The notes: generated by a model not told the origin, from the letters alone. DNA of 64,000 nt from Anaerolineales bacterium HSG25 (GCA_030377865.1 JAUCGA010000009.1:1-64000), one strand, 5' to 3'. Counted from the first letter of the stretch, positions 1 to 64,000 are shown. A program made the numbers and translations.

Positions 1-106
1 CTGCCGTATATCTTGGGTAAAAGTTTCCGTGTTTAATGTCATCATCTTGATCCTTATGGTTAATTTATTTAGAAAAACTTACTTTACCATAGAACCTTTT
101 AACTTT

Positions 107-127
107 CAACTCAGTTTGGTCACACCC
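107..127. repeat. solo terminal repeat, family H
   Basis: This 21-bp segment closely matches one terminal inverted repeat of the 150-bp element at 55097-55246. It contains the TGA stop codon of the adjacent minus-strand gene. The partner end is not seen, so it is either a solo remnant or an element truncated by the window edge. Positions 1-106 hold nothing else I can identify. Confidence 0.5.
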
Positions 128-713
128 AATTCATTAATTCATTAACACCAATCAAATTACCAAACATTATGGTAACTGTCATGACAATTCCTGTGACAAT
201 TCCAGCTATAACTCCAAACAGAGCATCTGTGGTAATACCTGAAAATATCCCTGTAATAATTCCTAAACCAACTCCCACGCCAACGCCTAATCCAACGGCA
301 ACGGCTCTCTTTTCGTCAATAGTAAAAGCTCCGTTGTCAGGCCCACTAATGAGAGCCCCAATCAAAGCACCAACAAACATAGCAATCACTACGATAACTG
401 CTATACCAATTCCCGTCATGCTTTGTATGCGAATCCCTCTGCCTGTTTGTAATATTCCGACCATAATTCCTAAGCTAACCGGGAAGCCAAATAACATTAT
501 CAGCACACTATCATCTCCAATCACTGAGAAAATTACAGCGCAAGTTCCACCGATAAATAAATAGCTAATTCCTGCGAGACAGCCTAGTGAATTTCCATTT
601 TCCTCTTTCGTTATATGCGGTTCCGACCACTTCCAAAATCCATACGAACCACCAATGATGGCCATTGCAAGGGCTATTATTTCCAGAATAGTTTTAAGTT
701 GTTCTAATTCCAC
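120..713 (-). CDS. small glycine-rich integral membrane protein, unknown function
   Basis: A 197-aa protein with a GTG start at 711-713, chosen because a GGAG ribosome-binding sequence lies about 8 nt upstream. It has an N-terminal hydrophobic helix (about 10-28), a cluster of hydrophobic segments (about 45-115), and a Gly/Val/Ile-rich tail (about 135-195) containing GVGVGVGLG-type runs. This pattern resembles glycine-zipper membrane proteins, but I do not recognise a family. The stop codon lies inside the family H terminal repeat, so the C-terminus may have been set by an insertion. No operon partner is evident. Confidence 0.6.
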   Translation of the reverse strand: MELEQLKTILEIIALAMAIIGGSYGFWKWSEPHITKEENGNSLGCLAGISYLFIGGTCAVIFSVIGDDSVLIMLFGFPVSLGIMVGILQTGRGIRIQSMTGIGIAVIVVIAMFVGALIGALISGPDNGAFTIDEKRAVAVGLGVGVGVGLGIITGIFSGITTDALFGVIAGIVTGIVMTVTIMFGNLIGVNELMNWV

Positions 714-814
714 TGTAAATCTCCGGTATGTTATTCAGGTTAATAAAGAGCGAAACACCCACGAAGTCAAAAACAGACCTTGCAGTCGAGCGGATAGTAT
801 AGATATCAACTCGC

Positions 815-1294
815 CTATTCCCCCACAGATTTCAATACTTGAGCGATAAATCTAGCACTGAAATAGATGCCTTGTTGAGTCATTTTATCTACAAATGGTT
901 TGATGGCCTGAATTTTGCCTGTTTGTTTGGCTTGAATTAAAACACCTACAGAGCCGGTAATCGGTAATCCCAAGGATTGAGCAACTTGACGACCCGCCAA
1001 CTCATCGATTAACACCAAACGAGCCTTCTGCTCTAAAGCCAAGGCTATCACCTCGGCTTCTCCTTGGTCGAGGGTGGGCAGTAGTAACTGCACTTGCTTT
1101 GGCGACACTACTGTCTTCACCGTGATCCAATCTTCTTTGGCAAGATCAATCGTGCCATAAATTGTGGGACGATACCCCGATATCTCCTGCTCAACAGCAA
1201 CCGGAATCACCAGTTGTTTGACCATTTCTTGCAGTAAATCGAGGCGACCAATTCGAGCAAAGGTGATTAACGGGGTCGCGTTACTGATGATCAT
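815..1294 (-). CDS. DUF3368-type PIN-like toxin
   Basis: A 159-aa protein starting with SNATPLITFARIGRLDLL, the characteristic opening of DUF3368 predicted PIN-domain proteins. Later acidic positions fit the family: GEAEVIALA (about residues 95-103) and LIDELAGRQVA (about 114-124). PIN proteins are Mg-dependent RNases, and members beside UPF0175 genes are regarded as toxins of type II toxin-antitoxin modules. The gene overlaps the upstream UPF0175 gene by 14 bp, implying translational coupling with the antitoxin made first. The first active-site position is Asn rather than Asp, which is common in DUF3368. RNase activity itself is inferred. Confidence 0.85.
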   Translation of the reverse strand: MIISNATPLITFARIGRLDLLQEMVKQLVIPVAVEQEISGYRPTIYGTIDLAKEDWITVKTVVSPKQVQLLLPTLDQGEAEVIALALEQKARLVLIDELAGRQVAQSLGLPITGSVGVLIQAKQTGKIQAIKPFVDKMTQQGIYFSARFIAQVLKSVGE

Positions 1295-1568
1295 CGGCTA
1301 ATAACCTTGCTCCTTCCAACTCCGTAATCAGTTCAGATTCATCAAAATCAAAAACAACCAGATTACGTTTCGCCAAGATGTCCATAAAGGTCAATCTATT
1401 TAGACCAGCCAGTTGAGCCGCTTTGCCCAAGGAAAGCTTCTTCTCTTGAAAATAGCTAATGGCCGCGATTAAGCGTATCTCTTGGCTCAAGGTTTGTATG
1501 CCGATTTTTAATGATGCTAACAAATCTGTTGGTACTTCAAATGTTATAATGTTGTTCTTTACGGTCAT
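1281..1568 (-). CDS. UPF0175 family antitoxin-like protein
   Basis: A 95-aa protein. I choose the ATG at 1566-1568 (MTVKNNII), 13 codons inside the longest frame, because AAGGAG stands just upstream of it. UPF0175 proteins are small, with a predicted helix-turn-helix; here LSLGKAAQLAGLNRLTFMDIL (about 50-70) fits that region. It overlaps the DUF3368 gene and is the likely antitoxin and autoregulator of the pair. Assignment rests on family resemblance and gene order. Confidence 0.85.
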   Translation of the reverse strand: MTVKNNIITFEVPTDLLASLKIGIQTLSQEIRLIAAISYFQEKKLSLGKAAQLAGLNRLTFMDILAKRNLVVFDFDESELITELEGARLLADDHQ

Positions 1569-1687
1569 ATTCTTTACTCCTTGATCGATTTCCAAACACG
1601 AGGCCAAAAGTAGCCCCTGCCAAAGCAGACCCTAAAGGTCTCCAAGACCTTTAGGGTCAAATATTCACATCTTCACGTCTTCACGCC

Positions 1688-4243
1688 CTACTTCGCCACA
1701 ATATTGACTAACCGCCCCGGCACATAGATCACCTTGCGCACCGTTTTACCGTCGATGAACTTCTCGACTCCCTCGGCGGCTAAGGCTTTGGCCTCGGCAT
1801 CTTCACGGCTGATGTCGGTCGGCAGTTCGACCTTGGCTCGGACTTTGCCGTTGATTTGGATGGCAATTTCGACCACGTCCTCTTTGGCGACCTCGTCGTC
1901 CCATGTCGGCCAATCTTGCTGATGGACGCTGTAGCCTTGCCCAATCGCCTGCCACATCTCCTCGGCAATGTGGGGAAAGCCGGGAGCCAGCAGTAAGACC
2001 AGCGTTTGAATCGCCTCGGCCCATGCCGCGTGGCCGGAGACGGTTTTGTTCTTGTTGCGGATGGCGGTCAGGGCGTTGGTGTACTCCATCAACCCGGCGA
2101 CCATGGTGTTAAAGGTAAAGCTCTTGATGTCGTGGCTGACTCGGCGCACGGCCTGATGTTGCTTGCGGCGCAGGTCACGAATCACGCTGTCGGTCACCTC
2201 GCCCGAACCATCTTGCGGCGCGGTGACCAAATCGTAAACCCGCTCCAAAAAGCGTTGGATGCCGACGATGCCGTTACTGTCCCACGGCCCGCCTTGATGC
2301 CAACGGAAGCCGAACATCAGATAGCCCCGCACCGCGTCCGCGCCAAACTCCTGTACCAGATCATCGGGGGCGACTACATTGCCCCGACTCTTGCTCATTT
2401 TTTCACGGTCTCCGCCCAAAATAATGCCCTGATTAAACAGGTTATCCATCGGCTCGGTCAATTTGGTGACCCCCATGTCATGCATGGTTTTGGTGAAGAA
2501 TCGAGTGTACAGCAGGTGCATGGTGGCATGCTCAATTCCGCCGGTATACTGGTCAATCGGCAACCAGTATGCGCCCTCAGTCGGGTCGAATGGGGTGTCG
2601 TCAGCGGAAATTGGTTCATCAGCCTTCCAATTCGGATCCATGTAAGCATACTGATACCAACTCGAACACATGAAGGTGTCCATCGTATCGGTCTCCCGCT
2701 CGGCCTGACTGCCACATTTAGGGCAGGCGACCTCTTTGAACTCAGCCGTTGTTTTTAATGGCGATTCGCCGGTCGGGGTGAACTCGACATTGTCCGGCAG
2801 TTTGACCGGCAACTCCTCATAAGGTACCGGCACGATGCCACATGTCGGGCAGTCGATCATGGGAATCGGACAGCCCCAATAACGCTGACGGCTAATCAAC
2901 CAGTCGCGCAGGCGGTAGGTCACATCACCCTTACCGATACCCTCTTTCTCCAACCAACTGATGACGGCTCGCACTCCTTCCGTTTCAGCCGTCAACTCGG
3001 CGGGCAGACCGTATTTTTCGGCCAGTTCGACTGTCCACTCATCCAAGTCATACTTGCCGATGGTCGGGTAGCCGTCAAACGGGCCGCTGTTGACCAGTGT
3101 GCCCGGCTCGGCGTAGGTTTCGGTAAAGGGTTGGCCGTCCCAATCTTTGGGAGCCACGACCACCGGAATCGGCAGGTCATACTTTTGGGCGAAGGCAAAG
3201 TCACGCTCGTCGCCGCATGGCACAGCCATGATGGCTCCGGTTCCGTAGGTCATCAACACATAGTCGGCAATCCAAATCGGGATGCGTTCTTGATTAACCG
3301 GATTGATGGCATAAGCTCCGATGAACACGCCGCTCTTTTCCTTTTCGGTGGACAAACGGTCAATCTCGGTTTGACGGGTGGCCGTGTCGATGTAAGCCTC
3401 CACCTCGGCTCGTTGCTCGTCGGTGGTCAACTCGGCCACCAACGGATGCTCTGGAGCCATGACCATGAAGGTCGCCCCCCACAACGTATCGGGTCGGGTG
3501 GTGAAGACCGGCAATGAATGGCCGCCCTCTTCGGTGGTGAAGGTCACTTCGGCTCCGACACTACGCCCAATCCAGTTGGTCTGCATGGTTTTCACTCGAT
3601 CCGGCCAGTTCAGGTCAGAGTAGTCCAACAGTTCGTCGGCATAGTCGGTGATTTTGAAGTACCACTGGTTCAAATCTTTTTTGATGACCGGGGTGTTGCA
3701 TCGCTCGCAGTGGCGGTCGTCACCCCAGACCTGTTCGCGGGCCAAGGTGGTGTTACAGTTGGGACAGAAATCGACGGGGGACAGCTTTTTGTAGGCCAGC
3801 CCCATGTCGTACAATTTACGAAAGAACCATTGCGTCCATTTGTAATAACGCGGGTCGGAGGTGATGATCTCTCGTTCCCAGTCGAACATGGTTCCCATGG
3901 AGCGCAGTTGACCGCGCATCCGTTCGATATTGGCGTAGGTCCACTTTTTGGGCGGGATACCTCGTTTGATGGCCGCGTTTTCGGCGGGCAAACCAAACGA
4001 GTCGAACCCCATCGGGAACAGTACGTTGTAGCCCTTCATCCGCATCCAACGAGCGCGCACATCGCTGGGAGCCATCGCATACCAGTGGCCCATGTGCAGG
4101 TCGCCACTGGGGTAGGGATACATGGTCATGGCGTAATGTTTGGGTTTGTTTTTGTCAATCACTGAGCGGTACAACTTGGTGGCTTCCCACTCTTGTTGCC
4201 ATTTTTGTTCGGTTTGTGGGGCGTTATATCTTTCGGACTTCAT
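1688..4243 (-). CDS. leuS: leucyl-tRNA synthetase
   Basis: An 851-aa class Ia synthetase that charges tRNA-Leu in the cytosol. Visible features are the HIGH-type motif HMGH at residues 50-53, KMSKS near 613-617 (EKMSKSRGNVV), zinc-ribbon cysteines in CPNCN...CERC (about 159-182) and CPTCG...CPKCG further on, and an editing domain with TTRPDTLWGATFM. Length is typical for bacterial LeuRS. The start ATG at 4241-4243 is followed by MKSERYNAPQTEQKWQQEW, the usual N-terminus. Upstream lie a leader peptide and terminator (4571-4764) that could attenuate this gene, separated from it by a family B repeat. Confidence 0.98.
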   Translation of the reverse strand: MKSERYNAPQTEQKWQQEWEATKLYRSVIDKNKPKHYAMTMYPYPSGDLHMGHWYAMAPSDVRARWMRMKGYNVLFPMGFDSFGLPAENAAIKRGIPPKKWTYANIERMRGQLRSMGTMFDWEREIITSDPRYYKWTQWFFRKLYDMGLAYKKLSPVDFCPNCNTTLAREQVWGDDRHCERCNTPVIKKDLNQWYFKITDYADELLDYSDLNWPDRVKTMQTNWIGRSVGAEVTFTTEEGGHSLPVFTTRPDTLWGATFMVMAPEHPLVAELTTDEQRAEVEAYIDTATRQTEIDRLSTEKEKSGVFIGAYAINPVNQERIPIWIADYVLMTYGTGAIMAVPCGDERDFAFAQKYDLPIPVVVAPKDWDGQPFTETYAEPGTLVNSGPFDGYPTIGKYDLDEWTVELAEKYGLPAELTAETEGVRAVISWLEKEGIGKGDVTYRLRDWLISRQRYWGCPIPMIDCPTCGIVPVPYEELPVKLPDNVEFTPTGESPLKTTAEFKEVACPKCGSQAERETDTMDTFMCSSWYQYAYMDPNWKADEPISADDTPFDPTEGAYWLPIDQYTGGIEHATMHLLYTRFFTKTMHDMGVTKLTEPMDNLFNQGIILGGDREKMSKSRGNVVAPDDLVQEFGADAVRGYLMFGFRWHQGGPWDSNGIVGIQRFLERVYDLVTAPQDGSGEVTDSVIRDLRRKQHQAVRRVSHDIKSFTFNTMVAGLMEYTNALTAIRNKNKTVSGHAAWAEAIQTLVLLLAPGFPHIAEEMWQAIGQGYSVHQQDWPTWDDEVAKEDVVEIAIQINGKVRAKVELPTDISREDAEAKALAAEGVEKFIDGKTVRKVIYVPGRLVNIVAK

Positions 4244-4349
4244 TATATGTTACTCCTCAATTTAATTGTGAATTATCAATGATGAATGGTGAATCAGGGT
4301 CTGAGTCAAGCGGGAATAATGACAGCTTTGAAATAAAAATCCTAAAAAG

Positions 4350-4450
4350 CGTGGGAATAAATCCCCACGCTAAGAGCTAAAGACCGCTAAAGTGGCCTAA
4401 ATAGCTGGCTTCAGCCTGCTTAAGCTTTTAGCCTTGGGATTTATTCCAAG
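4350..4450. repeat. family B palindromic repeat, copy 1
   Basis: About 100 bp resembling the segments at 14092-14189, 16889-16990, 29030-29188 and 42945-43100. Arms read as GGAATAAATCCCCACGC and GGGATTTATTCC around an inner palindrome containing GCGGCCT/AGGCCGC-like sequence. It sits between the putative leuS attenuator and the leuS start codon. Confidence 0.75.
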
Positions 4451-4570
4451 GTGTTCGGATACTCTTATTTTAATTAAGCCAATTTATCGTTTTGACTCAC
4501 TCCCTGGTGAATGAACCTTGTCACCTGCGAGGTCTGTTTTTGTCCTCGTAGGTGTTCTAATTTCAAGCAC

Positions 4571-4597
4571 AAAAAAAGCCAGTCTTCCGACCGGCTT
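4571..4597 (-). terminator. rho-independent terminator between leader peptide and leuS
   Basis: On the minus strand the RNA reads AAGCCGGTC-GGAA-GACTGGCTT followed by seven U residues. This is a 9-bp stem with a GNRA-type tetraloop and one G-U pair. It lies 24 bp downstream of the leader ORF stop and about 330 bp upstream of leuS, as expected for an attenuator terminator. It could instead simply end a short independent transcript. Confidence 0.75.
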
Positions 4598-4620
4598 GGA
4601 TGTTCAACAACAATAAGCGC

Positions 4621-4638
4621 CTACCCGATAAGGGGTAG
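4621..4638 (-). promoter_or_regulatory. hairpin overlapping leader-peptide stop
   Basis: CTACCC-GATAAG-GGGTAG forms a perfect 6-bp stem covering the last codons and stop of the leader ORF. A ribosome paused on the nearby Leu codons would mask it. Its role as a pause hairpin is inference. Confidence 0.4.
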
Positions 4639-4764
4639 CGGTGGAAGGTGTGTATCGTAATCGCCCCGAAGGCTGGTAAGCAACGCCAAAAAGCCTTGGC
4701 GGGGCAAGGCGATGGCTTGAATAGTATTGATTTTTGAAAAAGTTGCCAATTTTGATGGTGACAT
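4621..4764 (-). CDS. leucine-rich leader peptide (putative leuS attenuator)
   Basis: A 47-codon ORF beginning MSPSKLATFSK and ending LPPLPLIG. The ATG at 4762-4764 follows GGAGG with a 6-nt gap, one of the better ribosome-binding sites in the window. Nine of 47 residues are Leu and four Ile, with Leu clustered at LALL (26-29) and LPPLPL (40-45). The frame ends in a hairpin and is followed by a terminator, the classic arrangement of a ribosome-mediated attenuator, and the next gene is leuS. I do not recognise the peptide itself. A longer frame through the same start region begins upstream but has no comparable ribosome-binding site. Confidence 0.5.
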   Translation of the reverse strand: MSPSKLATFSKINTIQAIALPRQGFLALLTSLRGDYDTHLPPLPLIG

Positions 4765-4832
4765 GGTCAGCCTCCGTTGATAAGGTGGTTCGATTATAGC
4801 ATGGTTTGGGCGACGAGTCCACCCCAAAATGG

Positions 4833-5031
4833 TTAAGTTTCAGTGGTGATGGCTTCTATCTCTTCGGCAGAGAAACCCGTATATTTCGTTACCATCGCAA
4901 CTGGCACCCCATCGGCAAGCATCGCTCGTACTGTGTGATACCGCTGTTGCCGTTCCTGTTCGGCTTGTTCCTCACCTGTTAGCAAAAGTTGCTTTTGTTG
5001 ATCACACCAGAGAAAATCTGTAAAGTCGTAA
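4833..5031 (-). pseudogene. 3' remnant of an Rpn / PD-(D/E)XK transposase-like gene
   Basis: The minus strand reads in frame to a TAA at 4833-4835. It encodes FLWCDQQKQLLLTGEEQAEQ, then a Gln/Glu-rich helix, then VAMVTKYTGFSAEEIEAI. This is the typical tail of the Rpn/'PD-(D/E)XK nuclease family transposase' proteins, which end with a helix and a short motif about going on to the next step. No start codon or catalytic domain remains; upstream the frame runs into another repeat (CTCTGTGTTTCTCTGTG, about 5032-5050). Confidence 0.65.
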
Positions 5032-5440
5032 AATCTCTGTGTTTCTCTGTGCCTCTGCGGTGTAATCTATAAAACGGGGTGATTAAGTCACTCAGGGAGC
5101 GTAAGGTCGATGATTTGTTAAACCAAGCAAACCTAGATGATCGTATGACCGCAACTGCACGATTTATGTTGAAATTCTATGCAAATTCTGCACAACTCTA
5201 CGGTACAATTGGCTGCAAGATTTGTTAACGAGGCGATGGGTAGCTCCATGTCATTCCGAAACGAAGTGAGGAATCCCTATAAACTCACTTGTATCGGTAG
5301 ATTCACAGGAATTTCTCGTTCGTGCCCGAATGGGTGCAAATGACATGGCTTATGGCACAACAATTTGTAAAGCACATATCAAGGCCAATGAACCATGCCT
5401 TAATTTCGATTTCTTAATCTAATAAAAAGAGAGACAGTAA
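5032..5440. other. intergenic region with repeat remnants
   Basis: No gene seen. The segment contains a short repeat related to 46930-47020 (CTCTGTG-rich), and a 'GTCATTCCGAAACGAAGTGAGGAAT'-like repeat (about 5248-5345) with its inverse near the end; I only quote part of it. The 3' end supplies the ribosome-binding sequence AAAGAGAGA for the DUF4405 gene at 5441. Confidence 0.5.
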
Positions 5441-5944
5441 ATGAAACAACCAAAAAAAACAAGTTCTAACCAAATCAAACTCTATGCCGATATTATCTTA
5501 CTTACGGCATTTATATTGACCAATGTTCCCCATGCAACCGGCATTCCCCTGCATGAATGGATCAGTATCCTCTTTATTATACCCATTCTGGTTCACATTC
5601 TTTTAGATTGGAAGTGGGTGGTGAATGTTACGAAACGGATGTTTAAACGACTGCCCGGCGAAGTACGCTTTAACCACATTTGGGATTTATTAATTTTCAT
5701 TATGATGGTATTTGTACTTCTTAACGGTTTTCTCATTTCAGAAGCGGCACTTCCAGCGTTAGGCATTCACGTTACTATCGATCCGTTCTGGTCAGCCATG
5801 CATAACCAATCAGCCAATTTACTGATGGTTATGGTTGGTGTACATTTAGCTATGCACTGGAATTGGATTGTTAGCATGATCAAACGTTATGTGTTGTACA
5901 AACCAGTACAAATAACACAATCTACACCACAAAGAGGTAAATAA
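5441..5944 (+). CDS. DUF4405 membrane protein (cytochrome b-like fold)
   Basis: A 167-aa integral membrane protein with four predicted helices (about 12-32, 40-60, 82-103, 122-143). Paired histidines occur in or near helices: VPHATGIPLHEW, ILVHILLDW, SAMHNQSAN, GVHLAMHWNW. This is the pattern of DUF4405 proteins, thought to be related to the haem-b subunits of formate dehydrogenase and cytochrome b561. A role in membrane electron transfer is inferred from the histidines only. It is translationally coupled to the next gene (TAAATAATG, 1-bp register at 5944). Confidence 0.8.
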   Translation: MKQPKKTSSNQIKLYADIILLTAFILTNVPHATGIPLHEWISILFIIPILVHILLDWKWVVNVTKRMFKRLPGEVRFNHIWDLLIFIMMVFVLLNGFLISEAALPALGIHVTIDPFWSAMHNQSANLLMVMVGVHLAMHWNWIVSMIKRYVLYKPVQITQSTPQRGK

Positions 5945-6261
5945 TGAAGACATTTATTAAAGAGAGTTTTGTGCCAACCTTGATCATTTTAGTCGCATCG
6001 GCACTGGTGATTTTAGCCGTGCTACCTCTGGCTCAAACCGATTGGGCCGAAACTGTTCGCTCCAGCCCTGATCACGAACAGGAAGACATGGAACCCTCAT
6101 CCGCAGAGGGTGAACATGCTGAACTCCCATTCGCTATTGTAGGGTTTGTTCTCTCGTTTATCAAAGTAACTATGCAAATGGGTATTGGCGGCTTGTTGAT
6201 TGCGCTTGTTTTATGGATTAGCAAAAAAATAAGACATGTACTTCAAGGGAGACACGTATGA
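5944..6261 (+). CDS. small two-helix membrane protein, partner of DUF4405 gene
   Basis: A 105-aa protein with two hydrophobic segments (about 10-28 and 66-92) separated by an acidic, Glu/His-containing loop (SSPDHEQEDMEPSSAEGEHAE is the style; residues about 40-60). It starts immediately at the end of the DUF4405 gene with AGAGG upstream. I do not recognise a family. The acidic loop with histidines could bind metal, and the coupling suggests a shared complex. Confidence 0.65.
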   Translation: MKTFIKESFVPTLIILVASALVILAVLPLAQTDWAETVRSSPDHEQEDMEPSSAEGEHAELPFAIVGFVLSFIKVTMQMGIGGLLIALVLWISKKIRHVLQGRHV

Positions 6262-6368
6262 AAAAATTTTGACTTGTGCGGATAACCGGAAAATCGACAT
6301 TGTAGGTTTTCGACGCGAAGCTAGTACCTGCAATGTTTTGGCTCCAACACACACCTACAAGGTCTTTG

Positions 6369-6459
6369 GTAAATATTCAATGAACTCGCCAGAAGGAGCG
6401 TCAGAAACCCGATTTCTCAAAGAAATCGGGTTTTTAGGGCGGTTTTACTGAACTTTTAC
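6369..6459. repeat. family E repeat, copy 1
   Basis: A 91-bp element with ends GTAAATATTCA and GAACTTTTAC. A central hairpin AGAAACCCGATTTCT...AGAAATCGGGTTT makes it look like a mobile terminator. Related copies are at 40796, 44584 and 46301. Confidence 0.8.
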
Positions 6460-6512
6460 GGTCTTTGAGACCTTGCAGGTGGTCAACCACACAGTTCGAA
6501 ATTTTTTAGGAT

Positions 6513-7634
6513 TTACTGCGGACGCTCCATGAGTGTTAGTTGTAGCTCAATCGTCTCTCCATTACGCAAAATACCAATAGTGATGGTATCACCAGCCACA
6601 TGTTCAAACAGTTCGCTAACTAGGGGATGTCGGTCATCCACCTTTTGACCAGCCACGCTGATAATCACATCCTTGGGCTGAATTCCGGCATCACTGGCCG
6701 GAGTATCATCAACGACAGCTTCAACGTAGGCTCCTTCGGTCAGAGTCAAATTGGCAACAACCGCTAATTGTGGGTTAAGTGGTTGATACTGAATCCCCAA
6801 AAATGGCGGTTTGACCTCGCCATCCTCAATAAGTCGTTGCACTACATTACGGGCGATGTTACTCGGTATAGCAAAGCCTAACCCTTGAGCCTCATCACTA
6901 CCCATAAACTCGCCCCGTACAACCATTGTGTTAATACCAATCACCTGCCCAGCCAAGTTTATCAACGGGCCACCGCTGTTACCATGATTAATAGCCGCGT
7001 CGGTCTGGAGTAGCCCCCGCAGACCGCCCAACTCTCGATTAAAACCGCTCAACACCCCGGCGGTAACAGTGTTCTGATACCGTCCCAAAGCCGAGCCGAT
7101 GGCAATTACATCTGAGCCGAGGGGTAAGGCACTCGAATCGCCCCACACGGCCACGGCAGGCACAATCCCATCAACCTTGATAACAGCCAAATCAAACTCT
7201 GGCGCGGTACCAATCAATCGAGCGGGAACCATGCCTCCTTGAGCATAGATAATACTCAGTTCGCCCGCACCTTCAACCACGTGGTTATTGGTGACGATAT
7301 AACCATCGGCGCTGATAAAAAACCCAGAGCCACTACCTCCGCCGTTCCGATCATTTTGGTTAATAACCGTCACAACCGCAGGAAGGGTCTCGCTAACAGC
7401 GTTAACCATGCTGAACCCCGGTGTGTTGGGAGCCGGAGCCGATTCGGTATCCATTAAAGGCAAATTGATACTAACAGTTTCTGGCTGAATTTCGGCGATA
7501 ATCGATGATGAGTTGGGGAAAAGTTGATCCATAACCATGTAGGTGGCGATTCCACCAATAGCTAACCCCACGAACAACATCATAATTCCGGTCATACAGC
7601 CCGCTAAACATGACGATTGACGATTTTGATTCAT
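6513..7634 (-). CDS. HtrA/Deg-family serine protease with PDZ domain
   Basis: A 373-aa membrane-anchored protease of the S1C family. Residues 15-37 form an uncleaved signal anchor, so the catalytic domain faces outside. The triad is visible: His118 in VTNNHVVEG, Asp148 in EFDLAVIKVD, Ser220 in GNSGGPL. One PDZ domain follows (about 275-370, with PASDAGIQPKDVIISVAGQ). These proteases degrade or chaperone misfolded envelope proteins. The ATG at 7632-7634 has AAAGGAG upstream. Length is typical of single-PDZ members. Confidence 0.95.
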   Translation of the reverse strand: MNQNRQSSCLAGCMTGIMMLFVGLAIGGIATYMVMDQLFPNSSSIIAEIQPETVSINLPLMDTESAPAPNTPGFSMVNAVSETLPAVVTVINQNDRNGGGSGSGFFISADGYIVTNNHVVEGAGELSIIYAQGGMVPARLIGTAPEFDLAVIKVDGIVPAVAVWGDSSALPLGSDVIAIGSALGRYQNTVTAGVLSGFNRELGGLRGLLQTDAAINHGNSGGPLINLAGQVIGINTMVVRGEFMGSDEAQGLGFAIPSNIARNVVQRLIEDGEVKPPFLGIQYQPLNPQLAVVANLTLTEGAYVEAVVDDTPASDAGIQPKDVIISVAGQKVDDRHPLVSELFEHVAGDTITIGILRNGETIELQLTLMERPQ

Positions 7635-7675
7635 AAGAAATACTCCTTTTGTAGCTAATATAATAGTACCTAAAT

Positions 7676-7856
7676 ACAGTGTTAAATAAGTTATGCGGGG
7701 TTTTTAAGATAAGACCTCCAAGGAGAAAACTGCATACCTTGGAGGACGCAGAGTCATTCTCCTCCGAGGTATGCAGTTTTCCTCGTTTGCCCGTTGGTAG
7801 TTCGGGGAGGTGTTTGGAACGAAACCTCACAAGACTTATTTAACGCTGTACTAAAA
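7676..7856. repeat. family G miniature inverted-repeat element, copy 1
   Basis: About 180 bp with terminal repeats ACAGTGTTAAATAAGT and its inverse ACTTATTTAACGCTGT (one mismatch). The inside is near-identical to 62668-62833, including ACCTCCAAGGAGAAAAC and CCTCCGAGGTATG. The right terminus (7831-7856) recurs perfectly inverted at 8779-8804 on the far side of the GNAT gene. Confidence 0.8.
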
Positions 7857-7861
7857 CCACT

Positions 7862-7915
7862 GATTGAAATCAGCGTCTTAAACGGAAAACCTGCTTAAGC
7901 AGGTTTCTTGTATCA
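7862..7915. repeat. family L repeat, copy 1 (overlaps stop codon)
   Basis: Contains the palindrome AAACCTGCTTAAGCAGGTTT (7887-7906). It is repeated inverted at 17033-17090. The conserved segment ends in GCTGATACAAG on the minus strand, and this TGA is the stop codon of the GNAT gene 7913-8773. Confidence 0.7.
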
Positions 7916-8773
7916 GCCTGTGAATTCATTCACAGGGCATGGCTCATCCAACACCGCCCGAATCATCCTCGCCGCCCGCTGATACCCTAACCCCTCTGCA
8001 TTATTGACAATCTGCTCATCGACAGTGCCGCTTAAACTGCCCAACATGGTGCGCCCCACCTCAAACTTTTCCACCTGACTCCGAATCTCCGATTCGCTCC
8101 GTTGCTCTAGCTGTTGAGCCAGTTGTTTCAACTGCTGACGCAGGTCGGCAGGTTGTAGCTTCTGCTCTGCTAGTTTGAGCAGATTTGCCTGCACTGCTCT
8201 AAAACTAGCAAGCACCCGTTTCTGATACTCAGCGGCCAAGTGTGCCTTTGCTTTGTCAATCGCCATCGTCTCAACGGCCTGTATGTCAGCCTGCAAGCGG
8301 TTTTGGAGTTTGATTAATAACGGTGCTTCCTCCAGCGTTAACACCAAATCGTACTGCGACAGCCCCGCTCCGTATCCATCAGGCGTTACTTTTTGCACCT
8401 CAAAACCAAACAGTTTATAAAAACCAACCGTATGCTGACTCGTGTCCATAATAATCTGCTTGACCGTGCCATGCGTTTTAATGGCCTCAATCCTCGCCTC
8501 AAGCAAAAATCGGCCTAAGCCCTGCCCATGCAGGTCATGCCGAATCATACCCCACATAAAACCGGCTCGCTCCCCATCTTTCGAGATTGAATAGCCTCCA
8601 CAACCGATGATCTCATCATGCTCGTTGGGTAGCACAAAGTAAGGGCATGGCGGGTTATCTAAAAAATTTACAAACGCTGGACGCTCATTTTCGTCAAAAA
8701 ATTTTGGGCAATTGCCGTCAAATATTGACAAACATACTGTTTTATGCTTTTTTTGATATGGAATTAGTTTCAT
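7913..8773 (-). CDS. GNAT-family N-acetyltransferase with helical C-terminal extension
   Basis: A 286-aa protein. Residues 1-145 form a GNAT domain: FVLPNEHDEIIGCGGYSI and the acetyl-CoA loop IRHDLHGQGLGRFLLEARI, followed by the fold's KLFGFEVQKVTPDGYG strand. GNAT enzymes transfer acetyl groups to amines; the substrate here is unknown. Residues 150-286 are a Gln/Leu-rich helical region that does not belong to the GNAT fold and that I do not recognise. The gene lies exactly between two perfect inverted 26-bp copies of the family G terminus (7831-7856, 8779-8804), suggesting movement as a unit. Its stop is inside repeat L. Confidence 0.85.
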   Translation of the reverse strand: MKLIPYQKKHKTVCLSIFDGNCPKFFDENERPAFVNFLDNPPCPYFVLPNEHDEIIGCGGYSISKDGERAGFMWGMIRHDLHGQGLGRFLLEARIEAIKTHGTVKQIIMDTSQHTVGFYKLFGFEVQKVTPDGYGAGLSQYDLVLTLEEAPLLIKLQNRLQADIQAVETMAIDKAKAHLAAEYQKRVLASFRAVQANLLKLAEQKLQPADLRQQLKQLAQQLEQRSESEIRSQVEKFEVGRTMLGSLSGTVDEQIVNNAEGLGYQRAARMIRAVLDEPCPVNEFTG

Positions 8774-8778
8774 TTTAA

Positions 8779-8804
8779 TTTTAGTACAGCGTTAAATAAG
8801 TCTT
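8779..8804. repeat. solo family G terminal repeat
   Basis: A perfect inverted copy of 7831-7856 (core AGTACAGCGTTAAATAAG). It lies 5 bp upstream of the GNAT start codon. Confidence 0.9.
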
Positions 8805-8934
8805 ACACGATTTTAGAGCATGACAGCAAGGTTTGTAGTGCCCAATTTATTGGCTAAGGTACCCCATGAATTGGGTACTACGAACCGCGCATTACTTAAT
8901 TTGACAATGTTACATTAGCGTTTAAGTCCGCTAT

Positions 8935-9022
8935 GCCATGTCATTCTGAGCGTTGTTTGCGAAGAATCCACCCAAAAGTATCATCATGGAGGATACTTCG
9001 CTTCGCTCAGTATGACATGATT
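8935..9022. repeat. CATGTCATTCTGAGCG repeat, intergenic copy
   Basis: About 88 bp with near-palindromic ends CATGTCATTCTGAG and CTCAGTATGACATG. A diverged copy lies inside the GT39-like coding sequence at about 38942-39028. The rest of 8805-9099 shows no gene. Confidence 0.75.
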
Positions 9023-9099
9023 GTAATCTAACATTGTCAAGTTAATTAACAATATATTTAGATTAGTGGTTTTAAACTTGCGGGAAGATGATGACACAA

Positions 9100-9582
9100 T
9101 CATGACGTTTGCACGGAAAGCCCCAAAGAGCCAATAATTTTTTCTAAATAAACTAGTCGCAAACGCTCATGCACCGGAACATCCTTAAACTGGACATACC
9201 CTAACTTTTCGTATAGGTGGATATTGCCCATACTTTTGTGACCCGTAAACAACTCAAACCGTTTAACCGTGGGAAACCGATCCTCGATGCCAGCCATAAG
9301 CCGAGTACCAATACCTTGGTTTTGATAATCAGGATGAACAATCAATCGTCCGATATGACAAGTGTTATCCTCTTGATACGCTCTGACTGACCCGATAAGC
9401 GTTTTATCATGAACTGCTTTAAGAAAACTGTTTGTCTGAAATGTTGCCTCCATTTCAGACAACGTTTCAATCAGGGGCGGAATTTCATAATCATCATATA
9501 GTGCCGCTTGGTAAGGATAGGCCAGCTTTTGCAGAGCCAGAATCGTCTTGGCATCAGATACGGTGGCAGGTATTATTTTCAT
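9100..9582 (-). CDS. GNAT-family N-acetyltransferase
   Basis: A 160-aa single-domain GNAT protein. The acetyl-CoA binding segment is RLIVHPDYQNQGIGTRLMAG (about 77-96) and the C-terminal strand is NIHLYEKLGYVQFKDVPVHE (about 120-139). N-terminal KIIPATVSDAKTILALQKLAY is typical. The substrate cannot be deduced. The region just upstream of its ATG carries a 103-bp palindromic element bounded by 15-bp direct repeats, so its promoter may have been displaced or replaced. Confidence 0.88.
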   Translation of the reverse strand: MKIIPATVSDAKTILALQKLAYPYQAALYDDYEIPPLIETLSEMEATFQTNSFLKAVHDKTLIGSVRAYQEDNTCHIGRLIVHPDYQNQGIGTRLMAGIEDRFPTVKRFELFTGHKSMGNIHLYEKLGYVQFKDVPVHERLRLVYLEKIIGSLGLSVQTS

Positions 9583-9583
9583 G

Positions 9584-9716
9584 GAATCTCCAAAAATCTG
9601 TGGTGGTCAAGATGATGTTGGAGTGCGATGGGTTCAGCCATTGCTTTTGGCAACGGCTAAACCCGTTGCACTCCATTTTCAACATCAGTCTGACCACCAC
9701 AGAATCTCCAAAAATC
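9584..9716. repeat. 103-bp palindromic element with 15-bp flanking direct repeats
   Basis: GAATCTCCAAAAATC occurs at 9584-9598 and 9702-9716. Between them is an element with perfect 11-bp terminal inverted repeats (TGTGGTGGTCA at 9599-9609, TGACCACCACA at 9691-9701) and an inner palindrome (AGTGCGATGGGTT...AACCCGTTGCACT). The direct repeats look like a target duplication or a recombination footprint. Confidence 0.85.
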
Positions 9717-9731
9717 AGACCTCACGTTTGC

Positions 9732-10682
9732 TTACCGATCCAGTTCTACCTTAACTGTTTCGTAAATCGTGTCAGCTCGGAGTTGGCCTAAGTTGTAACA
9801 GGGAGCGTCCAACTCGTCGGCCAAGGCTTGAGCCAGCCCACGATCAAAACTGGCATGCTCCATGTTTATCACTACTGAGCGTACCGATTCTTCCCGAATC
9901 ATCTTGGCCGCTCGATGAGCTTCTTGTTGAGCCGGAAGATTCGAGATCGAGACATTTCCCGCGCCATCGGTCAGCAGAATCATCATGGGCATAATATCGG
10001 GCTGGAGTCGGATATGACGAAGCATGACTTGATGAGCCAATAGCAAACCCGATGAAAGTGGTGTTTTACCACCGACCGGAATATCGGACAGAGCTTTTTT
10101 AGCTAACTCGACACTAGAGGTGGGCGGCATGATTAAGGTGGCTTGCTCTTTTTGAAAGACGATTAACCCCACTTGGTCACGCCGTTGATAGGCATCCATC
10201 AACAGACTCATGATAGCCCCTTTGGTGGCCTCCATGCGCTCTGCCGCGGCCATGCTCCAACTAGCATCGACCACAAACATAATTAGGTTAGCCGCTCGTC
10301 GAACCCGTACCTTATCCCGAATATCGTCACTTTCAACCACTAGGGCACGCTCGGAGCGGTCTCGTTTTGATTGATGGGGCGCGGCCGCACGCAAGGTGGC
10401 ATCAAAGGCTAAGTCGCGCGGTTTGCCGCGTGGCACTTTGGCTCGGATATATCGGCCTCGTTTGCGGTCTGTTTTGGTGTAACTGCGTTTGCCAGAAGAG
10501 TGGCGAGTCATCTTGTCGAGTGGGGTTTGCAAACGTCGGGTGGCAAAATCTTGACCAACATCAACAGGTGTGTTGGCCTGACTTTTGTCACCCGACGCGG
10601 GGTCAGAAATCTCAGATGGTGGCGGCGACCCAAGAGGGGGAGGGAGGTCGCTTGGCTCAGTCTCTACTGATTCACCATCGTT
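9732..10682 (-). CDS. chlD: VWA-domain half of ChlD-type chelatase (-1 frame of the split gene)
   Basis: This -1 frame continues the upstream AAA+ frame through a Pro/Ser/Asp-rich acidic linker (PSDLPPPLGSPPPSE) into a von Willebrand A domain. The MIDAS motif is DASWS (in FVVDASWSMAAAERM), with later GGKTPLSSG and LLTDGAGN. A basic segment (SGKRSYTKTDRKRGRYI) precedes it, as in ChlD/BchD proteins. The linker has no stop codon and no ATG; the first in-frame ATG is at 10511 and a TTG is at 10532. Expression by frameshifting from the 10664-11776 frame would give a 681-aa ATPase-VWA protein, the usual ChlD length. Mg/Co-chelatase subunits insert metal into tetrapyrroles, but the large subunit (ChlH/CobN) is not in this window. 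Confidence 0.85.
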   Translation of the reverse strand, partial: NDGESVETEPSDLPPPLGSPPPSEISDPASGDKSQANTPVDVGQDFATRRLQTPLDKMTRHSSGKRSYTKTDRKRGRYIRAKVPRGKPRDLAFDATLRAAAPHQSKRDRSERALVVESDDIRDKVRVRRAANLIMFVVDASWSMAAAERMEATKGAIMSLLMDAYQRRDQVGLIVFQKEQATLIMPPTSSVELAKKALSDIPVGGKTPLSSGLLLAHQVMLRHIRLQPDIMPMMILLTDGAGNVSISNLPAQQEAHRAAKMIREESVRSVVINMEHASFDRGLAQALADELDAPCYNLGQLRADTIYETVKVELDR

Positions 10683-10690
10683 TTTTTTTC
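10664..10690 (-). promoter_or_regulatory. candidate programmed -1 frameshift site in chlD
   Basis: On the minus strand CAG-G-A9-CG precedes the zero-frame TAG by only five codons. Slipping -1 after the second AAA codon changes AAA-ACG-ATG to AAA-AAC-GAT and opens the frame into the VWA half. A 6-bp stem GCGACC/GGTCGC lies about 29 nt downstream, further than usual for a stimulator. Programmed frameshifting in chlD genes to make two chelatase subunits has been described in other bacteria. Confidence 0.75.
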
Positions 10691-11776
10691 CTGTGTCGTG
10701 GTTGTACCGGGAGATTCTGTCGTTTCGGCAATCTGGTCAACCTTATCTTGTGCCTCTTGCCGAATCTGTTGCAATCGTTCCGATAATTCTTGGAACTCAG
10801 CCGCGGTGTCTTGGAACGGTAATCGTTTTAAGCGATGAGGCAGAGCTAACTCAGCCGCAGTCAAAATATCTTCTAGGGTGACTCGCTTTCGATTATGGAA
10901 GGCGGCATGGGCTAAAGCTGTTTTCAAAATTACAATATCGCCTCGGTGCCCGTCAACCTTCATTTCGGCCATCAGTTCGGCCACGGTGTATATGTCTCGT
11001 TGAGTATAGATAATTTTTGGAAGTAGCTCACGAGCTTGGACGATTTTGTCAGATAGGGTTTGCTCTTGTGGATGCCATTGCTCATAGAATTCTTGCGGAC
11101 TTCGCTCAAACCTCAAGCTACGCTCTAGGATTTTCATGCGAGATTCGGCATCAGAAATACTCTGAATATCGACACATAGGGCAAAACGATCTAACAATTG
11201 AGGACGTAAATCTCCCTCTTCAGGATTCATTGTGCCCACAAAGATGAAACGAGAAGGATGGCTAAAGCTAATTCCTTCTCGCTCGACAACGTTAACTCCC
11301 ATTGCCGCGGAGTCGAGCAGGAGGTCTACCACATGGTCATCAAGCAGGTTAACCTCGTCAACATAAAGCAGACCTCGGTTGGCCGCGGCCAATACACCCG
11401 GTTCAAAGTGGCGCTCACCCTTTTTAATCGCTTTCTCAATATCAAGCGTACCCACCACACGGTCTTCTGTAGCGCTGACTGGTAAATCGACAAATCGGAT
11501 TCGTCGATTTTCGGTGGGGCGATTCTGCACCGAGCGCTCTTTGGCCCAGTCTGACCATGTTTCAGGTCGATTTGGGTCATCATTGTATGGAGAGTCGGCA
11601 AACACCTCAATATCAGGCAGAAGTGCGGCCAAGGCTCTGGCGGCGGTTGATTTTGCTGTGCCGCGTTCACCTCGGATCAACACCCCACCAATTCGAGGGC
11701 TAATTGCATTTAAGATGAGTGCCATTGTCATGCTGTCTTGCCCAACAATAGCGGTAAATGGAAAAATTGAGGCCAT
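10664..11776 (-). CDS. chlD: AAA+ subunit of Mg/Co chelatase (zero-frame product)
   Basis: A 370-aa AAA+ ATPase of the ChlI/BchI type. Walker A is GERGTAKST (about 36-44), Walker B is LLYVDEVNLLDD (about 135-146), and the sensor region FVGTMNPEEGDLRPQLLDRF is clear. It ends ...QEKKTMVNQ just after an A9 run at which a -1 slip would join it to the VWA frame. As is, it equals the small (I-type) subunit; with the slip it becomes the N-terminal half of the medium (D-type) subunit. ATG at 11774-11776 lacks a strong ribosome-binding site. It lies 84 bp downstream of the EF-G-like gene, separated by GTGAATA tandem repeats, and may be cotranscribed with it. Confidence 0.92.
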   Translation of the reverse strand: MASIFPFTAIVGQDSMTMALILNAISPRIGGVLIRGERGTAKSTAARALAALLPDIEVFADSPYNDDPNRPETWSDWAKERSVQNRPTENRRIRFVDLPVSATEDRVVGTLDIEKAIKKGERHFEPGVLAAANRGLLYVDEVNLLDDHVVDLLLDSAAMGVNVVEREGISFSHPSRFIFVGTMNPEEGDLRPQLLDRFALCVDIQSISDAESRMKILERSLRFERSPQEFYEQWHPQEQTLSDKIVQARELLPKIIYTQRDIYTVAELMAEMKVDGHRGDIVILKTALAHAAFHNRKRVTLEDILTAAELALPHRLKRLPFQDTAAEFQELSERLQQIRQEAQDKVDQIAETTESPGTTTTQEKKTMVNQ

Positions 11777-11782
11777 AATATT

Positions 11783-11846
11783 AGTGAATAGTGAATAGTG
11801 AATAGTGAATAGTGAATAATGAGTAATCGAGTTCGATTACTCATTA
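11783..11846. repeat. GTGAATA tandem repeats
   Basis: AGTGAATAGTGAATAGTGAATA-type heptamer repetition followed by an inverted TTACTCATTATTCA arm. Similar heptamers occur at about 61640-61705. It fills the gap between the EF-G-like gene and chlD. Confidence 0.7.
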
Positions 11847-11860
11847 TTCATCACTGTGGA

Positions 11861-13924
11861 TTAATTTTCTTTTTCTTTTTGTGCTTGGGCGACAATCTCG
11901 CTCACAACATGGTTAGGAACTGGCTCGTAATGAGACAGTTTTAAGGTATAAACTCCCCGTCCTTGGGTGATGGAGCGGAGGTCAGTTGAGTAACGTTGTA
12001 CCTCGGCCAAGGGGATGGTGCCGGTAATAATGGTGTGGCCGCGTACCTGATCCATACCCGACATGCGACCTCGTTTGGTGCTCATGTCGCTGGTTACGTC
12101 GCCGGTATACTCTTCGGGAATCGTGACCGCAATCTCCATAATCGGTTCTAAGATGGTTGCGCCTGCATTTTGAAATGCTTTCTTAAATGCTTCCCGTCCG
12201 GCTATTTGGAAAGCAATATCTTTGGAGTCTACAGGGTGTTCTTTACCGTCAAAAACAACGGCTCGGACATCAACTACCGGATAACCGGCGATAACACCTT
12301 GATCTAAAACTTGCCGAATTCCTTTCTCAATAGAGGGTAGGAAGGGCTGAGAGATGGAGCCGCCGAAGATTTCGCTTTTGTATTCAAACCCTTCACCGCG
12401 TTCCAAAGGTTCTACGCGTAGGTGAACTTCGCCAAATTGACCTGCACCACCAGACTGCTTTTTGTGCCGATAGCTGGCTTTACCAATTCTGCCGATGGTT
12501 TCCATGTAGGGTACTTTGGGGACTGCGGTTTCCACAGTCAATCCAAAGCGGTTCAGCATGCGTTTTACCCCAATCATAACATGGGTTTCGCCCATACCTT
12601 CAAAGATGGTTTGGCGAGTTGCTTTTTCATACCGATATTTGAGGGTTAAATCCTCTTCGGTGATTCGGGTTAGGCTTGGCCCTAACTTGGCAGAGTCGGC
12701 TTGGGTAGCAGGGGTTACGGCGACCCCGAAAACTGGGTCAGGTAGGTCAAACATAGGAATTGTTAAGGGGTGTGATTTTTCTGACAGGACATCGCCGGTT
12801 TGGGTTTCGTTTAACTTGACCACACCGACAATATCTCCGGCAGAGGCGGCTTTGACGTTAACTTGTTCTTTGCCACGAGGCATGAACATACCAGCCACTC
12901 GTTCTTCATGGTCGGCACGGACATTAATCAACCGAGAATCACTCGTCAAGGTTCCAGACCAAACTCGCATGTAACTTAGACGACCGTACTGGTCATTAAC
13001 GGTTTTGAAAACTTGTGCCGCCACTGGCCCATCACTCGAGTTAGTCAATACCTCTTCCTCTTCCGAACTGGTATTGGTAGCGGTGATTTCACTAGATTCT
13101 GGGTGGGGGAACATTTTGATGATTTCGTTCATAAAGCTACGTACGGCCACGTTTTCTGAGGCTGACCCACAAAATACAGGAACAACGCGTCGATTACGTA
13201 GACCCAGACGTAACCCATAGGCGATTTCATCTTCGGTCAAAGCCTCTTCCTCAAAATACTTGTTCATCAGGTCGTCGTCCCCTTCTGCGGCAAACTCGAC
13301 CAGTTCAAACCGGAAGGATTCAACCTCATCGGCTATGTCGGCAGGATAATCGCTGGCTTTACCTGTTCCGGTGCGGGCTTTTTTGGTGATTAGGTCAACC
13401 AAGCCCAAAAATTTCTCCCCATCCCGAATCGGAATCTCCATCGGCACAAAAGTTGCATCAAATGCCTCTCGCAAACGATCAATCGCGGTTCGGTAACTGG
13501 CGTTAGGACGATCCATCTTATTTAGGAAGATGGCAATTGGTTTATCAACGCTTTTTGCCATTTGCCAAGCTAATTGTGTCCCCACCTCAATATCAGAGGA
13601 GGCATCCATGACGATTACAGCTGTATCTGCAACATGGAGACCACTTAACATCTCGCCTTGATAGTCGGTGTAACCGGGTACATCCAAAATATTAATTTTA
13701 TGACCTTTCAGTTCGCTATGAATAATAGAAAGGTTCAATGACATAGTTCGGCTAATCTCTTCTTCGTCGAAATCTGAGATGGTGTTCCCATCTTCAACGC
13801 GTCCAAGACGACTATTTATGCCAGTATTATATACCATTGCCTCTGCAAGAGAGGTTTTGCCACAGCCACTGTGGCCTAATAGAACAATATTACGAATTGT
13901 ATCAGTTGTATAGTGCTTGCTCAT
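11861..13924 (-). CDS. EF-G-like translational GTPase (EF-G2 type)
   Basis: A 687-aa GTPase with EF-G architecture. G1 is GHSGCGKTS (17-25), G3 DVPGYTDYQGE, G4 NKMD (about 138-141) and G5 GSAS. The beta-barrel domain II, domain IV (RHKKQSGGAGQFGEVHLRVEP) and domain V (PEEYTGDVTSDMSTKRGRMSG) all follow. The Ser-Gly-Cys P-loop and overall divergence match the EF-G-like/EF-G2 group rather than canonical FusA. These paralogues bind ribosomes, but their cellular role is not well defined. The start at 13922-13924 (MSKHYTTDTIRNIVLLGH) is well placed. Confidence 0.9.
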   Translation of the reverse strand: MSKHYTTDTIRNIVLLGHSGCGKTSLAEAMVYNTGINSRLGRVEDGNTISDFDEEEISRTMSLNLSIIHSELKGHKINILDVPGYTDYQGEMLSGLHVADTAVIVMDASSDIEVGTQLAWQMAKSVDKPIAIFLNKMDRPNASYRTAIDRLREAFDATFVPMEIPIRDGEKFLGLVDLITKKARTGTGKASDYPADIADEVESFRFELVEFAAEGDDDLMNKYFEEEALTEDEIAYGLRLGLRNRRVVPVFCGSASENVAVRSFMNEIIKMFPHPESSEITATNTSSEEEEVLTNSSDGPVAAQVFKTVNDQYGRLSYMRVWSGTLTSDSRLINVRADHEERVAGMFMPRGKEQVNVKAASAGDIVGVVKLNETQTGDVLSEKSHPLTIPMFDLPDPVFGVAVTPATQADSAKLGPSLTRITEEDLTLKYRYEKATRQTIFEGMGETHVMIGVKRMLNRFGLTVETAVPKVPYMETIGRIGKASYRHKKQSGGAGQFGEVHLRVEPLERGEGFEYKSEIFGGSISQPFLPSIEKGIRQVLDQGVIAGYPVVDVRAVVFDGKEHPVDSKDIAFQIAGREAFKKAFQNAGATILEPIMEIAVTIPEEYTGDVTSDMSTKRGRMSGMDQVRGHTIITGTIPLAEVQRYSTDLRSITQGRGVYTLKLSHYEPVPNHVVSEIVAQAQKEKEN

Positions 13925-14091
13925 TCAAGACCTCTTTAAGGGGCTACTTCGCCCATGAATTTTTCGTACAAGTTATGTATTTTAATGTAATCGGCAAGGA
14001 TTGTCAAAAGGGTAAAAATTGGCCTTATTTATGTAGCAGGTAGCGGTCAAATTGAGGTTGAAAAACTGGTAGTGTTGACCTGTTGACTGAT

Positions 14092-14189
14092 AGCCTTGGG
14101 CTAAAGCCACAAGGCTAAAAGTTCAAGACCGCTAAAAGCGGCCTAAATAGCTGGCTTCAGCTTTTAGCATCGGGATTGATTCCGATGCG
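14092..14189. repeat. family B palindromic repeat, copy 2
   Basis: Same inner sequence as the other family B copies (AAGACCGCTAAAAGCGGCCT then TTAGCATCGGGATT). Confidence 0.7.
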
Positions 14190-14215
14190 TCATCAGTCAA
14201 GATAACAACATTAGA

Positions 14216-14340
14216 CTTGTTCGGGAATAAGGATTTGTGCGGAAAGGAGTGTCAAAATTCTATTTTGGCTGGCAAGAATACAATTCTTGCACTCCGATAG
14301 CCCAATAAATACCCACCTTTCTTATTGCCGAACAGCTCTA
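14216..14340. repeat. family D element, copy 1
   Basis: A 125-bp element with ends CTTGTTCGGGAATAA and TTATTGCCGAACAGCTCTA. It encloses a GGAGTGTCAAAATT...GCACTCC palindrome. Full relatives are at 40646, 42709 and 45051. Confidence 0.8.
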
Positions 14341-15349
14341 CTATCGAAAAACTCTGTTGCCCTAGGGTTGTTCAGTTCTCCATACTTGTCACGCTACTTA
14401 CATATTTGCCTATTACGCTAATTTTTTTTATGATTAGCCTTAATAAACAGGTATATCAATAGGGGCTATAGGCAATTCCAAGAAAATAAATCTCCCAAAT
14501 TGAGCAGAGTCTCTACCCCCCTCAGTCCCCCCTGCTAGGGGGGAAGCGGCTTCTACCTGGACTGATGAAAACAGGGTCAGATTCGGTTTGCTAATTAATC
14601 TCGTTTTTATTCCGTTAAACGATAAGAACAGGATGCGCAGGATGACACTGATTAGTACACGCAAAATCAGTGTCATCCTGCGCATCCTGTTCTAAATGCA
14701 CCTGAAACATGGAACAAAACTGGAATCGATTTGTGACCCCAAAATGGCTCCGATTAACGTTAATTTTCACCAGCCTAGCTTCTACCCCCTCAGTCCCCCC
14801 TGCTAGGGGGGAAGCGGCTCCTCCCCCTAGCAGGGGGAGGCTGGGAGGGGGTAGAGTGTCACAATGGTTTTGGGAGGTTTTAAATTCTGGAACTTCCATA
14901 GTCTTTGTTTCGGCCAATCTTCGAACAGGATACACTGATTTTGGCATGATTTAATCAGTGTCATTCCGCACATCCTGTTCTTATGGCCCAAATGAAGACC
15001 AACGCCTTAATAGGGCTGTTCAGCTCTCCATGTTCGTCACGCTACAAGCGTGACCTCCACGGCCTCATGTCTGACAAAATCACTGTAGGTGACGCTTGTA
15101 CAGTCTTTCAGATAATGATTTTCAATTCAAGACCAACCTTCCCGCAAGTTCAAAACTTGCGGGAAGGTGACAACTGACAAAATCACTGTAGGTGACGCTT
15201 GTAGCGTCACAATTATGCCCATATAGACCAACCTTCCCGCAAGTTCAAAACTTGCGGGAAGGTGACAACTGAAAATGTTTATCTGAACATCTATAGCGTC
15301 ACAATTATGCTCATATAGATTAGAACTGAACAGCCCTTACGGATACCGA
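14341..15349. repeat. composite repeat region (families C and F)
   Basis: No gene seen. From about 14468 to 14897 lies a family C element with ends AGGCAATTCCAAGAAAAT and TTCTGGAACTTCC. Its inside holds two blocks of CTACCCCCTCAGTCCCCC-type palindrome and a GAACAGGATGCGCAGGATG hairpin (14627-14696). 14937-15010 repeats 33085-33130. 15100-15310 holds two copies of a family F unit with the hairpin CTTCCCGCAAG...CTTGCGGGAAG. Reading frames across this block are low-complexity products of the repeats. Confidence 0.75.
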
Positions 15350-16684
15350 ATGTCTAAAACAGTTTTATTTTTTCTAAGTTTAATTATTCTCAATGCTTGT
15401 ACCCCCCCCACACCTCCTCCTTCTCCGACTCCTTGGCCTACTCCAACCGCAATCGCTGAAAAAAATGTCGAAAAAACGGTTATTCAAGCAACTACTGCCG
15501 CAACTCAGCAACCTATATCAACGGTGACACCTGTACCACAACCAACCGCAACATTGCCGAGTGCTAGTCTCGTTGTGTGGGAGGCGCTTCCTCCAGCCCA
15601 AGCCAAACAGCTTGCTCAGGAGATTGAACAGTTTCAAGTACAGTATCCAACCTATCGTATTGTCTTAAATCATTACGATGATCCAGAGGTTCTGGTGGCC
15701 GATATTCTCTCCGGTGAGGCTGAGTTTGATATTGTACTGGCCTCGCCTATCCTCTTGAACAGTTTGTTAGATGCTGAACAACTGGCTCCTATGTCCGATT
15801 TTTTCTCAACCGCGTTCTTAGATAGTTTTGCCGGAGTCACCTTGCAAGGGGCGAGCATGGATAAAGCGTTGTGGGGGCTTCCTGACACGGCTGGTTTTCA
15901 TCTCTTGTTATTCTATAATCGAGCCTTGCTCGATCAACCGCCAACGACCATGCCGGAGGTGTTAGCCGCATCAGCAGAGATTGCATCAACGTCAGAGGGT
16001 GATAAATGGGGGATTGGATTTAACGGCTACGACCCATTATGGTTGATTCCGTGGCTGGCTCCCTACAACGACTGGTTGGTTGATGAAGCAGGACAGCCCA
16101 CTCTAAACAGTTTAGCCATGATCGCGGCTTTAACCGATTATAACCGATGGCAAAAATCAACCGGAGTTTTGTCTGCCACGAGTTATGATAGCATGCGAAC
16201 TGAGTTTGTTAATGGTAATTTAGCCCTGATGCTTGACGGTGAGTGGGCAGTCTCGGAACTTGGTCAGGCTAAAAACCTAGACTGGGGAGTGGCGACTCTG
16301 CCCCAAGTTGGTGATACCGGAACACAGCCAGCCACGCCACTTGTATTAGCCCGTTATTGGATAGTTAGCCGTATGATGAGCGGGAATAAGTCTCAGGCGG
16401 TGGTCTCCTTTTTAGAGCATGTTACTCGTCCAGAACGGCAACTGGTGTGGCTAGAAACCTTTCAGGCCTTGCCCACCCATCGCACCGCGTTAGATAGTTC
16501 GACGGTTTTAGGTAATCCAAGCTGGCGGGTTAGTCGTCAGCAGATGTTACAAGGACATAGTATTGCGGCAGGGGTCAACCCTAATAAATTGTTAGAGGCC
16601 ATGCGGCAACCTCTTATTCTCATGTTAGAAGGAACCCTGACTCCAGAAGAGGCCGCGGCGGTAATGCAGGAACAAATGAAGTGA
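15350..16684 (+). CDS. extracellular solute-binding lipoprotein (ABC transporter type)
   Basis: A 444-aa protein with a signal peptide and lipobox LNAC (Cys17), a Thr/Pro linker (PPTPPPSPTPWPTPT), and then a family 1 extracellular binding-protein fold: LVVWEALPPAQAKQLAQEIE, FDIVLASPILLN, and the late FVNGNLALMLDGEWAVSE block typical of sugar-binding proteins. It would be tethered outside and bind a carbohydrate or similar solute. No permease or ATPase genes are adjacent, so its transporter is elsewhere or it works alone. The start lacks a good ribosome-binding site and sits directly after repeats. Confidence 0.9.
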   Translation: MSKTVLFFLSLIILNACTPPTPPPSPTPWPTPTAIAEKNVEKTVIQATTAATQQPISTVTPVPQPTATLPSASLVVWEALPPAQAKQLAQEIEQFQVQYPTYRIVLNHYDDPEVLVADILSGEAEFDIVLASPILLNSLLDAEQLAPMSDFFSTAFLDSFAGVTLQGASMDKALWGLPDTAGFHLLLFYNRALLDQPPTTMPEVLAASAEIASTSEGDKWGIGFNGYDPLWLIPWLAPYNDWLVDEAGQPTLNSLAMIAALTDYNRWQKSTGVLSATSYDSMRTEFVNGNLALMLDGEWAVSELGQAKNLDWGVATLPQVGDTGTQPATPLVLARYWIVSRMMSGNKSQAVVSFLEHVTRPERQLVWLETFQALPTHRTALDSSTVLGNPSWRVSRQQMLQGHSIAAGVNPNKLLEAMRQPLILMLEGTLTPEEAAAVMQEQMK

Positions 16685-16688
16685 GATT

Positions 16689-16862
16689 TGTTCGGGAATA
16701 ACGGAGTGCAAAAGCTTCTTGCTTTTGCATACAGTCTTTCAGATAATGATTTTTAATTCAAGACCAACCTTCCCGCAAGTTCAAAACTTGCGGGAAGGTG
16801 ACAACTGAAAATGTTTATCTGAACATCTATAGTTGTTTCTGGCAAGAAGCTTTTGCACTCCG
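16689..16862. repeat. family D element interrupted by family F unit
   Basis: Starts TTGTTCGGGAATAACGGAGTGCAAAAGCTT-like (only the first part quoted here: TTGTTCGGGAATAA) and ends GCTTTTGCACTCCG. A family F unit (16727-16832, CCCGCAAG...CTTGCGGG) sits in the middle, so one repeat has nested in another. Confidence 0.7.
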
Positions 16863-16888
16863 TGTATCTCGATTTTGAGATGACACAT

Positions 16889-17090
16889 CGGAATAAATCC
16901 CGATGCTGAAAGCTAAAGCAGGCTAAAGCCAGCTATTTAGGCCGCTTTTAGCGGTCTTGAGTTTTTAGCCTTGTGGCTTTAGGAATCGGGATTAATTAAC
17001 CTGCGCGTTTGCACATAAGAATGAATTCTTATGCTGATACAAGAAACCTGCTTAAGCAGGTTTTCCGTTTAAGACGCTGATTTCAATCAG
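16889..17090. repeat. family B copy 3 and family L copy 2
   Basis: 16889-16990 is family B in inverted orientation. 17033-17090 is family L, the inverse of 7862-7915, with AAACCTGCTTAAGCAGGTTT. No gene lies between 16685 and 17166. Confidence 0.7.
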
Positions 17091-17166
17091 CGGCTAAATG
17101 CACAACTTAATTAATGCTCATTCCTAGCCCAAGGCTATCAGTCAACACGTCAACACTACCAAAATA

Positions 17167-17652
17167 TTATGTTACACCCAATATACCACGATCAATCTCC
17201 CATGGATAAATGATCCAATCGGTGGTTTCAACAGCATAAAAATTGGGTGACTTATCCTCAAATTGGGAGCGCTGTGATTTATAATGAAGCACAACCGAAA
17301 TGGGAGTCCCGCCCGCTTGCTCCACTCGCTCGCTGACACTAACCACTTGTTTGCCGCGATCCCAAATATCATCAACAATTAAGACCTGTTTGCCACGTAA
17401 AAAACTATCAGCCGGAAACTGCATAAAAACAGGCCAATCCAATTTATGGGTTTCATCCTCATAAAAATCAACCGAAGCTACCAAAACTTGGCTAATTGCC
17501 AAACGCCGAGCAATAATCCCGCCCGGAATAATACCACCTCGAGTGATTACAATCACCACCTCATAATCGTAACTTTGTAACCGAGGGATCAATCCATCAA
17601 TCAATGTATCTACTTCTTTCCACGATAGATATAGCTTCTTTGTATCATCCAT
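17167..17652 (-). CDS. purine-type phosphoribosyltransferase
   Basis: A 161-aa type I phosphoribosyltransferase. The PRPP-binding loop is VLIVDDIWDRGKQV (about 84-97), the earlier substrate loop VVIVITRGGIIPGGIIARRL (about 34-53) precedes it, and the C-terminal Trp (TTDWIIYPWE) fits the hypoxanthine/xanthine PRT group. Such enzymes salvage a free purine base with PRPP. Base specificity cannot be set from sequence by eye. The ATG at 17650-17652 has a weak ribosome-binding region, and a family A repeat lies 11 bp upstream. Confidence 0.85.
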   Translation of the reverse strand: MDDTKKLYLSWKEVDTLIDGLIPRLQSYDYEVVIVITRGGIIPGGIIARRLAISQVLVASVDFYEDETHKLDWPVFMQFPADSFLRGKQVLIVDDIWDRGKQVVSVSERVEQAGGTPISVVLHYKSQRSQFEDKSPNFYAVETTDWIIYPWEIDRGILGVT

Positions 17653-17663
17653 AAGTTATTTTA

Positions 17664-17812
17664 GAAGTTTATCATTTCAACATGGCTAAAACAATATCTG
17701 ACAGGATTAACAAGATTAACAGGATTTTTTTGCCTGTAATCCTGTCAATCCTATCAATCCTGTCAAAAAATGCTTTTGATTTTGTCAGTATGAATGAAAC
17801 GACAAACTTTTG
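17664..17812. repeat. family A element, copy 1, ending at comEA-like stop codon
   Basis: A 149-bp element with imperfect ends GAAGTTTATCATTTC and GAAACGACAAACTTTTG around CTGACAGGATTAACA...AATCCTGTCA arms. Flanking 9-mers GTTATTTTA and GTTATTTAA differ at one base and may be a target duplication. The right one contains the stop codon of the ComEA-like gene. Confidence 0.85.
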
Positions 17813-18472
17813 TTATTTAACCGTAACCAAATGTTTAATTTTAATAAATGTTGCCTCACCAATACCACTTACTTCGGTGATTTGTTCAACTGTTTTGAAA
17901 CCACCTTGGCTTTCTCGGTAGTTTATAATACGTTGAGCGATAGCTGGGCCGATGCTCGGTAACGTGTCTAAGTCCTCAAGTGAGGCAGAGTTCAAGTCGA
18001 TTAGTTCGGGTGAAGCAGATGGCGTTGATTCGTTCGGGGTAGGATTTGCAATCTTTTGGGTGCCATCTTGAATCACCGGCGGTTCGTTTTCTTCCCCTTG
18101 CCGCGGAATGTGGATATGTTGTTGGTCTTGTAGCTCAAGTGCTTGGTTAAACTGAGATATATCAACGGCATCAGTGGTTAATCCACCCGCCAACTCGATA
18201 ATATCTTTGATGATGCTTCCGCGTGGCAGGAAATAAACATCTGGATGCTCAATCGCCCCGGTAATATAAACACGTACCGGAGCTGGAGTAGCGGTTGCAG
18301 TTGGTTCAGGGGTAGGTGTATGGGTGGCTGTCGCAGTTACCTCGGTTGCTAGAATGTCTATCACCTGCTGACTAGGCTGTTGCAAATAAAATATAGTCAG
18401 CCCTGCCAGTGTTAACAATAGCAAGAATATAAAAATAATATGGCGATGACGGTCTAACCAACTGTTTTGCAT
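17813..18472 (-). CDS. ComEA-like DNA-binding protein (SLBB + helix-hairpin-helix)
   Basis: A 219-aa protein with a signal anchor (about 11-31), a Thr/Pro linker, an SLBB domain (VRVYITGAIEHPDVYFLPRG, about 67-115) and a C-terminal double helix-hairpin-helix (IDLNSASLEDLDTLPSIGPA then VSGIGEATFIKIKHLV, about 157-216). ComEA binds extracellular double-stranded DNA for transformation. No comEC is next to it. Its stop is immediately followed by a family A repeat. Confidence 0.9.
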   Translation of the reverse strand: MQNSWLDRHRHIIFIFLLLLTLAGLTIFYLQQPSQQVIDILATEVTATATHTPTPEPTATATPAPVRVYITGAIEHPDVYFLPRGSIIKDIIELAGGLTTDAVDISQFNQALELQDQQHIHIPRQGEENEPPVIQDGTQKIANPTPNESTPSASPELIDLNSASLEDLDTLPSIGPAIAQRIINYRESQGGFKTVEQITEVSGIGEATFIKIKHLVTVK

Positions 18473-18697
18473 AATAGTGGCTCAAAAATTTGAGTTATTT
18501 TAGCATAGAAGATACGGAATCGCTATTTTTATCGAGTTTTACTATCGAGACTCCTCATTATCATCGACAGAGTGTAATATTTACCTAGATTTGTTTTTTA
18601 TGGTATGATAGTGGCAAAAAGTTGCATAAATAGTTTTGTTACCATGTAAATACTATGGAACGGGATTTTGATAACTACCCCCAAAAGGAGTAATATA

Positions 18698-21600
18698 ATG
18701 ACAACAGAAACGAACAAACAAGATAACCAAGTACCCAATACCCAAGAAAAATCTGAGGAAATCAGCCCGGATAAATCATCTGAAAATCTGCCGACCCCAC
18801 CAGATGAAACCATATCGATTGTGGCTCTAGGGGCTTCTGCCGGAGGATTAGAGGCTTATGAGCAGTTTTTTCGCCATACTTCTCCAGAAACGGGCATGGC
18901 GTTTGTATTGGTTCAACATTTAGACCCGACCCATAAAACCATATTAGGGGAATTGATGCAAAATCATACCGATATGAAAGTCATTCAATTGGAGAATGAT
19001 AATGTTAAGGTTGAACCCAACTGTGTTTATATTATTCCCCCAAATAGAGATTTATTGATTAATAATGGTGTATTACAAGTTACAAAATCCGAAAAATCAC
19101 GTGGTATCAGATTGCCTATTGATACCTTTTTCCGTTCCTTAGCCCTAGACCAAAAAGAAAAAGCCATTGCCATTATCCTTTCTGGAACAGGTAACGATGG
19201 TACGTTAGGGGTCAGGGCCATTAAAGGAGAGGGTGGTTTGGTCATAGTTCAAGAGCCAAGAACGGCTAAGTATCCGGGTATGCCAAAAAGTGCCATTATT
19301 ACCGGTTTGGTAGATTTTGTTTTGCCGGTGGAGAAAATGTCGAAAAAATTGGCTGACTATTTTAGTTTGGCGTTTGTGCAAACTGAGGTAAAAGTTGAAG
19401 TGATTGCCCCTGAAGCGTTTGATTATTTAGAGCGGGTTTTTGTTTTATTACAAAATCAAACAGACCATGATTTTTCATATTATAAACAAAATACGATTCG
19501 TCGTCGGATTGACCGACGGATGGCCATTAACCAAATTAGTCAAATGTCTGAGTATGTCAATTATCTTGAAAGACACTCTTTGGAAGTAGAAACCCTGTTT
19601 AGAGAATTATTAATTGGGGTCACCAGTTTTTTTAGAGATGCCGAGGCGTTTGAACTCCTTAAAACAAGGATGATACCGGCCTTATTTGAAAATAGAAATT
19701 CAGAACAGATCTTACGGATTTGGGTGGCCGGATGTGCTACTGGCGAAGAAGCCTACTCTATCGCTATTTTGCTATATGAATACATGAGTCAGTTGAATAA
19801 TAAACGGTTTAAGGTGCAGATATTTGCCACTGATATTGATCATGAAACTATCGAAAAAGCTCGTACAGGATGTTATCCCGATGGTATTGCGGCTGATATG
19901 CCTCCAGAATATCTGGACTTGTATTTTACCAAAAAAGATGACAATTATTGTATCATCAAACCGATTAGAGACATGATTATTTTTGCCCCGCAAAGTATCA
20001 TCAAAGACCCCCCCTTTTCACGGTTGGATTTAATCAGTTGTCGAAATTTACTTATTTATTTGAATACAGCCATGCAAAAGAAAGTATTTCCCATTTTTCA
20101 CTACGCCTTAAATCCAGAAGGTTTTCTCTTTTTAGGTAGCTCTGAAACCTTGGGTGAATATACCGATTTTTTTGATACCATTGATAGAAAATGGAAACTG
20201 TTCCAACGCAAGACTTGGACTGGGCCTGATGTGACAATGTTGAATTTTTCAACCCCCCTGACTGTCGAAAATCCCGCCAAAGTTGTGCATAAAACAACCA
20301 AAAAAGTTAAACATGTCAGTTATCAGACCCTGATTAAGGAGATTTTATTAAAAGATTATACCCCCTCGGCGACAATTATTAATGGCAATGGGGACATCCT
20401 TTTTTCTCATGGTCGAGTCGGCAAATATTTAGAGCTTGCTCCCGGTGAAGCCAGTCTCAACATTTTTACCATGGCTCGTCAGAGCTTAAAACTTGAATTG
20501 ACCACCGCCGTTCGTAAAGCAATCAACCAAAAAGAGGTGGTTACCTATAAAGGGCTTGCCGTAAGCATCAATGGCACTATTCAACTGATTAATTTAACGA
20601 TTCGACCCGTTTGGGAGGTTGTTGAAGAAAAAGAGTTGATGTTAGTTATTTTTGATGATGTGTCTGATTTTCGGGCAGAAGAAGCCGCACCAACCGCTGA
20701 TATATCCCAAGAAGATTTGCTCGTTACCACCCTCGAACAGGAATTGAGGTCTACTAAGGAGTATTTGCAAACCACTATTGAGGAGCTAGAAACTTCTAAT
20801 GAAGAGCTTAAATCGACCAATGAGGAACTACAATCGGCCAACGAAGAGTTGCAAAGTACTAACGAAGAGTTGGAAACCTCTAAAGAGGAACTGCAATCGG
20901 TTAATGAGGAGTTGGTTACGGTTAATGTGGAGCATCAGAATAAAATTGACAGCCTCTCAGTGGTGAATAATGACTTGAATAATTTACTGGTCAGTACCGA
21001 AATCGCCACTATATTTTTAGATAATCGGTTGTGTATTAAACGATTTACTCCGGCCGCAACAAATGTGATTAATTTAATTCAAACTGATATTAATCGTCCT
21101 CTGGCTCATATTTCTACCAATTTAAGCTATGCTAAAATGGTTGATGATTCGGCAGAGGTTCTTAAGACGCTTGTTTTTAAGCAGTTGGATGTCCAAACTA
21201 ATGATGGTTATTGGTACATTATGCGTATTGTGCCTTATCGTACCTTTGAAAATATGATTGATGGGGTGGTGATTACCTTTATCGATATTACAAAACAGAA
21301 ACTGGCCGAAGAAGCCCTACGTGTCTCAGAAGAAAAATTGCGGGGTATCGTGGAGAATGTTAACATCTTTATTTGTACGATAGACCGTCAGGGAACCCTT
21401 CTCTATATTAATCGTGTCCTACCAGAGTTATCAATGGAGGAGGTTATTGGCTCCAGTGTCTATGACTATATTTCACCAGAGCACCATGATGTGGCGAGGA
21501 ACCGTTTTGAACAGGTTTTTGAGACTGGAAAGACCAGCACCTTTAACACCATAGGGCTGGGAGCCAAGGATACGCAAGTCTGGTATAGCTCACAAGTTGC

Positions 21601-21742
21601 CCCGATTAAACAGGGTGATGAGGTGGTCGCTGTAACTGTGATAGCAATCGATGTTACGGAAACTCAGGAAAAAGAGATTGCGTTACAACAGGAAAATGAA
21701 GCGTTGAAGGAGCAGTTGGCGGCGTTGAGGGTGGGGAATTAA
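18698..21742 (+). CDS. CheB/CheR fusion protein with PAS domains
   Basis: A 1014-aa protein. I choose ATG 18698 because AAAAGGAG lies just upstream; the longest frame begins 10 codons earlier. Order: CheB methylesterase (about 38-225) with Ser47 in GASAGG, His74 in VQHLDPTHK and Asp in SGTGNDGTLG; CheR methyltransferase (about 235-490) with IWVAGCATGEEAYSIAILL; a PAS-like fold; a long Glu/Leu coiled coil of NEELQS-type repeats (about 680-760); and two more PAS regions. There is no histidine kinase domain. CheB/CheR fusions modify chemoreceptors or signal in biofilm control. No chemotaxis receptors or cheA are nearby. Confidence 0.95.
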   Translation: MTTETNKQDNQVPNTQEKSEEISPDKSSENLPTPPDETISIVALGASAGGLEAYEQFFRHTSPETGMAFVLVQHLDPTHKTILGELMQNHTDMKVIQLENDNVKVEPNCVYIIPPNRDLLINNGVLQVTKSEKSRGIRLPIDTFFRSLALDQKEKAIAIILSGTGNDGTLGVRAIKGEGGLVIVQEPRTAKYPGMPKSAIITGLVDFVLPVEKMSKKLADYFSLAFVQTEVKVEVIAPEAFDYLERVFVLLQNQTDHDFSYYKQNTIRRRIDRRMAINQISQMSEYVNYLERHSLEVETLFRELLIGVTSFFRDAEAFELLKTRMIPALFENRNSEQILRIWVAGCATGEEAYSIAILLYEYMSQLNNKRFKVQIFATDIDHETIEKARTGCYPDGIAADMPPEYLDLYFTKKDDNYCIIKPIRDMIIFAPQSIIKDPPFSRLDLISCRNLLIYLNTAMQKKVFPIFHYALNPEGFLFLGSSETLGEYTDFFDTIDRKWKLFQRKTWTGPDVTMLNFSTPLTVENPAKVVHKTTKKVKHVSYQTLIKEILLKDYTPSATIINGNGDILFSHGRVGKYLELAPGEASLNIFTMARQSLKLELTTAVRKAINQKEVVTYKGLAVSINGTIQLINLTIRPVWEVVEEKELMLVIFDDVSDFRAEEAAPTADISQEDLLVTTLEQELRSTKEYLQTTIEELETSNEELKSTNEELQSANEELQSTNEELETSKEELQSVNEELVTVNVEHQNKIDSLSVVNNDLNNLLVSTEIATIFLDNRLCIKRFTPAATNVINLIQTDINRPLAHISTNLSYAKMVDDSAEVLKTLVFKQLDVQTNDGYWYIMRIVPYRTFENMIDGVVITFIDITKQKLAEEALRVSEEKLRGIVENVNIFICTIDRQGTLLYINRVLPELSMEEVIGSSVYDYISPEHHDVARNRFEQVFETGKTSTFNTIGLGAKDTQVWYSSQVAPIKQGDEVVAVTVIAIDVTETQEKEIALQQENEALKEQLAALRVGN

Positions 21743-21917
21743 GAATTAAGAATTAAGAATGGGATGTTGCCTATCTTCGTGGTGCGTGGTGCGTGGTACG
21801 TGGTGCGTGGAGAAGGAAGAATGGTATACTTTTCTCCGGCGAGGTATGGTTTTTTACATGCCAATTTTACCGGTATCGCATATTGGTCGCACCACGTCCC
21901 ACGTTTGGGAGAACACA

Positions 21918-24170
21918 ATGATAAACACACACGTCAATGAAACAGTATTACGCCAATTAGCAGAAGCTGCTTTAAGTAAGGGAATTATAAAGTTCCCTTA
22001 TCCAGCGATGGAAAATGTTCGAGCCCTCATTCATGAACTCCATGTGCATCAAATTGAGTTAGAGATGCAAAATGAAACTCTCCGCCAAACCCAACTACAA
22101 CTTGAAGAAAATCGCGATAAATACGCCGATTTATATGATTTTGCACCAGTTGGCTATTTCACCCTGAGTCACACGGGATTAATCCTAGAACTGAATCTGA
22201 CCGGAGCTAATCTATTAGAACAGCCGAGAAGTCGGTTGATTAAGCAACGACTATCTTCTTTTATTGCCGAAGATAGTCAGGATAAATTTTATCTGCATCG
22301 CCAGTTGGTTTTTGAGACCAAGGTTCAACAAAGTTGTGAACTTACCTTTATCACCAAAATAGATCAATTTGTAGCCCAATTGGAAAGTATTGCCGTCCAA
22401 AAAAAGGGCGAGAAGGAGTTTTTGTGCTGGCGTATTGCGGTGATAGATATTACAGCCCGAAAACTAGCCGAAACAAAGCTACGGGAAAGTGAAGAGCGTT
22501 ATGCCCTAACCTCTCGGGGGGTTAACGATGGTTTATGGGATTGGAACTTAGAAACGAACACTCTCTATTTTTCCTCACGCTGGAAAAGTATGCTAGGCTA
22601 CCAAGAACAGGAGGTTGGCAATCGTCCTGATAGTTGGTTCAGGCTGATTCATCCCCATGATCTTGAACCCTTTAAGGTTGCCCTTAACGCTCATATAGAT
22701 AATATCGAACCCCATTTTCAGCATGAATATCGGATGTTACATCACGATGGAAGCTATCGTTGGATGCTTTGTCGGGGGGCTGTTATTCGAGATGCTAACA
22801 AGGGAGCCTATCGCCTAGCCGGTTCTCAAACAGATATCACCTCTCAAAAAGAAGCCGAGAAAAAACTATATCACCAAGCCACCCACGATCAGTTAACAGG
22901 GTTGCCAAATAAGACATTATATACAAAAAGGTTACAGAATGTAATTGAACGGGCCAATCAAAACCCTAAACGGCAGTTTGCCGTTCTCTTTCTCGACCTT
23001 GACCGATTTAAGATCATCAATGATAGTTTGGGGCATTTAATCGGAGATGAACTACTGAAGATTGTGGCCCAGCGGCTTAAAAATTGTGTCGGCTCTGCCG
23101 GTATGGTGGCTCGTTTTGGAGGGGATGAGTTCGTCATTCTTTTAAGTGACATAAAAACTCGAAACGATATAACCCGTATCGCCAGCCAGATTCAAAACAA
23201 AGTTGCCATCCCCATCAACTTAGAGGGACATGAGATTGTTGTTACCGCCAGTATTGGCATTAGATTAAGTGAAACCTCATTGACAGGTCAATCCGAAGAT
23301 TTTTTGCGAGATGCGGATATAGCCATGTATCAAGCAAAACTCTATGGCCGAGCCAGATATGAACTCTTTAACCCCAGCATGTACACTCGAACCATCACTC
23401 GGCTAACTTTAGAAACAGATTTAAGACAAGCGATTAAACGTCGGGAGTTTCAGGTTTATTATCAACCGATTATATCGTTGTCAACCTGTAAAATTGTAGG
23501 AGTTGAGGCGCTGTTACGCTGGTTACATCCGCAAAAGGGGCTTGTTCATCCCGTCGATTTTATCCCCTTGCTGGAAGAAATGGGGCTTATTGTGACGGTT
23601 GGCGAGTGGGTGTTAAATACGGCCTGTAAACAGGTCAAAATTTGGCAAAATATCAGCCATAAATCATTGCGTTTAGCTGTTAATATGTCACTTCGTCAGG
23701 TTCAAGAGCCAACTCTATTAAAACTGATTAAAACGGCTTTGCAAAAAACCAATCTAAACCCAAAGTTACTTGAACTAGAAGTTACAGAAAGTATTGCCAT
23801 GAAGGATATAGACCAACATTTAAGGATTTTGAACGAGTTGCGAGATGTAGGGGTAACGATTTCGATTGATGATTTTGGAACCGGTTACTCTTCCTTGGGT
23901 CGTTTAACCCATCTACCGCTTAATCGGCTAAAAATAGATGCCTCATTCATACAAAAAATCGCCATTAGTGACAATGATGATGCGGTTATTCTGGCGATTA
24001 TAGCTTTGGCTCATACTCTTAAGCTAGAGGTGGTTGCTGAGGGTGTGGAGACGAAAGAACAGTTGGCTTTCTTAAAACAGCATCAGTGCGATGAGATGCA
24101 AGGATTTCTCTATCATCATCCCAAACCAGCCAAGGTACTTACTCATGTTTTGAAAAATTTTTACTATTAA
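21918..24170 (+). CDS. PAS/GGDEF/EAL c-di-GMP signalling protein
   Basis: A 750-aa protein; ATG 21918 is chosen for GGGAGA upstream, the longer frame runs back into a repeat. Domains: PAS (about 60-165), PAS_3 with DGLWDWNLETNTLYFSSRW (about 195-310), GGDEF with RFGGDEFVILL (about 399-409), and EAL with GVEALLRW (about 528), DDFGTGYSSLG and KIDASFI, AEGVET. The signature residues of both catalytic domains are intact, so it may both make and break c-di-GMP. The usual RxxD inhibitory site before GGDEF is replaced by GSAG. No transmembrane segment is seen. It follows the CheB/CheR gene by 175 bp of repeat-rich DNA. Confidence 0.95.
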   Translation: MINTHVNETVLRQLAEAALSKGIIKFPYPAMENVRALIHELHVHQIELEMQNETLRQTQLQLEENRDKYADLYDFAPVGYFTLSHTGLILELNLTGANLLEQPRSRLIKQRLSSFIAEDSQDKFYLHRQLVFETKVQQSCELTFITKIDQFVAQLESIAVQKKGEKEFLCWRIAVIDITARKLAETKLRESEERYALTSRGVNDGLWDWNLETNTLYFSSRWKSMLGYQEQEVGNRPDSWFRLIHPHDLEPFKVALNAHIDNIEPHFQHEYRMLHHDGSYRWMLCRGAVIRDANKGAYRLAGSQTDITSQKEAEKKLYHQATHDQLTGLPNKTLYTKRLQNVIERANQNPKRQFAVLFLDLDRFKIINDSLGHLIGDELLKIVAQRLKNCVGSAGMVARFGGDEFVILLSDIKTRNDITRIASQIQNKVAIPINLEGHEIVVTASIGIRLSETSLTGQSEDFLRDADIAMYQAKLYGRARYELFNPSMYTRTITRLTLETDLRQAIKRREFQVYYQPIISLSTCKIVGVEALLRWLHPQKGLVHPVDFIPLLEEMGLIVTVGEWVLNTACKQVKIWQNISHKSLRLAVNMSLRQVQEPTLLKLIKTALQKTNLNPKLLELEVTESIAMKDIDQHLRILNELRDVGVTISIDDFGTGYSSLGRLTHLPLNRLKIDASFIQKIAISDNDDAVILAIIALAHTLKLEVVAEGVETKEQLAFLKQHQCDEMQGFLYHHPKPAKVLTHVLKNFYY

Positions 24171-24220
24171 CGAAGTGTAGATCAGTCGTCACCTTCCCGA
24201 ATGAGATGCAGGGTGAAATG

Positions 24221-24387
24221 AAATTATAAATGGTAAATGGGTAAATAGTAAATGGTGAATTACCAACGGGCGAACGAGGAAAACTACATACCTCGGAGGA
24301 GATAAGTCCGCAAAACTTTTGAACAGTTACTTTACGCCTTCATTTACCATTTATAATTTATAATTCACCATTTACCATTTATAATTT
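24221..24387. repeat. inverted-repeat element with a family G fragment inside
   Basis: Perfect 20-bp terminal inverted repeats (AAATTATAAATGGTAAATGG and its inverse) enclose a piece of family G in reverse orientation (AACGAGGAAAACTACATACC). No gene lies between 24171 and 24481. Confidence 0.8.
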
Positions 24388-24481
24388 TGATGACGCAAAT
24401 TTTCCTCTTTAGATGCGTGGAAAATCATTTATGATGTAAATTACATGTAGTTTTAGTTTATCAAAAAGAGACGAATTACTT

Positions 24482-26983
24482 ATGAAAGTCGTTGTTATGG
24501 CCGGTGGAGCCGGTTCAAGATTGCGTCCATTAACTATCCATAGACCTAAGCCCATGGTGCCGATTATCAATAAACCGGTCATGAGCCATATCCTTGATTT
24601 AGTCAAACGGCATGGGGCCACAGAGGTCATCATTACGGTTCAATATCTGGCCGATTTCATCCAGAAATTTTTTGGTGATGGCTCCAATTTAGGACTGAAA
24701 ATACACTATTCAATTGAAGACACACCTTTAGGTACAGCCGGGAGTGTTAAAAATGCCCAAAAATACCTTGATGATACTTTTGTTGTTATTAGTGGAGATG
24801 CGTTAACGAATTTCAATTTGACCAAGGTGATTGAATACCACAAAAAAAACAAGTCCATGACCACCTTGGCTCTATATCGTGTGGATGACCCGGTTGATTA
24901 TGGGGTGACAATCTTGAACGATAAAGGGCATATTGTTCGTTTTCAAGAAAAACCTAGTCGCGGTTCGGTGATGTCAGACTATGTAAACACAGGTATTTAT
25001 GTTCTTGAACCTGACGTACTCGATTATTTTGATACCAATATTCCCTTTGATTTTTCAAATGACCTGTTCCCGTTACTTCAAGAAAAAGGCCATAAGTTGT
25101 ATGGGTATGTCTGCGAAGGATACTGGTGCGACATCGGCAATATTTCTGAATATATGCGAGCTACAAGTGATGTATTAAAAGGAGATGTTCAAGGCGTAGA
25201 TTACGGCCGTCGGATTCGGGATGAAATTTGGGTTGGGCGTGATGTTGATATCGCACCCGATGCCCATATAGAAGGCCCTGTATATCTAGGAAACTCCGTT
25301 CAAGTACGCTCTGGTGTGGTGATTCGTGGGCCAACGGTTATTAGAGATTATAGCGTGATTGACCATGAAGCGGTGGTTGAACGCTCCATCTTTTGGCGGA
25401 ACTGTTATGTAGGCGAAAGAGTGCATATTAGCGGAGCCATATTGCTTAGGCAGGCCAGTGTTAAACCACGGGCCACAATTTTTGAAGGAGTTGTAGTTGG
25501 CGATGGCACAATTGTTGGCTCTGGTGCGATTCTTAACCCCAATGTCAGGATTTGGCCCAACAAAGAGATTGAACCACGAGCAACCGTCAATAGTAGTATT
25601 ATCTGGGGTTCACAAGGGCGGCGTGATCTCTTTACGCATAATGGCGTACGGGGCATGGTCAATGTCGATTTGACTCCTGAATTCAGTGCCAAGCTAGGTG
25701 CCGCCTTTGGTGGAACGTTGCCCAAAGGAGCGATCGTAACCATCAACCGAGACATACACCGTAGTTCACGCATGATCAAACGGGCCATCATTTCTGGCTT
25801 GCCATCAGCAGGTGTTAATGTGTGGGACTTAGAATCACAGCCGATTCCGGTAGCTCGTTATTATACGGGAATTTGTGAGGCCGTGGGTGGGGTTCATGTA
25901 TGCTTGTCACCCGTCGATCAGCGTGTGGTTGATATTCATTTTATGGATAGCAAAGGTCAAGATTTAGGCGAAAAACGACGTAGAAATGTTGAAAGTGTTT
26001 TTTTTAGGGAAGATTTTAGACGGGTTTATTTAGATGATACGGGTACAATTGAGTATGCTCAACAGGTATCAGACCGATACAAAGCCGACTTTTTAACCCA
26101 CCTCAACACAAAAGCAATTCGCGAACGAGCGTTTAAAATTGTGATTGATTTTGCAAACGCTCCTACGGCCAATGTGTTACCGAGTATTCTTGACGCGTTG
26201 AACTGTAATGTGATTGCTCTGAACGCCAATATTGATGACTCTAAAGCTATTCTCAGAAAAACCGAATTCCATACCTCATTACGTCAAATGCAGTTAATCG
26301 CTTCCGCCCTAGAAACTCAAATCGGAGTACTCCTTGGCCCCGGCGGTGAGAAACTGTTTATTACTGATAATCGAGGTTACATGCTAGAGGGAATAACCGC
26401 GTGTGCTGTAATGACCGAACTAGCCTTGCGTGATGTACCCGGCAGTACCGTAGCCGTACCCGTTGACCTTCCAAACCTGTTTGAACAAATCGCCGAACGC
26501 CATAACGGACGTGTCATCCGAACCGAACTCGATCAGGGGGCACTAATTAAGGCCGCTCGTTCTAATAATGCAATTGTAGCAGGTAACGGTCGTGGCAACT
26601 TCATATTTCCAGATTTTCAACATGCCTTTGATGGCCTCATGGCTTTGGCTAAATTGTTAGAGTTTTTAGCCACTCAAAAAGTGAGTCTTAGTGATGTGGT
26701 TTCTAACTTGCCTGTTTATCATATCAGTCGCCGAGAAGTGCCATGCGCGTGGGAAGCCAAGGCAACCGTCATGCGGTTGATTAACGAGCGCTTCCAAAAC
26801 CATAAAAATCAGATTCTAAATGGCCTAAAAATCAACCTTGGGGGTAATAAATGGGTCTTGATTATGCCTGATCCTACTCAACCGTATTTCCGAATTACTA
26901 CCGAAGCCACAAGCCGAGAAGAGGTAGAAAGTTTAGCTGATGAGTATACCCAAATGATTCAGAAGATTGCTCCGTTTTACTGA
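24482..26983 (+). CDS. mannose-1-phosphate guanylyltransferase-like protein fused to a degenerate phosphomannomutase domain
   Basis: An 833-aa cytosolic protein. N-terminal nucleotidyltransferase (1-235): [20 protein letters not shown] and [10 protein letters not shown] left-handed beta-helix follows (about 250-365, hexapeptides such as [11 protein letters not shown]). The phosphohexomutase-like half (about 385-833) keeps the fold outline but not the active-site motifs: the TASHNP loop reads CLSPVD, the DGDGDR metal loop reads GPGGEKL, and the phosphate-binding RPSGTEP reads MPDPTQP. The first half should make a nucleotide sugar, probably GDP-mannose. The second is probably non-catalytic or changed in function. 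The next gene overlaps by one base (TGATG), so they are coupled. Confidence 0.9.
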
Positions 26984-28866
26984 TGGCCCATCAACAAATC
27001 ATCAACGTAACGGCCATGTTGACCCTGACCCTCATCTACCTGATTGCCTTTTGGCTGACCCCCAAAACCGTATTCTGGTCACCTGATGAGGGGGCTAAAT
27101 TTTTGGAGTTACAGACCTTGTATCGGTTGCAACAACAACATCCGTATCCACTCCCCTATCAAGGGAGCAGAATAGACTCCACCGGACAGTTTTATCCCTC
27201 TCACCCCATCTACCCACGCCTAACCGCAGATAATGACTTGACTTTCCATTGGCCAATCTGGTTTCCATTGCTTTCGTTATTGCCCTACCAACTTGGAGGT
27301 ATAACCGCAATCTACCTGTTATCATGGCTCAGTGGCTTGGGGGTGGCCTACCTAAGCGGGCAGATTGCGGCTCAGTTTGAAGCCCGTGCTTTTGCTCCGA
27401 CCATGCTACTGGTTGGGCTGGCTAGTCCCATATTTTTCTATAGCCTTCTCTTTTGGGAACATACCTTGGCCGTACTGCTAGGGCTGTTAGCCTTAAAACA
27501 GGCACTGAATATTACTACAGATGGAGTAGGGCAGACTTTGGTCTGTCCACATGCTGACAGGCTAAAACCTATCCCCCAACTATGGAAGTATTTCCGTTTC
27601 ATCTGGTTGATGTTGCTTTTGATTGCCAGCCTTGCCCTACGTTTAGAGATGTTGTTTTATGCCCTCGCTCTGGTAAGCGCATTAGCTATAATCCAAGGTC
27701 TTGATTTCCGTTCTGGTCAGACCTTCGCATTAAAGATCATGGTTTTACCTGCAAGATATATTTTTCTCCCTTTGGTCATGGGCCTTGTTGTGGCGACCAT
27801 TATGCTGATGGTGTGGTATCAGCCCAATCTATTTGGCACTCGGTATCTCGGCATGCTAATTTGGGGGAGTGAGTTGGTATCACAACCCGATTTATGGGCC
27901 GATGTGTTAATCCATCTACAGGCCACTTGGATTAATAGTGGTTCTGGAGGCGGGCCACTGGTGGGAGACTGGCTATCTCGATGGGGCATGGCCTGCCTAT
28001 TATTGGTGGCCTTAGCCGTTACCCTACCAACACCGGGGCGTGAGTTGGGACTACTGGTGGCCGGAACAGGATTGGCTTATCTTAGCGTGACGGTGCTGAA
28101 TTTGCCGACGCGGTATCGGACTCTGCATGGCTTTTTTTTGCCCGCCCCCCACCTGCTGTTCATGGCTCTGTTTTGGATATCCCCCCTAAATCGCCCCAAA
28201 GGGGAGACAGTCGTCAAAGTCCCTCCTTTGGGGGATAGGGCCAAACTACTTGGCCTAACGACCCTATTATACCTAATTTTAGGAACTCTTGCGGTAATGA
28301 TTCGTCAAGCCGACCTGATTGCCAATCTGGAATGGGGGCCGCGTTATCTGTTAATGCTCTATCCCTTAGCCACCATCTGTATGGTTGTGGGCGTGTTACA
28401 ATATCTAACGAATTATCAAGCCCAAGACAGAACTTATTTGATAAAATTACCGCTAATCCCTAATAATTTTTGGCAATATGCGTTAACTGGTCTAATATTA
28501 GGACTGGCCTGTATTGGCCTTGGTTACCAATGGCGCGGTTTCACCGAAATTCAAGCTACCAAACAAAAACTCTTGTCATACACCCAAACATTAGAACAAC
28601 AGACAGTACCGATTGTAACCGATATCGAGTGGCTTTATGCTTCACTTGCACCCCATTTAATCACAAAGGAGGTCTATGTCATTGAACCTCAAACCGAAAT
28701 AATACCGTGGTTGAGTCTGACCCAATCAGAGATGGATCAATTTCTATTTGTCAGTTTCTTTGAACTATCGCCTGACCTGTTAACTAAAGAACCATATCCG
28801 CTTAAAGCCATGACCCATTGGCAGGTTGGGCAGATGAAATTCACGCTATATCAGCGTATTAAGTAG
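26983..28866 (+). CDS. multi-spanning membrane protein, possibly a glycosyltransferase
   Basis: A 627-aa protein with about ten hydrophobic helices and a soluble C-terminal tail (about 525-627). The early extracytoplasmic loop WSPDEGAKFLELQTLY places an acidic DEG after helix 1, as in GT39/ArnT-like lipid-sugar-dependent transferases, but I cannot confirm the family. Coupled to the nucleotidyltransferase gene, suggesting glycan assembly. Two stretches look like inserted small palindromes: 27528-27570 (GGGCAGACTTTGGTCTGTCC) and 28190-28240 (CGCCCCAAAGGGGAG...CTCCTTTGGGGG). Confidence 0.7.
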   Translation: MAHQQIINVTAMLTLTLIYLIAFWLTPKTVFWSPDEGAKFLELQTLYRLQQQHPYPLPYQGSRIDSTGQFYPSHPIYPRLTADNDLTFHWPIWFPLLSLLPYQLGGITAIYLLSWLSGLGVAYLSGQIAAQFEARAFAPTMLLVGLASPIFFYSLLFWEHTLAVLLGLLALKQALNITTDGVGQTLVCPHADRLKPIPQLWKYFRFIWLMLLLIASLALRLEMLFYALALVSALAIIQGLDFRSGQTFALKIMVLPARYIFLPLVMGLVVATIMLMVWYQPNLFGTRYLGMLIWGSELVSQPDLWADVLIHLQATWINSGSGGGPLVGDWLSRWGMACLLLVALAVTLPTPGRELGLLVAGTGLAYLSVTVLNLPTRYRTLHGFFLPAPHLLFMALFWISPLNRPKGETVVKVPPLGDRAKLLGLTTLLYLILGTLAVMIRQADLIANLEWGPRYLLMLYPLATICMVVGVLQYLTNYQAQDRTYLIKLPLIPNNFWQYALTGLILGLACIGLGYQWRGFTEIQATKQKLLSYTQTLEQQTVPIVTDIEWLYASLAPHLITKEVYVIEPQTEIIPWLSLTQSEMDQFLFVSFFELSPDLLTKEPYPLKAMTHWQVGQMKFTLYQRIK

Positions 28867-29029
28867 AACAGACTTTAGCCGTCTACAAAATTATCTTACC
28901 CTAACGGAAACTTTGGGCGAGGAACACAACAACGAATGATGAAAACAACGAATAAATTTTCCTGTATTGAGTAAGTTTTACTCGTTTTGAGGGCTTCTTA
29001 TATGCGAGTAAATCATATTCGTTGTATTC

Positions 29030-29188
29030 TAAGGCTATAAACATAAGGCGAAACGGATAACGTGGGAATAAATCCCCACGCTAAAAGCTGAAGACCGCTA
29101 AAAGCGGCCTATTTAGCTGGCTTTAGCCTGCTTTGGCTATCAGCATCGGGATTTATTCCGATGTGTTTTGTCGCACCTTAAGTTGGTA
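29030..29188. repeat. family B palindromic repeat, copy 4 (long form)
   Basis: About 155 bp, almost identical to 42945-43100, including outer CTATAAACATAAGGCG and CACCTTAAGTTGGTAGCC. 28867-29029 shows no gene. Confidence 0.85.
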
Positions 29189-29281
29189 GCCTGTTGCTTT
29201 CAACCAAACCAGAGAAAAAGGGTAAGAAAATTATTAATCTAAACCTATTTTCGATGACTTTTAATAAAAGGAGCAATAAAA

Positions 29282-30946
29282 ATGATAATTTTCAAAAGGC
29301 TTTATTGGTTAAGCATCATAATGATGATAATGGTCATTTTATCCCCTGATGTACCATCGCCGTTACCCATCAGTTTTGCTCAAAGCGATGTTTCGTATTT
29401 GGATGAAGAAGCCAGTGGTAACGGTGAGATTCATGGCGTGGTGCAAACCAACAATGGTCAGCCCGTCGCTAACGCCCGAGTTTATATCTATTACGACGGT
29501 CTGGAGGAGCTGGGCAAATATACCTTTGCCACCACCAATCAAACTGGTCAATTTAGTCTGATTGGTCTAGCCATGCCAGCTACATGGGAACTACAAGCCT
29601 TTGTTCCTGACGATGGTGACTATGACAACTTTTTTGATTCAGCCCGTCTAACCATCAACCTATCTCCGACCTATCCAGTGTATACCTTGGCCGCGCCGTT
29701 GCTTATCTCTAACCCGTTGGATACAGAAACGGGTGGGAATGGTGAGATTCATGGTCAAGTGCAAAGTAGCGAAGGAGACGCGGTTGCGGGAGCTACCGTC
29801 TATGCCTATTTTGAGGGGCAAGTTGACGAAGGGAAATTTACCCGTACCACTACTGACTCCCAAGGACTGTTCAAGTTAAAGGGGTTAGCCAGTCCGGCTC
29901 AATGGATGGTGTTGGCCTATCCGCCTACCGAGGGGCAGTATATTAACTATCTAGCCTCAGCCGTGACCGCGGTCAATCACGCTCCAACCTATCTGGTCTA
30001 TCAACTAGACAAATCGCTGATTATCGCCAGCCCCTTGGATAGTGAGGCTCGGGGACAGGGTGAGATTCGGGGTCTAGTGCTGACCGACGAGAATCAGCCA
30101 ATGGAAGACATCCGAATTTATGCCTATTTTGAGGGGCAAGCAGAAGTAGGTAAATATACTTTTGCCCTGACCGATGAAAATGGGCGATTTAGTCTAACCG
30201 GATTAGCCACTCCAGCCACCTGGGAGCTGGTCGCCACCGCGCCAGATACGGGCGATTATGTCGGACATATCGACTCGCAACCGTTTGAAGTTAATCTATC
30301 GCCGACCTATTCGGTTTATACCTTGGCTCGCCCCTTTGTGATGCAAGACCAATCGAAACCATCATTATCCCAAAGCTATCTGCCCATGTTAGTCAAAAAT
30401 CCACTCCCTACTCCCACTCCCTCACCGACTCCTACCTCAACCACAACACGCATGCCCACTCCGACCCCGAGCCGTACCCCCACCAAAACCCCAACCCTAA
30501 GGCCTACCTCCACACCTACCCCCGTTCCCACAGCCACACCAGCCCCAGATTATGTGCAAATGGTGGTCGATTTAACCAACCAGCAACGGCTTCAAAACGG
30601 CTGTAATGCCTTAACTATCAATGCCAAACTAAACGCCGCCGCAGACCGTCACAGTCGTGACATGGCCTTAAATGATGTCTTTTCCCACACTGGCTCCGAT
30701 GGGTCAAAGTTCACCCAACGCATCCAAGACGCAGGATATAGCTATTCAACTGCCGCCGAAAATATCGCCGTCGGTTATCGCACCCCCCAAGATGTCGTCA
30801 CCGGCTGGATGAACAGCGAAGGACACCGACGAAACATCTTAAACTGTGCCTTACAAGAGATTGGAGTCAGCTACTATTACCACCGGAATGATGGGGGAAA
30901 TATCAACTATCATCATTATTGGACGCAAGTGTTTGGTACGCCGTAG
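29282..30946 (+). CDS. secreted protein with three carboxypeptidase-regulatory-like repeats and a CAP domain
   Basis: A 554-aa protein with a signal peptide (about 1-32) and a good ribosome-binding site (AAAAGGAG). Three repeats of about 108 aa follow (about 42-360), each with NGEIHGxVQ, a GKYTF/GKFTR strand and LSPTYxVYTL; they resemble carboxypeptidase-regulatory-like or CnaB folds. YLPMLVKN and a Thr/Pro linker (about 370-420) lead to a CAP/SCP domain (about 425-554) with the expected His (DRHSRDM), Glu (AENIAVG) and His (EGHRRNIL). CAP proteins are extracellular and bind lipids or act as peptidases in some cases. Probably cell-surface. Confidence 0.92.
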   Translation: MIIFKRLYWLSIIMMIMVILSPDVPSPLPISFAQSDVSYLDEEASGNGEIHGVVQTNNGQPVANARVYIYYDGLEELGKYTFATTNQTGQFSLIGLAMPATWELQAFVPDDGDYDNFFDSARLTINLSPTYPVYTLAAPLLISNPLDTETGGNGEIHGQVQSSEGDAVAGATVYAYFEGQVDEGKFTRTTTDSQGLFKLKGLASPAQWMVLAYPPTEGQYINYLASAVTAVNHAPTYLVYQLDKSLIIASPLDSEARGQGEIRGLVLTDENQPMEDIRIYAYFEGQAEVGKYTFALTDENGRFSLTGLATPATWELVATAPDTGDYVGHIDSQPFEVNLSPTYSVYTLARPFVMQDQSKPSLSQSYLPMLVKNPLPTPTPSPTPTSTTTRMPTPTPSRTPTKTPTLRPTSTPTPVPTATPAPDYVQMVVDLTNQQRLQNGCNALTINAKLNAAADRHSRDMALNDVFSHTGSDGSKFTQRIQDAGYSYSTAAENIAVGYRTPQDVVTGWMNSEGHRRNILNCALQEIGVSYYYHRNDGGNINYHHYWTQVFGTP

Positions 30947-31060
30947 GTGGAGGACGGAGGAATGGAGGAATGGAGGATGGAGGGAGGAGGACGGAGGATG
31001 GAGGATGGAGGATGGAGGATGGAGGACGGAGAATCACCAATCCAAAATCCAAAATCGTCA
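30945..31060. repeat. GGAGGATGGA-type short tandem repeats
   Basis: Hexa/heptamer repetition of GAGGATG/GAGGACG from 30945 to about 31032, then AATCCAAAATC-type repeats. It separates the CAP gene from the AAA gene. Slippage-prone. Confidence 0.8.
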
Positions 31061-31083
31061 ATCTAAAATCACAAGGGTTTATC

Positions 31084-32685
31084 ATGCGAAAATTTCATTC
31101 TTATGAAGAAGTAAATAAAGATATACATTATTATGTTCCCCGTGAGGAACTGATAGAGCAGACCTACAATAGTCTACTCGGAGAAGAACCGGATTATGGA
31201 GGTCATTATATTACCGTGTGGGGGCCGCGGCAGTCGGGTAAAAGCTGGGTGATGCGGGAAGTGGTTGACAAACTCAAACGCAGAGACGATTTTGAGGTGG
31301 CTATCTTATCCATGCAATTCAAAACGATTAAGACTGATGAACTGATTTTGAAACTACTGGTTGATGGTTTAAGTGAATGGTTCGACAGAGATTTACCGGA
31401 AGTTAAGAATTGGCATACATTGGGTTCACTCTTTTCACAGAAATATTTTTCCAAACCACTGATATTGATATTGGACGAATTTGATTCAATTGGTGACGAT
31501 TTCATCAACAAGTTTGCCACTGAATTTCGGAGACTGCATACCAATCGTCTGAATCAGCGGGGTGTACCAAGTAGCGAGAAGCTATGTCTCTTACACAGCC
31601 TAGCCTTGATAGGAGTACGGAGTGTGTTGGGCATTGAGAATACAGGTGGTGGCTCTCCCTTCAACGTGCAACGGAGCATGCCGATTCCAAACTTGACCTT
31701 TGAGGAAGTGGATTCTATGTTCCACTGGTATGAGCGAGAAAGCGGTCAAATTGTGGAACAGTCTGTGATTGATCAAGTCTTCTACGAGATGCAGGGTCAA
31801 CCCGGATTGATCGGCTGGATGGGTGAACAACTGACCGAGGACAGGTTCAACAAAGATCGTACCAAGCCAATAAACATGGCCCTCTTCAAAAAGGTCTATG
31901 GGGCTGCACTCTACATTCTGCCCAACAACAATATCATAAACTTAATCAGCAAAGCTCGACAAGAGCCTTATAAACAGGTCGTACTGAAATTATTTAACAC
32001 CAAAAAGAAGTTGCTTTTTCGGTATGATGATACCGTTCTCAATTTTCTCTACATGAATGGTATTATCAATTGGGAAAAGGATGTGGATGAGGATGAAAGA
32101 TATTATACCAAATTCCCTTGCTCCTTTGTCCAGCGGCGGTTGTTCAACGCTTTTGCCAATGATATATTTCCTCATATCGGCCAAACCTATGATCCGTTTG
32201 ATGATTTATCCAATACCGTGACTGATAACAGCCTGAATATAACCAATCTCATGCGCCATTACGAAATCTATCTGCGGCAGAATCGTGATTGGCTGTTAAA
32301 AGATGCACCTCGTCGTGAGACTGATGGTCGGATTATGGAGGCGACCTACCACTTTAACCTATATCTCTATTTGCAAGATTTTCTCTATGATTACAGTAGT
32401 CGAATTCATCCTGAATTTCCGACAGGTAATGGTCGTATCGACCTGATTATTGATCATGGCAATCAGCGTTATGGATTGGAAGTGAAGAGTTTCTCTGGCC
32501 CAAGAGGATACCGCAAAGCCTTGGTTGATACTGCGGCTTATGGCAAACAGCTAGGTTTGGCAGAAATATCTCTCGTTTTTTTCTGTGAGCATATCACCGA
32601 TGAAAATCGTCAAAAGTATGAGAAGCAGTATCAGGATGCGAAAACGAATGTAATCGTTGAGCCTGTTTTTGTGGTGGTTGGATGA
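31084..32685 (+). CDS. AAA ATPase with C-terminal PD-(D/E)XK nuclease-like domain (paralogue 1)
   Basis: A 533-aa protein; ATG 31084 is chosen (AAGGG upstream, aligned with the paralogue's MRKF start); the longer frame runs into tandem repeats. Walker A is WGPRQSGKSWVM, Walker B is LILILDEFDSIG and sensor ALIGVRSVLG. A C-terminal segment EFPTGNGRIDLIIDHGN then YGLEVKSF gives the D...ExK pattern of PD-(D/E)XK nucleases. The paralogue at 40929-42521 shares this layout. The AAA_35/ATPase-nuclease group is widespread in Chloroflexota and cyanobacteria; function is unknown and defence or mobile-element roles are guesses. Confidence 0.85.
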   Translation: MRKFHSYEEVNKDIHYYVPREELIEQTYNSLLGEEPDYGGHYITVWGPRQSGKSWVMREVVDKLKRRDDFEVAILSMQFKTIKTDELILKLLVDGLSEWFDRDLPEVKNWHTLGSLFSQKYFSKPLILILDEFDSIGDDFINKFATEFRRLHTNRLNQRGVPSSEKLCLLHSLALIGVRSVLGIENTGGGSPFNVQRSMPIPNLTFEEVDSMFHWYERESGQIVEQSVIDQVFYEMQGQPGLIGWMGEQLTEDRFNKDRTKPINMALFKKVYGAALYILPNNNIINLISKARQEPYKQVVLKLFNTKKKLLFRYDDTVLNFLYMNGIINWEKDVDEDERYYTKFPCSFVQRRLFNAFANDIFPHIGQTYDPFDDLSNTVTDNSLNITNLMRHYEIYLRQNRDWLLKDAPRRETDGRIMEATYHFNLYLYLQDFLYDYSSRIHPEFPTGNGRIDLIIDHGNQRYGLEVKSFSGPRGYRKALVDTAAYGKQLGLAEISLVFFCEHITDENRQKYEKQYQDAKTNVIVEPVFVVVG

Positions 32686-32763
32686 TTGGATGATTGGATT
32701 TTCGGATTTTCGATTGCCGATTTTTGATTTTCGATTTTCCTTCCTGAATGGATCGTTACAATC

Positions 32764-32923
32764 AGAAGTTTATCATTTCAACATGACTAAAACAATATCT
32801 GACAGGATTAACGGGATTGACAGGATTACAAGCAAAAAAATCCTGTTAATCCCGTTAATCCTGTCAAAAAACACCTTTGATTTTGTCAATATATCAGGTC
32901 ATGAATGAAACGACAAACTCTTG
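32764..32923. repeat. family A element, copy 2
   Basis: Ends GAAGTTTATCATTTC and GAAACGACAAACTCTTG around AGGATTAACGGGATTGACAG and its inverse. Adjoins the family I element directly. Confidence 0.85.
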
Positions 32924-33053
32924 TACAATTTGCGGTGTCTTGCAGGGGACGCTGTTTCCGAGTAGATGGGCGAGGCAGGGGCGGAGACAACATGGACGCA
33001 CGTTCCAAAATTAGACCGCCCTGCCTAGCCCCTACGAGACACCGCAAATTGTA
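32924..33053. repeat. family I element, 130 bp
   Basis: Perfect 17-bp terminal inverted repeats TACAATTTGCGGTGTCT and AGACACCGCAAATTGTA. The inside is GC-richer with an imperfect palindrome (GCAGGGG...CCCCTAC). Single copy in this window. Confidence 0.85.
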
Positions 33054-33084
33054 AAGATCATTCTGTCTAAAATGAACCATGCCC

Positions 33085-33130
33085 AGTTTTGGCATGATTT
33101 AATCAGTGTCATTCCGCACATCCTGTTCTT
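33085..33130. repeat. short repeat shared with 14937-15010
   Basis: TTGGCATGATTTAATCAGTG and following bases match 14937 onward almost exactly. The rest of 33131-33316 shows no gene apart from a small hairpin AGATTG...CAATCT (33263-33283). Confidence 0.7.
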
Positions 33131-33316
33131 ATGGCTCAAATGAAGATCAACGCCCCCTAGCAAACCATGTTTACAATCTTATGGATTTGTGGTATTATTT
33201 TCGGCTGAACAACTGTTCGGAACTGTTTAACGGTTGGGGGCGTTTGTTCAGGTTAATTAATGTCAGATTGAGTAGACAATCTAAAATCTAAAAGTAGTTT
33301 CAGAGGAGTATTTATT

Positions 33317-33484
33317 ATGGTAGGTGAATGTCCAGAATGTGGCGCAGAAGTCGCCCTTCCAGATGATGTAATGGATGGTGAAATTATAGAATGTGCAGAT
33401 TGTGGCGTAGAGCTAGAAGTCATATCCTTAAATCCGGTTAAGTTAGAATTAGCACCGGAAGAAGAAGAAGACTGGGGAGAATAA
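33317..33484 (+). CDS. lysW: LysW amino-group carrier protein
   Basis: A 55-aa acidic protein: MVGECPECGAEV, a second CADCG pair and the C-terminal EEEEDWGE. The two CxxC pairs form a zinc ribbon, and the EDWGE tail carries the C-terminal Glu to which the substrate amino group is ligated in LysW-dependent lysine or arginine synthesis. AGAGGAG precedes the ATG by 7 nt. The gene lies 6 bp before lysX and is too short for routine ORF listings. It acts in the cytosol as carrier for LysX, LysZ, LysY, LysJ and LysK. Confidence 0.97.
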   Translation: MVGECPECGAEVALPDDVMDGEIIECADCGVELEVISLNPVKLELAPEEEEDWGE

Positions 33485-33490
33485 GATAGT

Positions 33491-34342
33491 ATGAAAGTCG
33501 CGATTTTACTATCCAGAGTGCGGGTTGAAGAGAAACTGCTGATGCAGGCATTCAAAAACCGCAATGTTGAATTTGATATTATTGATGACCGCAAGATCAT
33601 CTTTGATTTGAAACAAAACGGCTGGCACAAATACGACGTTGTGGTCGAGCGCTGTGTCAACCATTCGCGAGCGCTGTATGCGTTGCGAATTCTAAATGAT
33701 TGGGGTATCCCTACCGTCAACAAATACGAGGTTGCTTTAGTATGTGGGAACAAACTCGAAACCACCTCGGCTCTCATCCGAGACGAAATTCCGGTACCGG
33801 GCTGTAAAGTAGCCTTTACCCCCGAGTCTGCCTTAGAAGCGATTGAAGAGTTAGGATATCCGGTGGTGTTAAAACCGGCTGTCGGATCATGGGGGCGTTT
33901 ACTCTCAAAAATAAATGACCGTGAATCCGCAGAATCTATTCTAGAGCATAAACAGGTGCTTGGTAGTTACCACCACTCAATTTTTTATATTCAAGAATAT
34001 ATTAACAAACCAGCTCGAGACATTCGCAGTTTTGTAATTGGTGATGAAACGGTGGCCGCAATCTATCGGTATAGCGACCATTGGATTACCAATACAGCTC
34101 GCGGGGGACGAGCCGAAAACTGCCCTGTAACCCCAGAGATGCATGATCTGTCTTACCGAGCCGCACAAGCGGTAGGCGGCGGTGTGGTGGCCGTTGATTT
34201 GCTCGAAACTGAGGATGGGGAGTTACTGATTAACGAAGTGAACTATACGATGGAGTTTCGGAATAGTATCGACACCACCGGTGTTGACATCCCTGACCGA
34301 GTCGTGGATTACACCTTAAAAATTGCCCGAGGTGAGGCATAA
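33491..34342 (+). CDS. lysX: LysX/ArgX ATP-grasp ligase
   Basis: A 283-aa RimK-like ATP-grasp enzyme that attaches alpha-aminoadipate (LysX) or glutamate (ArgX) to the C-terminal Glu of LysW. Visible: [35 protein letters not shown], and the metal-binding [11 protein letters not shown] near the C-terminus. Six bp after lysW and one base before the lysY start region, so a tight operon. Whether it serves lysine or arginine synthesis cannot be decided by eye. Confidence 0.95.
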
Positions 34343-34343
34343 A

Positions 34344-35387
34344 ATGAGTGATACCATTAAAGTTAGTATCGTTGGCGGGAGCGGCTACGTCGGTGGCGAA
34401 TTATTACGCCTTCTGCTGTTCCATCCCCATGTTGAAATTGGTCAAATTACTAGCGTTAGTCAAACTGGCAAATTTGTCCATAATGCTCATCCAAATTTGC
34501 GAGAGGTGACAAGTCTCAAATTTAGCCACCCCGACAATTTAGAGCCATGTGATCTCCTGTTTTTGGGACAACCGCATGGTTATGCGGCTAAACATATCGA
34601 ACAATTCACAGGGTTAGCCAGTCGCATCATCGACACTTCGGCTGATTTTCGGTTGCGTGACCCTGTAGTTTATAAGAAATGGTATGGCGAACCGCATCCT
34701 GCACCAGACTGGTTGGGAAAGTTTGTTTATGGTTTGCCGGAGAAACACCGAGCCGAACTAGCCGGAGCAAACTATGCCAGTGGTGTTGGCTGTAACGCCA
34801 CCGTCACCAATTTGGCCTTAGCACCTTTGGCCGAGGCCGGTTTGCTTGATGGTGGGCAGGTGGTTGCCGATGTTAAGGTCGGTTCATCAGAAGGGGGAGC
34901 GCGTCCAAATGACGGCTCGCACCACCCAGAGCGGAGTGGCTCGGTACGTTCCTTTAAGCCTACCGGGCATCGGCATCAAGCCGAAATTCGGCAGTTGTTG
35001 GGCCATAACTTTGAGCTATACATGTCCGTCACCTCTATTGAAATGATTCGGGGTGCGTTAGTGACCGCTCACTGTATCCTCAACCAAAAAGTAACCGATA
35101 AGGATTTGTGGAAACTTTATCGGAAAGCCTATAAACCAGAGCCGTTTGTACGATTAGTGAAACAGCGAACTGGTATCTTCCGCTATCCTGACCCCAAACT
35201 CTTGCCCGGCACCAATTTTTGTGATGTTGGGTTTGAGGCCGAAGCAAATTCTAACCGTGTGGTGGTAATCGGTGCGCTCGATAACCTGATGAAAGGAGCC
35301 GCCGGTAGTGCCGTGCAAACCATGAACGCCATGCTCGGTTGGCCCGAAACCACCGGCCTTACTTTTCCGGGTTTACATCCACTGTAG
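34344..35387 (+). CDS. lysY: LysY/ArgC-type N-acyl-aminoacyl-phosphate reductase
   Basis: A 347-aa NADPH-dependent reductase of the ArgC family; start ATG 34344, one base after the lysX stop, with GAGGTGAGG upstream. Rossmann motif GGSGYVGGELLRLL (about 10-23), catalytic Cys in GVGCNATVTNLA (about 146), and HRHQAEI. In LysW pathways it reduces LysW-linked aminoadipyl phosphate to the semialdehyde. The kinase, aminotransferase and hydrolase (lysZ, lysJ, lysK) are not in the window. Confidence 0.93.
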   Translation: MSDTIKVSIVGGSGYVGGELLRLLLFHPHVEIGQITSVSQTGKFVHNAHPNLREVTSLKFSHPDNLEPCDLLFLGQPHGYAAKHIEQFTGLASRIIDTSADFRLRDPVVYKKWYGEPHPAPDWLGKFVYGLPEKHRAELAGANYASGVGCNATVTNLALAPLAEAGLLDGGQVVADVKVGSSEGGARPNDGSHHPERSGSVRSFKPTGHRHQAEIRQLLGHNFELYMSVTSIEMIRGALVTAHCILNQKVTDKDLWKLYRKAYKPEPFVRLVKQRTGIFRYPDPKLLPGTNFCDVGFEAEANSNRVVVIGALDNLMKGAAGSAVQTMNAMLGWPETTGLTFPGLHPL

Positions 35388-35510
35388 CGAATTTGCGAAT
35401 TTGCGAATGGGCGAATGGGCGATCTCGTTCCAACGCTCTGCGTTCAGACGACTTTTGCGCCATTCGCCCATTCGCCCATTCGCCATTCGCAAATTCGCAA
35501 ATTCACCCGA
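35388..35510. repeat. GCGAATTTGCGAATGGG palindrome
   Basis: GCGAATTTGCGAATTTGCGA at the left and its inverse at the right enclose a short unrelated stretch. It sits between lysY and the MscS gene. Confidence 0.8.
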
Positions 35511-35516
35511 ATCATC

Positions 35517-36803
35517 ATGGAAATCATTCAAGATAATTTAACCACAGAACAACTGAATCGTCTGTTAGAACCGGACATGTTACGCCAACTGCTGGCCTTT
35601 ATCCTAATTTTGGGTTTAACCACGATTGCCCAAAACCCATTATTACGGATATTACGCCGTGTCGAAAGGCGGAGTGGAACCCAAACATTTGTCAAAGGGC
35701 AACTGTTTTTTGTTTTTGGTCGTACTCTGTTGCCTCTCACCGCTCAAGTCATAGGGAATTTAGTTATCATCATTTTTGATGAATTTGGCTGGATGAATGA
35801 TACATTAATCTGGTTAGTCTCATTTTTGACGATATGGCTTCTCTACTGTCTAGCTGACAGTCTTATTCAGGCCAACCTGCCGCCAATTCAAGCTACCTTT
35901 TGGAGCCGCAGTATCCTCCTGCCGGTGACGCTGATTGTAACCGTCCTCAGCAGTGTTGGTTTGTTAGACAGTGTTTTGGCTTTGAGCATGACCGTCGGGC
36001 AGATGGGGGTTCGTTTTACCCTTCGTTCCATCTTGGCCGGAAGTGCCATCATCATTGTTGCCTTTGTGATTTCGCGGGGCGTGAGACAGGTTCTTAAACG
36101 AGACGTTCTGCCTCGGGCCGGAGCACAACCGGCTTTGGCGCAAGCTCTATCCATGTTGGCTTCATACTCGGTGATACTTGGCGGGGTGGCGGTGGGATTG
36201 AGCGCGATGGGCATCGACCTAACCACTATTACAGTGATATTAGGAGGCTTGTCGGTTGGGTTGGGCTTTGGCCTACAGGAGATTGTTAGTAACCTTGTTA
36301 GTGGGTTTATTTTGATGTTTGAGCAGGCCATTGCCCCCGGTGATGTGATTAAAATCGGTGATGCAGATGGCGAAGTAACCGATGTGGGGATTCGCTCTAT
36401 CACCATTTTGACCAAAGACAATGTTGAGCTAATTGTCCCCAATAACTATTTTTTAACCGAAATTATTACTAGTTTGACTCGTACCAGTAACCACGTTCGA
36501 GTAGGGGTTAAGGTCGGGGTAAGCTATAATACAACGCCTAAAGAGGCCGAAGCCGCTTTACTAGACGCGGCTGACCGTCACTCTACCGCCCTCAAAACAC
36601 CACCTCCTCAAGTTATGTTTCTCGATTTTGGAGCCAGCAGTCTTGACTTTGAACTGTTTGTCTGGACAGATGATGCTGATACGGCTCCCACCTTTGCCAG
36701 TGAACTCCGTCACCATGTTTGGGATGCTCTGGCCGAACGCAATATCGAAATCCCCTTTCCTCAGCAAGATATGCATGTGCGGACAGTTCCTGCCGAGCGT
36801 TAG
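35517..36803 (+). CDS. MscS-family mechanosensitive channel
   Basis: A 428-aa protein; ATG 35517 (MEIIQDNLTTEQ) is used because the upstream frame is palindrome. About five N-terminal helices precede the pore helix and hinge GLGFGLQEIVSNLVSGFILM. The beta domain PGDVIKIGDADGEVTDVG and IPFPQQDM at the end are family hallmarks. It releases solutes on hypo-osmotic shock. No obvious link to the lysine genes. Confidence 0.93.
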   Translation: MEIIQDNLTTEQLNRLLEPDMLRQLLAFILILGLTTIAQNPLLRILRRVERRSGTQTFVKGQLFFVFGRTLLPLTAQVIGNLVIIIFDEFGWMNDTLIWLVSFLTIWLLYCLADSLIQANLPPIQATFWSRSILLPVTLIVTVLSSVGLLDSVLALSMTVGQMGVRFTLRSILAGSAIIIVAFVISRGVRQVLKRDVLPRAGAQPALAQALSMLASYSVILGGVAVGLSAMGIDLTTITVILGGLSVGLGFGLQEIVSNLVSGFILMFEQAIAPGDVIKIGDADGEVTDVGIRSITILTKDNVELIVPNNYFLTEIITSLTRTSNHVRVGVKVGVSYNTTPKEAEAALLDAADRHSTALKTPPPQVMFLDFGASSLDFELFVWTDDADTAPTFASELRHHVWDALAERNIEIPFPQQDMHVRTVPAER

Positions 36804-36866
36804 ATTTATTTTTCTGGAACTGCATCAATTGCCTTATATCTTAAATTCGATTATCATGCACAAATT

Positions 36867-37814
36867 ATGAAAATACGATTCTATATCCCTTTAATAAACT
36901 ATTTTGTATTAACCATGCTCCTTGTGGTGCTTTTTGGCTTGTCATCCGCCTATGCCGCCACCCCACAGATCAAAAATTTAGAAATGAAAATTTGGCCGGA
37001 ATATGACCAGCCAGACACCCTCATTATCTATGTCGGTGAACTCAGTGAAGAGACTGAGTTGCCAGCTAGGTTAACTTTTTTGTTGCCCAACTATGTAGAA
37101 GATTTACACGCCATCGCCTACGCTCAAGAAGGGCAACTGTTCCGTGTGCCAGCCGATGAGGTTGACCTTAAACCGGATAATCAGTATCTCTCGCTCACCT
37201 TTTCCGTCCCTAGCCGAACATTTCAGTTTGAATATTACGATTCTCACATTTTAAGCAAAGATGGCGATCAGCGTGAGCTCGACTACTCTTTCCATGCCCC
37301 TATGGATACGGCACAAGTCAACTTTGAGATTCAACAACCCAAACAAGCGGCCAATTTTCTGATTACACCTTCGGCCAAACAGGGCTTGACCGGTTCTGAT
37401 GGGTTCGTCTATCATCAGCTTGAGCAAACTGATATGAAACAGGACGATACGTTTACTATCAACGCGACCTACAATCGCGCAACAAATCAACCATCTGTGC
37501 AAGCATCTCAACCTGCCAACAATGCCCCCGCCCCCGCCCCAGCAGTACCCGCAGAATCAGTCTCACCAACCGTTACCACACCCACTAATCAAACCAACAT
37601 GATGGGTTATATCCTTATTGTGGGAGGGCTTATTCTACTGGTGGGGAGTGGTGGCTACTGGTACTGGTCACGTCAGCAACCTATCGGCTCAGGCAAAGGC
37701 CGACGGCGGAGTCAACAACCAGCCCAGTCAGCCGGTTTCTGTCACCAATGTGGTACCAGTTTACATGCTGGGGCAAAATTCTGTCATAATTGTGGTACAC
37801 CCCGTCGAGCATAA
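36867..37814 (+). CDS. membrane protein with exported domain and cytosolic zinc ribbon
   Basis: A 315-aa protein: signal peptide (about 1-30), exported beta-rich domain (about 31-205), Pro/Ala/Thr linker, one transmembrane helix (about 247-268) and a C-terminal double zinc ribbon FCHQCGTSLHAGAKFCHNCG. The topology puts the ribbon in the cytosol. Function unknown; the layout suggests transmission of an envelope signal or anchoring. Confidence 0.75.
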   Translation: MKIRFYIPLINYFVLTMLLVVLFGLSSAYAATPQIKNLEMKIWPEYDQPDTLIIYVGELSEETELPARLTFLLPNYVEDLHAIAYAQEGQLFRVPADEVDLKPDNQYLSLTFSVPSRTFQFEYYDSHILSKDGDQRELDYSFHAPMDTAQVNFEIQQPKQAANFLITPSAKQGLTGSDGFVYHQLEQTDMKQDDTFTINATYNRATNQPSVQASQPANNAPAPAPAVPAESVSPTVTTPTNQTNMMGYILIVGGLILLVGSGGYWYWSRQQPIGSGKGRRRSQQPAQSAGFCHQCGTSLHAGAKFCHNCGTPRRA

Positions 37815-37822
37815 AATCTAAC

Positions 37823-40663
37823 ATGCCTCTGTTGTTGCACCTCGTTTGGCCGCTACTGCTACTATTTATAGCTGATGGCCTAATCCTTGGTCATGCACCC
37901 ACAGAGTTACGATATGTCGCCAGTTTACTGCTATTAGCCGTGCTACCCGGTTGGGTGTGGTTGTCGGTTTTTGGCAAGCTCAATACCGTTATCGAACGAA
38001 GCCTATTCGCCATTGGTCTCTCATTTTCGGCCACGATTTATATCACCATGCTGGCTGTTTATCTGCCCGGCCCGCTGACTGCAAATCGCCTGCTGATCAT
38101 GCTGAATCTGTTCATCCTAACAGGTGGCTTAATTCGTGGTTTTCAAGAATACCATTGGTTTCGACACCGTTGGTTGAGCTTGTCGAAACTAAACCTGCCA
38201 AAACCGAACTGGTCAATAGCCGTACTCTTCAATCGGCTCAGGCCACACAGCCAGCTTCTTAGGCAGTTCCAGAAAAATACATCTCCTCCCCAAAATCGTT
38301 GGTTGAGCCTGTCGAAGCTAATACCCCTTCGGCAAGCTCAGGGGACGTTGGGAGAATTTAAAAGTTGGGACTGCCTTATCCCCGTTACACTCCTCTTTCT
38401 GTTGACTCTCGCTCTGCGTCTGCCCAATCTTGGTTACGCCGAATTTCATGAAGATGAGGCCGAAGCCCTTATGCTTGGGGTACGGGTATTGCAGGGCGAA
38501 GATTACGCCCTTTTTTTACATCGCAAAGGGCCAGCCCAGATGCTACTGCCGGTCGCTTTTTGGCTCCTGACCGAGCGCATCACCGAGAGCATGGCTCGGT
38601 TTCCTTTTGTTTTAAGCAGTATTCTTAGTGTGTTGACCATGTTTGTTTTAGGCCGACATTGGTTTGGCCTAACGGCGGGGTTAATCAGTGGACTGTTATG
38701 GGCCGTCAACGGATACAGTATCGCCTTTGGACGTATGGTACAGTATCAGGCGGTCATATTTTTTCTGGGGCCACTCGCTATATACAGCCTCTATCTAGCC
38801 CACAAACAGAGCCAACCACGCTGGCTCTATCTAAGTGCCATCCTTTTGGCGACCAGTCTACTGGCCCATTTTGATGCGCTGTTGCTCCTGCCGGTAGCGG
38901 GTTATCTGCTAGTGGCGTATAGCATGGTCTCGGCCACCTACACATGTCATTCTGAGCGCTGTTTGCGAAGAATCCACCCTAAAGTAGCAGAATGGGGACT
39001 CTTCAACCTTCGGTTTCAGAGTGACATGGCCCAAACGATGACCGAGGCCAAAGATTTCAATGAGCATAACCGCATGGTCGGCGAAGAATCGACTCCTCCA
39101 ACCCTCATACAACCGTGGATGCGTTACCTCTCGCCCCTGTTCGCCCTAATCCTCTTCGTCATGCTCGTCACTTCATTCTATATCCCCTATCTGCTCGACC
39201 CCGAATTTAGCAACACCACCCAATATCTCTCCGAATCACGCATCAAACCGGGATTGCTCTACAACAACCTATGGCTACTGCGCCGCCTAGATGCGGAGTA
39301 CAGTTCATGGTTTTACCTGCCTTTACTGGTCGGTGGGCTGATGATGGGCAGTGGCATGCTTCTGCGACAACAACGGTCAACAAGAACTTGGTTGATTTAT
39401 GGGAGTGGGGCAGTTTTAGCGACCCTTTGCCTAACAACGGTATGGCAACCGACATGGTGGCAAATGGGCATGGTCAACATGGCTCTTTTACCGTGGTTAG
39501 GTATAGGCGGTTTGCTGTTTTGGCAGGCGACCAACCTCGAACAACGAAGCGTTTTGTTGATGGTTGGTATGCCCCTAATCGGCTATGGGTTTTTGGTTGA
39601 TGACCCGCGCACCCATCTTTATATCATCTACCCGGGCGCTGTTTTACTGGCCGGGGTCGGCTGGCAAAGTTTGTTAGGCTACAGAACTCCGGTTTTTCAG
39701 AAAAACTGGAGTTTTAACGCTCGGATTGTACTTGCCCTAATTGGCTGTGGCTGGCTCGGTCTGATAAGCGGTTATGTCGGCCTGATTTATCTGACTCCCG
39801 AATCCACTTTTTTGGCTATACGCGGGCAGTGGGACGATTCAATCGGCGAGTTAATTTATGATGATTTGCCCAAACCAAGAGGCTATTTCGGCTACCCCAA
39901 ACGAGAAGGCTGGAAAGCGATTGGTGCGTTACGGGCAGAGGAGAACTATCAAGGAGATTTTCGTAGTGTTAACGAGGATTTTATCGTGCCGATTTGGTAT
40001 AACTATGGTCAAGCTCGTTCATGTTATGATACGCCCGCCCATTTTTTCGTCCGCCTAACTGACTACGCTGGAGAGATAGCTCCCCCCTATCAACTGAGTG
40101 GTTCAGTAACACGAGAAACCGAATCCCGAATCGAGATATATTCTGCGATGGGTCAAACTCATCAGCCAAACCGTTACCCGGTCGAAAGTTATATCAAACA
40201 GTTTGACCAGCAGGCGACCCCTCAGCGATTTATCCAGCAGGCACAACCGAGTCAACCTGTTGGCACTCAGTTTGGTGAGGCGATTCGACTGACTGGCTAT
40301 GACCTGCCCTCGGCCACGGTGCAAGCCGGAGAGATACTCGCCCTCAACCTGTATTGGCAAGCCACCACCGCACCGACAAACTCCTATCGAGCCTTTGTCC
40401 ATTTAACTGACGGTACAACGTTGTGGGCACAGCAGGACGACAATCCGATATGTCGCCTACCGACCTCGATTTGGCGGGGTGGGCAACAAGGTATGGGGCA
40501 GTTTCGCCTCCAACTTAACCCCGACATGCCAGCGGGGCGTTACCCCTTGATTATCGGGCTGTATCAGGCCGATACCTTGACTCGGCTGACGATTACTGAC
40601 GGCGCAGGGCAAATTGGCGACGATTTTCTATGGCTGGGTGACATTAGAGTTGTTCGGGAATAA
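37823..40663 (+). CDS. GT39-like membrane glycosyltransferase with in-frame repeat insertions
   Basis: A 946-aa protein; ATG 37823 (MPLLLHLVWPLLL) is preferred over one 33 bp upstream that overlaps the previous gene. Many membrane helices are interrupted by the acidic loop EFHEDEAEALMLGVRVLQGE, as in PMT/ArnT-type (GT39) transferases that use polyprenyl-phosphate sugars; a soluble beta-sandwich follows (about 790-946). Three repeats lie inside: GGTTGAGCTTGTCGAAAC at about 38157-38200, a 117-bp family C element at 38259-38378, and an 87-bp copy of the 8935 repeat at about 38942-39028. All keep the frame. The stop TAA is supplied by the family D terminus. Confidence 0.85.
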   Translation: MPLLLHLVWPLLLLFIADGLILGHAPTELRYVASLLLLAVLPGWVWLSVFGKLNTVIERSLFAIGLSFSATIYITMLAVYLPGPLTANRLLIMLNLFILTGGLIRGFQEYHWFRHRWLSLSKLNLPKPNWSIAVLFNRLRPHSQLLRQFQKNTSPPQNRWLSLSKLIPLRQAQGTLGEFKSWDCLIPVTLLFLLTLALRLPNLGYAEFHEDEAEALMLGVRVLQGEDYALFLHRKGPAQMLLPVAFWLLTERITESMARFPFVLSSILSVLTMFVLGRHWFGLTAGLISGLLWAVNGYSIAFGRMVQYQAVIFFLGPLAIYSLYLAHKQSQPRWLYLSAILLATSLLAHFDALLLLPVAGYLLVAYSMVSATYTCHSERCLRRIHPKVAEWGLFNLRFQSDMAQTMTEAKDFNEHNRMVGEESTPPTLIQPWMRYLSPLFALILFVMLVTSFYIPYLLDPEFSNTTQYLSESRIKPGLLYNNLWLLRRLDAEYSSWFYLPLLVGGLMMGSGMLLRQQRSTRTWLIYGSGAVLATLCLTTVWQPTWWQMGMVNMALLPWLGIGGLLFWQATNLEQRSVLLMVGMPLIGYGFLVDDPRTHLYIIYPGAVLLAGVGWQSLLGYRTPVFQKNWSFNARIVLALIGCGWLGLISGYVGLIYLTPESTFLAIRGQWDDSIGELIYDDLPKPRGYFGYPKREGWKAIGALRAEENYQGDFRSVNEDFIVPIWYNYGQARSCYDTPAHFFVRLTDYAGEIAPPYQLSGSVTRETESRIEIYSAMGQTHQPNRYPVESYIKQFDQQATPQRFIQQAQPSQPVGTQFGEAIRLTGYDLPSATVQAGEILALNLYWQATTAPTNSYRAFVHLTDGTTLWAQQDDNPICRLPTSIWRGGQQGMGQFRLQLNPDMPAGRYPLIIGLYQADTLTRLTITDGAGQIGDDFLWLGDIRVVRE
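38259..38378. repeat. family C element inside coding sequence
   Basis: TTA-AGGCAGTTCC at the left and GGGACTGCC-TTA at the right, with TTA as probable target duplication. Net insertion 117 bp (39 codons), in frame. Inside is the GTTGAGCCTGTCGAAG/CTTCGGCAAGCTCAGG palindrome. Confidence 0.85.
38942..39028. repeat. CATGTCATTCTGAGCG repeat inside coding sequence
   Basis: CATGTCATTCTGAGCGCTGT at the left and CAGAGTGACATG at the right, matching 8935-9022. It encodes residues of low plausibility (CHSERCLRRIHPK) in the transferase. Confidence 0.85.
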
Positions 40664-40785
40664 AGGAGTGCAAAAGCTTCTTGCTTTTGCATGTTTGTCT
40701 CTAGCAAAAGCAAGAAGCTTTTGCACTCCGCAAACTCAGAATTTGAGTTTTTATGCGATGATAAGTTATTGCCGAACAGGTCTAT
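40646..40785. repeat. family D element, copy overlapping a stop codon
   Basis: Starts TAGAGTTGTTCGGGAATAA; the TAA at 40661-40663 is the stop of the GT39-like gene, so its last residues (VVRE) are encoded by the repeat. Interior hairpin GTGCAAAAGCTTCTTGC...GCAAGAAGCTTTTGCAC. Confidence 0.85.
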
Positions 40786-40795
40786 TGAGGTGTAC

Positions 40796-40887
40796 GTAAA
40801 AATTCAGTAAAATTGCCCTAGAAACCCGATTTCTCAAAAAAATCGGGTTTCTGACGCTCTTTCTGGCGAGTTCACTGAATATTTACG
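40796..40887. repeat. family E repeat, copy 2
   Basis: Hairpin AGAAACCCGATTTCT/AATCGGGTTTCT between GTAAAAATTCAG and GAATATTTAC ends. Lies between the convergent GT39-like gene and AAA gene and may serve as terminator for either. Confidence 0.8.
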
Positions 40888-40928
40888 GGTACATACCAAA
40901 CCGTTCAAGGCGGATCATACCGCAGACC

Positions 40929-42521
40929 TCAGACTGTAATCACAAACAGTGGCTCCACCAGCACCCCCGTTTCTGAATGGGTGTAGGGTACCTCATACGT
41001 TTTGCGGCTAGTTTCATCGACGGCCTCAACAAACATCACCAAGGTTACAGTTGTCAACCCCAACTTATGCCCATACCGAGCCGCTTGATTTAGTCCCTTG
41101 TGATACTCATAATCATCCACAAAGCTCTTCACCTCTAGGGCATATTCTTGACCTGCATACCGAATCATCAAATCAACCTGCCCATTGCCAGTCGGGAACT
41201 CCGGCCAAACATCACCCCCCCGACGGCGAATAAACCGATTCAAATAGAGATACAGATTAAAATGATAGACCGCCTCATAAACTCGTAAATCTTTACGACG
41301 AGGCGCATCCTTCATCAACCAATGTTTATTTGCTTGAATGTAGGCCTCATGCAATTTGAGGATATTCTTGATATTCAGGCTAGTTTCGCTGATGGCTTGG
41401 CTCAAGTCCGTAAACGGTGGATAGAGTTGACTACCTTGACCAAACAACTCATAAGCGAAGTAGTTAAACAACCGCTTTTGGATAAATGGCGACGGGAATT
41501 TGATATATCGGTTCGTCTCATTCTCAACCTCTAGCTCAATAACCCCATTCATATACAAAAAATTGGTATCGGGGTCATCGAAACGAAATTCCATTTTCTG
41601 ATTGGTTTCCAGCAATTCTAGTAATAACCGTCTATGGGGTTCTTGTTTGGCTTTGCTGACGATATTGATGACATTGGCGTTGGGTAACGCATTCACTGCC
41701 GCCGAGTAAGCAATATCAAAATCCCGCAGAGTGATGCTAGGATTATGTTTGTTGTAGGTTTCGGTCAGGAGTTCACCCAACCAGCCAATCAGACCGGGTT
41801 GACCTTGGGTCTCATCAAACACCTTCTTTATGACCGCTGGCTCAACTGTTTGCTCACTGTCTCGTTCGTACCATTTGAACATCGATTCGACTTCATCAAA
41901 AGTAAAGTTAGGGATATGGAGACTATGTTGCACGTTAAACGGGGAGCCGGTTTTATTCTCGATGCCCAACACCGCCCGTACCCCAATCAAAGCTACCCCA
42001 TGCAGAAGATAGTCTCGCTCGGCACTCGGTTTATCAGCCTGTTGCCGACGCAAAAAATGGATATTTCTAAAGGCACTAACAATACCGCTAATCGCTTCTG
42101 GCAGGAGGGCATCAAACTCATCTAAAATTAGGATGAGAGGTTTGGATAAGACACCTCGCTTAAATATATCTCTAAAAAACAGGTGTTGGTTAATGAGGTC
42201 TGATCTTCCCAAACGTTCCAATATCTGATGGGTGATATCTTCAATAATTGCCTCAACACTCTTTTTCAGTTTCAAATCTTCTAAGGGGATATGAACCACA
42301 TCAAAGGCTTCATACGCCGAATGATCTCGTAAGGTAAACATAACCTCTTCCATAATCCATGTTTTACCCCGTTGACGGGGTGCCCATATCGTGATGTAAT
42401 GCCCGCCCTCGTCTGGATTTTCACCAATTAGTTTTAAGATGGCTCGATCAACCAGTTCTTGACGAGAAACGTAATAATGTGATGTCTTTAATGGTGAGCC
42501 GTAAGACCAGAATTTTCGCAT
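40929..42521 (-). CDS. AAA ATPase with C-terminal PD-(D/E)XK nuclease-like domain (paralogue 2)
   Basis: A 530-aa protein; ATG 42519-42521 (MRKFWSYGSPLK) has GAGAGG upstream and matches the start of paralogue 1; the longer frame runs into a repeat. Walker A WAPRQRGKTWIM, Walker B LILILDEFDALL, sensor ALIGVRAVLG, and C-terminal EFPTGNGQVDLMIRYAG with YALEVKSF. Spacing of all motifs is the same as in the gene at 31084, so the pair comes from duplication, with considerable divergence. The gene points towards paralogue 1 across the lysine/envelope block. Confidence 0.85.
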   Translation of the reverse strand: MRKFWSYGSPLKTSHYYVSRQELVDRAILKLIGENPDEGGHYITIWAPRQRGKTWIMEEVMFTLRDHSAYEAFDVVHIPLEDLKLKKSVEAIIEDITHQILERLGRSDLINQHLFFRDIFKRGVLSKPLILILDEFDALLPEAISGIVSAFRNIHFLRRQQADKPSAERDYLLHGVALIGVRAVLGIENKTGSPFNVQHSLHIPNFTFDEVESMFKWYERDSEQTVEPAVIKKVFDETQGQPGLIGWLGELLTETYNKHNPSITLRDFDIAYSAAVNALPNANVINIVSKAKQEPHRRLLLELLETNQKMEFRFDDPDTNFLYMNGVIELEVENETNRYIKFPSPFIQKRLFNYFAYELFGQGSQLYPPFTDLSQAISETSLNIKNILKLHEAYIQANKHWLMKDAPRRKDLRVYEAVYHFNLYLYLNRFIRRRGGDVWPEFPTGNGQVDLMIRYAGQEYALEVKSFVDDYEYHKGLNQAARYGHKLGLTTVTLVMFVEAVDETSRKTYEVPYTHSETGVLVEPLFVITV

Positions 42522-42544
42522 GGTGTTTACCTCTCTAACATGAT

Positions 42545-42692
42545 TTTGGCAGTTCCAATTTTTAAAATTTCCCAAAATCAGTAGGGCATAAAGAACAGGA
42601 TGCGCAGGAAGGCACTGATAGGTACACAAAATCAGTGCCTTCCTGCGCATCCTGTTCTAAGTTTTGGGAGGCCTATTTTCTTGGAAATCTCT
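42545..42692. repeat. family C element, copy 3
   Basis: Ends GGCAGTTCCAATTTTTAAAA and TATTTTCTTGGAAAT around a GAACAGGATGCGCAGGAAGG hairpin. It sits just upstream of the AAA gene start. Confidence 0.75.
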
Positions 42693-42708
42693 TTGTCATT
42701 ATACTAGA

Positions 42709-42835
42709 ACTGTTCGACAATAAGTAAGGCGGGTATTTATTGAGCTATTGGAGTGCAAAAATTTTATTCTTGCCAGTCAAAATGGAATTTTGACACTCCA
42801 TTCCGCACGAATCCTTATTCCCGAACAACTCTACT
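42709..42835. repeat. family D element, copy 4
   Basis: Ends ACTGTTCGACAATAA and TTATTCCCGAACAACTCTA, inverse orientation of copy 1 with the same interior GTCAAAATGGAATTTTGACA-like palindrome. Confidence 0.8.
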
Positions 42836-42889
42836 CTAACCACGAGGTGATGCCAACTAAGTAGTTTTCAGAACTAACTTGTAAATTGT

Positions 42890-43145
42890 CATTCCCGCAC
42901 GTTTTTAGCGGGAATCCACTGACAACACATAGATTCCCGAGCTATAAACATAAGGCGAAACAGATAACGTGAGAATAAATCCCCACGCTAAAAGCTCAAG
43001 ACCGCTAAAAGTGGCCTATTTAGCTGGCTTTAGCCTGCTTTGGCTATCAGCATCGGGATTTATTCCGATGTGTTTTGTCGCACCTTAAGTTGGTAGCCGA
43101 TTCCCGCCCAAAGCATGTGGGAATGACATGTTGACAAAAGTGACA
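42890..43145. repeat. GTCATTCCCGC repeat interrupted by family B copy 5
   Basis: GTCATTCCCGCACGTTTTTA at about 42889 and GTGGGAATGAC at about 43118 form outer arms; the long-form family B copy (42945-43100) sits inside. Related GTCATTCC arms occur at 46450 and 62580. No gene between 42522 and 43412. Confidence 0.75.
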
Positions 43146-43159
43146 ACTTAGAAATGAAA

Positions 43160-43357
43160 GTTACTTAGGTAGTCCTGCACATGTAGTGGTCATCTACCCG
43201 CAAGCTCTGAGCTTGCGGGTAGATAGTAAAGTCGCACCACTACTTTTGCACCACTACCGTTACTTAGGTAGTCCTGCACATGTAGTGGTCATCTACCCGC
43301 AAGCTCTGAGTTTGCGGGTAGATAGTAAAGTCGCACCACTACTTTTGCACCACTACC
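43160..43357. repeat. tandem pair of 99-bp repeats (left of phosphatase gene)
   Basis: Two near-identical 99-bp units (43160-43258, 43259-43357), each with TCTACCCGCAAGCTC-GAGCTTGCGGGTAGA hairpin and TAGTGGT...ACCACTA outer arms. They differ by one base in the hairpin loop region. A second pair is at 44844-45034. Confidence 0.95.
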
Positions 43358-43366
43358 GTTACTTAA

Positions 43367-43403
43367 AACCAGCCCCGACTCACAACGAGTCGGGGCTGGT
43401 TTG
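43367..43403. terminator. terminator-like hairpin at phosphatase 3' end
   Basis: AACCAGCCCCGACTC-ACAAC-GAGTCGGGGCTGGTT, a 15-bp perfect stem 10 bp past the phosphatase stop. A related CAGCCCCGACTC hairpin lies at 44748-44778 on the other side. Confidence 0.65.
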
Positions 43404-43412
43404 ATACTGATA

Positions 43413-44405
43413 TTAAACCTTATGACCATAATCTCTAACATCATTTATCTCAAAAGATGAGAATTTAAGAGGAGTCTTTCTGTATCCTTTTTTGATGTTA
43501 ACTTCGGCTACCTGAACGGTTAGCCCGCCATAGAAATTAAATCCAGACGCAGATAAGCCTATCGCGGTCAATTTATTACCAAACGCGGCCCCTGTATCTA
43601 TATCAATGGAAGCTATCAGGTTATTTTTTGGATGCCTTCTCAGATAATAACTATTCAAATCAATTTTTTCAGCTTCTTCTTCATCCTCATCCTCATCCTC
43701 ATCAGTTGATGATTTCTCAGACAACTCATCCATGTAATAGTCCAAAGAAGGTGTTGGTGTATGACCGTGGATAATGATATGACCATTCCAATGATCCGGG
43801 TCACCATTCAAAAAATCCCGTCTGATCCAAGTAGGTACATTTTCTATCCATATTTTTCTGTCGTCGATAAACTTGGTCATATCAGCATAATCATTTATCT
43901 TGAGTTGCTCCTCAAATGGCACATTAGGCATAATACCGCCATGAACAACAGTAATCTTCGCTCCAAAAAGACCATTGTCATACTCCTCTTGGTGGAAGCA
44001 TTTCATGTTCTTCATAAAGTCGGTGTATTTCTCATCAATATTGGCCTTGAAATCTTCAAATTTATTGTATCCAAAGGAACGCATCGTGCTATCGGCTCCG
44101 TTCTCCATCCATATTCGAGTTCCCCATTCATCAATATGTTTTTCATTGAAAAGGGTATCTAATAATAAATGTTCATGGTTTCCTAATAAGGTGACGGCCT
44201 TATCTCCAAGGCTCATTATAAGATCTAACACCTCTTTTGAGGAGGGGCCGTGATCTATATAATCGCCTACAAAAACAAATTTATTAAGATTATCATTATC
44301 CAAATGGTTAACCAGTGTCCGTAATGGATCATACATCCCGTGGATATCACCAATTATCCAAGTGTGTTTCTTATATTCTTCATATTCTTTGTCGAAATCT
44401 TCCAT
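43413..44405 (-). CDS. PPP-family metallophosphatase (serine/threonine phosphatase-like)
   Basis: A 330-aa protein with the full PPP signature: GDIHGMYDPL (18-27), GDYIDHGPSS, GNHEHLLL, VVHGG and IIHGHTP. These motifs bind two metal ions. It may dephosphorylate proteins or diadenosine polyphosphates (ApaH-like). An acidic low-complexity loop STDEDEDEDEEEAEK (about 232-247) is unusual. GGGAGG precedes the ATG. The gene is bracketed by same-orientation tandem repeat pairs, so it could be gained or lost by recombination. Its partner kinase might be the 58761 gene, but that is only a guess. Confidence 0.9.
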   Translation of the reverse strand: MEDFDKEYEEYKKHTWIIGDIHGMYDPLRTLVNHLDNDNLNKFVFVGDYIDHGPSSKEVLDLIMSLGDKAVTLLGNHEHLLLDTLFNEKHIDEWGTRIWMENGADSTMRSFGYNKFEDFKANIDEKYTDFMKNMKCFHQEEYDNGLFGAKITVVHGGIMPNVPFEEQLKINDYADMTKFIDDRKIWIENVPTWIRRDFLNGDPDHWNGHIIIHGHTPTPSLDYYMDELSEKSSTDEDEDEDEEEAEKIDLNSYYLRRHPKNNLIASIDIDTGAAFGNKLTAIGLSASGFNFYGGLTVQVAEVNIKKGYRKTPLKFSSFEINDVRDYGHKV

Positions 44406-44583
44406 AATCTAGTTACCTCCCTTGTTACCTGACAAGGCTTTTAGTCTCAACTAAATATAAAATATCTGATAGGATTAACAAGATTAAGGACAAAAATACT
44501 GTTAATCCTGTTGATTTTGTAACCGTTCACTCTTGTCGATTACCGCCGTTTGTTGCGTACATAAGAACCAAACAGACTAATTT

Positions 44584-44675
44584 CGTAAAAGTTCAGTAAA
44601 GTAGCCCTAGAAACCCGATTTCTTAAAGAAATCGGGTTTCTGACACTTTTTTTGGCGAGTTCACTGAATATTTAC
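44584..44675. repeat. family E repeat, copy 3
   Basis: GTAAAAGTTCAGTAAAG at the left, GAATATTTAC at the right, hairpin AGAAACCCGATTTCT in the middle. A family A fragment precedes it at about 44457-44525. Confidence 0.8.
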
Positions 44676-44843
44676 CTAATTTCAGCCAGTGGATAGGGTT
44701 TTTGAGTCGCAAGATTTAATTATACAGCAATCCCAACCCTATACAAAACAGCCCCGACTCAAATCGAGTCGGGGCTGTGGGTACATACCGAACCATTCAA
44801 GGGAGACCGCTAATCCAGTTGACGCGAATGAGTCACTTCCCAT

Positions 44844-45034
44844 AAATGAGGTAGTCCTGCACATGTAGTGGTCATCTACCCGCAAGCTCTGAGCTTGCGG
44901 GTAGATAGTAAAGCCGCACCACTACTTTTGCACCACTACCAAATGAGGTAGTCCTGCACATGTAGTGGTCATCTACCCGCAAGCTCTGAGCTTGCGGGTA
45001 GATAGTAAAGCCGCACCACTACTTTTGCACCACC
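44844..45034. repeat. tandem pair of 97-bp repeats (right of phosphatase gene)
   Basis: Two units of 97 bp (44844-44940, 44941-45034) sharing about 85 bp with the pair at 43160-43357, in the same orientation, again with the CTACCCGCAAGCTC hairpin. The junction sequences differ (AAATGAG here, GTTACTTA there), so each pair expanded locally. Confidence 0.95.
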
Positions 45035-45050
45035 ATTCACCGTTTACCAT

Positions 45051-45182
45051 TTCGGCAATAACTTATCATCGTATAAAAACTCAAATTCGAGGTCTGCGGA
45101 GTGCAAAAGCTTCTTGCTTTTGCCGGAGACAAACATGCAAAAGCAAGAAGCTTTTGCACTCCTTTATTGCCGAACAGCTCTA
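45051..45182. repeat. family D element overlapping a stop codon
   Basis: Ends TTCGGCAATAACTTATCATC and TTGCCGAACAGCTCTA. The final CTA (45180-45182) is the TAG stop of the Mrr-like gene on the minus strand. Confidence 0.85.
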
Positions 45183-46052
45183 CCTAACTGAACCCCCTTC
45201 GTCAACAGGTGTCAAACCTCGTTGAGTTGGTGTTTGCTTTATCCCCTCATCAATAGAACCACCACCCTCCTCCACAGGTTGACCTTCCGATCCCTCGTTG
45301 ACAGGCTTAGGTGTTGCCGTGGTGGGCTTGGCTGTGGCCGTCGCTGGAACCGAGGTGGCCGTTACTGGTGGTGTTTCAATTGGAATCGTGGTCTCGGTCG
45401 GCATTGGCTTTTCTGTTGGAGCAATCGTTGCCGTTACCTCGGTCTCTGTTTCAGATGAGAAGAATGGCAATCCGCTACTCATCAGTAAACTTATCCCTAC
45501 CAAACCCATAGCCAGTAGTATCGCCCCTCCAATCCAGTACCACACTCGGTTCGATTTGTTCGGCCCCTCAGTTACCCAATTGACTAAAATATATCCATCT
45601 ACTAGATGAATCGGCTTACCCTTAGCCCATTCCTGCGCTTGCTTAGTGACCGTGGCCGTTGTAACCAGATAGGCATCTGCGGCTTTGTTGTGTTGCATGG
45701 TGCCATATAAATCCCGAATTGTCGGCTGTCCGACACTGCCGCCGTATCGCTTGCACTGAATAACCGTCTTACGGAAATTTTTGGTTGCCAGTACGTCAAC
45801 TCCCTCATCACCAGAGGTGACGGTCAGGTGGGTTTTGTACCCTTTCCGTTCAAACAGAGCCGCGGTCAAATACTCAAACACTATCGGATCCATAGCCTTT
45901 AATTGGGCCAAGGCACGAGTCTTACTCAGGCGAGAGATCCGTTTTAGCTCGGCTTTGCCTTGTGCCCGTAACTTTTTATTGTACTGGTCGGCCTTCTTTT
46001 TTTTCTCTTGCGGGGTTAATTTTTTGGTGGGTGATGTTTTTCGTTTGGTCAT
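45180..46052 (-). CDS. membrane-anchored Mrr-like restriction endonuclease
   Basis: A 290-aa protein. Basic N-terminus, then an Mrr_cat domain (about 45-160): FEYLTAALFERKGY, SGDEGVDVLATKN, VIQCKRYGG and the later strand AYLVTTATVTKQAQEWA. These give the D...QxK active site. A transmembrane helix follows (about 170-192), then a Thr/Pro-rich exported tail (about 195-290). Mrr-type enzymes cut modified DNA; in this topology the nuclease faces the cytosol with a tether in the membrane. The terminal residues after GGSVR are set by the family D repeat. Confidence 0.85.
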   Translation of the reverse strand: MTKRKTSPTKKLTPQEKKKKADQYNKKLRAQGKAELKRISRLSKTRALAQLKAMDPIVFEYLTAALFERKGYKTHLTVTSGDEGVDVLATKNFRKTVIQCKRYGGSVGQPTIRDLYGTMQHNKAADAYLVTTATVTKQAQEWAKGKPIHLVDGYILVNWVTEGPNKSNRVWYWIGGAILLAMGLVGISLLMSSGLPFFSSETETEVTATIAPTEKPMPTETTIPIETPPVTATSVPATATAKPTTATPKPVNEGSEGQPVEEGGGSIDEGIKQTPTQRGLTPVDEGGSVR

Positions 46053-46106
46053 AGGTTTTTGCTCGATTGCTTACTACCCGACAAGAAGTTTCGCTTAGGC
46101 TAATTA

Positions 46107-46195
46107 TAGAATAATATCTGACAGGATTGACAGAATTAACAAGATTAAAGGCAAAAAATCCTGTCAATTCTGCTGATTCTGTCGAAAAAATCTTT
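46107..46195. repeat. family A fragment
   Basis: Inner arms only (TCTGACAGGATTGACAGAAT...CTGCTGATTCTGTCG) without the outer ends. Confidence 0.65.
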
Positions 46196-46263
46196 TCTCT
46201 AATCAAGATGTCGGGTACTAAGTCGATAATAAGGAATGAGAGACAACTAAGTCGGTACAATGG

Positions 46264-46391
46264 AAAGTGGTTCAATCTTTAAGATTGAACCACTTTTGTT
46301 GTAAATATTCAGTGAACTCGCCAGAAAGAGTGTCAGAAACCCGATTTCTCAAAGAAATCGGGTTTCTAGGGCTACTTTACTGAACTTTTAC
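46264..46391. repeat. 33-bp perfect palindrome and family E copy 4
   Basis: 46264-46296 is a perfect palindrome (arm AAAGTGGTTCAATCTT). 46301-46391 is family E with the AGAAACCCGATTTCT hairpin. Confidence 0.8.
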
Positions 46392-46449
46392 TTTGTTTCT
46401 TCGTGGGTAAATTTATACTCAAATTAGTTTGAAACCGTCACTTCCCTAT

Positions 46450-47370
46450 GTCATGCCCGAACGTCTTTATCGGGCATCCACATGACCTGTAAGAAATGGA
46501 TTCCCGCTAAAAGTATGTGGGAATGACATCACAAAAGTTCTGTTTCCATTCTAATCGCAGTATAGCGGGCTGATTGTACCTCAATTTGGTTAACAAGACC
46601 AGATTACACCCTTTCAATACTTCTCAAAAGTTTGTTGTTTCATTCATGACCTGACATATTGATAAAATCAAAAGTATTTTTTGACAGGATTAACAAGATT
46701 AACAGGATTTTTTTTGCTTGTAATCCTGTCAATCCCGTTAATCTTGTCAGATATTGTTTTAGTCATGTTGAAACGATAAACTTCTGACTTCTTACTACCC
46801 GACAGAAAAACAATCTGACAAGATTAGGCAGAGGGAAAGAAATAATCATCCCCAAGATTCTCCTACGAGGTATTGGGACAATCTTGTTACCCGACAGACT
46901 GGTTTAGGAAAGACTAAAAACGATAACACAGAGATTCACAGAGGTTCACGGAGATACACAGAGGGAAAAATAAATCTCTTTTTAAAAAACTCCGTGAATC
47001 TCTGTGTCTCTCTGTGCTAATTAGTTTAGGCTAAAAACTTTTATCGGGTACTAAGTGTAATTAGTTCAGGCTAAATTCTCTATCGGGTACTAAGGAAGTT
47101 CCAGAATTTAAAACCTCCCAAAACCATTGTGACACTCTACCCCCTCCCCGACGCGTAGCTAGTCCCCCTGCTAGGGGGAGGAGCCGCTTCCCCCCTAGCA
47201 GGGGGGACTGAGGGGGGTAGAGACTCTGCTCAATTTGGGAGATTTATTTTCTTGGAATTGCCTAAGTGGGACAATTCAATTCTTCCACGTGCCTTAACAG
47301 AATTAACAGAATGAAAACGGTAAAAATAATCCTATAAATCCTGTTAATCTTGTCGGAAAAATCATTTCCG
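46450..47370. repeat. stack of five repeat elements, no gene
   Basis: In order: GTCATGCCCGAACG...GGGAATGACAT palindrome (46451-46530); full family A copy (46626-46786); repeat J (46825-46896), also found at 55006-55076; a CACAGAGATTCACAGAGG / CTCTGTGTCTCTCTGTG palindrome (about 46928-47020); a family C element (47094-47265) with the CTACCCCCTCC interior; and a diverged family A-like arm pair (47285-47370). Confidence 0.75.
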
Positions 47371-47493
47371 ACACTATTCTTCTCGCATAATTTATATCGC
47401 AATTGAAATTGTCATTTGCCTAGTACCTTAATCTATGTTAAGATTATGCCACTTGGCTGTGACAAGATTCGCAAATTGTTTTATACCCCGACC

Positions 47494-47527
47494 TCACCAT
47501 GAACTGATAGCTTTGGTGGGGCTTTTT
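47494..47527 (+). terminator. hairpin plus T-run upstream of the giant gene
   Basis: CCTCACCA...TGGTGGGG (8 pairs, one G-U) followed by CTTTTTTT. It lies 230 bp upstream of the 47759 start with no plus-strand gene before it, so it either shields the promoter from upstream transcription or ends a short leader. 47371-47758 holds nothing else recognised. Confidence 0.6.
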
Positions 47528-47758
47528 TTGAGGCATTAGGCTTCATGGCTGTGTTTTTTAAAATCAGTCATTTAATAGATTAACGAGTTTTTGATATTCG
47601 CCCGTTTTGCCCGAAGTTATACCACAAACCTAAAAAATGGTTGTAAACCTATCTGTTCATTTTACAACGTGCTTCTCAATATAGTCACAGGGAACAACAG
47701 TCAACTTTATCACTAATTTTGGTACAACCTATATGTTAGCTCTAGGAGGAGTGAAAAC

Positions 47759-50700
47759 ATGTTAAGAAAAAAAGTTGTGTTTAGTTTAGCTTTAGGATTA
47801 TTTTCAGCCCTATCGATTTTTATAATTCTGCCGCAAGGAACAGCCCTAGCCGCAGGGGAAACCTGTTTTTCCCATATTGATGATACCAGAGAATTTACTG
47901 GAACAACTGCGGTACAAGAGGCGATTAATGTAGCCGATGAAAACGATTTAATCAAAGTCGCGGGGAACTGTACCGGCGGCACCATGATTAATGGCTCTAC
48001 TCAAACCGCCTATATCACCGAATCGATAACCATACAGGGAGGATACACCAACACCAACTGGAATATCTCCGAATTTGCAACCTATCCGACCACACTGACC
48101 CAAATAGCGGGGCCGGTGATGGTGATTACCGGAGCGGGCATTACCCCAACCATTGATTCTCTAATTATTCGTGAAGGTCAGGGGGGAATCAATGTTATCG
48201 ACGCTGAGCCAATCTTACAGAATCTGGTCATTGAAGATAATACCGATTCTGGACTTACGCTTAACAATGCTGACGATACCCAAGTTTTAACCACCACGAT
48301 TCAAAATAACAATGCTTTGGGCGACGGTGGAGGGGTGTATATCGCCGAAAGTAGCGATTTGCTACTTCAAGAGGTTAACATCCTGATCAACACGGCGGGT
48401 AAAAATGGAGGGGGATTATATGTTGCTGACACCAACTCTGTCAATCTGACCATTCGCCAAACCACAATCAATGGTAACATTGCTACCATAAACAATGGGG
48501 CATTGTTGATTAAAGGTGATGGTGCGATTTTAGAAGATGTGACGATTGAAAATAATCTATCTCAAAAAAGTTTTACCATTCGGATCGAAAGCAACAATGC
48601 CCGATTAACCAGAGTTAAGGTGCTGACCAATACTGCTACCCTCCATGCCGGTGGTTTACGTTTTGAGGGCGAAAATGCGGTATTGGAATATCTTACCATC
48701 ACAGGTAATACGTCTAACTTTCAAACTGATGGCGGGGGTATTTATCTAAACGATTTTAATAACGGTATATTGAGATATAGTATCATCATGGATAATAAGA
48801 TACTTCTGAGTTCATCTGCCATTGAACAAGGAGGTGGTATTTTTGTTGCCTCAGGTAATAGTTATACGATTGAAAATAATATTATTGCCCATAACAAGAT
48901 TGGCCCTAACCTTCAGGATAGAGGTGCTGGATTATATCTTTTTGGAAATAAGGTTAAAATTCACCATAACACAATTGTTAGCAACAGTGGCGGTGAGGGG
49001 GATGCCCTTGGGGTTGATGGGACAGAATTTGACATAAAAAACAATATATTTTCTAACCATACCTATAGTGTTTATGCTTGGAGTGGTAATAATAACGCCC
49101 ATGTTGTCGATGGCAACATTGTTTCGAATGTCTCAACCCCATTTTATTGGGTAACACCGGGATCCAATAACCGAATCGACTGTGACCCTTCTTTTGTTAA
49201 CGCCAACGGACGAGATTATCACTTAGATAGTAGTTCATGTGCGATTGATCATGGTAGCGATGTTGGTGTATCGACTGATATTGAGGGGAGTTCTCGTCCG
49301 CAGGGGCTTAAATATGATGCAGGGGCGTATGAAACTGGCTATACCGCGACCGTCTCTGTCAGCCTTAGTGATGTACCAAATGCTCAGGTAGGCCAACCTG
49401 TCACCTTTGTGGCCACCATCTATCCGACTGATGCCGAAGTAACCTATACTTGGTCTGCTGATGGTTTCAGTACTCAAAATGGGAATAGTGCCATTTACCA
49501 ATGGTCTACTATTGGCACCAAAGTTGTTCAAGTTACGGTTGATGATACTCCTAATCCGCCCGTTTCCGCGGTAACAACAATTGCGATTGCTAATACACCA
49601 AAACCAATTGACTTTGTGACTATTAGTGGCAAGGAGGGAGGCTTTGCGGGTCGAACTTACATCTATACAGCCACAATTAATACTGACGCGGTTGGCCCTG
49701 TCAACTATACTTGGGAGCCTGCACCTTTGTCTGGTCAAGGAGACCCAGTGGTCACTTATCGTTGGACAGATCCGGGACTGAAAGATTTAACGGTAACGGC
49801 GGATAATGGCTTCAGCAGAAAAACGAATAACTACCCTATTGAAAAGATACATGAGTATCCAAACGCTGGCTTTAATGCTGATCCACCATCATTTGGGGGG
49901 CCGGCGCCACTAGTTATTACTCTGACCAATCCTGCCAACCATATAGATACCCATGTTGAGCCTGAGTTTATATGGGAAGGAGATGGTATTACTCGGGTTA
50001 GTTACAATACCAATACCAGCATTGTATTAAATTATATACCTGTAGGGACGCATGTTGTCACCCATACGGTCATTAAAAGATTAGATAATTCAGATGAAAC
50101 GGCCAGCCACCGGACAACCAAAGTAATCACAGTGTATGAGCCAGCATTAGCGGACATGACCGCCACGCCCCTCAGTGCTACCACCACCACCACCGCATCC
50201 TTTAAGCTTTGTGATGCCTCATCAGGAGAGTATGACCAATTGGCTTGGACCTTTGGCGATGGTAAATCGGAAAAAACAACCACCAAACACGGCTGTGTGG
50301 ATCATATCTATACTTTACCGAGTAGTAGTAAGTATCAAAAAACCTATACCGCCAAGTTAGAGATTACTGGTTTGGGTGGTACCAGCGTTGTTAGTCAGGT
50401 AATTACTATCTACCGTACCTTAGAAGCCGCTTTTGATATGCCCGTTGCCTCACCTTATGTGACGACCAAACAAGTCTGTTTTACCAACCAATCGAATGGG
50501 CATATTAGTAGCCATTGGAATTTGGGAGGTGTAGAGACTACAACCCAAGCATCCACATTCTGCCATAACTTTACTGAGAAAAGGACATACGATATTGTTT
50601 TAACCGTAACTGGTACCAATGGAAACACCAAACAGAAGACAGAGTCGTTTACTCTTTATGAGCCTGTGCAGGCAAAATTTGATTGTATTCCCGAAAACCC

Positions 50701-53700
50701 ACGACTTAATTTAGAGTTTATAACTTGTACCGATCAATCAACCGGAGATGTAGCTGAATGGAAATGGGATTTTGGCGACGGGACAATCATTGACAAATCA
50801 TCTCCTGAGCCAGTCAAACATCTTTATAAGTCTGCTGGTGAATATACGATTAAATTAACTATCACTGGTGACGGACAGGATCAAGATAGCTACGAGAACA
50901 AGGGCATAGTGTTACCAGGTCCGCTAGAGGTTGACTTGGTGGCTGATGAACCTACAGGCTCTGCTAGAAAGGTAACCTTTACCGGGATTATTACGGAGGA
51001 GTATGAAAAGTTAGAGTGGGACTTTGATTATGATAAATGTATAAACCTGACTGAATTTGCCATCTCCAACCCCACCCTGACAAAAACATGTTTCTACAAT
51101 GATACAGACTCGTCCCCATATACAGCGGTGTTAACTGCCACTGGATATGGGTGGGTTGTTACTGATAGTGTCGAGATTAGTGTCAACGAGGGGGTATTCG
51201 CCAGATTTGAGGCAGACCCTACAACCGCTATTCGAGAGCCAGATTCATCCGTCGTGGTTACCTTCACCAACAAATCAGAGGGGGATTATGAGAAGATTCT
51301 CGTTGATTATGGGGATGGTATTACAAAGACCATATCTGGTAAACCAGCCAGTTTTAGCCACGAGTATCATCAAGCAGGTACCTATCCGGTCACGTTTACG
51401 ATTAGTGGCCCTGGTGGTACCATGACCACTCATCCGCACGATCCTGATAATCCGATGATTATCACCATTTACGATAAATGCCAGCCTAGTTTTGATTATG
51501 AGATTCAATCAGCCTCGTCAGATCAGGTAGCTCCAGTAACACTGGTTGTGACCAATACCACGCAGGGGGCATGTGAGGAAGCAACATGGAATTTTGGTGA
51601 TGGTCGGATTAGTAACCAGTTTAATCCAGGCTCGCATATCTACGACATCTCTGGAATTTACCCTGTTAAGTTAACCATGAGTGGTGATGCTGGCACAGAG
51701 ACTTATGTCCTTGACCCTCCCTTGGAGGTGTTTGGTAGTCGCTGTAAGTTTGAAGATGACAAAACAGTTACTCTGTCACCACCACAATCCAACGGAGACC
51801 AAGATTTAACCCTAACCTATCCAGTTATGAAAAAAGAACTCAAAAAACCTCGTAGTGATGTGGAGTGTTATGTGGATGTCCAATGGTATGAGAATAGGTT
51901 GAAATTAGGTAAAGGAGTGGGGACGATTATAACCGCCACCCGACAAGTGACAGTTGGTTCACATCGGCTGGCTCCGCCGACGGTGTGGCAAGCTAGGATT
52001 ATGGCCTGCCATATCGAAAAAGGATGTAATCACGAATCAGTTTTGTGGAGTAATGAGGCCATTATTCAAAGGCGGCCCAATATTCCACCCGAGGTATTAA
52101 CCGCAACAATTGTACCCTCGTTGCCATTGACTATAGAGCCTTTGAAAGTGGAATATGACACCACTGATAAGGATGGCGATTCGGTGGACACTGTTACCAA
52201 CTGGTATAAGGTTACGCTGGAGCAATATTATCAGGCCTTGATAAATCCAGCGGATAAAGATTATGGGAGACCTGATATTAAAGATCAGGAGAATGTTCCT
52301 GCAAACGAAACGAAACTTGGCGATATTTGGTGTGCTGAAATATTACCTCATGATGGTAAGGATTTTGGGGAGATTGGTGAGCAGTGTGTACGGGTGGGAA
52401 GCGATGTTAATCGTCCCCCAACTGTCATGCCTCACCTAAGTATAATTCGAGATACAGATAAGCTCAGTGGTACGCTTGAGGCAAAATTTATCTTGGAGTA
52501 TGAGTATTACGATGATGTTGGGGCGGTTGGTGAACATACCATTCGCTGGTATCGTAAAGGAGATGGGTTTTTGCCAGAATACACCAGAAAATGCTCTCCT
52601 GTATCTGTTGACGAAGGCAACAATCTTAACAAAGGCCTTTATCGCTGTGAGTTATCAGCAGAGACGGTGGATCCGGGCGAAACATGGTTTGCGATTATTG
52701 AACCGTATGATACGCAAATTAACGGATTACCGATTAAGTCTAACGAGGTGTTGGTGCATGCCATAAAAGACAACACCCCGCCAGAAGCGGATGAGGTTAA
52801 AATAATTCCCTTCTTAGTGGCTAAAGATGACGAAAATCTACATATCGATTACCTATATTGGGATGCCGAGGATGATGCTGAATCAGGCAGTTATATCTAT
52901 TGGTATGAGACTTCGACTGATCCAAGCAACCGCGTCACGCTATTTGATGGAGCCAGAACCATTCCTCATCGCTTTACCTTACCCAATCAAATCTGGTATG
53001 CGGTTGTAATCCCGGGTGACGGTCGTGCGCTTGGGGATCCAGACTCCGCCCATACGGTGTTAATTACCAATGTAGTCCCGCTTCCTTCATTAAATGTCTC
53101 GATTTCTCCAGTCAATCCTAGCTTAACCGAGACGATTTATCTAAAAGGGCTACCTGCCGTTGATGAAAATGTCACCCTGTCAATCATGTGGACACTCAAT
53201 GATGGGTACCAAGCAACGTTAGATGGCGACGATTCTATTGACGCTGAACACCTTGAAGACGGTCAAGTGTGGTGTGCAACAGTTACAGTGCAGAAAACGA
53301 ACGATGAAAACGAGAGTAACAGTGTTGGCCCACTTTGTGCTAACGTTGTGGCAATCAAAACCAATACCCTGCCTGAACTAAAAGGTCCACCCTATATTTT
53401 TCCACCAACCCTTAATGTGGGTGAACAGCTTTTTGAGGTAAAGTATGATTATTTTGATGCAGATGGCGATCTTGAAGGACAAACCGAAATTCGGTGGTAT
53501 AACAGGGGTGTAGTTCAACCCGACTATAACGATGCCAAACGTATTCGGGTTGAACTACAAGTGGGTGAGGTGTGGCATGCCACAGTACGGCCGCATGATG
53601 GTAAGGAGTATGGTGCAATATCTACAACTGTTAAGGTAACTGTGATTGCCGCCAGCACGCCCCCCAAAGTAGAGCCAACTCCTGCTTTATCATCACCTGT

Positions 53701-54814
53701 CATTGCTGGTACAGAAGTAACCTTTATTGAACAGCCTCAGTGTGTCTCAGATAGTAGCAGTAATTTGTGTGAAATGTATATTCGTTGGTATTTTGTACCC
53801 ACAAACACATCGACATCACGTCTATCATCAATGCAAACGACTAGCACTGCCCCAGCAGAAATACAGTGTAAAAGCACTAACAACCTGTCAGATGACTATC
53901 TGTTAGTTGACTATAATAATGAGAAGATAGTACCCGCTGGTGTCATCACTCAAGCAGGGGAATTGACAGTATGTGTGTGGGCTGATGATGGCAAAGAAAG
54001 TGACCTGATGGCAACAACAGCGACCGTGATCAAGGTAGGAACCTCTAATACAAAAACTTACTTACCAGCTATTAACCAAAATTATGCCAAACCAATATCA
54101 AGTATGCGTATTGAGCCCCCAAAGCACGATTTTGGGAAACAATCGGTGGGGGAAGCAACTGCACCGCAAAATTTTACCGTAGCCAGTACTGGCAAGATTG
54201 ACTTAAATATCACCAAGGTACAAAGTTCGTCGGACAGTTTTATTCCGACCCACAACTGTAATGAGCCCATACCACAAAATGAGAGTTGTCAGGTGACAGT
54301 AACGTTTACTCCCCCCACAAAAGGTGCCCATGCCGCGACCATTACGATTGAGAGTAATACGCCAAGTGGCGCACAAACAGTAGCGGTTTCCGGGGAAGGC
54401 TGGGCAGAGCCATGTACGGAGATTGAGGGATATGAGCCGAATAATGGAATGGGGCAAGCTTGCCCCATTCAGTTGGGGAAACCCATTAGGGCTTATCCAT
54501 ATGATGGGAATGTCCCCAATAAGGAGTATGATATTTATAAGTTTGAACTGAACAGTACTAGTTCAGTCAAAGTACATCTTAAAAACTATAAGGCTGTCGG
54601 TCATCTCTATGTCTATGATAAAAAAGGAGTCTGGATTGGGAAGCACCAACTTGGAGGTGATGAAAAAGAGATACCAAACGCTTCAAACCGTCATGCTCTA
54701 GAAGGTTTAGATCCAGGTTGGTACTATATTATGGTTCATACCAAGACATTTAATGGTGATGAACCTGCTTACGAACTGGAAGTTAGGCTTCGAGAATCTT
54801 TTGAACAACAATAA
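47759..54814 (+). CDS. giant secreted beta-helix / PKD / ASH / PPC protein
   Basis: A 2351-aa protein with a signal peptide (about 1-32) and strong AGGAGG site. Residues about 33-525 form a right-handed parallel beta-helix (repeated NNxxxGxGGGIY and IENNII strands). About 525-1330 is a run of PKD-like domains with WTFGDGKS, WDFGDGTI, WNFGDGRI. About 1435-2040 holds five or more 95-aa repeats with IRWY and W(C/Y/H)A(T/V)V-P-DG motifs. After KTYLPAINQN comes an ASPM/Hydin-like domain (about 2105-2210), then a PPC domain (GYEPNNGMGQA, about 2220-2351). No LPXTG or transmembrane anchor is seen. Likely an adhesin or sheath protein. Confidence 0.92.
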   Translation: MLRKKVVFSLALGLFSALSIFIILPQGTALAAGETCFSHIDDTREFTGTTAVQEAINVADENDLIKVAGNCTGGTMINGSTQTAYITESITIQGGYTNTNWNISEFATYPTTLTQIAGPVMVITGAGITPTIDSLIIREGQGGINVIDAEPILQNLVIEDNTDSGLTLNNADDTQVLTTTIQNNNALGDGGGVYIAESSDLLLQEVNILINTAGKNGGGLYVADTNSVNLTIRQTTINGNIATINNGALLIKGDGAILEDVTIENNLSQKSFTIRIESNNARLTRVKVLTNTATLHAGGLRFEGENAVLEYLTITGNTSNFQTDGGGIYLNDFNNGILRYSIIMDNKILLSSSAIEQGGGIFVASGNSYTIENNIIAHNKIGPNLQDRGAGLYLFGNKVKIHHNTIVSNSGGEGDALGVDGTEFDIKNNIFSNHTYSVYAWSGNNNAHVVDGNIVSNVSTPFYWVTPGSNNRIDCDPSFVNANGRDYHLDSSSCAIDHGSDVGVSTDIEGSSRPQGLKYDAGAYETGYTATVSVSLSDVPNAQVGQPVTFVATIYPTDAEVTYTWSADGFSTQNGNSAIYQWSTIGTKVVQVTVDDTPNPPVSAVTTIAIANTPKPIDFVTISGKEGGFAGRTYIYTATINTDAVGPVNYTWEPAPLSGQGDPVVTYRWTDPGLKDLTVTADNGFSRKTNNYPIEKIHEYPNAGFNADPPSFGGPAPLVITLTNPANHIDTHVEPEFIWEGDGITRVSYNTNTSIVLNYIPVGTHVVTHTVIKRLDNSDETASHRTTKVITVYEPALADMTATPLSATTTTTASFKLCDASSGEYDQLAWTFGDGKSEKTTTKHGCVDHIYTLPSSSKYQKTYTAKLEITGLGGTSVVSQVITIYRTLEAAFDMPVASPYVTTKQVCFTNQSNGHISSHWNLGGVETTTQASTFCHNFTEKRTYDIVLTVTGTNGNTKQKTESFTLYEPVQAKFDCIPENPRLNLEFITCTDQSTGDVAEWKWDFGDGTIIDKSSPEPVKHLYKSAGEYTIKLTITGDGQDQDSYENKGIVLPGPLEVDLVADEPTGSARKVTFTGIITEEYEKLEWDFDYDKCINLTEFAISNPTLTKTCFYNDTDSSPYTAVLTATGYGWVVTDSVEISVNEGVFARFEADPTTAIREPDSSVVVTFTNKSEGDYEKILVDYGDGITKTISGKPASFSHEYHQAGTYPVTFTISGPGGTMTTHPHDPDNPMIITIYDKCQPSFDYEIQSASSDQVAPVTLVVTNTTQGACEEATWNFGDGRISNQFNPGSHIYDISGIYPVKLTMSGDAGTETYVLDPPLEVFGSRCKFEDDKTVTLSPPQSNGDQDLTLTYPVMKKELKKPRSDVECYVDVQWYENRLKLGKGVGTIITATRQVTVGSHRLAPPTVWQARIMACHIEKGCNHESVLWSNEAIIQRRPNIPPEVLTATIVPSLPLTIEPLKVEYDTTDKDGDSVDTVTNWYKVTLEQYYQALINPADKDYGRPDIKDQENVPANETKLGDIWCAEILPHDGKDFGEIGEQCVRVGSDVNRPPTVMPHLSIIRDTDKLSGTLEAKFILEYEYYDDVGAVGEHTIRWYRKGDGFLPEYTRKCSPVSVDEGNNLNKGLYRCELSAETVDPGETWFAIIEPYDTQINGLPIKSNEVLVHAIKDNTPPEADEVKIIPFLVAKDDENLHIDYLYWDAEDDAESGSYIYWYETSTDPSNRVTLFDGARTIPHRFTLPNQIWYAVVIPGDGRALGDPDSAHTVLITNVVPLPSLNVSISPVNPSLTETIYLKGLPAVDENVTLSIMWTLNDGYQATLDGDDSIDAEHLEDGQVWCATVTVQKTNDENESNSVGPLCANVVAIKTNTLPELKGPPYIFPPTLNVGEQLFEVKYDYFDADGDLEGQTEIRWYNRGVVQPDYNDAKRIRVELQVGEVWHATVRPHDGKEYGAISTTVKVTVIAASTPPKVEPTPALSSPVIAGTEVTFIEQPQCVSDSSSNLCEMYIRWYFVPTNTSTSRLSSMQTTSTAPAEIQCKSTNNLSDDYLLVDYNNEKIVPAGVITQAGELTVCVWADDGKESDLMATTATVIKVGTSNTKTYLPAINQNYAKPISSMRIEPPKHDFGKQSVGEATAPQNFTVASTGKIDLNITKVQSSSDSFIPTHNCNEPIPQNESCQVTVTFTPPTKGAHAATITIESNTPSGAQTVAVSGEGWAEPCTEIEGYEPNNGMGQACPIQLGKPIRAYPYDGNVPNKEYDIYKFELNSTSSVKVHLKNYKAVGHLYVYDKKGVWIGKHQLGGDEKEIPNASNRHALEGLDPGWYYIMVHTKTFNGDEPAYELEVRLRESFEQQ

Positions 54815-54846
54815 GGTTTATCTTAGAGAATTATAACTAAATAGGA

Positions 54847-54903
54847 AATAGGTAAAACAAAAGAGGTGTGTTTTATTGACACACCTCTTTTGTTTTACCT
54901 ATT
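54847..54903. terminator. strong bidirectional terminator
   Basis: AATAGGTAAAACAAAAGAGG with its exact inverse around a TTTATTG loop: a 25-bp stem with A/T-rich flanks. It lies between the convergent giant gene and the 55250 gene, and the A/T runs on both sides suit termination both ways. Confidence 0.85.
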
Positions 54904-55005
54904 GGTTCTTAAACAAGATTTCGTTTACAAGTCAGATAGCACAGTAACAGTTTAAACAGGATAATTGAAATTTTCTATATATAGTAACGTACTCCTTAAT
55001 GGATT

Positions 55006-55076
55006 TAGGCAGAGGGAAAGAAATAATCATCCCAAGATTTTCCTACGAGGTATTGGGACAATTTTGTTACCCGACA
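55006..55076. repeat. repeat J, copy 2
   Basis: 71 bp matching 46825-46896 with few differences (core CCTACGAGGTATTGGGACA). The two copies are in direct orientation on either side of the giant gene. Confidence 0.85.
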
Positions 55077-55087
55077 AAGTGATGGTG

Positions 55088-55255
55088 ATATTATTTGGGT
55101 GTGACCAAAATGAGTTGGGATCTTCCTCAAGGCAATGAATAAGCGGATTTAGGAGATAAAACACGGCTAAAAACGATTGATTTTTACTCGATAGCGTGTT
55201 GTTATGAGGGTGCAAGATTGCCTTTCAACTAAGTTTGGTCACCCCCATATTATTT
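55088..55255. repeat. family H element with 9-bp target duplication over a stop codon
   Basis: Element 55097-55246 has ends GGGTGTGACCAAAATGAGTTG and CAACTAAGTTTGGTCACCCC. It is flanked by perfect 9-bp direct repeats ATATTATTT (55088-55096, 55247-55255). The right copy contains the TAA stop (55250-55252) of the adjacent minus-strand gene. Confidence 0.9.
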
Positions 55256-56878
55256 AGGCAGAGTAGGAACCGGCTCTACATTATCGCCATTCTTCTTTTC
55301 ATCATCACCACCGCTACTAGGACAAACACCCTTTACGGATTGTTGTTCAGAACTAAACACCTCAGTAATTTGTTGATTTCGACACAACTGTTCATGATCT
55401 AATTGGCTACATCGTAACACCCTAACACTCCAAAAATAACCAGATGTACCACATGAAAATTCTTTTAATTGGTCTATATTGATAACCGTTTTATATTCGT
55501 TGGCTTGAGGTGTTATATAGTGTTTTTTGTGATCAAATGCATCATGAACAGCCCGATACTTATCGTTATCCCACAAACCAATTTCAAAGGCTTGGTTTTC
55601 CGCCAACTGTCCATCCCATTGCCAACTAAATGTAGTAGCCCCTGTAAGGTTCTCATTTTCAGTAGGACTGAGTAGTGTTATTGGTGGATAGGTTGGAGTT
55701 AATGTTGGTGTTGGGGTATTAGTTGGTTTTGGGGTAAAGGTTGGCTCAGGTATATTTGTTGCTGTTAGGGTAGGTGTTAAGATTGTCACAGACTGAGTTA
55801 CTGAACCCGTGATATTCTTCTTCCGTCCGCTTACCATCACACTCACATCAGGTGTACCCGTTCCAATGTGGAAGACTGTTAAACAATCGTTAGGTTGTTC
55901 TACATTCTGCCAACGACATGAGAGATTTTCTGTAAGGATTGATGTTCCTTTTAAGTCAAAAGCCTCAACACTTAAAGGTATTGTCGTTTGGTTAGTCTTG
56001 GTTATTATGTATTGGGTTTGAGTAATTGGGATTAGGCTTCCATGTGCATACAAGTTTATAGTAGCGATAGTACGAGGAGTAGCAGTTGGTATGGGAGTCG
56101 GTGTAGGAGTCACAATTCTTACAGACTGAGTGACTGAACCTGTGATATTCTTATTCTGTCCACTTACCATCACGCTTACATCAGGTGTACCCGTTCCAAT
56201 TTGGAAGACTGTTAAACAATCGTTAGGTTGTTCTACATTCTGCCAAAGACATGAAAGATTTTTAGTAAGTATTGGCGTTCCTTTTAAGTCAAAAGCATCA
56301 ACATTTAAGGGAATCGTTGTCTGGTTAGTATTGGTTATTATGTATTGGGTTTGAGTAATTGGGATTAGGCTTCCATGTGCATACAAGTTCATAGTAGCGA
56401 TAGTACGAGGAGTAGCAGTTGGTGTAGGTGAGGGAGTGTGGGTACGGGATGATGTAGGTGAGGGAGTGAGGGTACGGGATGGTGTAGGTGTAAAAGTTGG
56501 AACTGCTATAGGAATAGTTACTGAGTCGGAATCAATTAATTGATTCCTATACCAACCAGTAACCGTAATAGTATAGGATGAGGTTACTTCTTTAGGAATT
56601 GTATGACTAAAAATGGCATCATATCCTTCTTCTTTATCTACAAAAATAGGTTCTCCTAAATCACTATCCCAAGTATACTCCAAATCCTCAAGTTCCTGTC
56701 CTGTAATAAGAAAGTCAATCGTATCGCTGGAATACAGTGCCTTATCTTGATGAGAGCCAAGAATTGTCAATTCAATTCTTTCCTGTGCTAATAGTTGGGT
56801 TTGAAACATTAAAAAAACTATACTTGCTAAAAATAAAATACCTGAATAAGCAATTTTTTGTTTAGGGATTTTCCTCAT
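55250..56878 (-). CDS. secreted protein with two tandem C-x-W...C modules
   Basis: A 542-aa protein with a signal peptide (about 1-31). A PKD/Ig-like domain (about 35-126, LEYTWDSDLGEPIF, SSYTITVTGWY) is followed by Thr/Pro linkers. Two near-identical 111-aa repeats come next (about 159-255 and 270-366): each has LYAHGSLIP, a VxAFDLKGT strand, NLSC-x-W...NDC (Cys210/Trp212/Cys221; Cys321/Trp323/Cys332) and DVSVMVSG. A Fn3-like C-terminal domain follows (about 375-515, with four or more cysteines), and a charged tail. The start overlaps the upstream gene by 17 bp. The repeat module recurs in the next three genes. Confidence 0.85.
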   Translation of the reverse strand: MRKIPKQKIAYSGILFLASIVFLMFQTQLLAQERIELTILGSHQDKALYSSDTIDFLITGQELEDLEYTWDSDLGEPIFVDKEEGYDAIFSHTIPKEVTSSYTITVTGWYRNQLIDSDSVTIPIAVPTFTPTPSRTLTPSPTSSRTHTPSPTPTATPRTIATMNLYAHGSLIPITQTQYIITNTNQTTIPLNVDAFDLKGTPILTKNLSCLWQNVEQPNDCLTVFQIGTGTPDVSVMVSGQNKNITGSVTQSVRIVTPTPTPIPTATPRTIATINLYAHGSLIPITQTQYIITKTNQTTIPLSVEAFDLKGTSILTENLSCRWQNVEQPNDCLTVFHIGTGTPDVSVMVSGRKKNITGSVTQSVTILTPTLTATNIPEPTFTPKPTNTPTPTLTPTYPPITLLSPTENENLTGATTFSWQWDGQLAENQAFEIGLWDNDKYRAVHDAFDHKKHYITPQANEYKTVINIDQLKEFSCGTSGYFWSVRVLRCSQLDHEQLCRNQQITEVFSSEQQSVKGVCPSSGGDDEKKNGDNVEPVPTLPK

Positions 56879-57524
56879 TGATTACATGCTCCTGATTGAT
56901 TATAGTAAGCGCTTCTGTAACCGAGCTAATAATCAAGTGTCCATCTTGACCTTCTACTTTGACTATTAACGTTTGGTAATCTAAGGCTTTATCAAGAGCA
57001 TAGTATATCTGACAATCACGACTCTGTCTAATTATTGACATAGCATTGGAGGTTTTGGGAAAGAATGACCAGTTACAGCTTAATTTATCATTAGGTATCA
57101 GTTGTTTCATTTCATTATACACCTTGATAGCAACTGAAATCTTTTGGTCAGGAGAGATGATTTTCGACGTTGTCATAACGGTTTGTTGATTTACAGCGAA
57201 CTCTACCATTCGTAGGACTTGAGGAGTTGAATTTACGACCTGTATATGACTTGAATCTACGAATAAAGGGATGCTTAATTGAGCAGTTGGTTGAATAGTT
57301 AAATCCGATATAGGCTTTTCCGCATCAATTCCTCGACTATATATTATAAAGAGCGTTAAAATGGCAATAACTAAACCACTGATAACAATCCACCACTTAA
57401 CTTTTTTTTGTTTTTTTGCTTGAACATGATAATCCACAAAGGAGTCATCATTTACAGATAATTTCTGTTTAATATCTATCTTGGCAGACTTAAAGTTTTT
57501 ATCGGAATAAAGTTGAGACATCAT
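56862..57524 (-). CDS. single-pass membrane protein with one C-x-W...C module
   Basis: A 220-aa protein: cytosolic N-terminus (1-41, charged), transmembrane helix (about 43-62), exported module (about 72-210) with ISVAIKVYNEMKQLIP, LSCNWSFFP (Cys150, Trp152), RDC (Cys171) and LIVKVEGQ. Type II topology. It has no Thr/Pro linker. It is the first gene of a two-gene operon with 55250, with an extended -10-like sequence upstream. Unknown function; likely partner of the secreted protein and of the kinase. Confidence 0.75.
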   Translation of the reverse strand: MMSQLYSDKNFKSAKIDIKQKLSVNDDSFVDYHVQAKKQKKVKWWIVISGLVIAILTLFIIYSRGIDAEKPISDLTIQPTAQLSIPLFVDSSHIQVVNSTPQVLRMVEFAVNQQTVMTTSKIISPDQKISVAIKVYNEMKQLIPNDKLSCNWSFFPKTSNAMSIIRQSRDCQIYYALDKALDYQTLIVKVEGQDGHLIISSVTEALTIINQEHVINEENP

Positions 57525-57693
57525 GAAAAAACTCCTTTTTTGAAGCCAAACGATTTAACTCTTTCAACATAATGGTTAATTCATTTAGCTCAATGCTATT
57601 TTTTTGATTATAAACGATTAAATTTTTCTTATACATTAATAGCTTATAAAGCTATTAAAACATCCAAATAATTTTTTTATCTATGTTAAGGTC

Positions 57694-57702
57694 AGTATAT
57701 CA
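57694..57702 (-). promoter_or_regulatory. possible extended -10 promoter for the 57524 operon
   Basis: Minus strand reads TGATATACT, a TGn-extended -10, about 170 nt before the start codon. No good -35 is seen, which extended -10 promoters can do without. Confidence 0.35.
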
Positions 57703-57834
57703 TACAATCGTTTCATGATAAATGGTGTTTTATCTCCTAATTATCTCCCTCTTTGAGGAGATACCATTGCTTGTCCAACTCCCTAAACTATAGTTTGTCT
57801 GTCGCAGAAACTGGACAAATTTGTAGTGGTTTCT

Positions 57835-57895
57835 AGACAAAAAAAACCTTAGCGTTCCACACAATTACATGGATGGGAATGCACCAAGGTTGTTA
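57835..57895 (-). terminator. terminator downstream of kinase operon
   Basis: On the minus strand AACCTTGGTGCATTCCC pairs imperfectly with GGAACGCTAAGGTT, followed by a run of eight T. It lies about 95 bp beyond the 57988 stop and separates the kinase operon from the 57524 operon. Confidence 0.7.
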
Positions 57896-57987
57896 TTATT
57901 TGGATACGCTATGAAATTTTTAAAGGACTTCATTGAAAATAGTATAGCACATTTGACAAAGAATAAATATGCGAAAATTGTACTGGT

Positions 57988-58758
57988 TTATTGAGTAGGG
58001 TTTAGCCGAATAGGGGCGGGATTTTTAGAAAAAACCGTTTCATTACCCTGAATGGCTAAAATTACTATAATCTCGGTAAGTTCGGATGGTAAGTTATCAC
58101 TATAATCAGCGGGTAATAGTTGACAGCTATCCTTATCCTTACTAGTCGTTTTTCCAAGCGGATAGATTGACCATGAACAGCTTAAGCTGGCTATGTCAAT
58201 TGTATTGTTGTCCATGTCAAAAACCTGCTCAACCACTATGGTTGTTGGTAGGTCAATGGTTAGGCTGATATCTTCATCAGCTAAGGTCACTGATGTATCA
58301 CCAACTTTGAGGTCTATTTGTTTAATTGAACGTGGTGTTGGGGTGATAGGAGTTGGAGTGTGTGTTGGGGATGGCGTAGAAATGACTGTCGGAGTGTCGG
58401 TTGGAGTAGATGTGACATCCACTACAGTGAATTGCAATGTGGCAACATCAGATATCTTACCCGTCTTAATATCTTCAACATGTACCCTAGCCACATAATC
58501 TCCTAATTCTTGCAATGTATGTGTTATCATTCTATTATCTGGCAATTCTTGACCGTTTACATCCCAGATATAAGCCAAATTACTTCCACTTGAAGCAACC
58601 GATAATCTCACTTTATCATACGAAAACTGTTGCTTGTTTATAAAGATAATCTTTGGTGTAGACTTTGTAAACAGGAAAAAATAATCCGAAATCAAAAAGA
58701 ACAGTACAAGAAGTAACAAGAATTTTATAATAAATCTCACATAACGTCGTGCAAGCAT
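57988..58758 (-). CDS. membrane-anchored protein with PKD-like and C-x-W...C modules
   Basis: A 256-aa protein: transmembrane anchor (about 9-30), PKD/Ig-like domain (about 35-113, LAYIWDVNGQELPDN, GDYVARVHVED), Thr/Pro linker (about 116-143), then a module (about 145-252) with SLSCSWSIYP (Cys194, Trp196), SC (Cys212) and IIVILAIQGN. It starts 2 nt after the kinase stop, and its GAGGAA ribosome-binding site lies in the end of the kinase gene, so the two are translationally coupled. Probably an extracytoplasmic partner or co-receptor for the kinase. Confidence 0.8.
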   Translation of the reverse strand: MLARRYVRFIIKFLLLLVLFFLISDYFFLFTKSTPKIIFINKQQFSYDKVRLSVASSGSNLAYIWDVNGQELPDNRMITHTLQELGDYVARVHVEDIKTGKISDVATLQFTVVDVTSTPTDTPTVISTPSPTHTPTPITPTPRSIKQIDLKVGDTSVTLADEDISLTIDLPTTIVVEQVFDMDNNTIDIASLSCSWSIYPLGKTTSKDKDSCQLLPADYSDNLPSELTEIIVILAIQGNETVFSKNPAPIRLNPTQ

Positions 58759-58760
58759 AT

Positions 58761-60890
58761 TTATTCCTCAATATAGATAGTAGCTTTTCCTTCATTATCA
58801 AAATCGAAAATTTCTTTACCCTTGACAACCACCTCTACCCACTGCTCAGTTTGACCTAAAGGTGGACTATACGTAAATTCACTACATCTGTTTTTTTCTC
58901 TGTTAGATGGTTGAAATATCCATTGGCATGTTATTTTGTTATCTAAAATTGAATATCCTATCTGATTTTCAACATCATATATTTTAAGTTTATCGCCTCT
59001 TTTAATAGTACTATTACCATCCGCTTCAATGCCATTTATAGTAATTTTTATATCATAAATTTCCTTGGTTACATTACGAAGACTATCAGTAACGTATGAA
59101 AAACTAAAGATTGCTACAAATATCAATGTAATAAGAACAGCTAGATTTGCTTTTTCAGGAAGTTCTATTTGAGCAGCTCTTAAAATTGCCTTTATAAGGT
59201 CATCTGACAACAAATCTAAATAAGTCAGCCATTTAAAACATTGCCACTGATAACCTTTACTCATTTCGTCAATTGATTGATAACGATTATTCGGATCATT
59301 TTCTAAACATTTCTTAATTATATTACGAAAAGGCCACCTTATTTCGTATATTTTCTCACTTGGTAATCTTCCTGTACAAAATTGATGAAGAATAATACCT
59401 GCTACGTAAATATCAGTACGTTTATCTAATTCTCCCTTATTTTTTTGCTCTGGTGCTTGATAACCTTTTGTACCAATTGAATAACAATCTTTGTTATTTC
59501 CAACATGTGCGAACCCTGTCAAGTAAAGATTATTTTTCTCAATTAGAATTGCCATAGGATTGAGGTTATGATGACAAATACCTTGCTCATGAGCATATTT
59601 TAGAGCCTTACAAAGTTGTTCAAAAAAATTTATAATCTTAACTTCATCAAGGTTGTCTCGGTGTTCGTTAAAAAAATTAGTTAAGTTACTACCATGAATA
59701 TAAAGCATAACTACATATGGTATCTCATACTCGACAATATTATATATCTCAAGACTATCTCTTACTGTCATTTTTTCAAAAGATTTTATCTCGACAATAT
59801 GATTGTTTTCACAATCAATCAATCCTTGACACTCAACTGCTCGTTCATAAAAATTGTGTTGTTTTCCTCTATGAGTAGTGAGTTTTATACAAACCTCACT
59901 ATCATCATCTATATTTTTAGCTTTCCATACTTGACCTGCTCCACCACTTGGTATTATTTCTATCAAACAGTACTCGCCACCTACAATATTACCTCTAAGT
60001 AATTCAACGTCAGCCTTACTTCCTTCCATGGCTTTTTTGAATGCATTTAGCAATGCCTCACATGTTTGATAGCGTTTACTAGGTTCCTCACTTAATGTTG
60101 TACGAATTACATCTTCAATTAGTTCTGAGGGCTCTAAAGATTGAGAACTAAATTCAAATCCTGTTTTTAGTAGATTACTACCTATTTTTGGTAGCTCACC
60201 ACCTACCATTTCATATAATATTAACCCCAATGAATAAATATCACTTCGTTTGTCGATTTTTAAGTTTTTATATTGCTCTGGAGACATATATTTCAATGTA
60301 CCGAGATTTTGGTCCGTATGAGTAAGTGAAGTAACATCAACCATCGTAGCTATGCCAAAATCGGTTAACAAATACTTATTTTTATTGTCAATCAAGATAT
60401 TGCTTGGTTTGATATCACGGTGAATTATTCCTTTTGAATGAGCATAATCTAAAGCACTTCCAATATGTTCAATGAATACATATATTTCTTGAAGAGAGAA
60501 TTGTCTCATACATTTCTCAAGTGATTTACCCTTAATGAATCTCATAGCAATATAAGTAAAATCTTTCCATTCACCATAGCCACGAAAACCAACAATGTGA
60601 GAGTGATCAAGTTTATCCAATATTTTAGCTTCTCGCTTAAATCGTTTAATAAACTGCTCATCTTTACTAAGAAGATGTGAGTGAATCATCTTGATAGCAA
60701 CATGTGTTTTTAGGTTTATATCTTCAGCTTTATAAACTGTAGCCATAGCACCTTGACCTACACTTCTGATAATTTTATATCTATTATCAATTTGTTGTCC
60801 GATGAAATCAGATCGTTGATTGATTGTTGAAACCGACTCTGTAGGAACATTATTTTGATTTGGAACAGTATCTTGATTATCAGGCAACAT
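58761..60890 (-). CDS. transmembrane tandem Ser/Thr kinase-pseudokinase with exported C-x-W...C domain
   Basis: A 709-aa protein. Kinase 1 (about 38-290) is complete: GQGAMATVYK, Lys67 in AIK, HRDIKPSN (157-164), DFG 177-179, SPE. Kinase 2 (about 305-545) keeps GGAGQVWK and Lys336 in CIK but HRD is HHN (440-442) and DFG is GFA (459-461), so it should be inactive. A transmembrane helix (about 582-600) leads to an exported domain (about 608-709) with KITCQWIFQP (Cys655, Trp657) and RC (Cys669), the same module as in the three genes downstream. First gene of the operon, GAGGT before ATG. Kinase 1 probably phosphorylates Ser/Thr on cytosolic targets; the pseudokinase may regulate it. Confidence 0.92.
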   Translation of the reverse strand: MLPDNQDTVPNQNNVPTESVSTINQRSDFIGQQIDNRYKIIRSVGQGAMATVYKAEDINLKTHVAIKMIHSHLLSKDEQFIKRFKREAKILDKLDHSHIVGFRGYGEWKDFTYIAMRFIKGKSLEKCMRQFSLQEIYVFIEHIGSALDYAHSKGIIHRDIKPSNILIDNKNKYLLTDFGIATMVDVTSLTHTDQNLGTLKYMSPEQYKNLKIDKRSDIYSLGLILYEMVGGELPKIGSNLLKTGFEFSSQSLEPSELIEDVIRTTLSEEPSKRYQTCEALLNAFKKAMEGSKADVELLRGNIVGGEYCLIEIIPSGGAGQVWKAKNIDDDSEVCIKLTTHRGKQHNFYERAVECQGLIDCENNHIVEIKSFEKMTVRDSLEIYNIVEYEIPYVVMLYIHGSNLTNFFNEHRDNLDEVKIINFFEQLCKALKYAHEQGICHHNLNPMAILIEKNNLYLTGFAHVGNNKDCYSIGTKGYQAPEQKNKGELDKRTDIYVAGIILHQFCTGRLPSEKIYEIRWPFRNIIKKCLENDPNNRYQSIDEMSKGYQWQCFKWLTYLDLLSDDLIKAILRAAQIELPEKANLAVLITLIFVAIFSFSYVTDSLRNVTKEIYDIKITINGIEADGNSTIKRGDKLKIYDVENQIGYSILDNKITCQWIFQPSNREKNRCSEFTYSPPLGQTEQWVEVVVKGKEIFDFDNEGKATIYIEE

Positions 60891-61030
60891 TTATTACCTC
60901 AACATTATTCAAAATTTTAGAATACTCTTTATTTTAGGGAAACTATAAAGATATCGACTATTGATATGAAGTTGTGAAACATTCCACAACCCTTCCATTT
61001 TAACACAAACTAATTTATTACACCAAAACG

Positions 61031-61249
61031 CTATCCATCCAACTCCAACTCATCCCGCATCAGTCTATCAAGAGACACATCAAAATAATCAGCAATCTTA
61101 ACCGCCAGTCTCGCCGAGGGTGATTTTTCACCCCATTCTATTCTAGAAAGATGGGTATGTCCAGAAAAGCCAAGTTCAGTAGATAAATTTCTCAGACTAA
61201 TCCCATGTCGTTCTCGTAAGATGCGTAATTTTTCTCCAAACCTATCCAT
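61031..61249 (-). CDS. XRE-family helix-turn-helix regulator
   Basis: A 72-aa protein composed of one Cro/C1-type HTH (about 7-62): LRILRERHGISLRNLSTELG, then SGHTHLSRIEWGEKSPS and VSLDRLMRDELE. Such small proteins bind operators as dimers. It is divergent from the 61371 gene, with a palindrome and promoter between them. Confidence 0.9.
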   Translation of the reverse strand: MDRFGEKLRILRERHGISLRNLSTELGFSGHTHLSRIEWGEKSPSARLAVKIADYFDVSLDRLMRDELELDG

Positions 61250-61279
61250 AGTTCAATAGCCTTTAAAATAAAAGTTTCC

Positions 61280-61318
61280 TAACCTGAGTTTGACATAGGT
61301 TATCTGTTGTGATAGAAT
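61280..61318 (+). promoter_or_regulatory. sigma70-type promoter with overlapping palindromic operator
   Basis: -35 TTGACA (61290-61295), 17-bp spacer, -10 TAGAAT (61313-61318). The palindrome TAACCT-N11-AGGTTA (61280-61302) covers the -35, an ideal place for repression by the adjacent XRE protein. The promoter itself is close to consensus. Confidence 0.75.
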
Positions 61319-61370
61319 GTACCCCTATAGAGTTACAAAAATAATTTACAAAGGAGGTTTGTTTCCCAAA

Positions 61371-61649
61371 ATGAGTACCGAAAAACCCACCAAACTGCTG
61401 GCTCAATGGAGCACAGCAGAACTCAAGGTCGAACGAGCCATCGGCCAGATATTGCAACATATCGTGGCCTTATATAACGAGCTTACGCAGGCGCATGCTC
61501 GTCGGCAGAGCATGCGGAACGAGATAAAACAACTCAAGCAGACGGTCAAAACCATGCAGGCTCAAATTGATGCTTTGGTCGATTTTACGGGCATGCCGCT
61601 CGACCATAAACCGAAACGGGGGCGAGGTCGGCCAAAGAATAGTGAATAG
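61371..61649 (+). CDS. small coiled-coil protein with C-terminal AT-hook-like motif
   Basis: A 92-aa protein; ATG 61371 (MSTEKPTKLLAQW) is used, though AAAGGAGG lies 13 nt upstream, a wide spacing; an in-frame TTG nearer the site is too close. Helical throughout (about 15-70) with heptad-like MRNEIKQLKQTVKTMQAQID. The C-terminus KPKRGRGRPK carries the RGRP core of an AT-hook, which binds A/T minor groove. Probably a nucleoid or DNA-associated protein; the family is not recognised. Confidence 0.6.
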   Translation: MSTEKPTKLLAQWSTAELKVERAIGQILQHIVALYNELTQAHARRQSMRNEIKQLKQTVKTMQAQIDALVDFTGMPLDHKPKRGRGRPKNSE

Positions 61650-61710
61650 TTGATAGTGAATAGTTGATAGTGAATAGTGGATAGTTGATAGTGAATAGTG
61701 GAAAATCATG
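61640..61710. repeat. AGTGAATAGT/TAGTTGATAGTGAATAG tandem repeats
   Basis: Short tandem repetition of GATAGTGAATAGT directly after the 61649 stop, with related repeats at 11783. Confidence 0.7.
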
Positions 61711-61834
61711 TCTTCACATATTCATGTTTTTACATTTATGTAAGGCGCAGGTTGTTACCCCTGCGTCTTATTATTTATAATAAGATTGAATCCCGATTTA
61801 GGCAACATTTGGGGATGATGATTTTAACATCAAG

Positions 61835-61991
61835 CGTTTGTCGTTTCATTCATGACCTGATGTATTGATAAAGTCAAAAGCATTTTTTGACAGGATCGAC
61901 AGGATTGACAGGATTTTTTCACTTGTAATCCTGTTTGTCCTGTTAATCCTGTCAGATATTGTTTTAATCATGTTGAAACGATAAACTTCTG
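61835..61991. repeat. family A element, copy 4
   Basis: Ends TTTGTCGTTTCATTCATG and CATGTTGAAACGATAAACTTC with AGGATTGACAGGATTTTTT arms. Both flanks begin TTAACAT, a probable target duplication. Confidence 0.85.
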
Positions 61992-62004
61992 TTAACATAT
62001 AACA

Positions 62005-62037
62005 AAAAAGAGGCTACCCATATCGGATAGCCTCTTT
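62005..62037. terminator. terminator-like hairpin
   Basis: AAAGAGGCTACC-CATATC-GGATAGCCTCTTT with A-run before and T-rich sequence after. The pairing includes one mismatch. No adjacent gene end explains it. Confidence 0.5.
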
Positions 62038-62067
62038 GGTTGTTCTCGTTCCAGCGGAATTTGTACG

Positions 62068-62219
62068 TTAGGCAGTTCCAAGAAAATAAACCTCCCAAAA
62101 CTTAGAACAGGATTCGCAGGAAGGCACTGATTTGAGGTGCTTTTATCAGTGCCTTCCTGCGAATCCTGTTCTTTGCCCTCAATGATTGTTGGGAGATTTT
62201 AAAAGTTGGAACTACCTTA
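62068..62219. repeat. family C element, copy 5, ending at a stop codon
   Basis: TTA-GGCAGTTCCAAGAAAATAA at the left and AAAAGTTGGAACTACC-TTA at the right around a GAACAGGATTCGCAGGAAGG hairpin. The right TTA (62217-62219) is the TAA stop of the small ORF 62217-62426. Confidence 0.85.
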
Positions 62220-62426
62220 CACCCGCGACTGCCTCTGTAACTGCTCAACAAAAGCACTATATTCTGATGAAGCCATGCCCTTTTGCAGAACTTGTATGAC
62301 AGTTTTCATATCACCAGCCCAAAAGGCGACTGCGTCAAGCCATAAGCCGGAAAAAATCACCCGTTCGATCTCCGGCTGAACCATAAATAGGTGTATTACA
62401 TCTGTTTTTAATGATTGTGGAATCAT
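62217..62426 (-). CDS. small hypothetical protein, possibly a gene remnant
   Basis: A 69-aa frame, MIPQSLKTDVIHLFMVQPEI and on, with balanced composition and a Trp/Ala-rich middle. I do not recognise it. It may be the broken end of a larger gene whose C-terminus was cut by the family C element, as the stop is exactly at the element border. No convincing ribosome-binding site. Confidence 0.35.
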   Translation of the reverse strand: MIPQSLKTDVIHLFMVQPEIERVIFSGLWLDAVAFWAGDMKTVIQVLQKGMASSEYSAFVEQLQRQSRV

Positions 62427-62459
62427 ATCCTATACTCAGCGACCAAGTTTCCTAATACT

Positions 62460-63031
62460 AATGGCGCGTCGGCTTCCTAGCCGACCCCGTTCAGCTAGTT
62501 GGCTAGGAAGCCGACGCTCCATTAATCAAACGCGCAACTTATGAAATTGTACTAAACTGGTGAGATTTTTTACCTTTCGGCATGTCATTCCCGCATGCTT
62601 TAGGCGGGAATCTAAGTGCTGTCGGTGGATTCCCGCTAAAAACGTGCGGGAATGACAATTTACAAGTTAGTACAACGTTAAATAAGTAAGGCGGGGTTTT
62701 AAGATAAGACCTCCAAGGAGAAAACCACACCTTGGAGGACGCGGAGTCGTTCTCCTCCGAGGTATGTAGTTTTCCTCGTTTGCCCGTTGGTAGTTCGGGG
62801 AGGTGTTGGCCGAAACCTCACAAGATTTAACTAACTTGTAAAAAATAAAAGTGTACCCATAATAGGCGGGTATATACCCGCCAAATACCCGTTGCGATTA
62901 CATAATCGCAACGATCAGGAAAACTTATTAAAAACAGGAGTGTCAAAATTGTATTTTGACAGCAAGAATGGAATTCTTGCACTCCGGGAAAAGTGACAAC
63001 TTAGAAATGAAAGTTACTTAATGCCCATTCC
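62460..63031. repeat. repeat stack, no gene
   Basis: A GGCGCGTCGGCTTCCTAGCC / GGCTAGGAAGCCGACGC palindrome (about 62463-62520); a GTCATTCCCGCATGC...GCGGGAATGAC palindrome (62584-62660); family G copy 2 (62668-62833); a GGCGGGTATATACCCGCC palindrome (about 62862-62880); and a GGAGTGTCAAAATTG...CTTGCACTCC family D core (62936-62987). Confidence 0.75.
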
Positions 63032-64000
63032 TTAATTCTCTAACGCGCCCAACACCAATGGCAGTAACTGCTTTTTCCGTGAGACAACCCCTTTTGCCTT
63101 GAGAGAACCATCAGCCAAATGAGGGAAGGGCAGTACATCTAGCCGGGGAACATCACCTGTTAGGATGATGCGGCTCGACCCCACGACCACATTGGTAGCC
63201 ATAAGTAGCACAAAATCTAACCCTTTGGCATCTCGCAACGTAATTAACGCCTTTTTTATGGTCTTTAACCGTTCTTCGAGTTGGGCATAGTTTGTGACCT
63301 CGATTTGAGAAACCCCAAATTTAAAACTACCCGCTTCATATAACTTAAAGTCAGCGCTAACAATATCATCCGGTTCACGCGAGGAGAGGTCTGCTCCGGC
63401 TTGCAAAATTTTGTTGCCGAACGATTCAAATGTCTCTCCATCTAATACTGAGCCACCAATAAAGGCCCAACGCGACAATCTATCTGCCGCTTGATGATCT
63501 CGTTCGGTCGTCGTCGGCGAGGTCAGCAGTAAGGTGTCAGAGATCAACCCCGCCATCAGCAATCCGGCCAACTGTGGCGGTGCGCTCAAGCCAGCCTCAT
63601 CAATTCGCTCCGAGACCAGAGTGGAGGTACTGCCGACGATGTCCACCGTAAATTTGATAGGCGCGTTGGTGGTTGGATTGCCCAAACGATGATGATCCAG
63701 AATCTCCAGTAAATCGGCCTCATCTAACGAGCCAAGCGCTTGCCCCGCTTCGTTATGATCGACCAACACCAGTTTGAGCCGTGGTGGATGGAGCGCATCC
63801 CGTTGGCGACAGATACCGACATAACTTTTATGTTTATCGATCACCCAAAACTCGGTTCGTTCCTCTTGTAAAATTCGGGGGAGCATGTCTTTGATACGGC
63901 TACTGTTCAAAAACTGTGGTACGGTAGTGTCGCAGGCCTCGCTACAGGGCTGGTCAAACAGTTCGGCCATGCGAGTCTCCTCTCGTCGTGGGTGGGAGCC
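63032..64000 (-). CDS. family II (Mn-dependent) inorganic pyrophosphatase, 5' end beyond window
   Basis: The visible part is 322 codons and remains open at the window edge; the ATG at 63970 is probably internal. Visible: LVDHNE, LEILDHHRLG (the DHH motif), VGSTSTLVSE, AGLISDTLLLTSPTTTERD and a C-terminal DHHA2-like domain ending SRKKQLLPLVL. The segment before LVDHNE (about residues 1-75 of the visible frame) resembles the end of the CBS/DRTGG insert found in regulated members. The enzyme hydrolyses pyrophosphate in the cytosol using Mn or Co. The N-terminal catalytic part is expected outside the window. Confidence 0.88.
   Translation of the reverse strand, partial: GSHPRREETRMAELFDQPCSEACDTTVPQFLNSSRIKDMLPRILQEERTEFWVIDKHKSYVGICRQRDALHPPRLKLVLVDHNEAGQALGSLDEADLLEILDHHRLGNPTTNAPIKFTVDIVGSTSTLVSERIDEAGLSAPPQLAGLLMAGLISDTLLLTSPTTTERDHQAADRLSRWAFIGGSVLDGETFESFGNKILQAGADLSSREPDDIVSADFKLYEAGSFKFGVSQIEVTNYAQLEERLKTIKKALITLRDAKGLDFVLLMATNVVVGSSRIILTGDVPRLDVLPFPHLADGSLKAKGVVSRKKQLLPLVLGALEN

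Follow-up and report, generated by a model that had tools for sequence, protein, structure and literature searches.

We analysed a 64,000-nt stretch of DNA from Anaerolineales bacterium HSG25 (GCA_030377865.1 JAUCGA010000009.1:1-64000), and the term window refers below to this whole stretch. The cluster under study comprises four genes, here called K, B, C and D, which encode a membrane kinase, a short membrane protein and two partner proteins (Table 1). Gene B starts 2 bp after K, and the C and D genes overlap by 17 bp; K-B and C-D are two adjoining units, separated by an AT-rich gap. A promoter-like match in this gap (57721-57694) belongs to a class of match that is not above chance. Among 30 window genes compared, GC content was lowest in K (0.317) and C (0.344), against 0.441 for the window, which suggests acquisition or fast evolution of these two genes. 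No Rfam families were found in 54000-64000. The coordinates and the Cys and Trp numbers that an earlier note on this DNA had given for K, B (57988), C (56862) and D (55250, two copies) were correct. Export and membrane topology of the four proteins, as entered in Table 1, are predictions.

Table 1. Features of the K-B and C-D gene cluster, with position in the window, strand, description and basis of assignment.
K	58761..60890	-	709 aa; membrane Ser/Thr kinase with degenerate second kinase domain, one TM and C-terminal outer module	ORF; Pkinase 1.1e-73, two stretches
K kinase domain 1 (residues 38-280)	60051..60779	-	VAIK, HRDIKPSN and DFG intact	
K kinase-fold domain 2 (about residues 303-548)	59247..59984	-	degenerate; short activation segment	
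K TM helix (residues 577-595)	59106..59162	-		hydropathy
Module of K	58767..59072	-	Cys655-x-Trp657...Cys669	profile, left-out HMM test, AF2, Foldseek
B	57988..58758	-	256 aa; predicted exported partner of K; N-terminal signal anchor, PKD domain, T/P linker, module	ORF, Pfam
PKD domain of B (about residues 32-112)	58423..58665	-		PF00801, 24.0 bits (cut-off 23.5)
Module of B	57994..58338	-	Cys194-x-Trp196...Cys212	profile, left-out HMM test
Gap between K-B and C-D	57525..57987	-	463 bp, AT-rich; AGGAG-type ribosome-binding site at end, before C	
C	56862..57524	-	220 aa; short type II membrane protein, TM 41-66, outer module	ORF
Module of C	56889..57227	-	Cys150-x-Trp152...Cys171	profile, left-out HMM test, AF2, Foldseek
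D	55250..56878	-	542 aa; predicted exported partner of C; signal peptide, weak PKD-like domain, T/P linkers, two modules, receptor-type tip	ORF
Module 1 of D	56102..56413	-	Cys210-x-Trp212...Cys221	profile, left-out HMM test
Module 2 of D	55769..56080	-	Cys321-x-Trp323...Cys332; recent duplicate of module 1	profile
Tip domain of D	55328..55681	-	family shared with covalent ectodomains of kinases, AAA_35 ATPases and a PP2C protein; not in Pfam	

The earlier note had proposed that one family of modules with a C-x-W...C pattern occurs in all four products. For the homology test, an HMM was trained without the module or modules of the gene being tested, and the score of the real module was compared with the scores of 20,000 shuffles of the same module. 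Results showed left-out scores of 29 bits for B, 26 bits for K, 43 bits for C and 21 bits for D (both D copies left out), whereas the best of 20,000 shuffles of the window modules scored 14-17 bits and none reached the real score. Two relatives found later scored 46 and 25 bits, which again no shuffle reached. We concluded that the modules of K, B, C and D, each of ~100 residues, are homologous beyond mere likeness of layout. The two D modules share 90% DNA identity over 305 nt and are a recent tandem duplication. Nine module members searched against Pfam had no match beyond chance, NCBIfam gave no match for B, C or D, and a PDB sequence search with the module yielded no credible chain; its best match, an RNA-binding protein (E 0.004), was judged spurious. 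The module family is absent from the searched domain libraries.

A profile of the five modules detected a single further member in the 5-Mb genome, on contig C120, where a 185-aa protein with a TM segment and a module is followed by an overlapping gene for a lipoprotein with a PKD-like domain, a T/P linker and a D-type tip. This unit is a paralogous C-D pair. Three more units were found in two genomes of another genus. On contig C4 of genome G011 (JABTUW010000003.1, Anaerolineales bacterium isolate H5_CFX7), a 1082-aa protein combines a kinase, a repeat region, a second kinase-fold domain, a TM segment and a module, and its partner, a 444-aa exported PKD-linker protein, is encoded 10 bp downstream. 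On contig C3 of G011, an EAD7-like domain, TPR, a TM segment and a module are followed at 91 bp by a 486-aa lipoprotein. On contig C5 of genome G007, a protein with a kinase, a TM segment and a module is followed at 20 bp by a 244-aa lipoprotein. With the two in the window, there are six units, and in all six the module-bearing membrane gene is directly followed by the exported PKD-linker gene, although the six come from three genomes of one family and are not fully independent. By contrast, when the genes downstream of about 30 further kinases in the HSG25 genome were screened, no such partner was seen.

The six units define a two-gene cassette, in which a gene for a variable cytoplasmic part, a TM segment and a module is followed, overlapping or within 91 bp, by a gene for an exported protein with a PKD-like domain, a T/P linker and a variable tip. 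The cytoplasmic part behind the module is a kinase with a pseudokinase (two loci), a single kinase, an EAD7-like domain with TPR, or almost nothing; in the C-D and C120 units the membrane protein has no kinase. The tips of the partners also differ between units. Use of the module by a membrane kinase and its neighbours is supported. The earlier note had proposed to look for the module beside kinases in other Chloroflexota genomes, and modules were found on kinases in other genomes of the same family. The association with a giant PKD gene, which the note had included in its picture of the cluster, was not seen at the other cassette loci.

Beyond the family, a class sample of 396 genomes gave weak matches only, one of them possibly real. 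This possible distant member (G309, L055 5403-6077) scored 17.7 bits against 11.0 bits for the best shuffle; it is a multi-TM protein with no exported partner and was not counted. Weak matches of the module profile with internal stops or very short frames were treated as chance. Within the sensitivity of the profile, almost all members of the module family appear to fall in two genera belonging to one family. The C-terminal part of K was scanned against genome-contig and viral-contig collections, and no relative was found. With the B protein alone as query, matches were mostly to the Thr/Pro linker and the best of them (L002-L004) were unrelated genes, while PKD-type matches in L068, L112 and L113 represent a different lipoprotein, of PKD-TPR type, encoded next to a penicillin-binding protein.

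The module pair provides the only Cys residues of the B and C proteins, and likewise the only ones of K on the C-terminal side of the TM helix. In the G011 C3 and G007 C5 modules, the pair is replaced by Tyr at both positions; the ectodomains of these two proteins carry other Cys. Loss of the Cys as a pair fits a disulphide, and from their paired presence and paired loss we infer that the two residues probably form one, as the earlier note had suggested.

AlphaFold2 models of the module were built on a six-row alignment. The model of the C module was good (pLDDT 87, pTM 0.78) and that of the K module moderately confident (pLDDT 72, pTM 0.65). Foldseek matched the C model to Ig, cadherin and Rib domains, and the K model to FN3, PKD and domains of hybrid two-component sensors; probabilities were near 1, yet E-values were above 1e-3 and TM-scores about 0.5. 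The models assign the module to the ordinary Ig/FN3/PKD-like beta-sandwiches, a fold class beyond which the Foldseek scores fix no more. Rather than unrelated folds or different known families, which the earlier note had named as evidence against a single module family, we found Ig-like models for both K and C with the same order of main strands.

Domain 1 of K has the VAIK Lys, the HRD Asp and the DFG Asp of an active Ser/Thr kinase. In domain 2, the HRDxKPxN motif has become HHNLNPMA and DFG has become GFA, and the VAIK Lys is kept; by loss of the HRD and DFG Asp in a kinase fold, domain 2 is a predicted pseudokinase. A tree of 33 kinase domains grouped the degenerate domains of K and the G011 kinase together (98/93), although both second domains are long branches and AU tests were compatible with other arrangements. 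Their catalytic loops are both of the NP type and their activation segments short, and the G011 domain retains HxD and the DFG Asp. We also considered that K and the G011 kinase might have exchanged kinase domain 1, but the tree does not discriminate on this point.

For the exported partners, the earlier note had named two products with a PKD-like domain. The assignment stands for B, which matches PF00801 (Table 1). For D it is weakly supported: the N-terminal domain of D had no match to the Pfam PKD family (PF00801), and 2 of 5000 shuffles reached its score against the domains of the other partners. The tip of D was more informative. A profile of this domain (A9) had matches in 11 of 12 genomes of the family, and architectures were read from fifteen fetched match loci. 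The tip forms the terminal ectodomain in five kinases, AAA_35-TPR proteins, a further ATPase-type TM protein, a TCAD9 protein and a PP2C protein, where it comes after the TM helix and, in most cases, a T/P linker. For a set of 20,000, a model made from these covalent-tip proteins alone recovered both D (E about 4e-15) and the C120 partner (E about 3e-20). The D-type tip is absent from B and from the G007 and G011 partners. D and its C120 paralogue thus have in trans what ordinary receptors of the lineage carry in cis.

We propose that K-B and C-D are neighbouring cassettes of a split receptor, in which sensing falls to the partner, docking to the module, transmission to the degenerate domain near the membrane and output to kinase domain 1, and we put the probability of this reading at about one half. 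It is preferred mainly because the D-type tip occurs in cis on other receptors; since neither B nor the three partners outside the genome possess this tip, the in-trans argument depends on D and the C120 paralogue. The docking, the direction of signalling and the roles of the degenerate domain and of C, as we infer them, would be as follows. The first gene would supply a membrane protein that crosses the membrane by one TM helix, with a cytoplasmic part on the inner side and a single Ig-like module on the outer side, and the second an exported, often lipid-anchored protein with a PKD-like domain, an extended Thr/Pro linker and a variable tip. This partner would be the sensing half: the tip would contact a ligand or some component of the envelope, and the folded domains further in would dock on the membrane protein's module. 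In K-B, docking would alter the arrangement of the kinase pair; the degenerate membrane-proximal domain would be the transmitter, and the output would come from the active N-terminal kinase. C has a short cytoplasmic part and would probably be an accessory subunit keeping D near K.

Alternatively, the modules could be passive juxtamembrane spacers or stalks through the envelope, and the paired genes co-regulated surface proteins that form no receptor. The ordinary Ig-like fold of the module would suit this explanation, as would the T/P linkers and PKD domains, which are common stalk parts, and the recent tandem duplication of the D module. We nonetheless consider it unlikely, as it leaves unexplained both the partner gene at 6/6 units, found after none of the other kinases screened, and the single module at the chain end of K, C and relatives.

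The earlier note had raised homotypic binding, by which modules would bind each other and K, B, C and D would form one surface complex. The module is present in all four window products, twice in D, and Ig- and cadherin-type sandwiches frequently bind their own type. However, the profile search detected no module in the partners of the four units outside the window, where only the membrane protein has one; among partners, the module was seen only in the window, once in B and twice in D. Binding of like with like between membrane protein and partner is therefore not a conserved principle, and we regard the single homotypic complex as rather improbable. For the same reason, docking between unlike domains is at least as likely as homotypic docking. 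The membrane proteins may nevertheless dimerise through the module.

Lastly, it is very doubtful that the cassette is part of an effector-associated-domain conflict or cell-death network whose outer part senses an invader or damage: in its favour are the EAD7-like N-terminus of the G011 C3 protein (21.7 bits, below cut-off), an EAD7-like gene about 3 kb upstream of the G011 kinase, TIR-AAA_35 and AAA_35-kinase genes near the G007 cassette, AAA_35 genes near C120 and in the window, the low GC of the cluster and the report that in one class of EAD conflict systems most kinase domains are inactive (Kaur et al., PMC7159879), but the EAD7 matches lie below threshold, AAA_35 proteins are in any case frequent as receptors in the family, no EAD model matched any of the four window proteins, MADS6 (NF047741) matched K below its cut-off (248 bits against 460) in the generic kinase region, and PD-T4-6 matches fall on the generic kinase domain.

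A wider reading might be put forward, though tentatively: the Ig-like docking module may define a modular receptor architecture that couples interchangeable cytoplasmic outputs (kinase with pseudokinase, kinase, or EAD-TPR) to equally interchangeable exported sensors encoded by the neighbouring gene; in its kinase version, the pseudokinase near the membrane would be the conserved transmitter. In this Chloroflexota lineage, membrane proteins that include several kinases bear a small Ig-like domain on the outside, and each is encoded beside an exported partner. The arrangement resembles a receptor in which the outer, sensing half is encoded by a separate gene. The signals perceived by bacterial receptor kinases are largely an open question. 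Here the sensing half is apparently a separate exported protein, partly with a tip that other kinases of the lineage carry covalently, and ligand binding, docking and kinase activation could be addressed with separate purified pieces. K also places an active kinase and a predicted pseudokinase on one receptor chain. Membrane Ser/Thr receptor kinases are of a known kind. The module and the tip are two domain families absent from Pfam.

Comparison with known systems begins with the PASTA kinases (PknB/PrkC/StkP, NF033483), the best NCBIfam match of K at 377 bits, below the cut-off of 450. Like them, K has a PknB-type N-terminal cytoplasmic kinase, one TM segment and an outer domain; unlike them, it has no PASTA repeats by Pfam and possesses a degenerate second kinase domain, an Ig-like module and an exported partner gene. 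The hybrid two-component sensors BT4663 and BT3049 have a juxtamembrane Ig-like sandwich in the outer sensor region, as matched by the K module in Foldseek, but the resemblance is one of fold only (TM-score about 0.5) and the protein architecture differs. Kinases of the same lineage with a covalent tip (such as L118, L121-L123 and L127) share the tip family of D, the type of linker and a kinase across the membrane; they are single chains with no module above the search threshold and no detected degenerate second kinase domain. Transmembrane bacterial pseudokinases are known from the MviN, EssB/YukC and ActPs families (PMC12599244), and the text of that review does not contain the words tandem, extracellular or Chloroflex. 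In these families, as in K, a degenerate kinase domain is followed by a TM segment, whereas in K the degenerate domain lies between an active kinase and an Ig-like ectodomain, all on one chain. In the GlnH-GlnX-PknG relay of Actinobacteria, a Ser/Thr kinase is under the control of an exported lipoprotein on the other side of the membrane (PMC9769921). GlnH is a solute-binding protein, GlnX has four TM segments and PknG is not a TM receptor; no homology of the outer parts is indicated. The relay provides a precedent for control of a Ser/Thr kinase by a lipoprotein, and the cassette would work in a like manner if our reading is right.

The C-terminal tip of D, the exported partner of the module-bearing membrane protein C, belongs to a widespread family of extracytoplasmic domains for which there is no Pfam model. 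In the lineage of D, this tip domain family was common to kinases, AAA_35 ATPases, one TCAD9 protein and one PP2C protein (see table for all coordinates). The paralogous C-D pair elsewhere in the HSG25 genome (contig C120) was adjoined by a CARDB-repeat protein and an AAA_35 ATPase; a third neighbour, a surface protein of 1437 aa, looks by eye like the carrier of a caspase/C13-type protease domain.

In a cassette, a module-bearing membrane protein is encoded beside its exported partner. A solitary 69-aa stretch in the HSG25 genome strongly resembled the PKD domain of the partners in G007 and G011, two genomes of another genus of the same family, and is the remnant of such a cassette that was lost or broken. 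In the G007 cassette kinase, the N-lobe lay in a different reading frame from the remainder of the kinase, which is a frameshift of either the gene itself or its assembly. A C-x-W...C segment was observed in a multi-TM protein of G309, from another family of the class; this protein is possibly a distant member of the module family. Separately, a class A penicillin-binding protein adjoined a conserved PKD-TPR lipoprotein in three genomes of the family.

Another tandem kinase in the HSG25 genome retained HRDxKPxN in both domains, and further kinases there had altered catalytic loops (HGNLYPNN, HGNISPKN, HCDINPNN). Within the window, a perfect 20-bp inverted repeat separates D from the convergent giant PKD gene and would be suitable as a terminator shared by the two. 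The window also encodes a protein with an Mrr-type restriction endonuclease domain (PF04471, 1.2e-31), which matched the NACHT-associated inactive endonuclease model too.

Locations of the features described (G000, HSG25 genome; L, locus; C, contig)
Feature	Location
Tip domain family	window:55328-55681 (D); L118, L119, L121-L124, L127-L129
Neighbours of C120 pair	L027:8320-17796 (G000:C120)
Solitary PKD-like fragment	L114:4090-4299 (G000:C8:12095-12241)
G007 cassette kinase	L067:8709-10000 (G007:C5)
G309 multi-TM protein	L055:5403-6077 (G309:C4)
PKD-TPR lipoprotein	L068:1715-2917; L112:2934-4100; L113:3078-4259
Other tandem kinase	L078:4111-7071 (G000:C89)
Kinases with altered catalytic loops	L096, L098, L101 (G000:C93, C31, C94)
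Inverted repeat	window:54852-54898
Mrr-type protein	window:45180-46052
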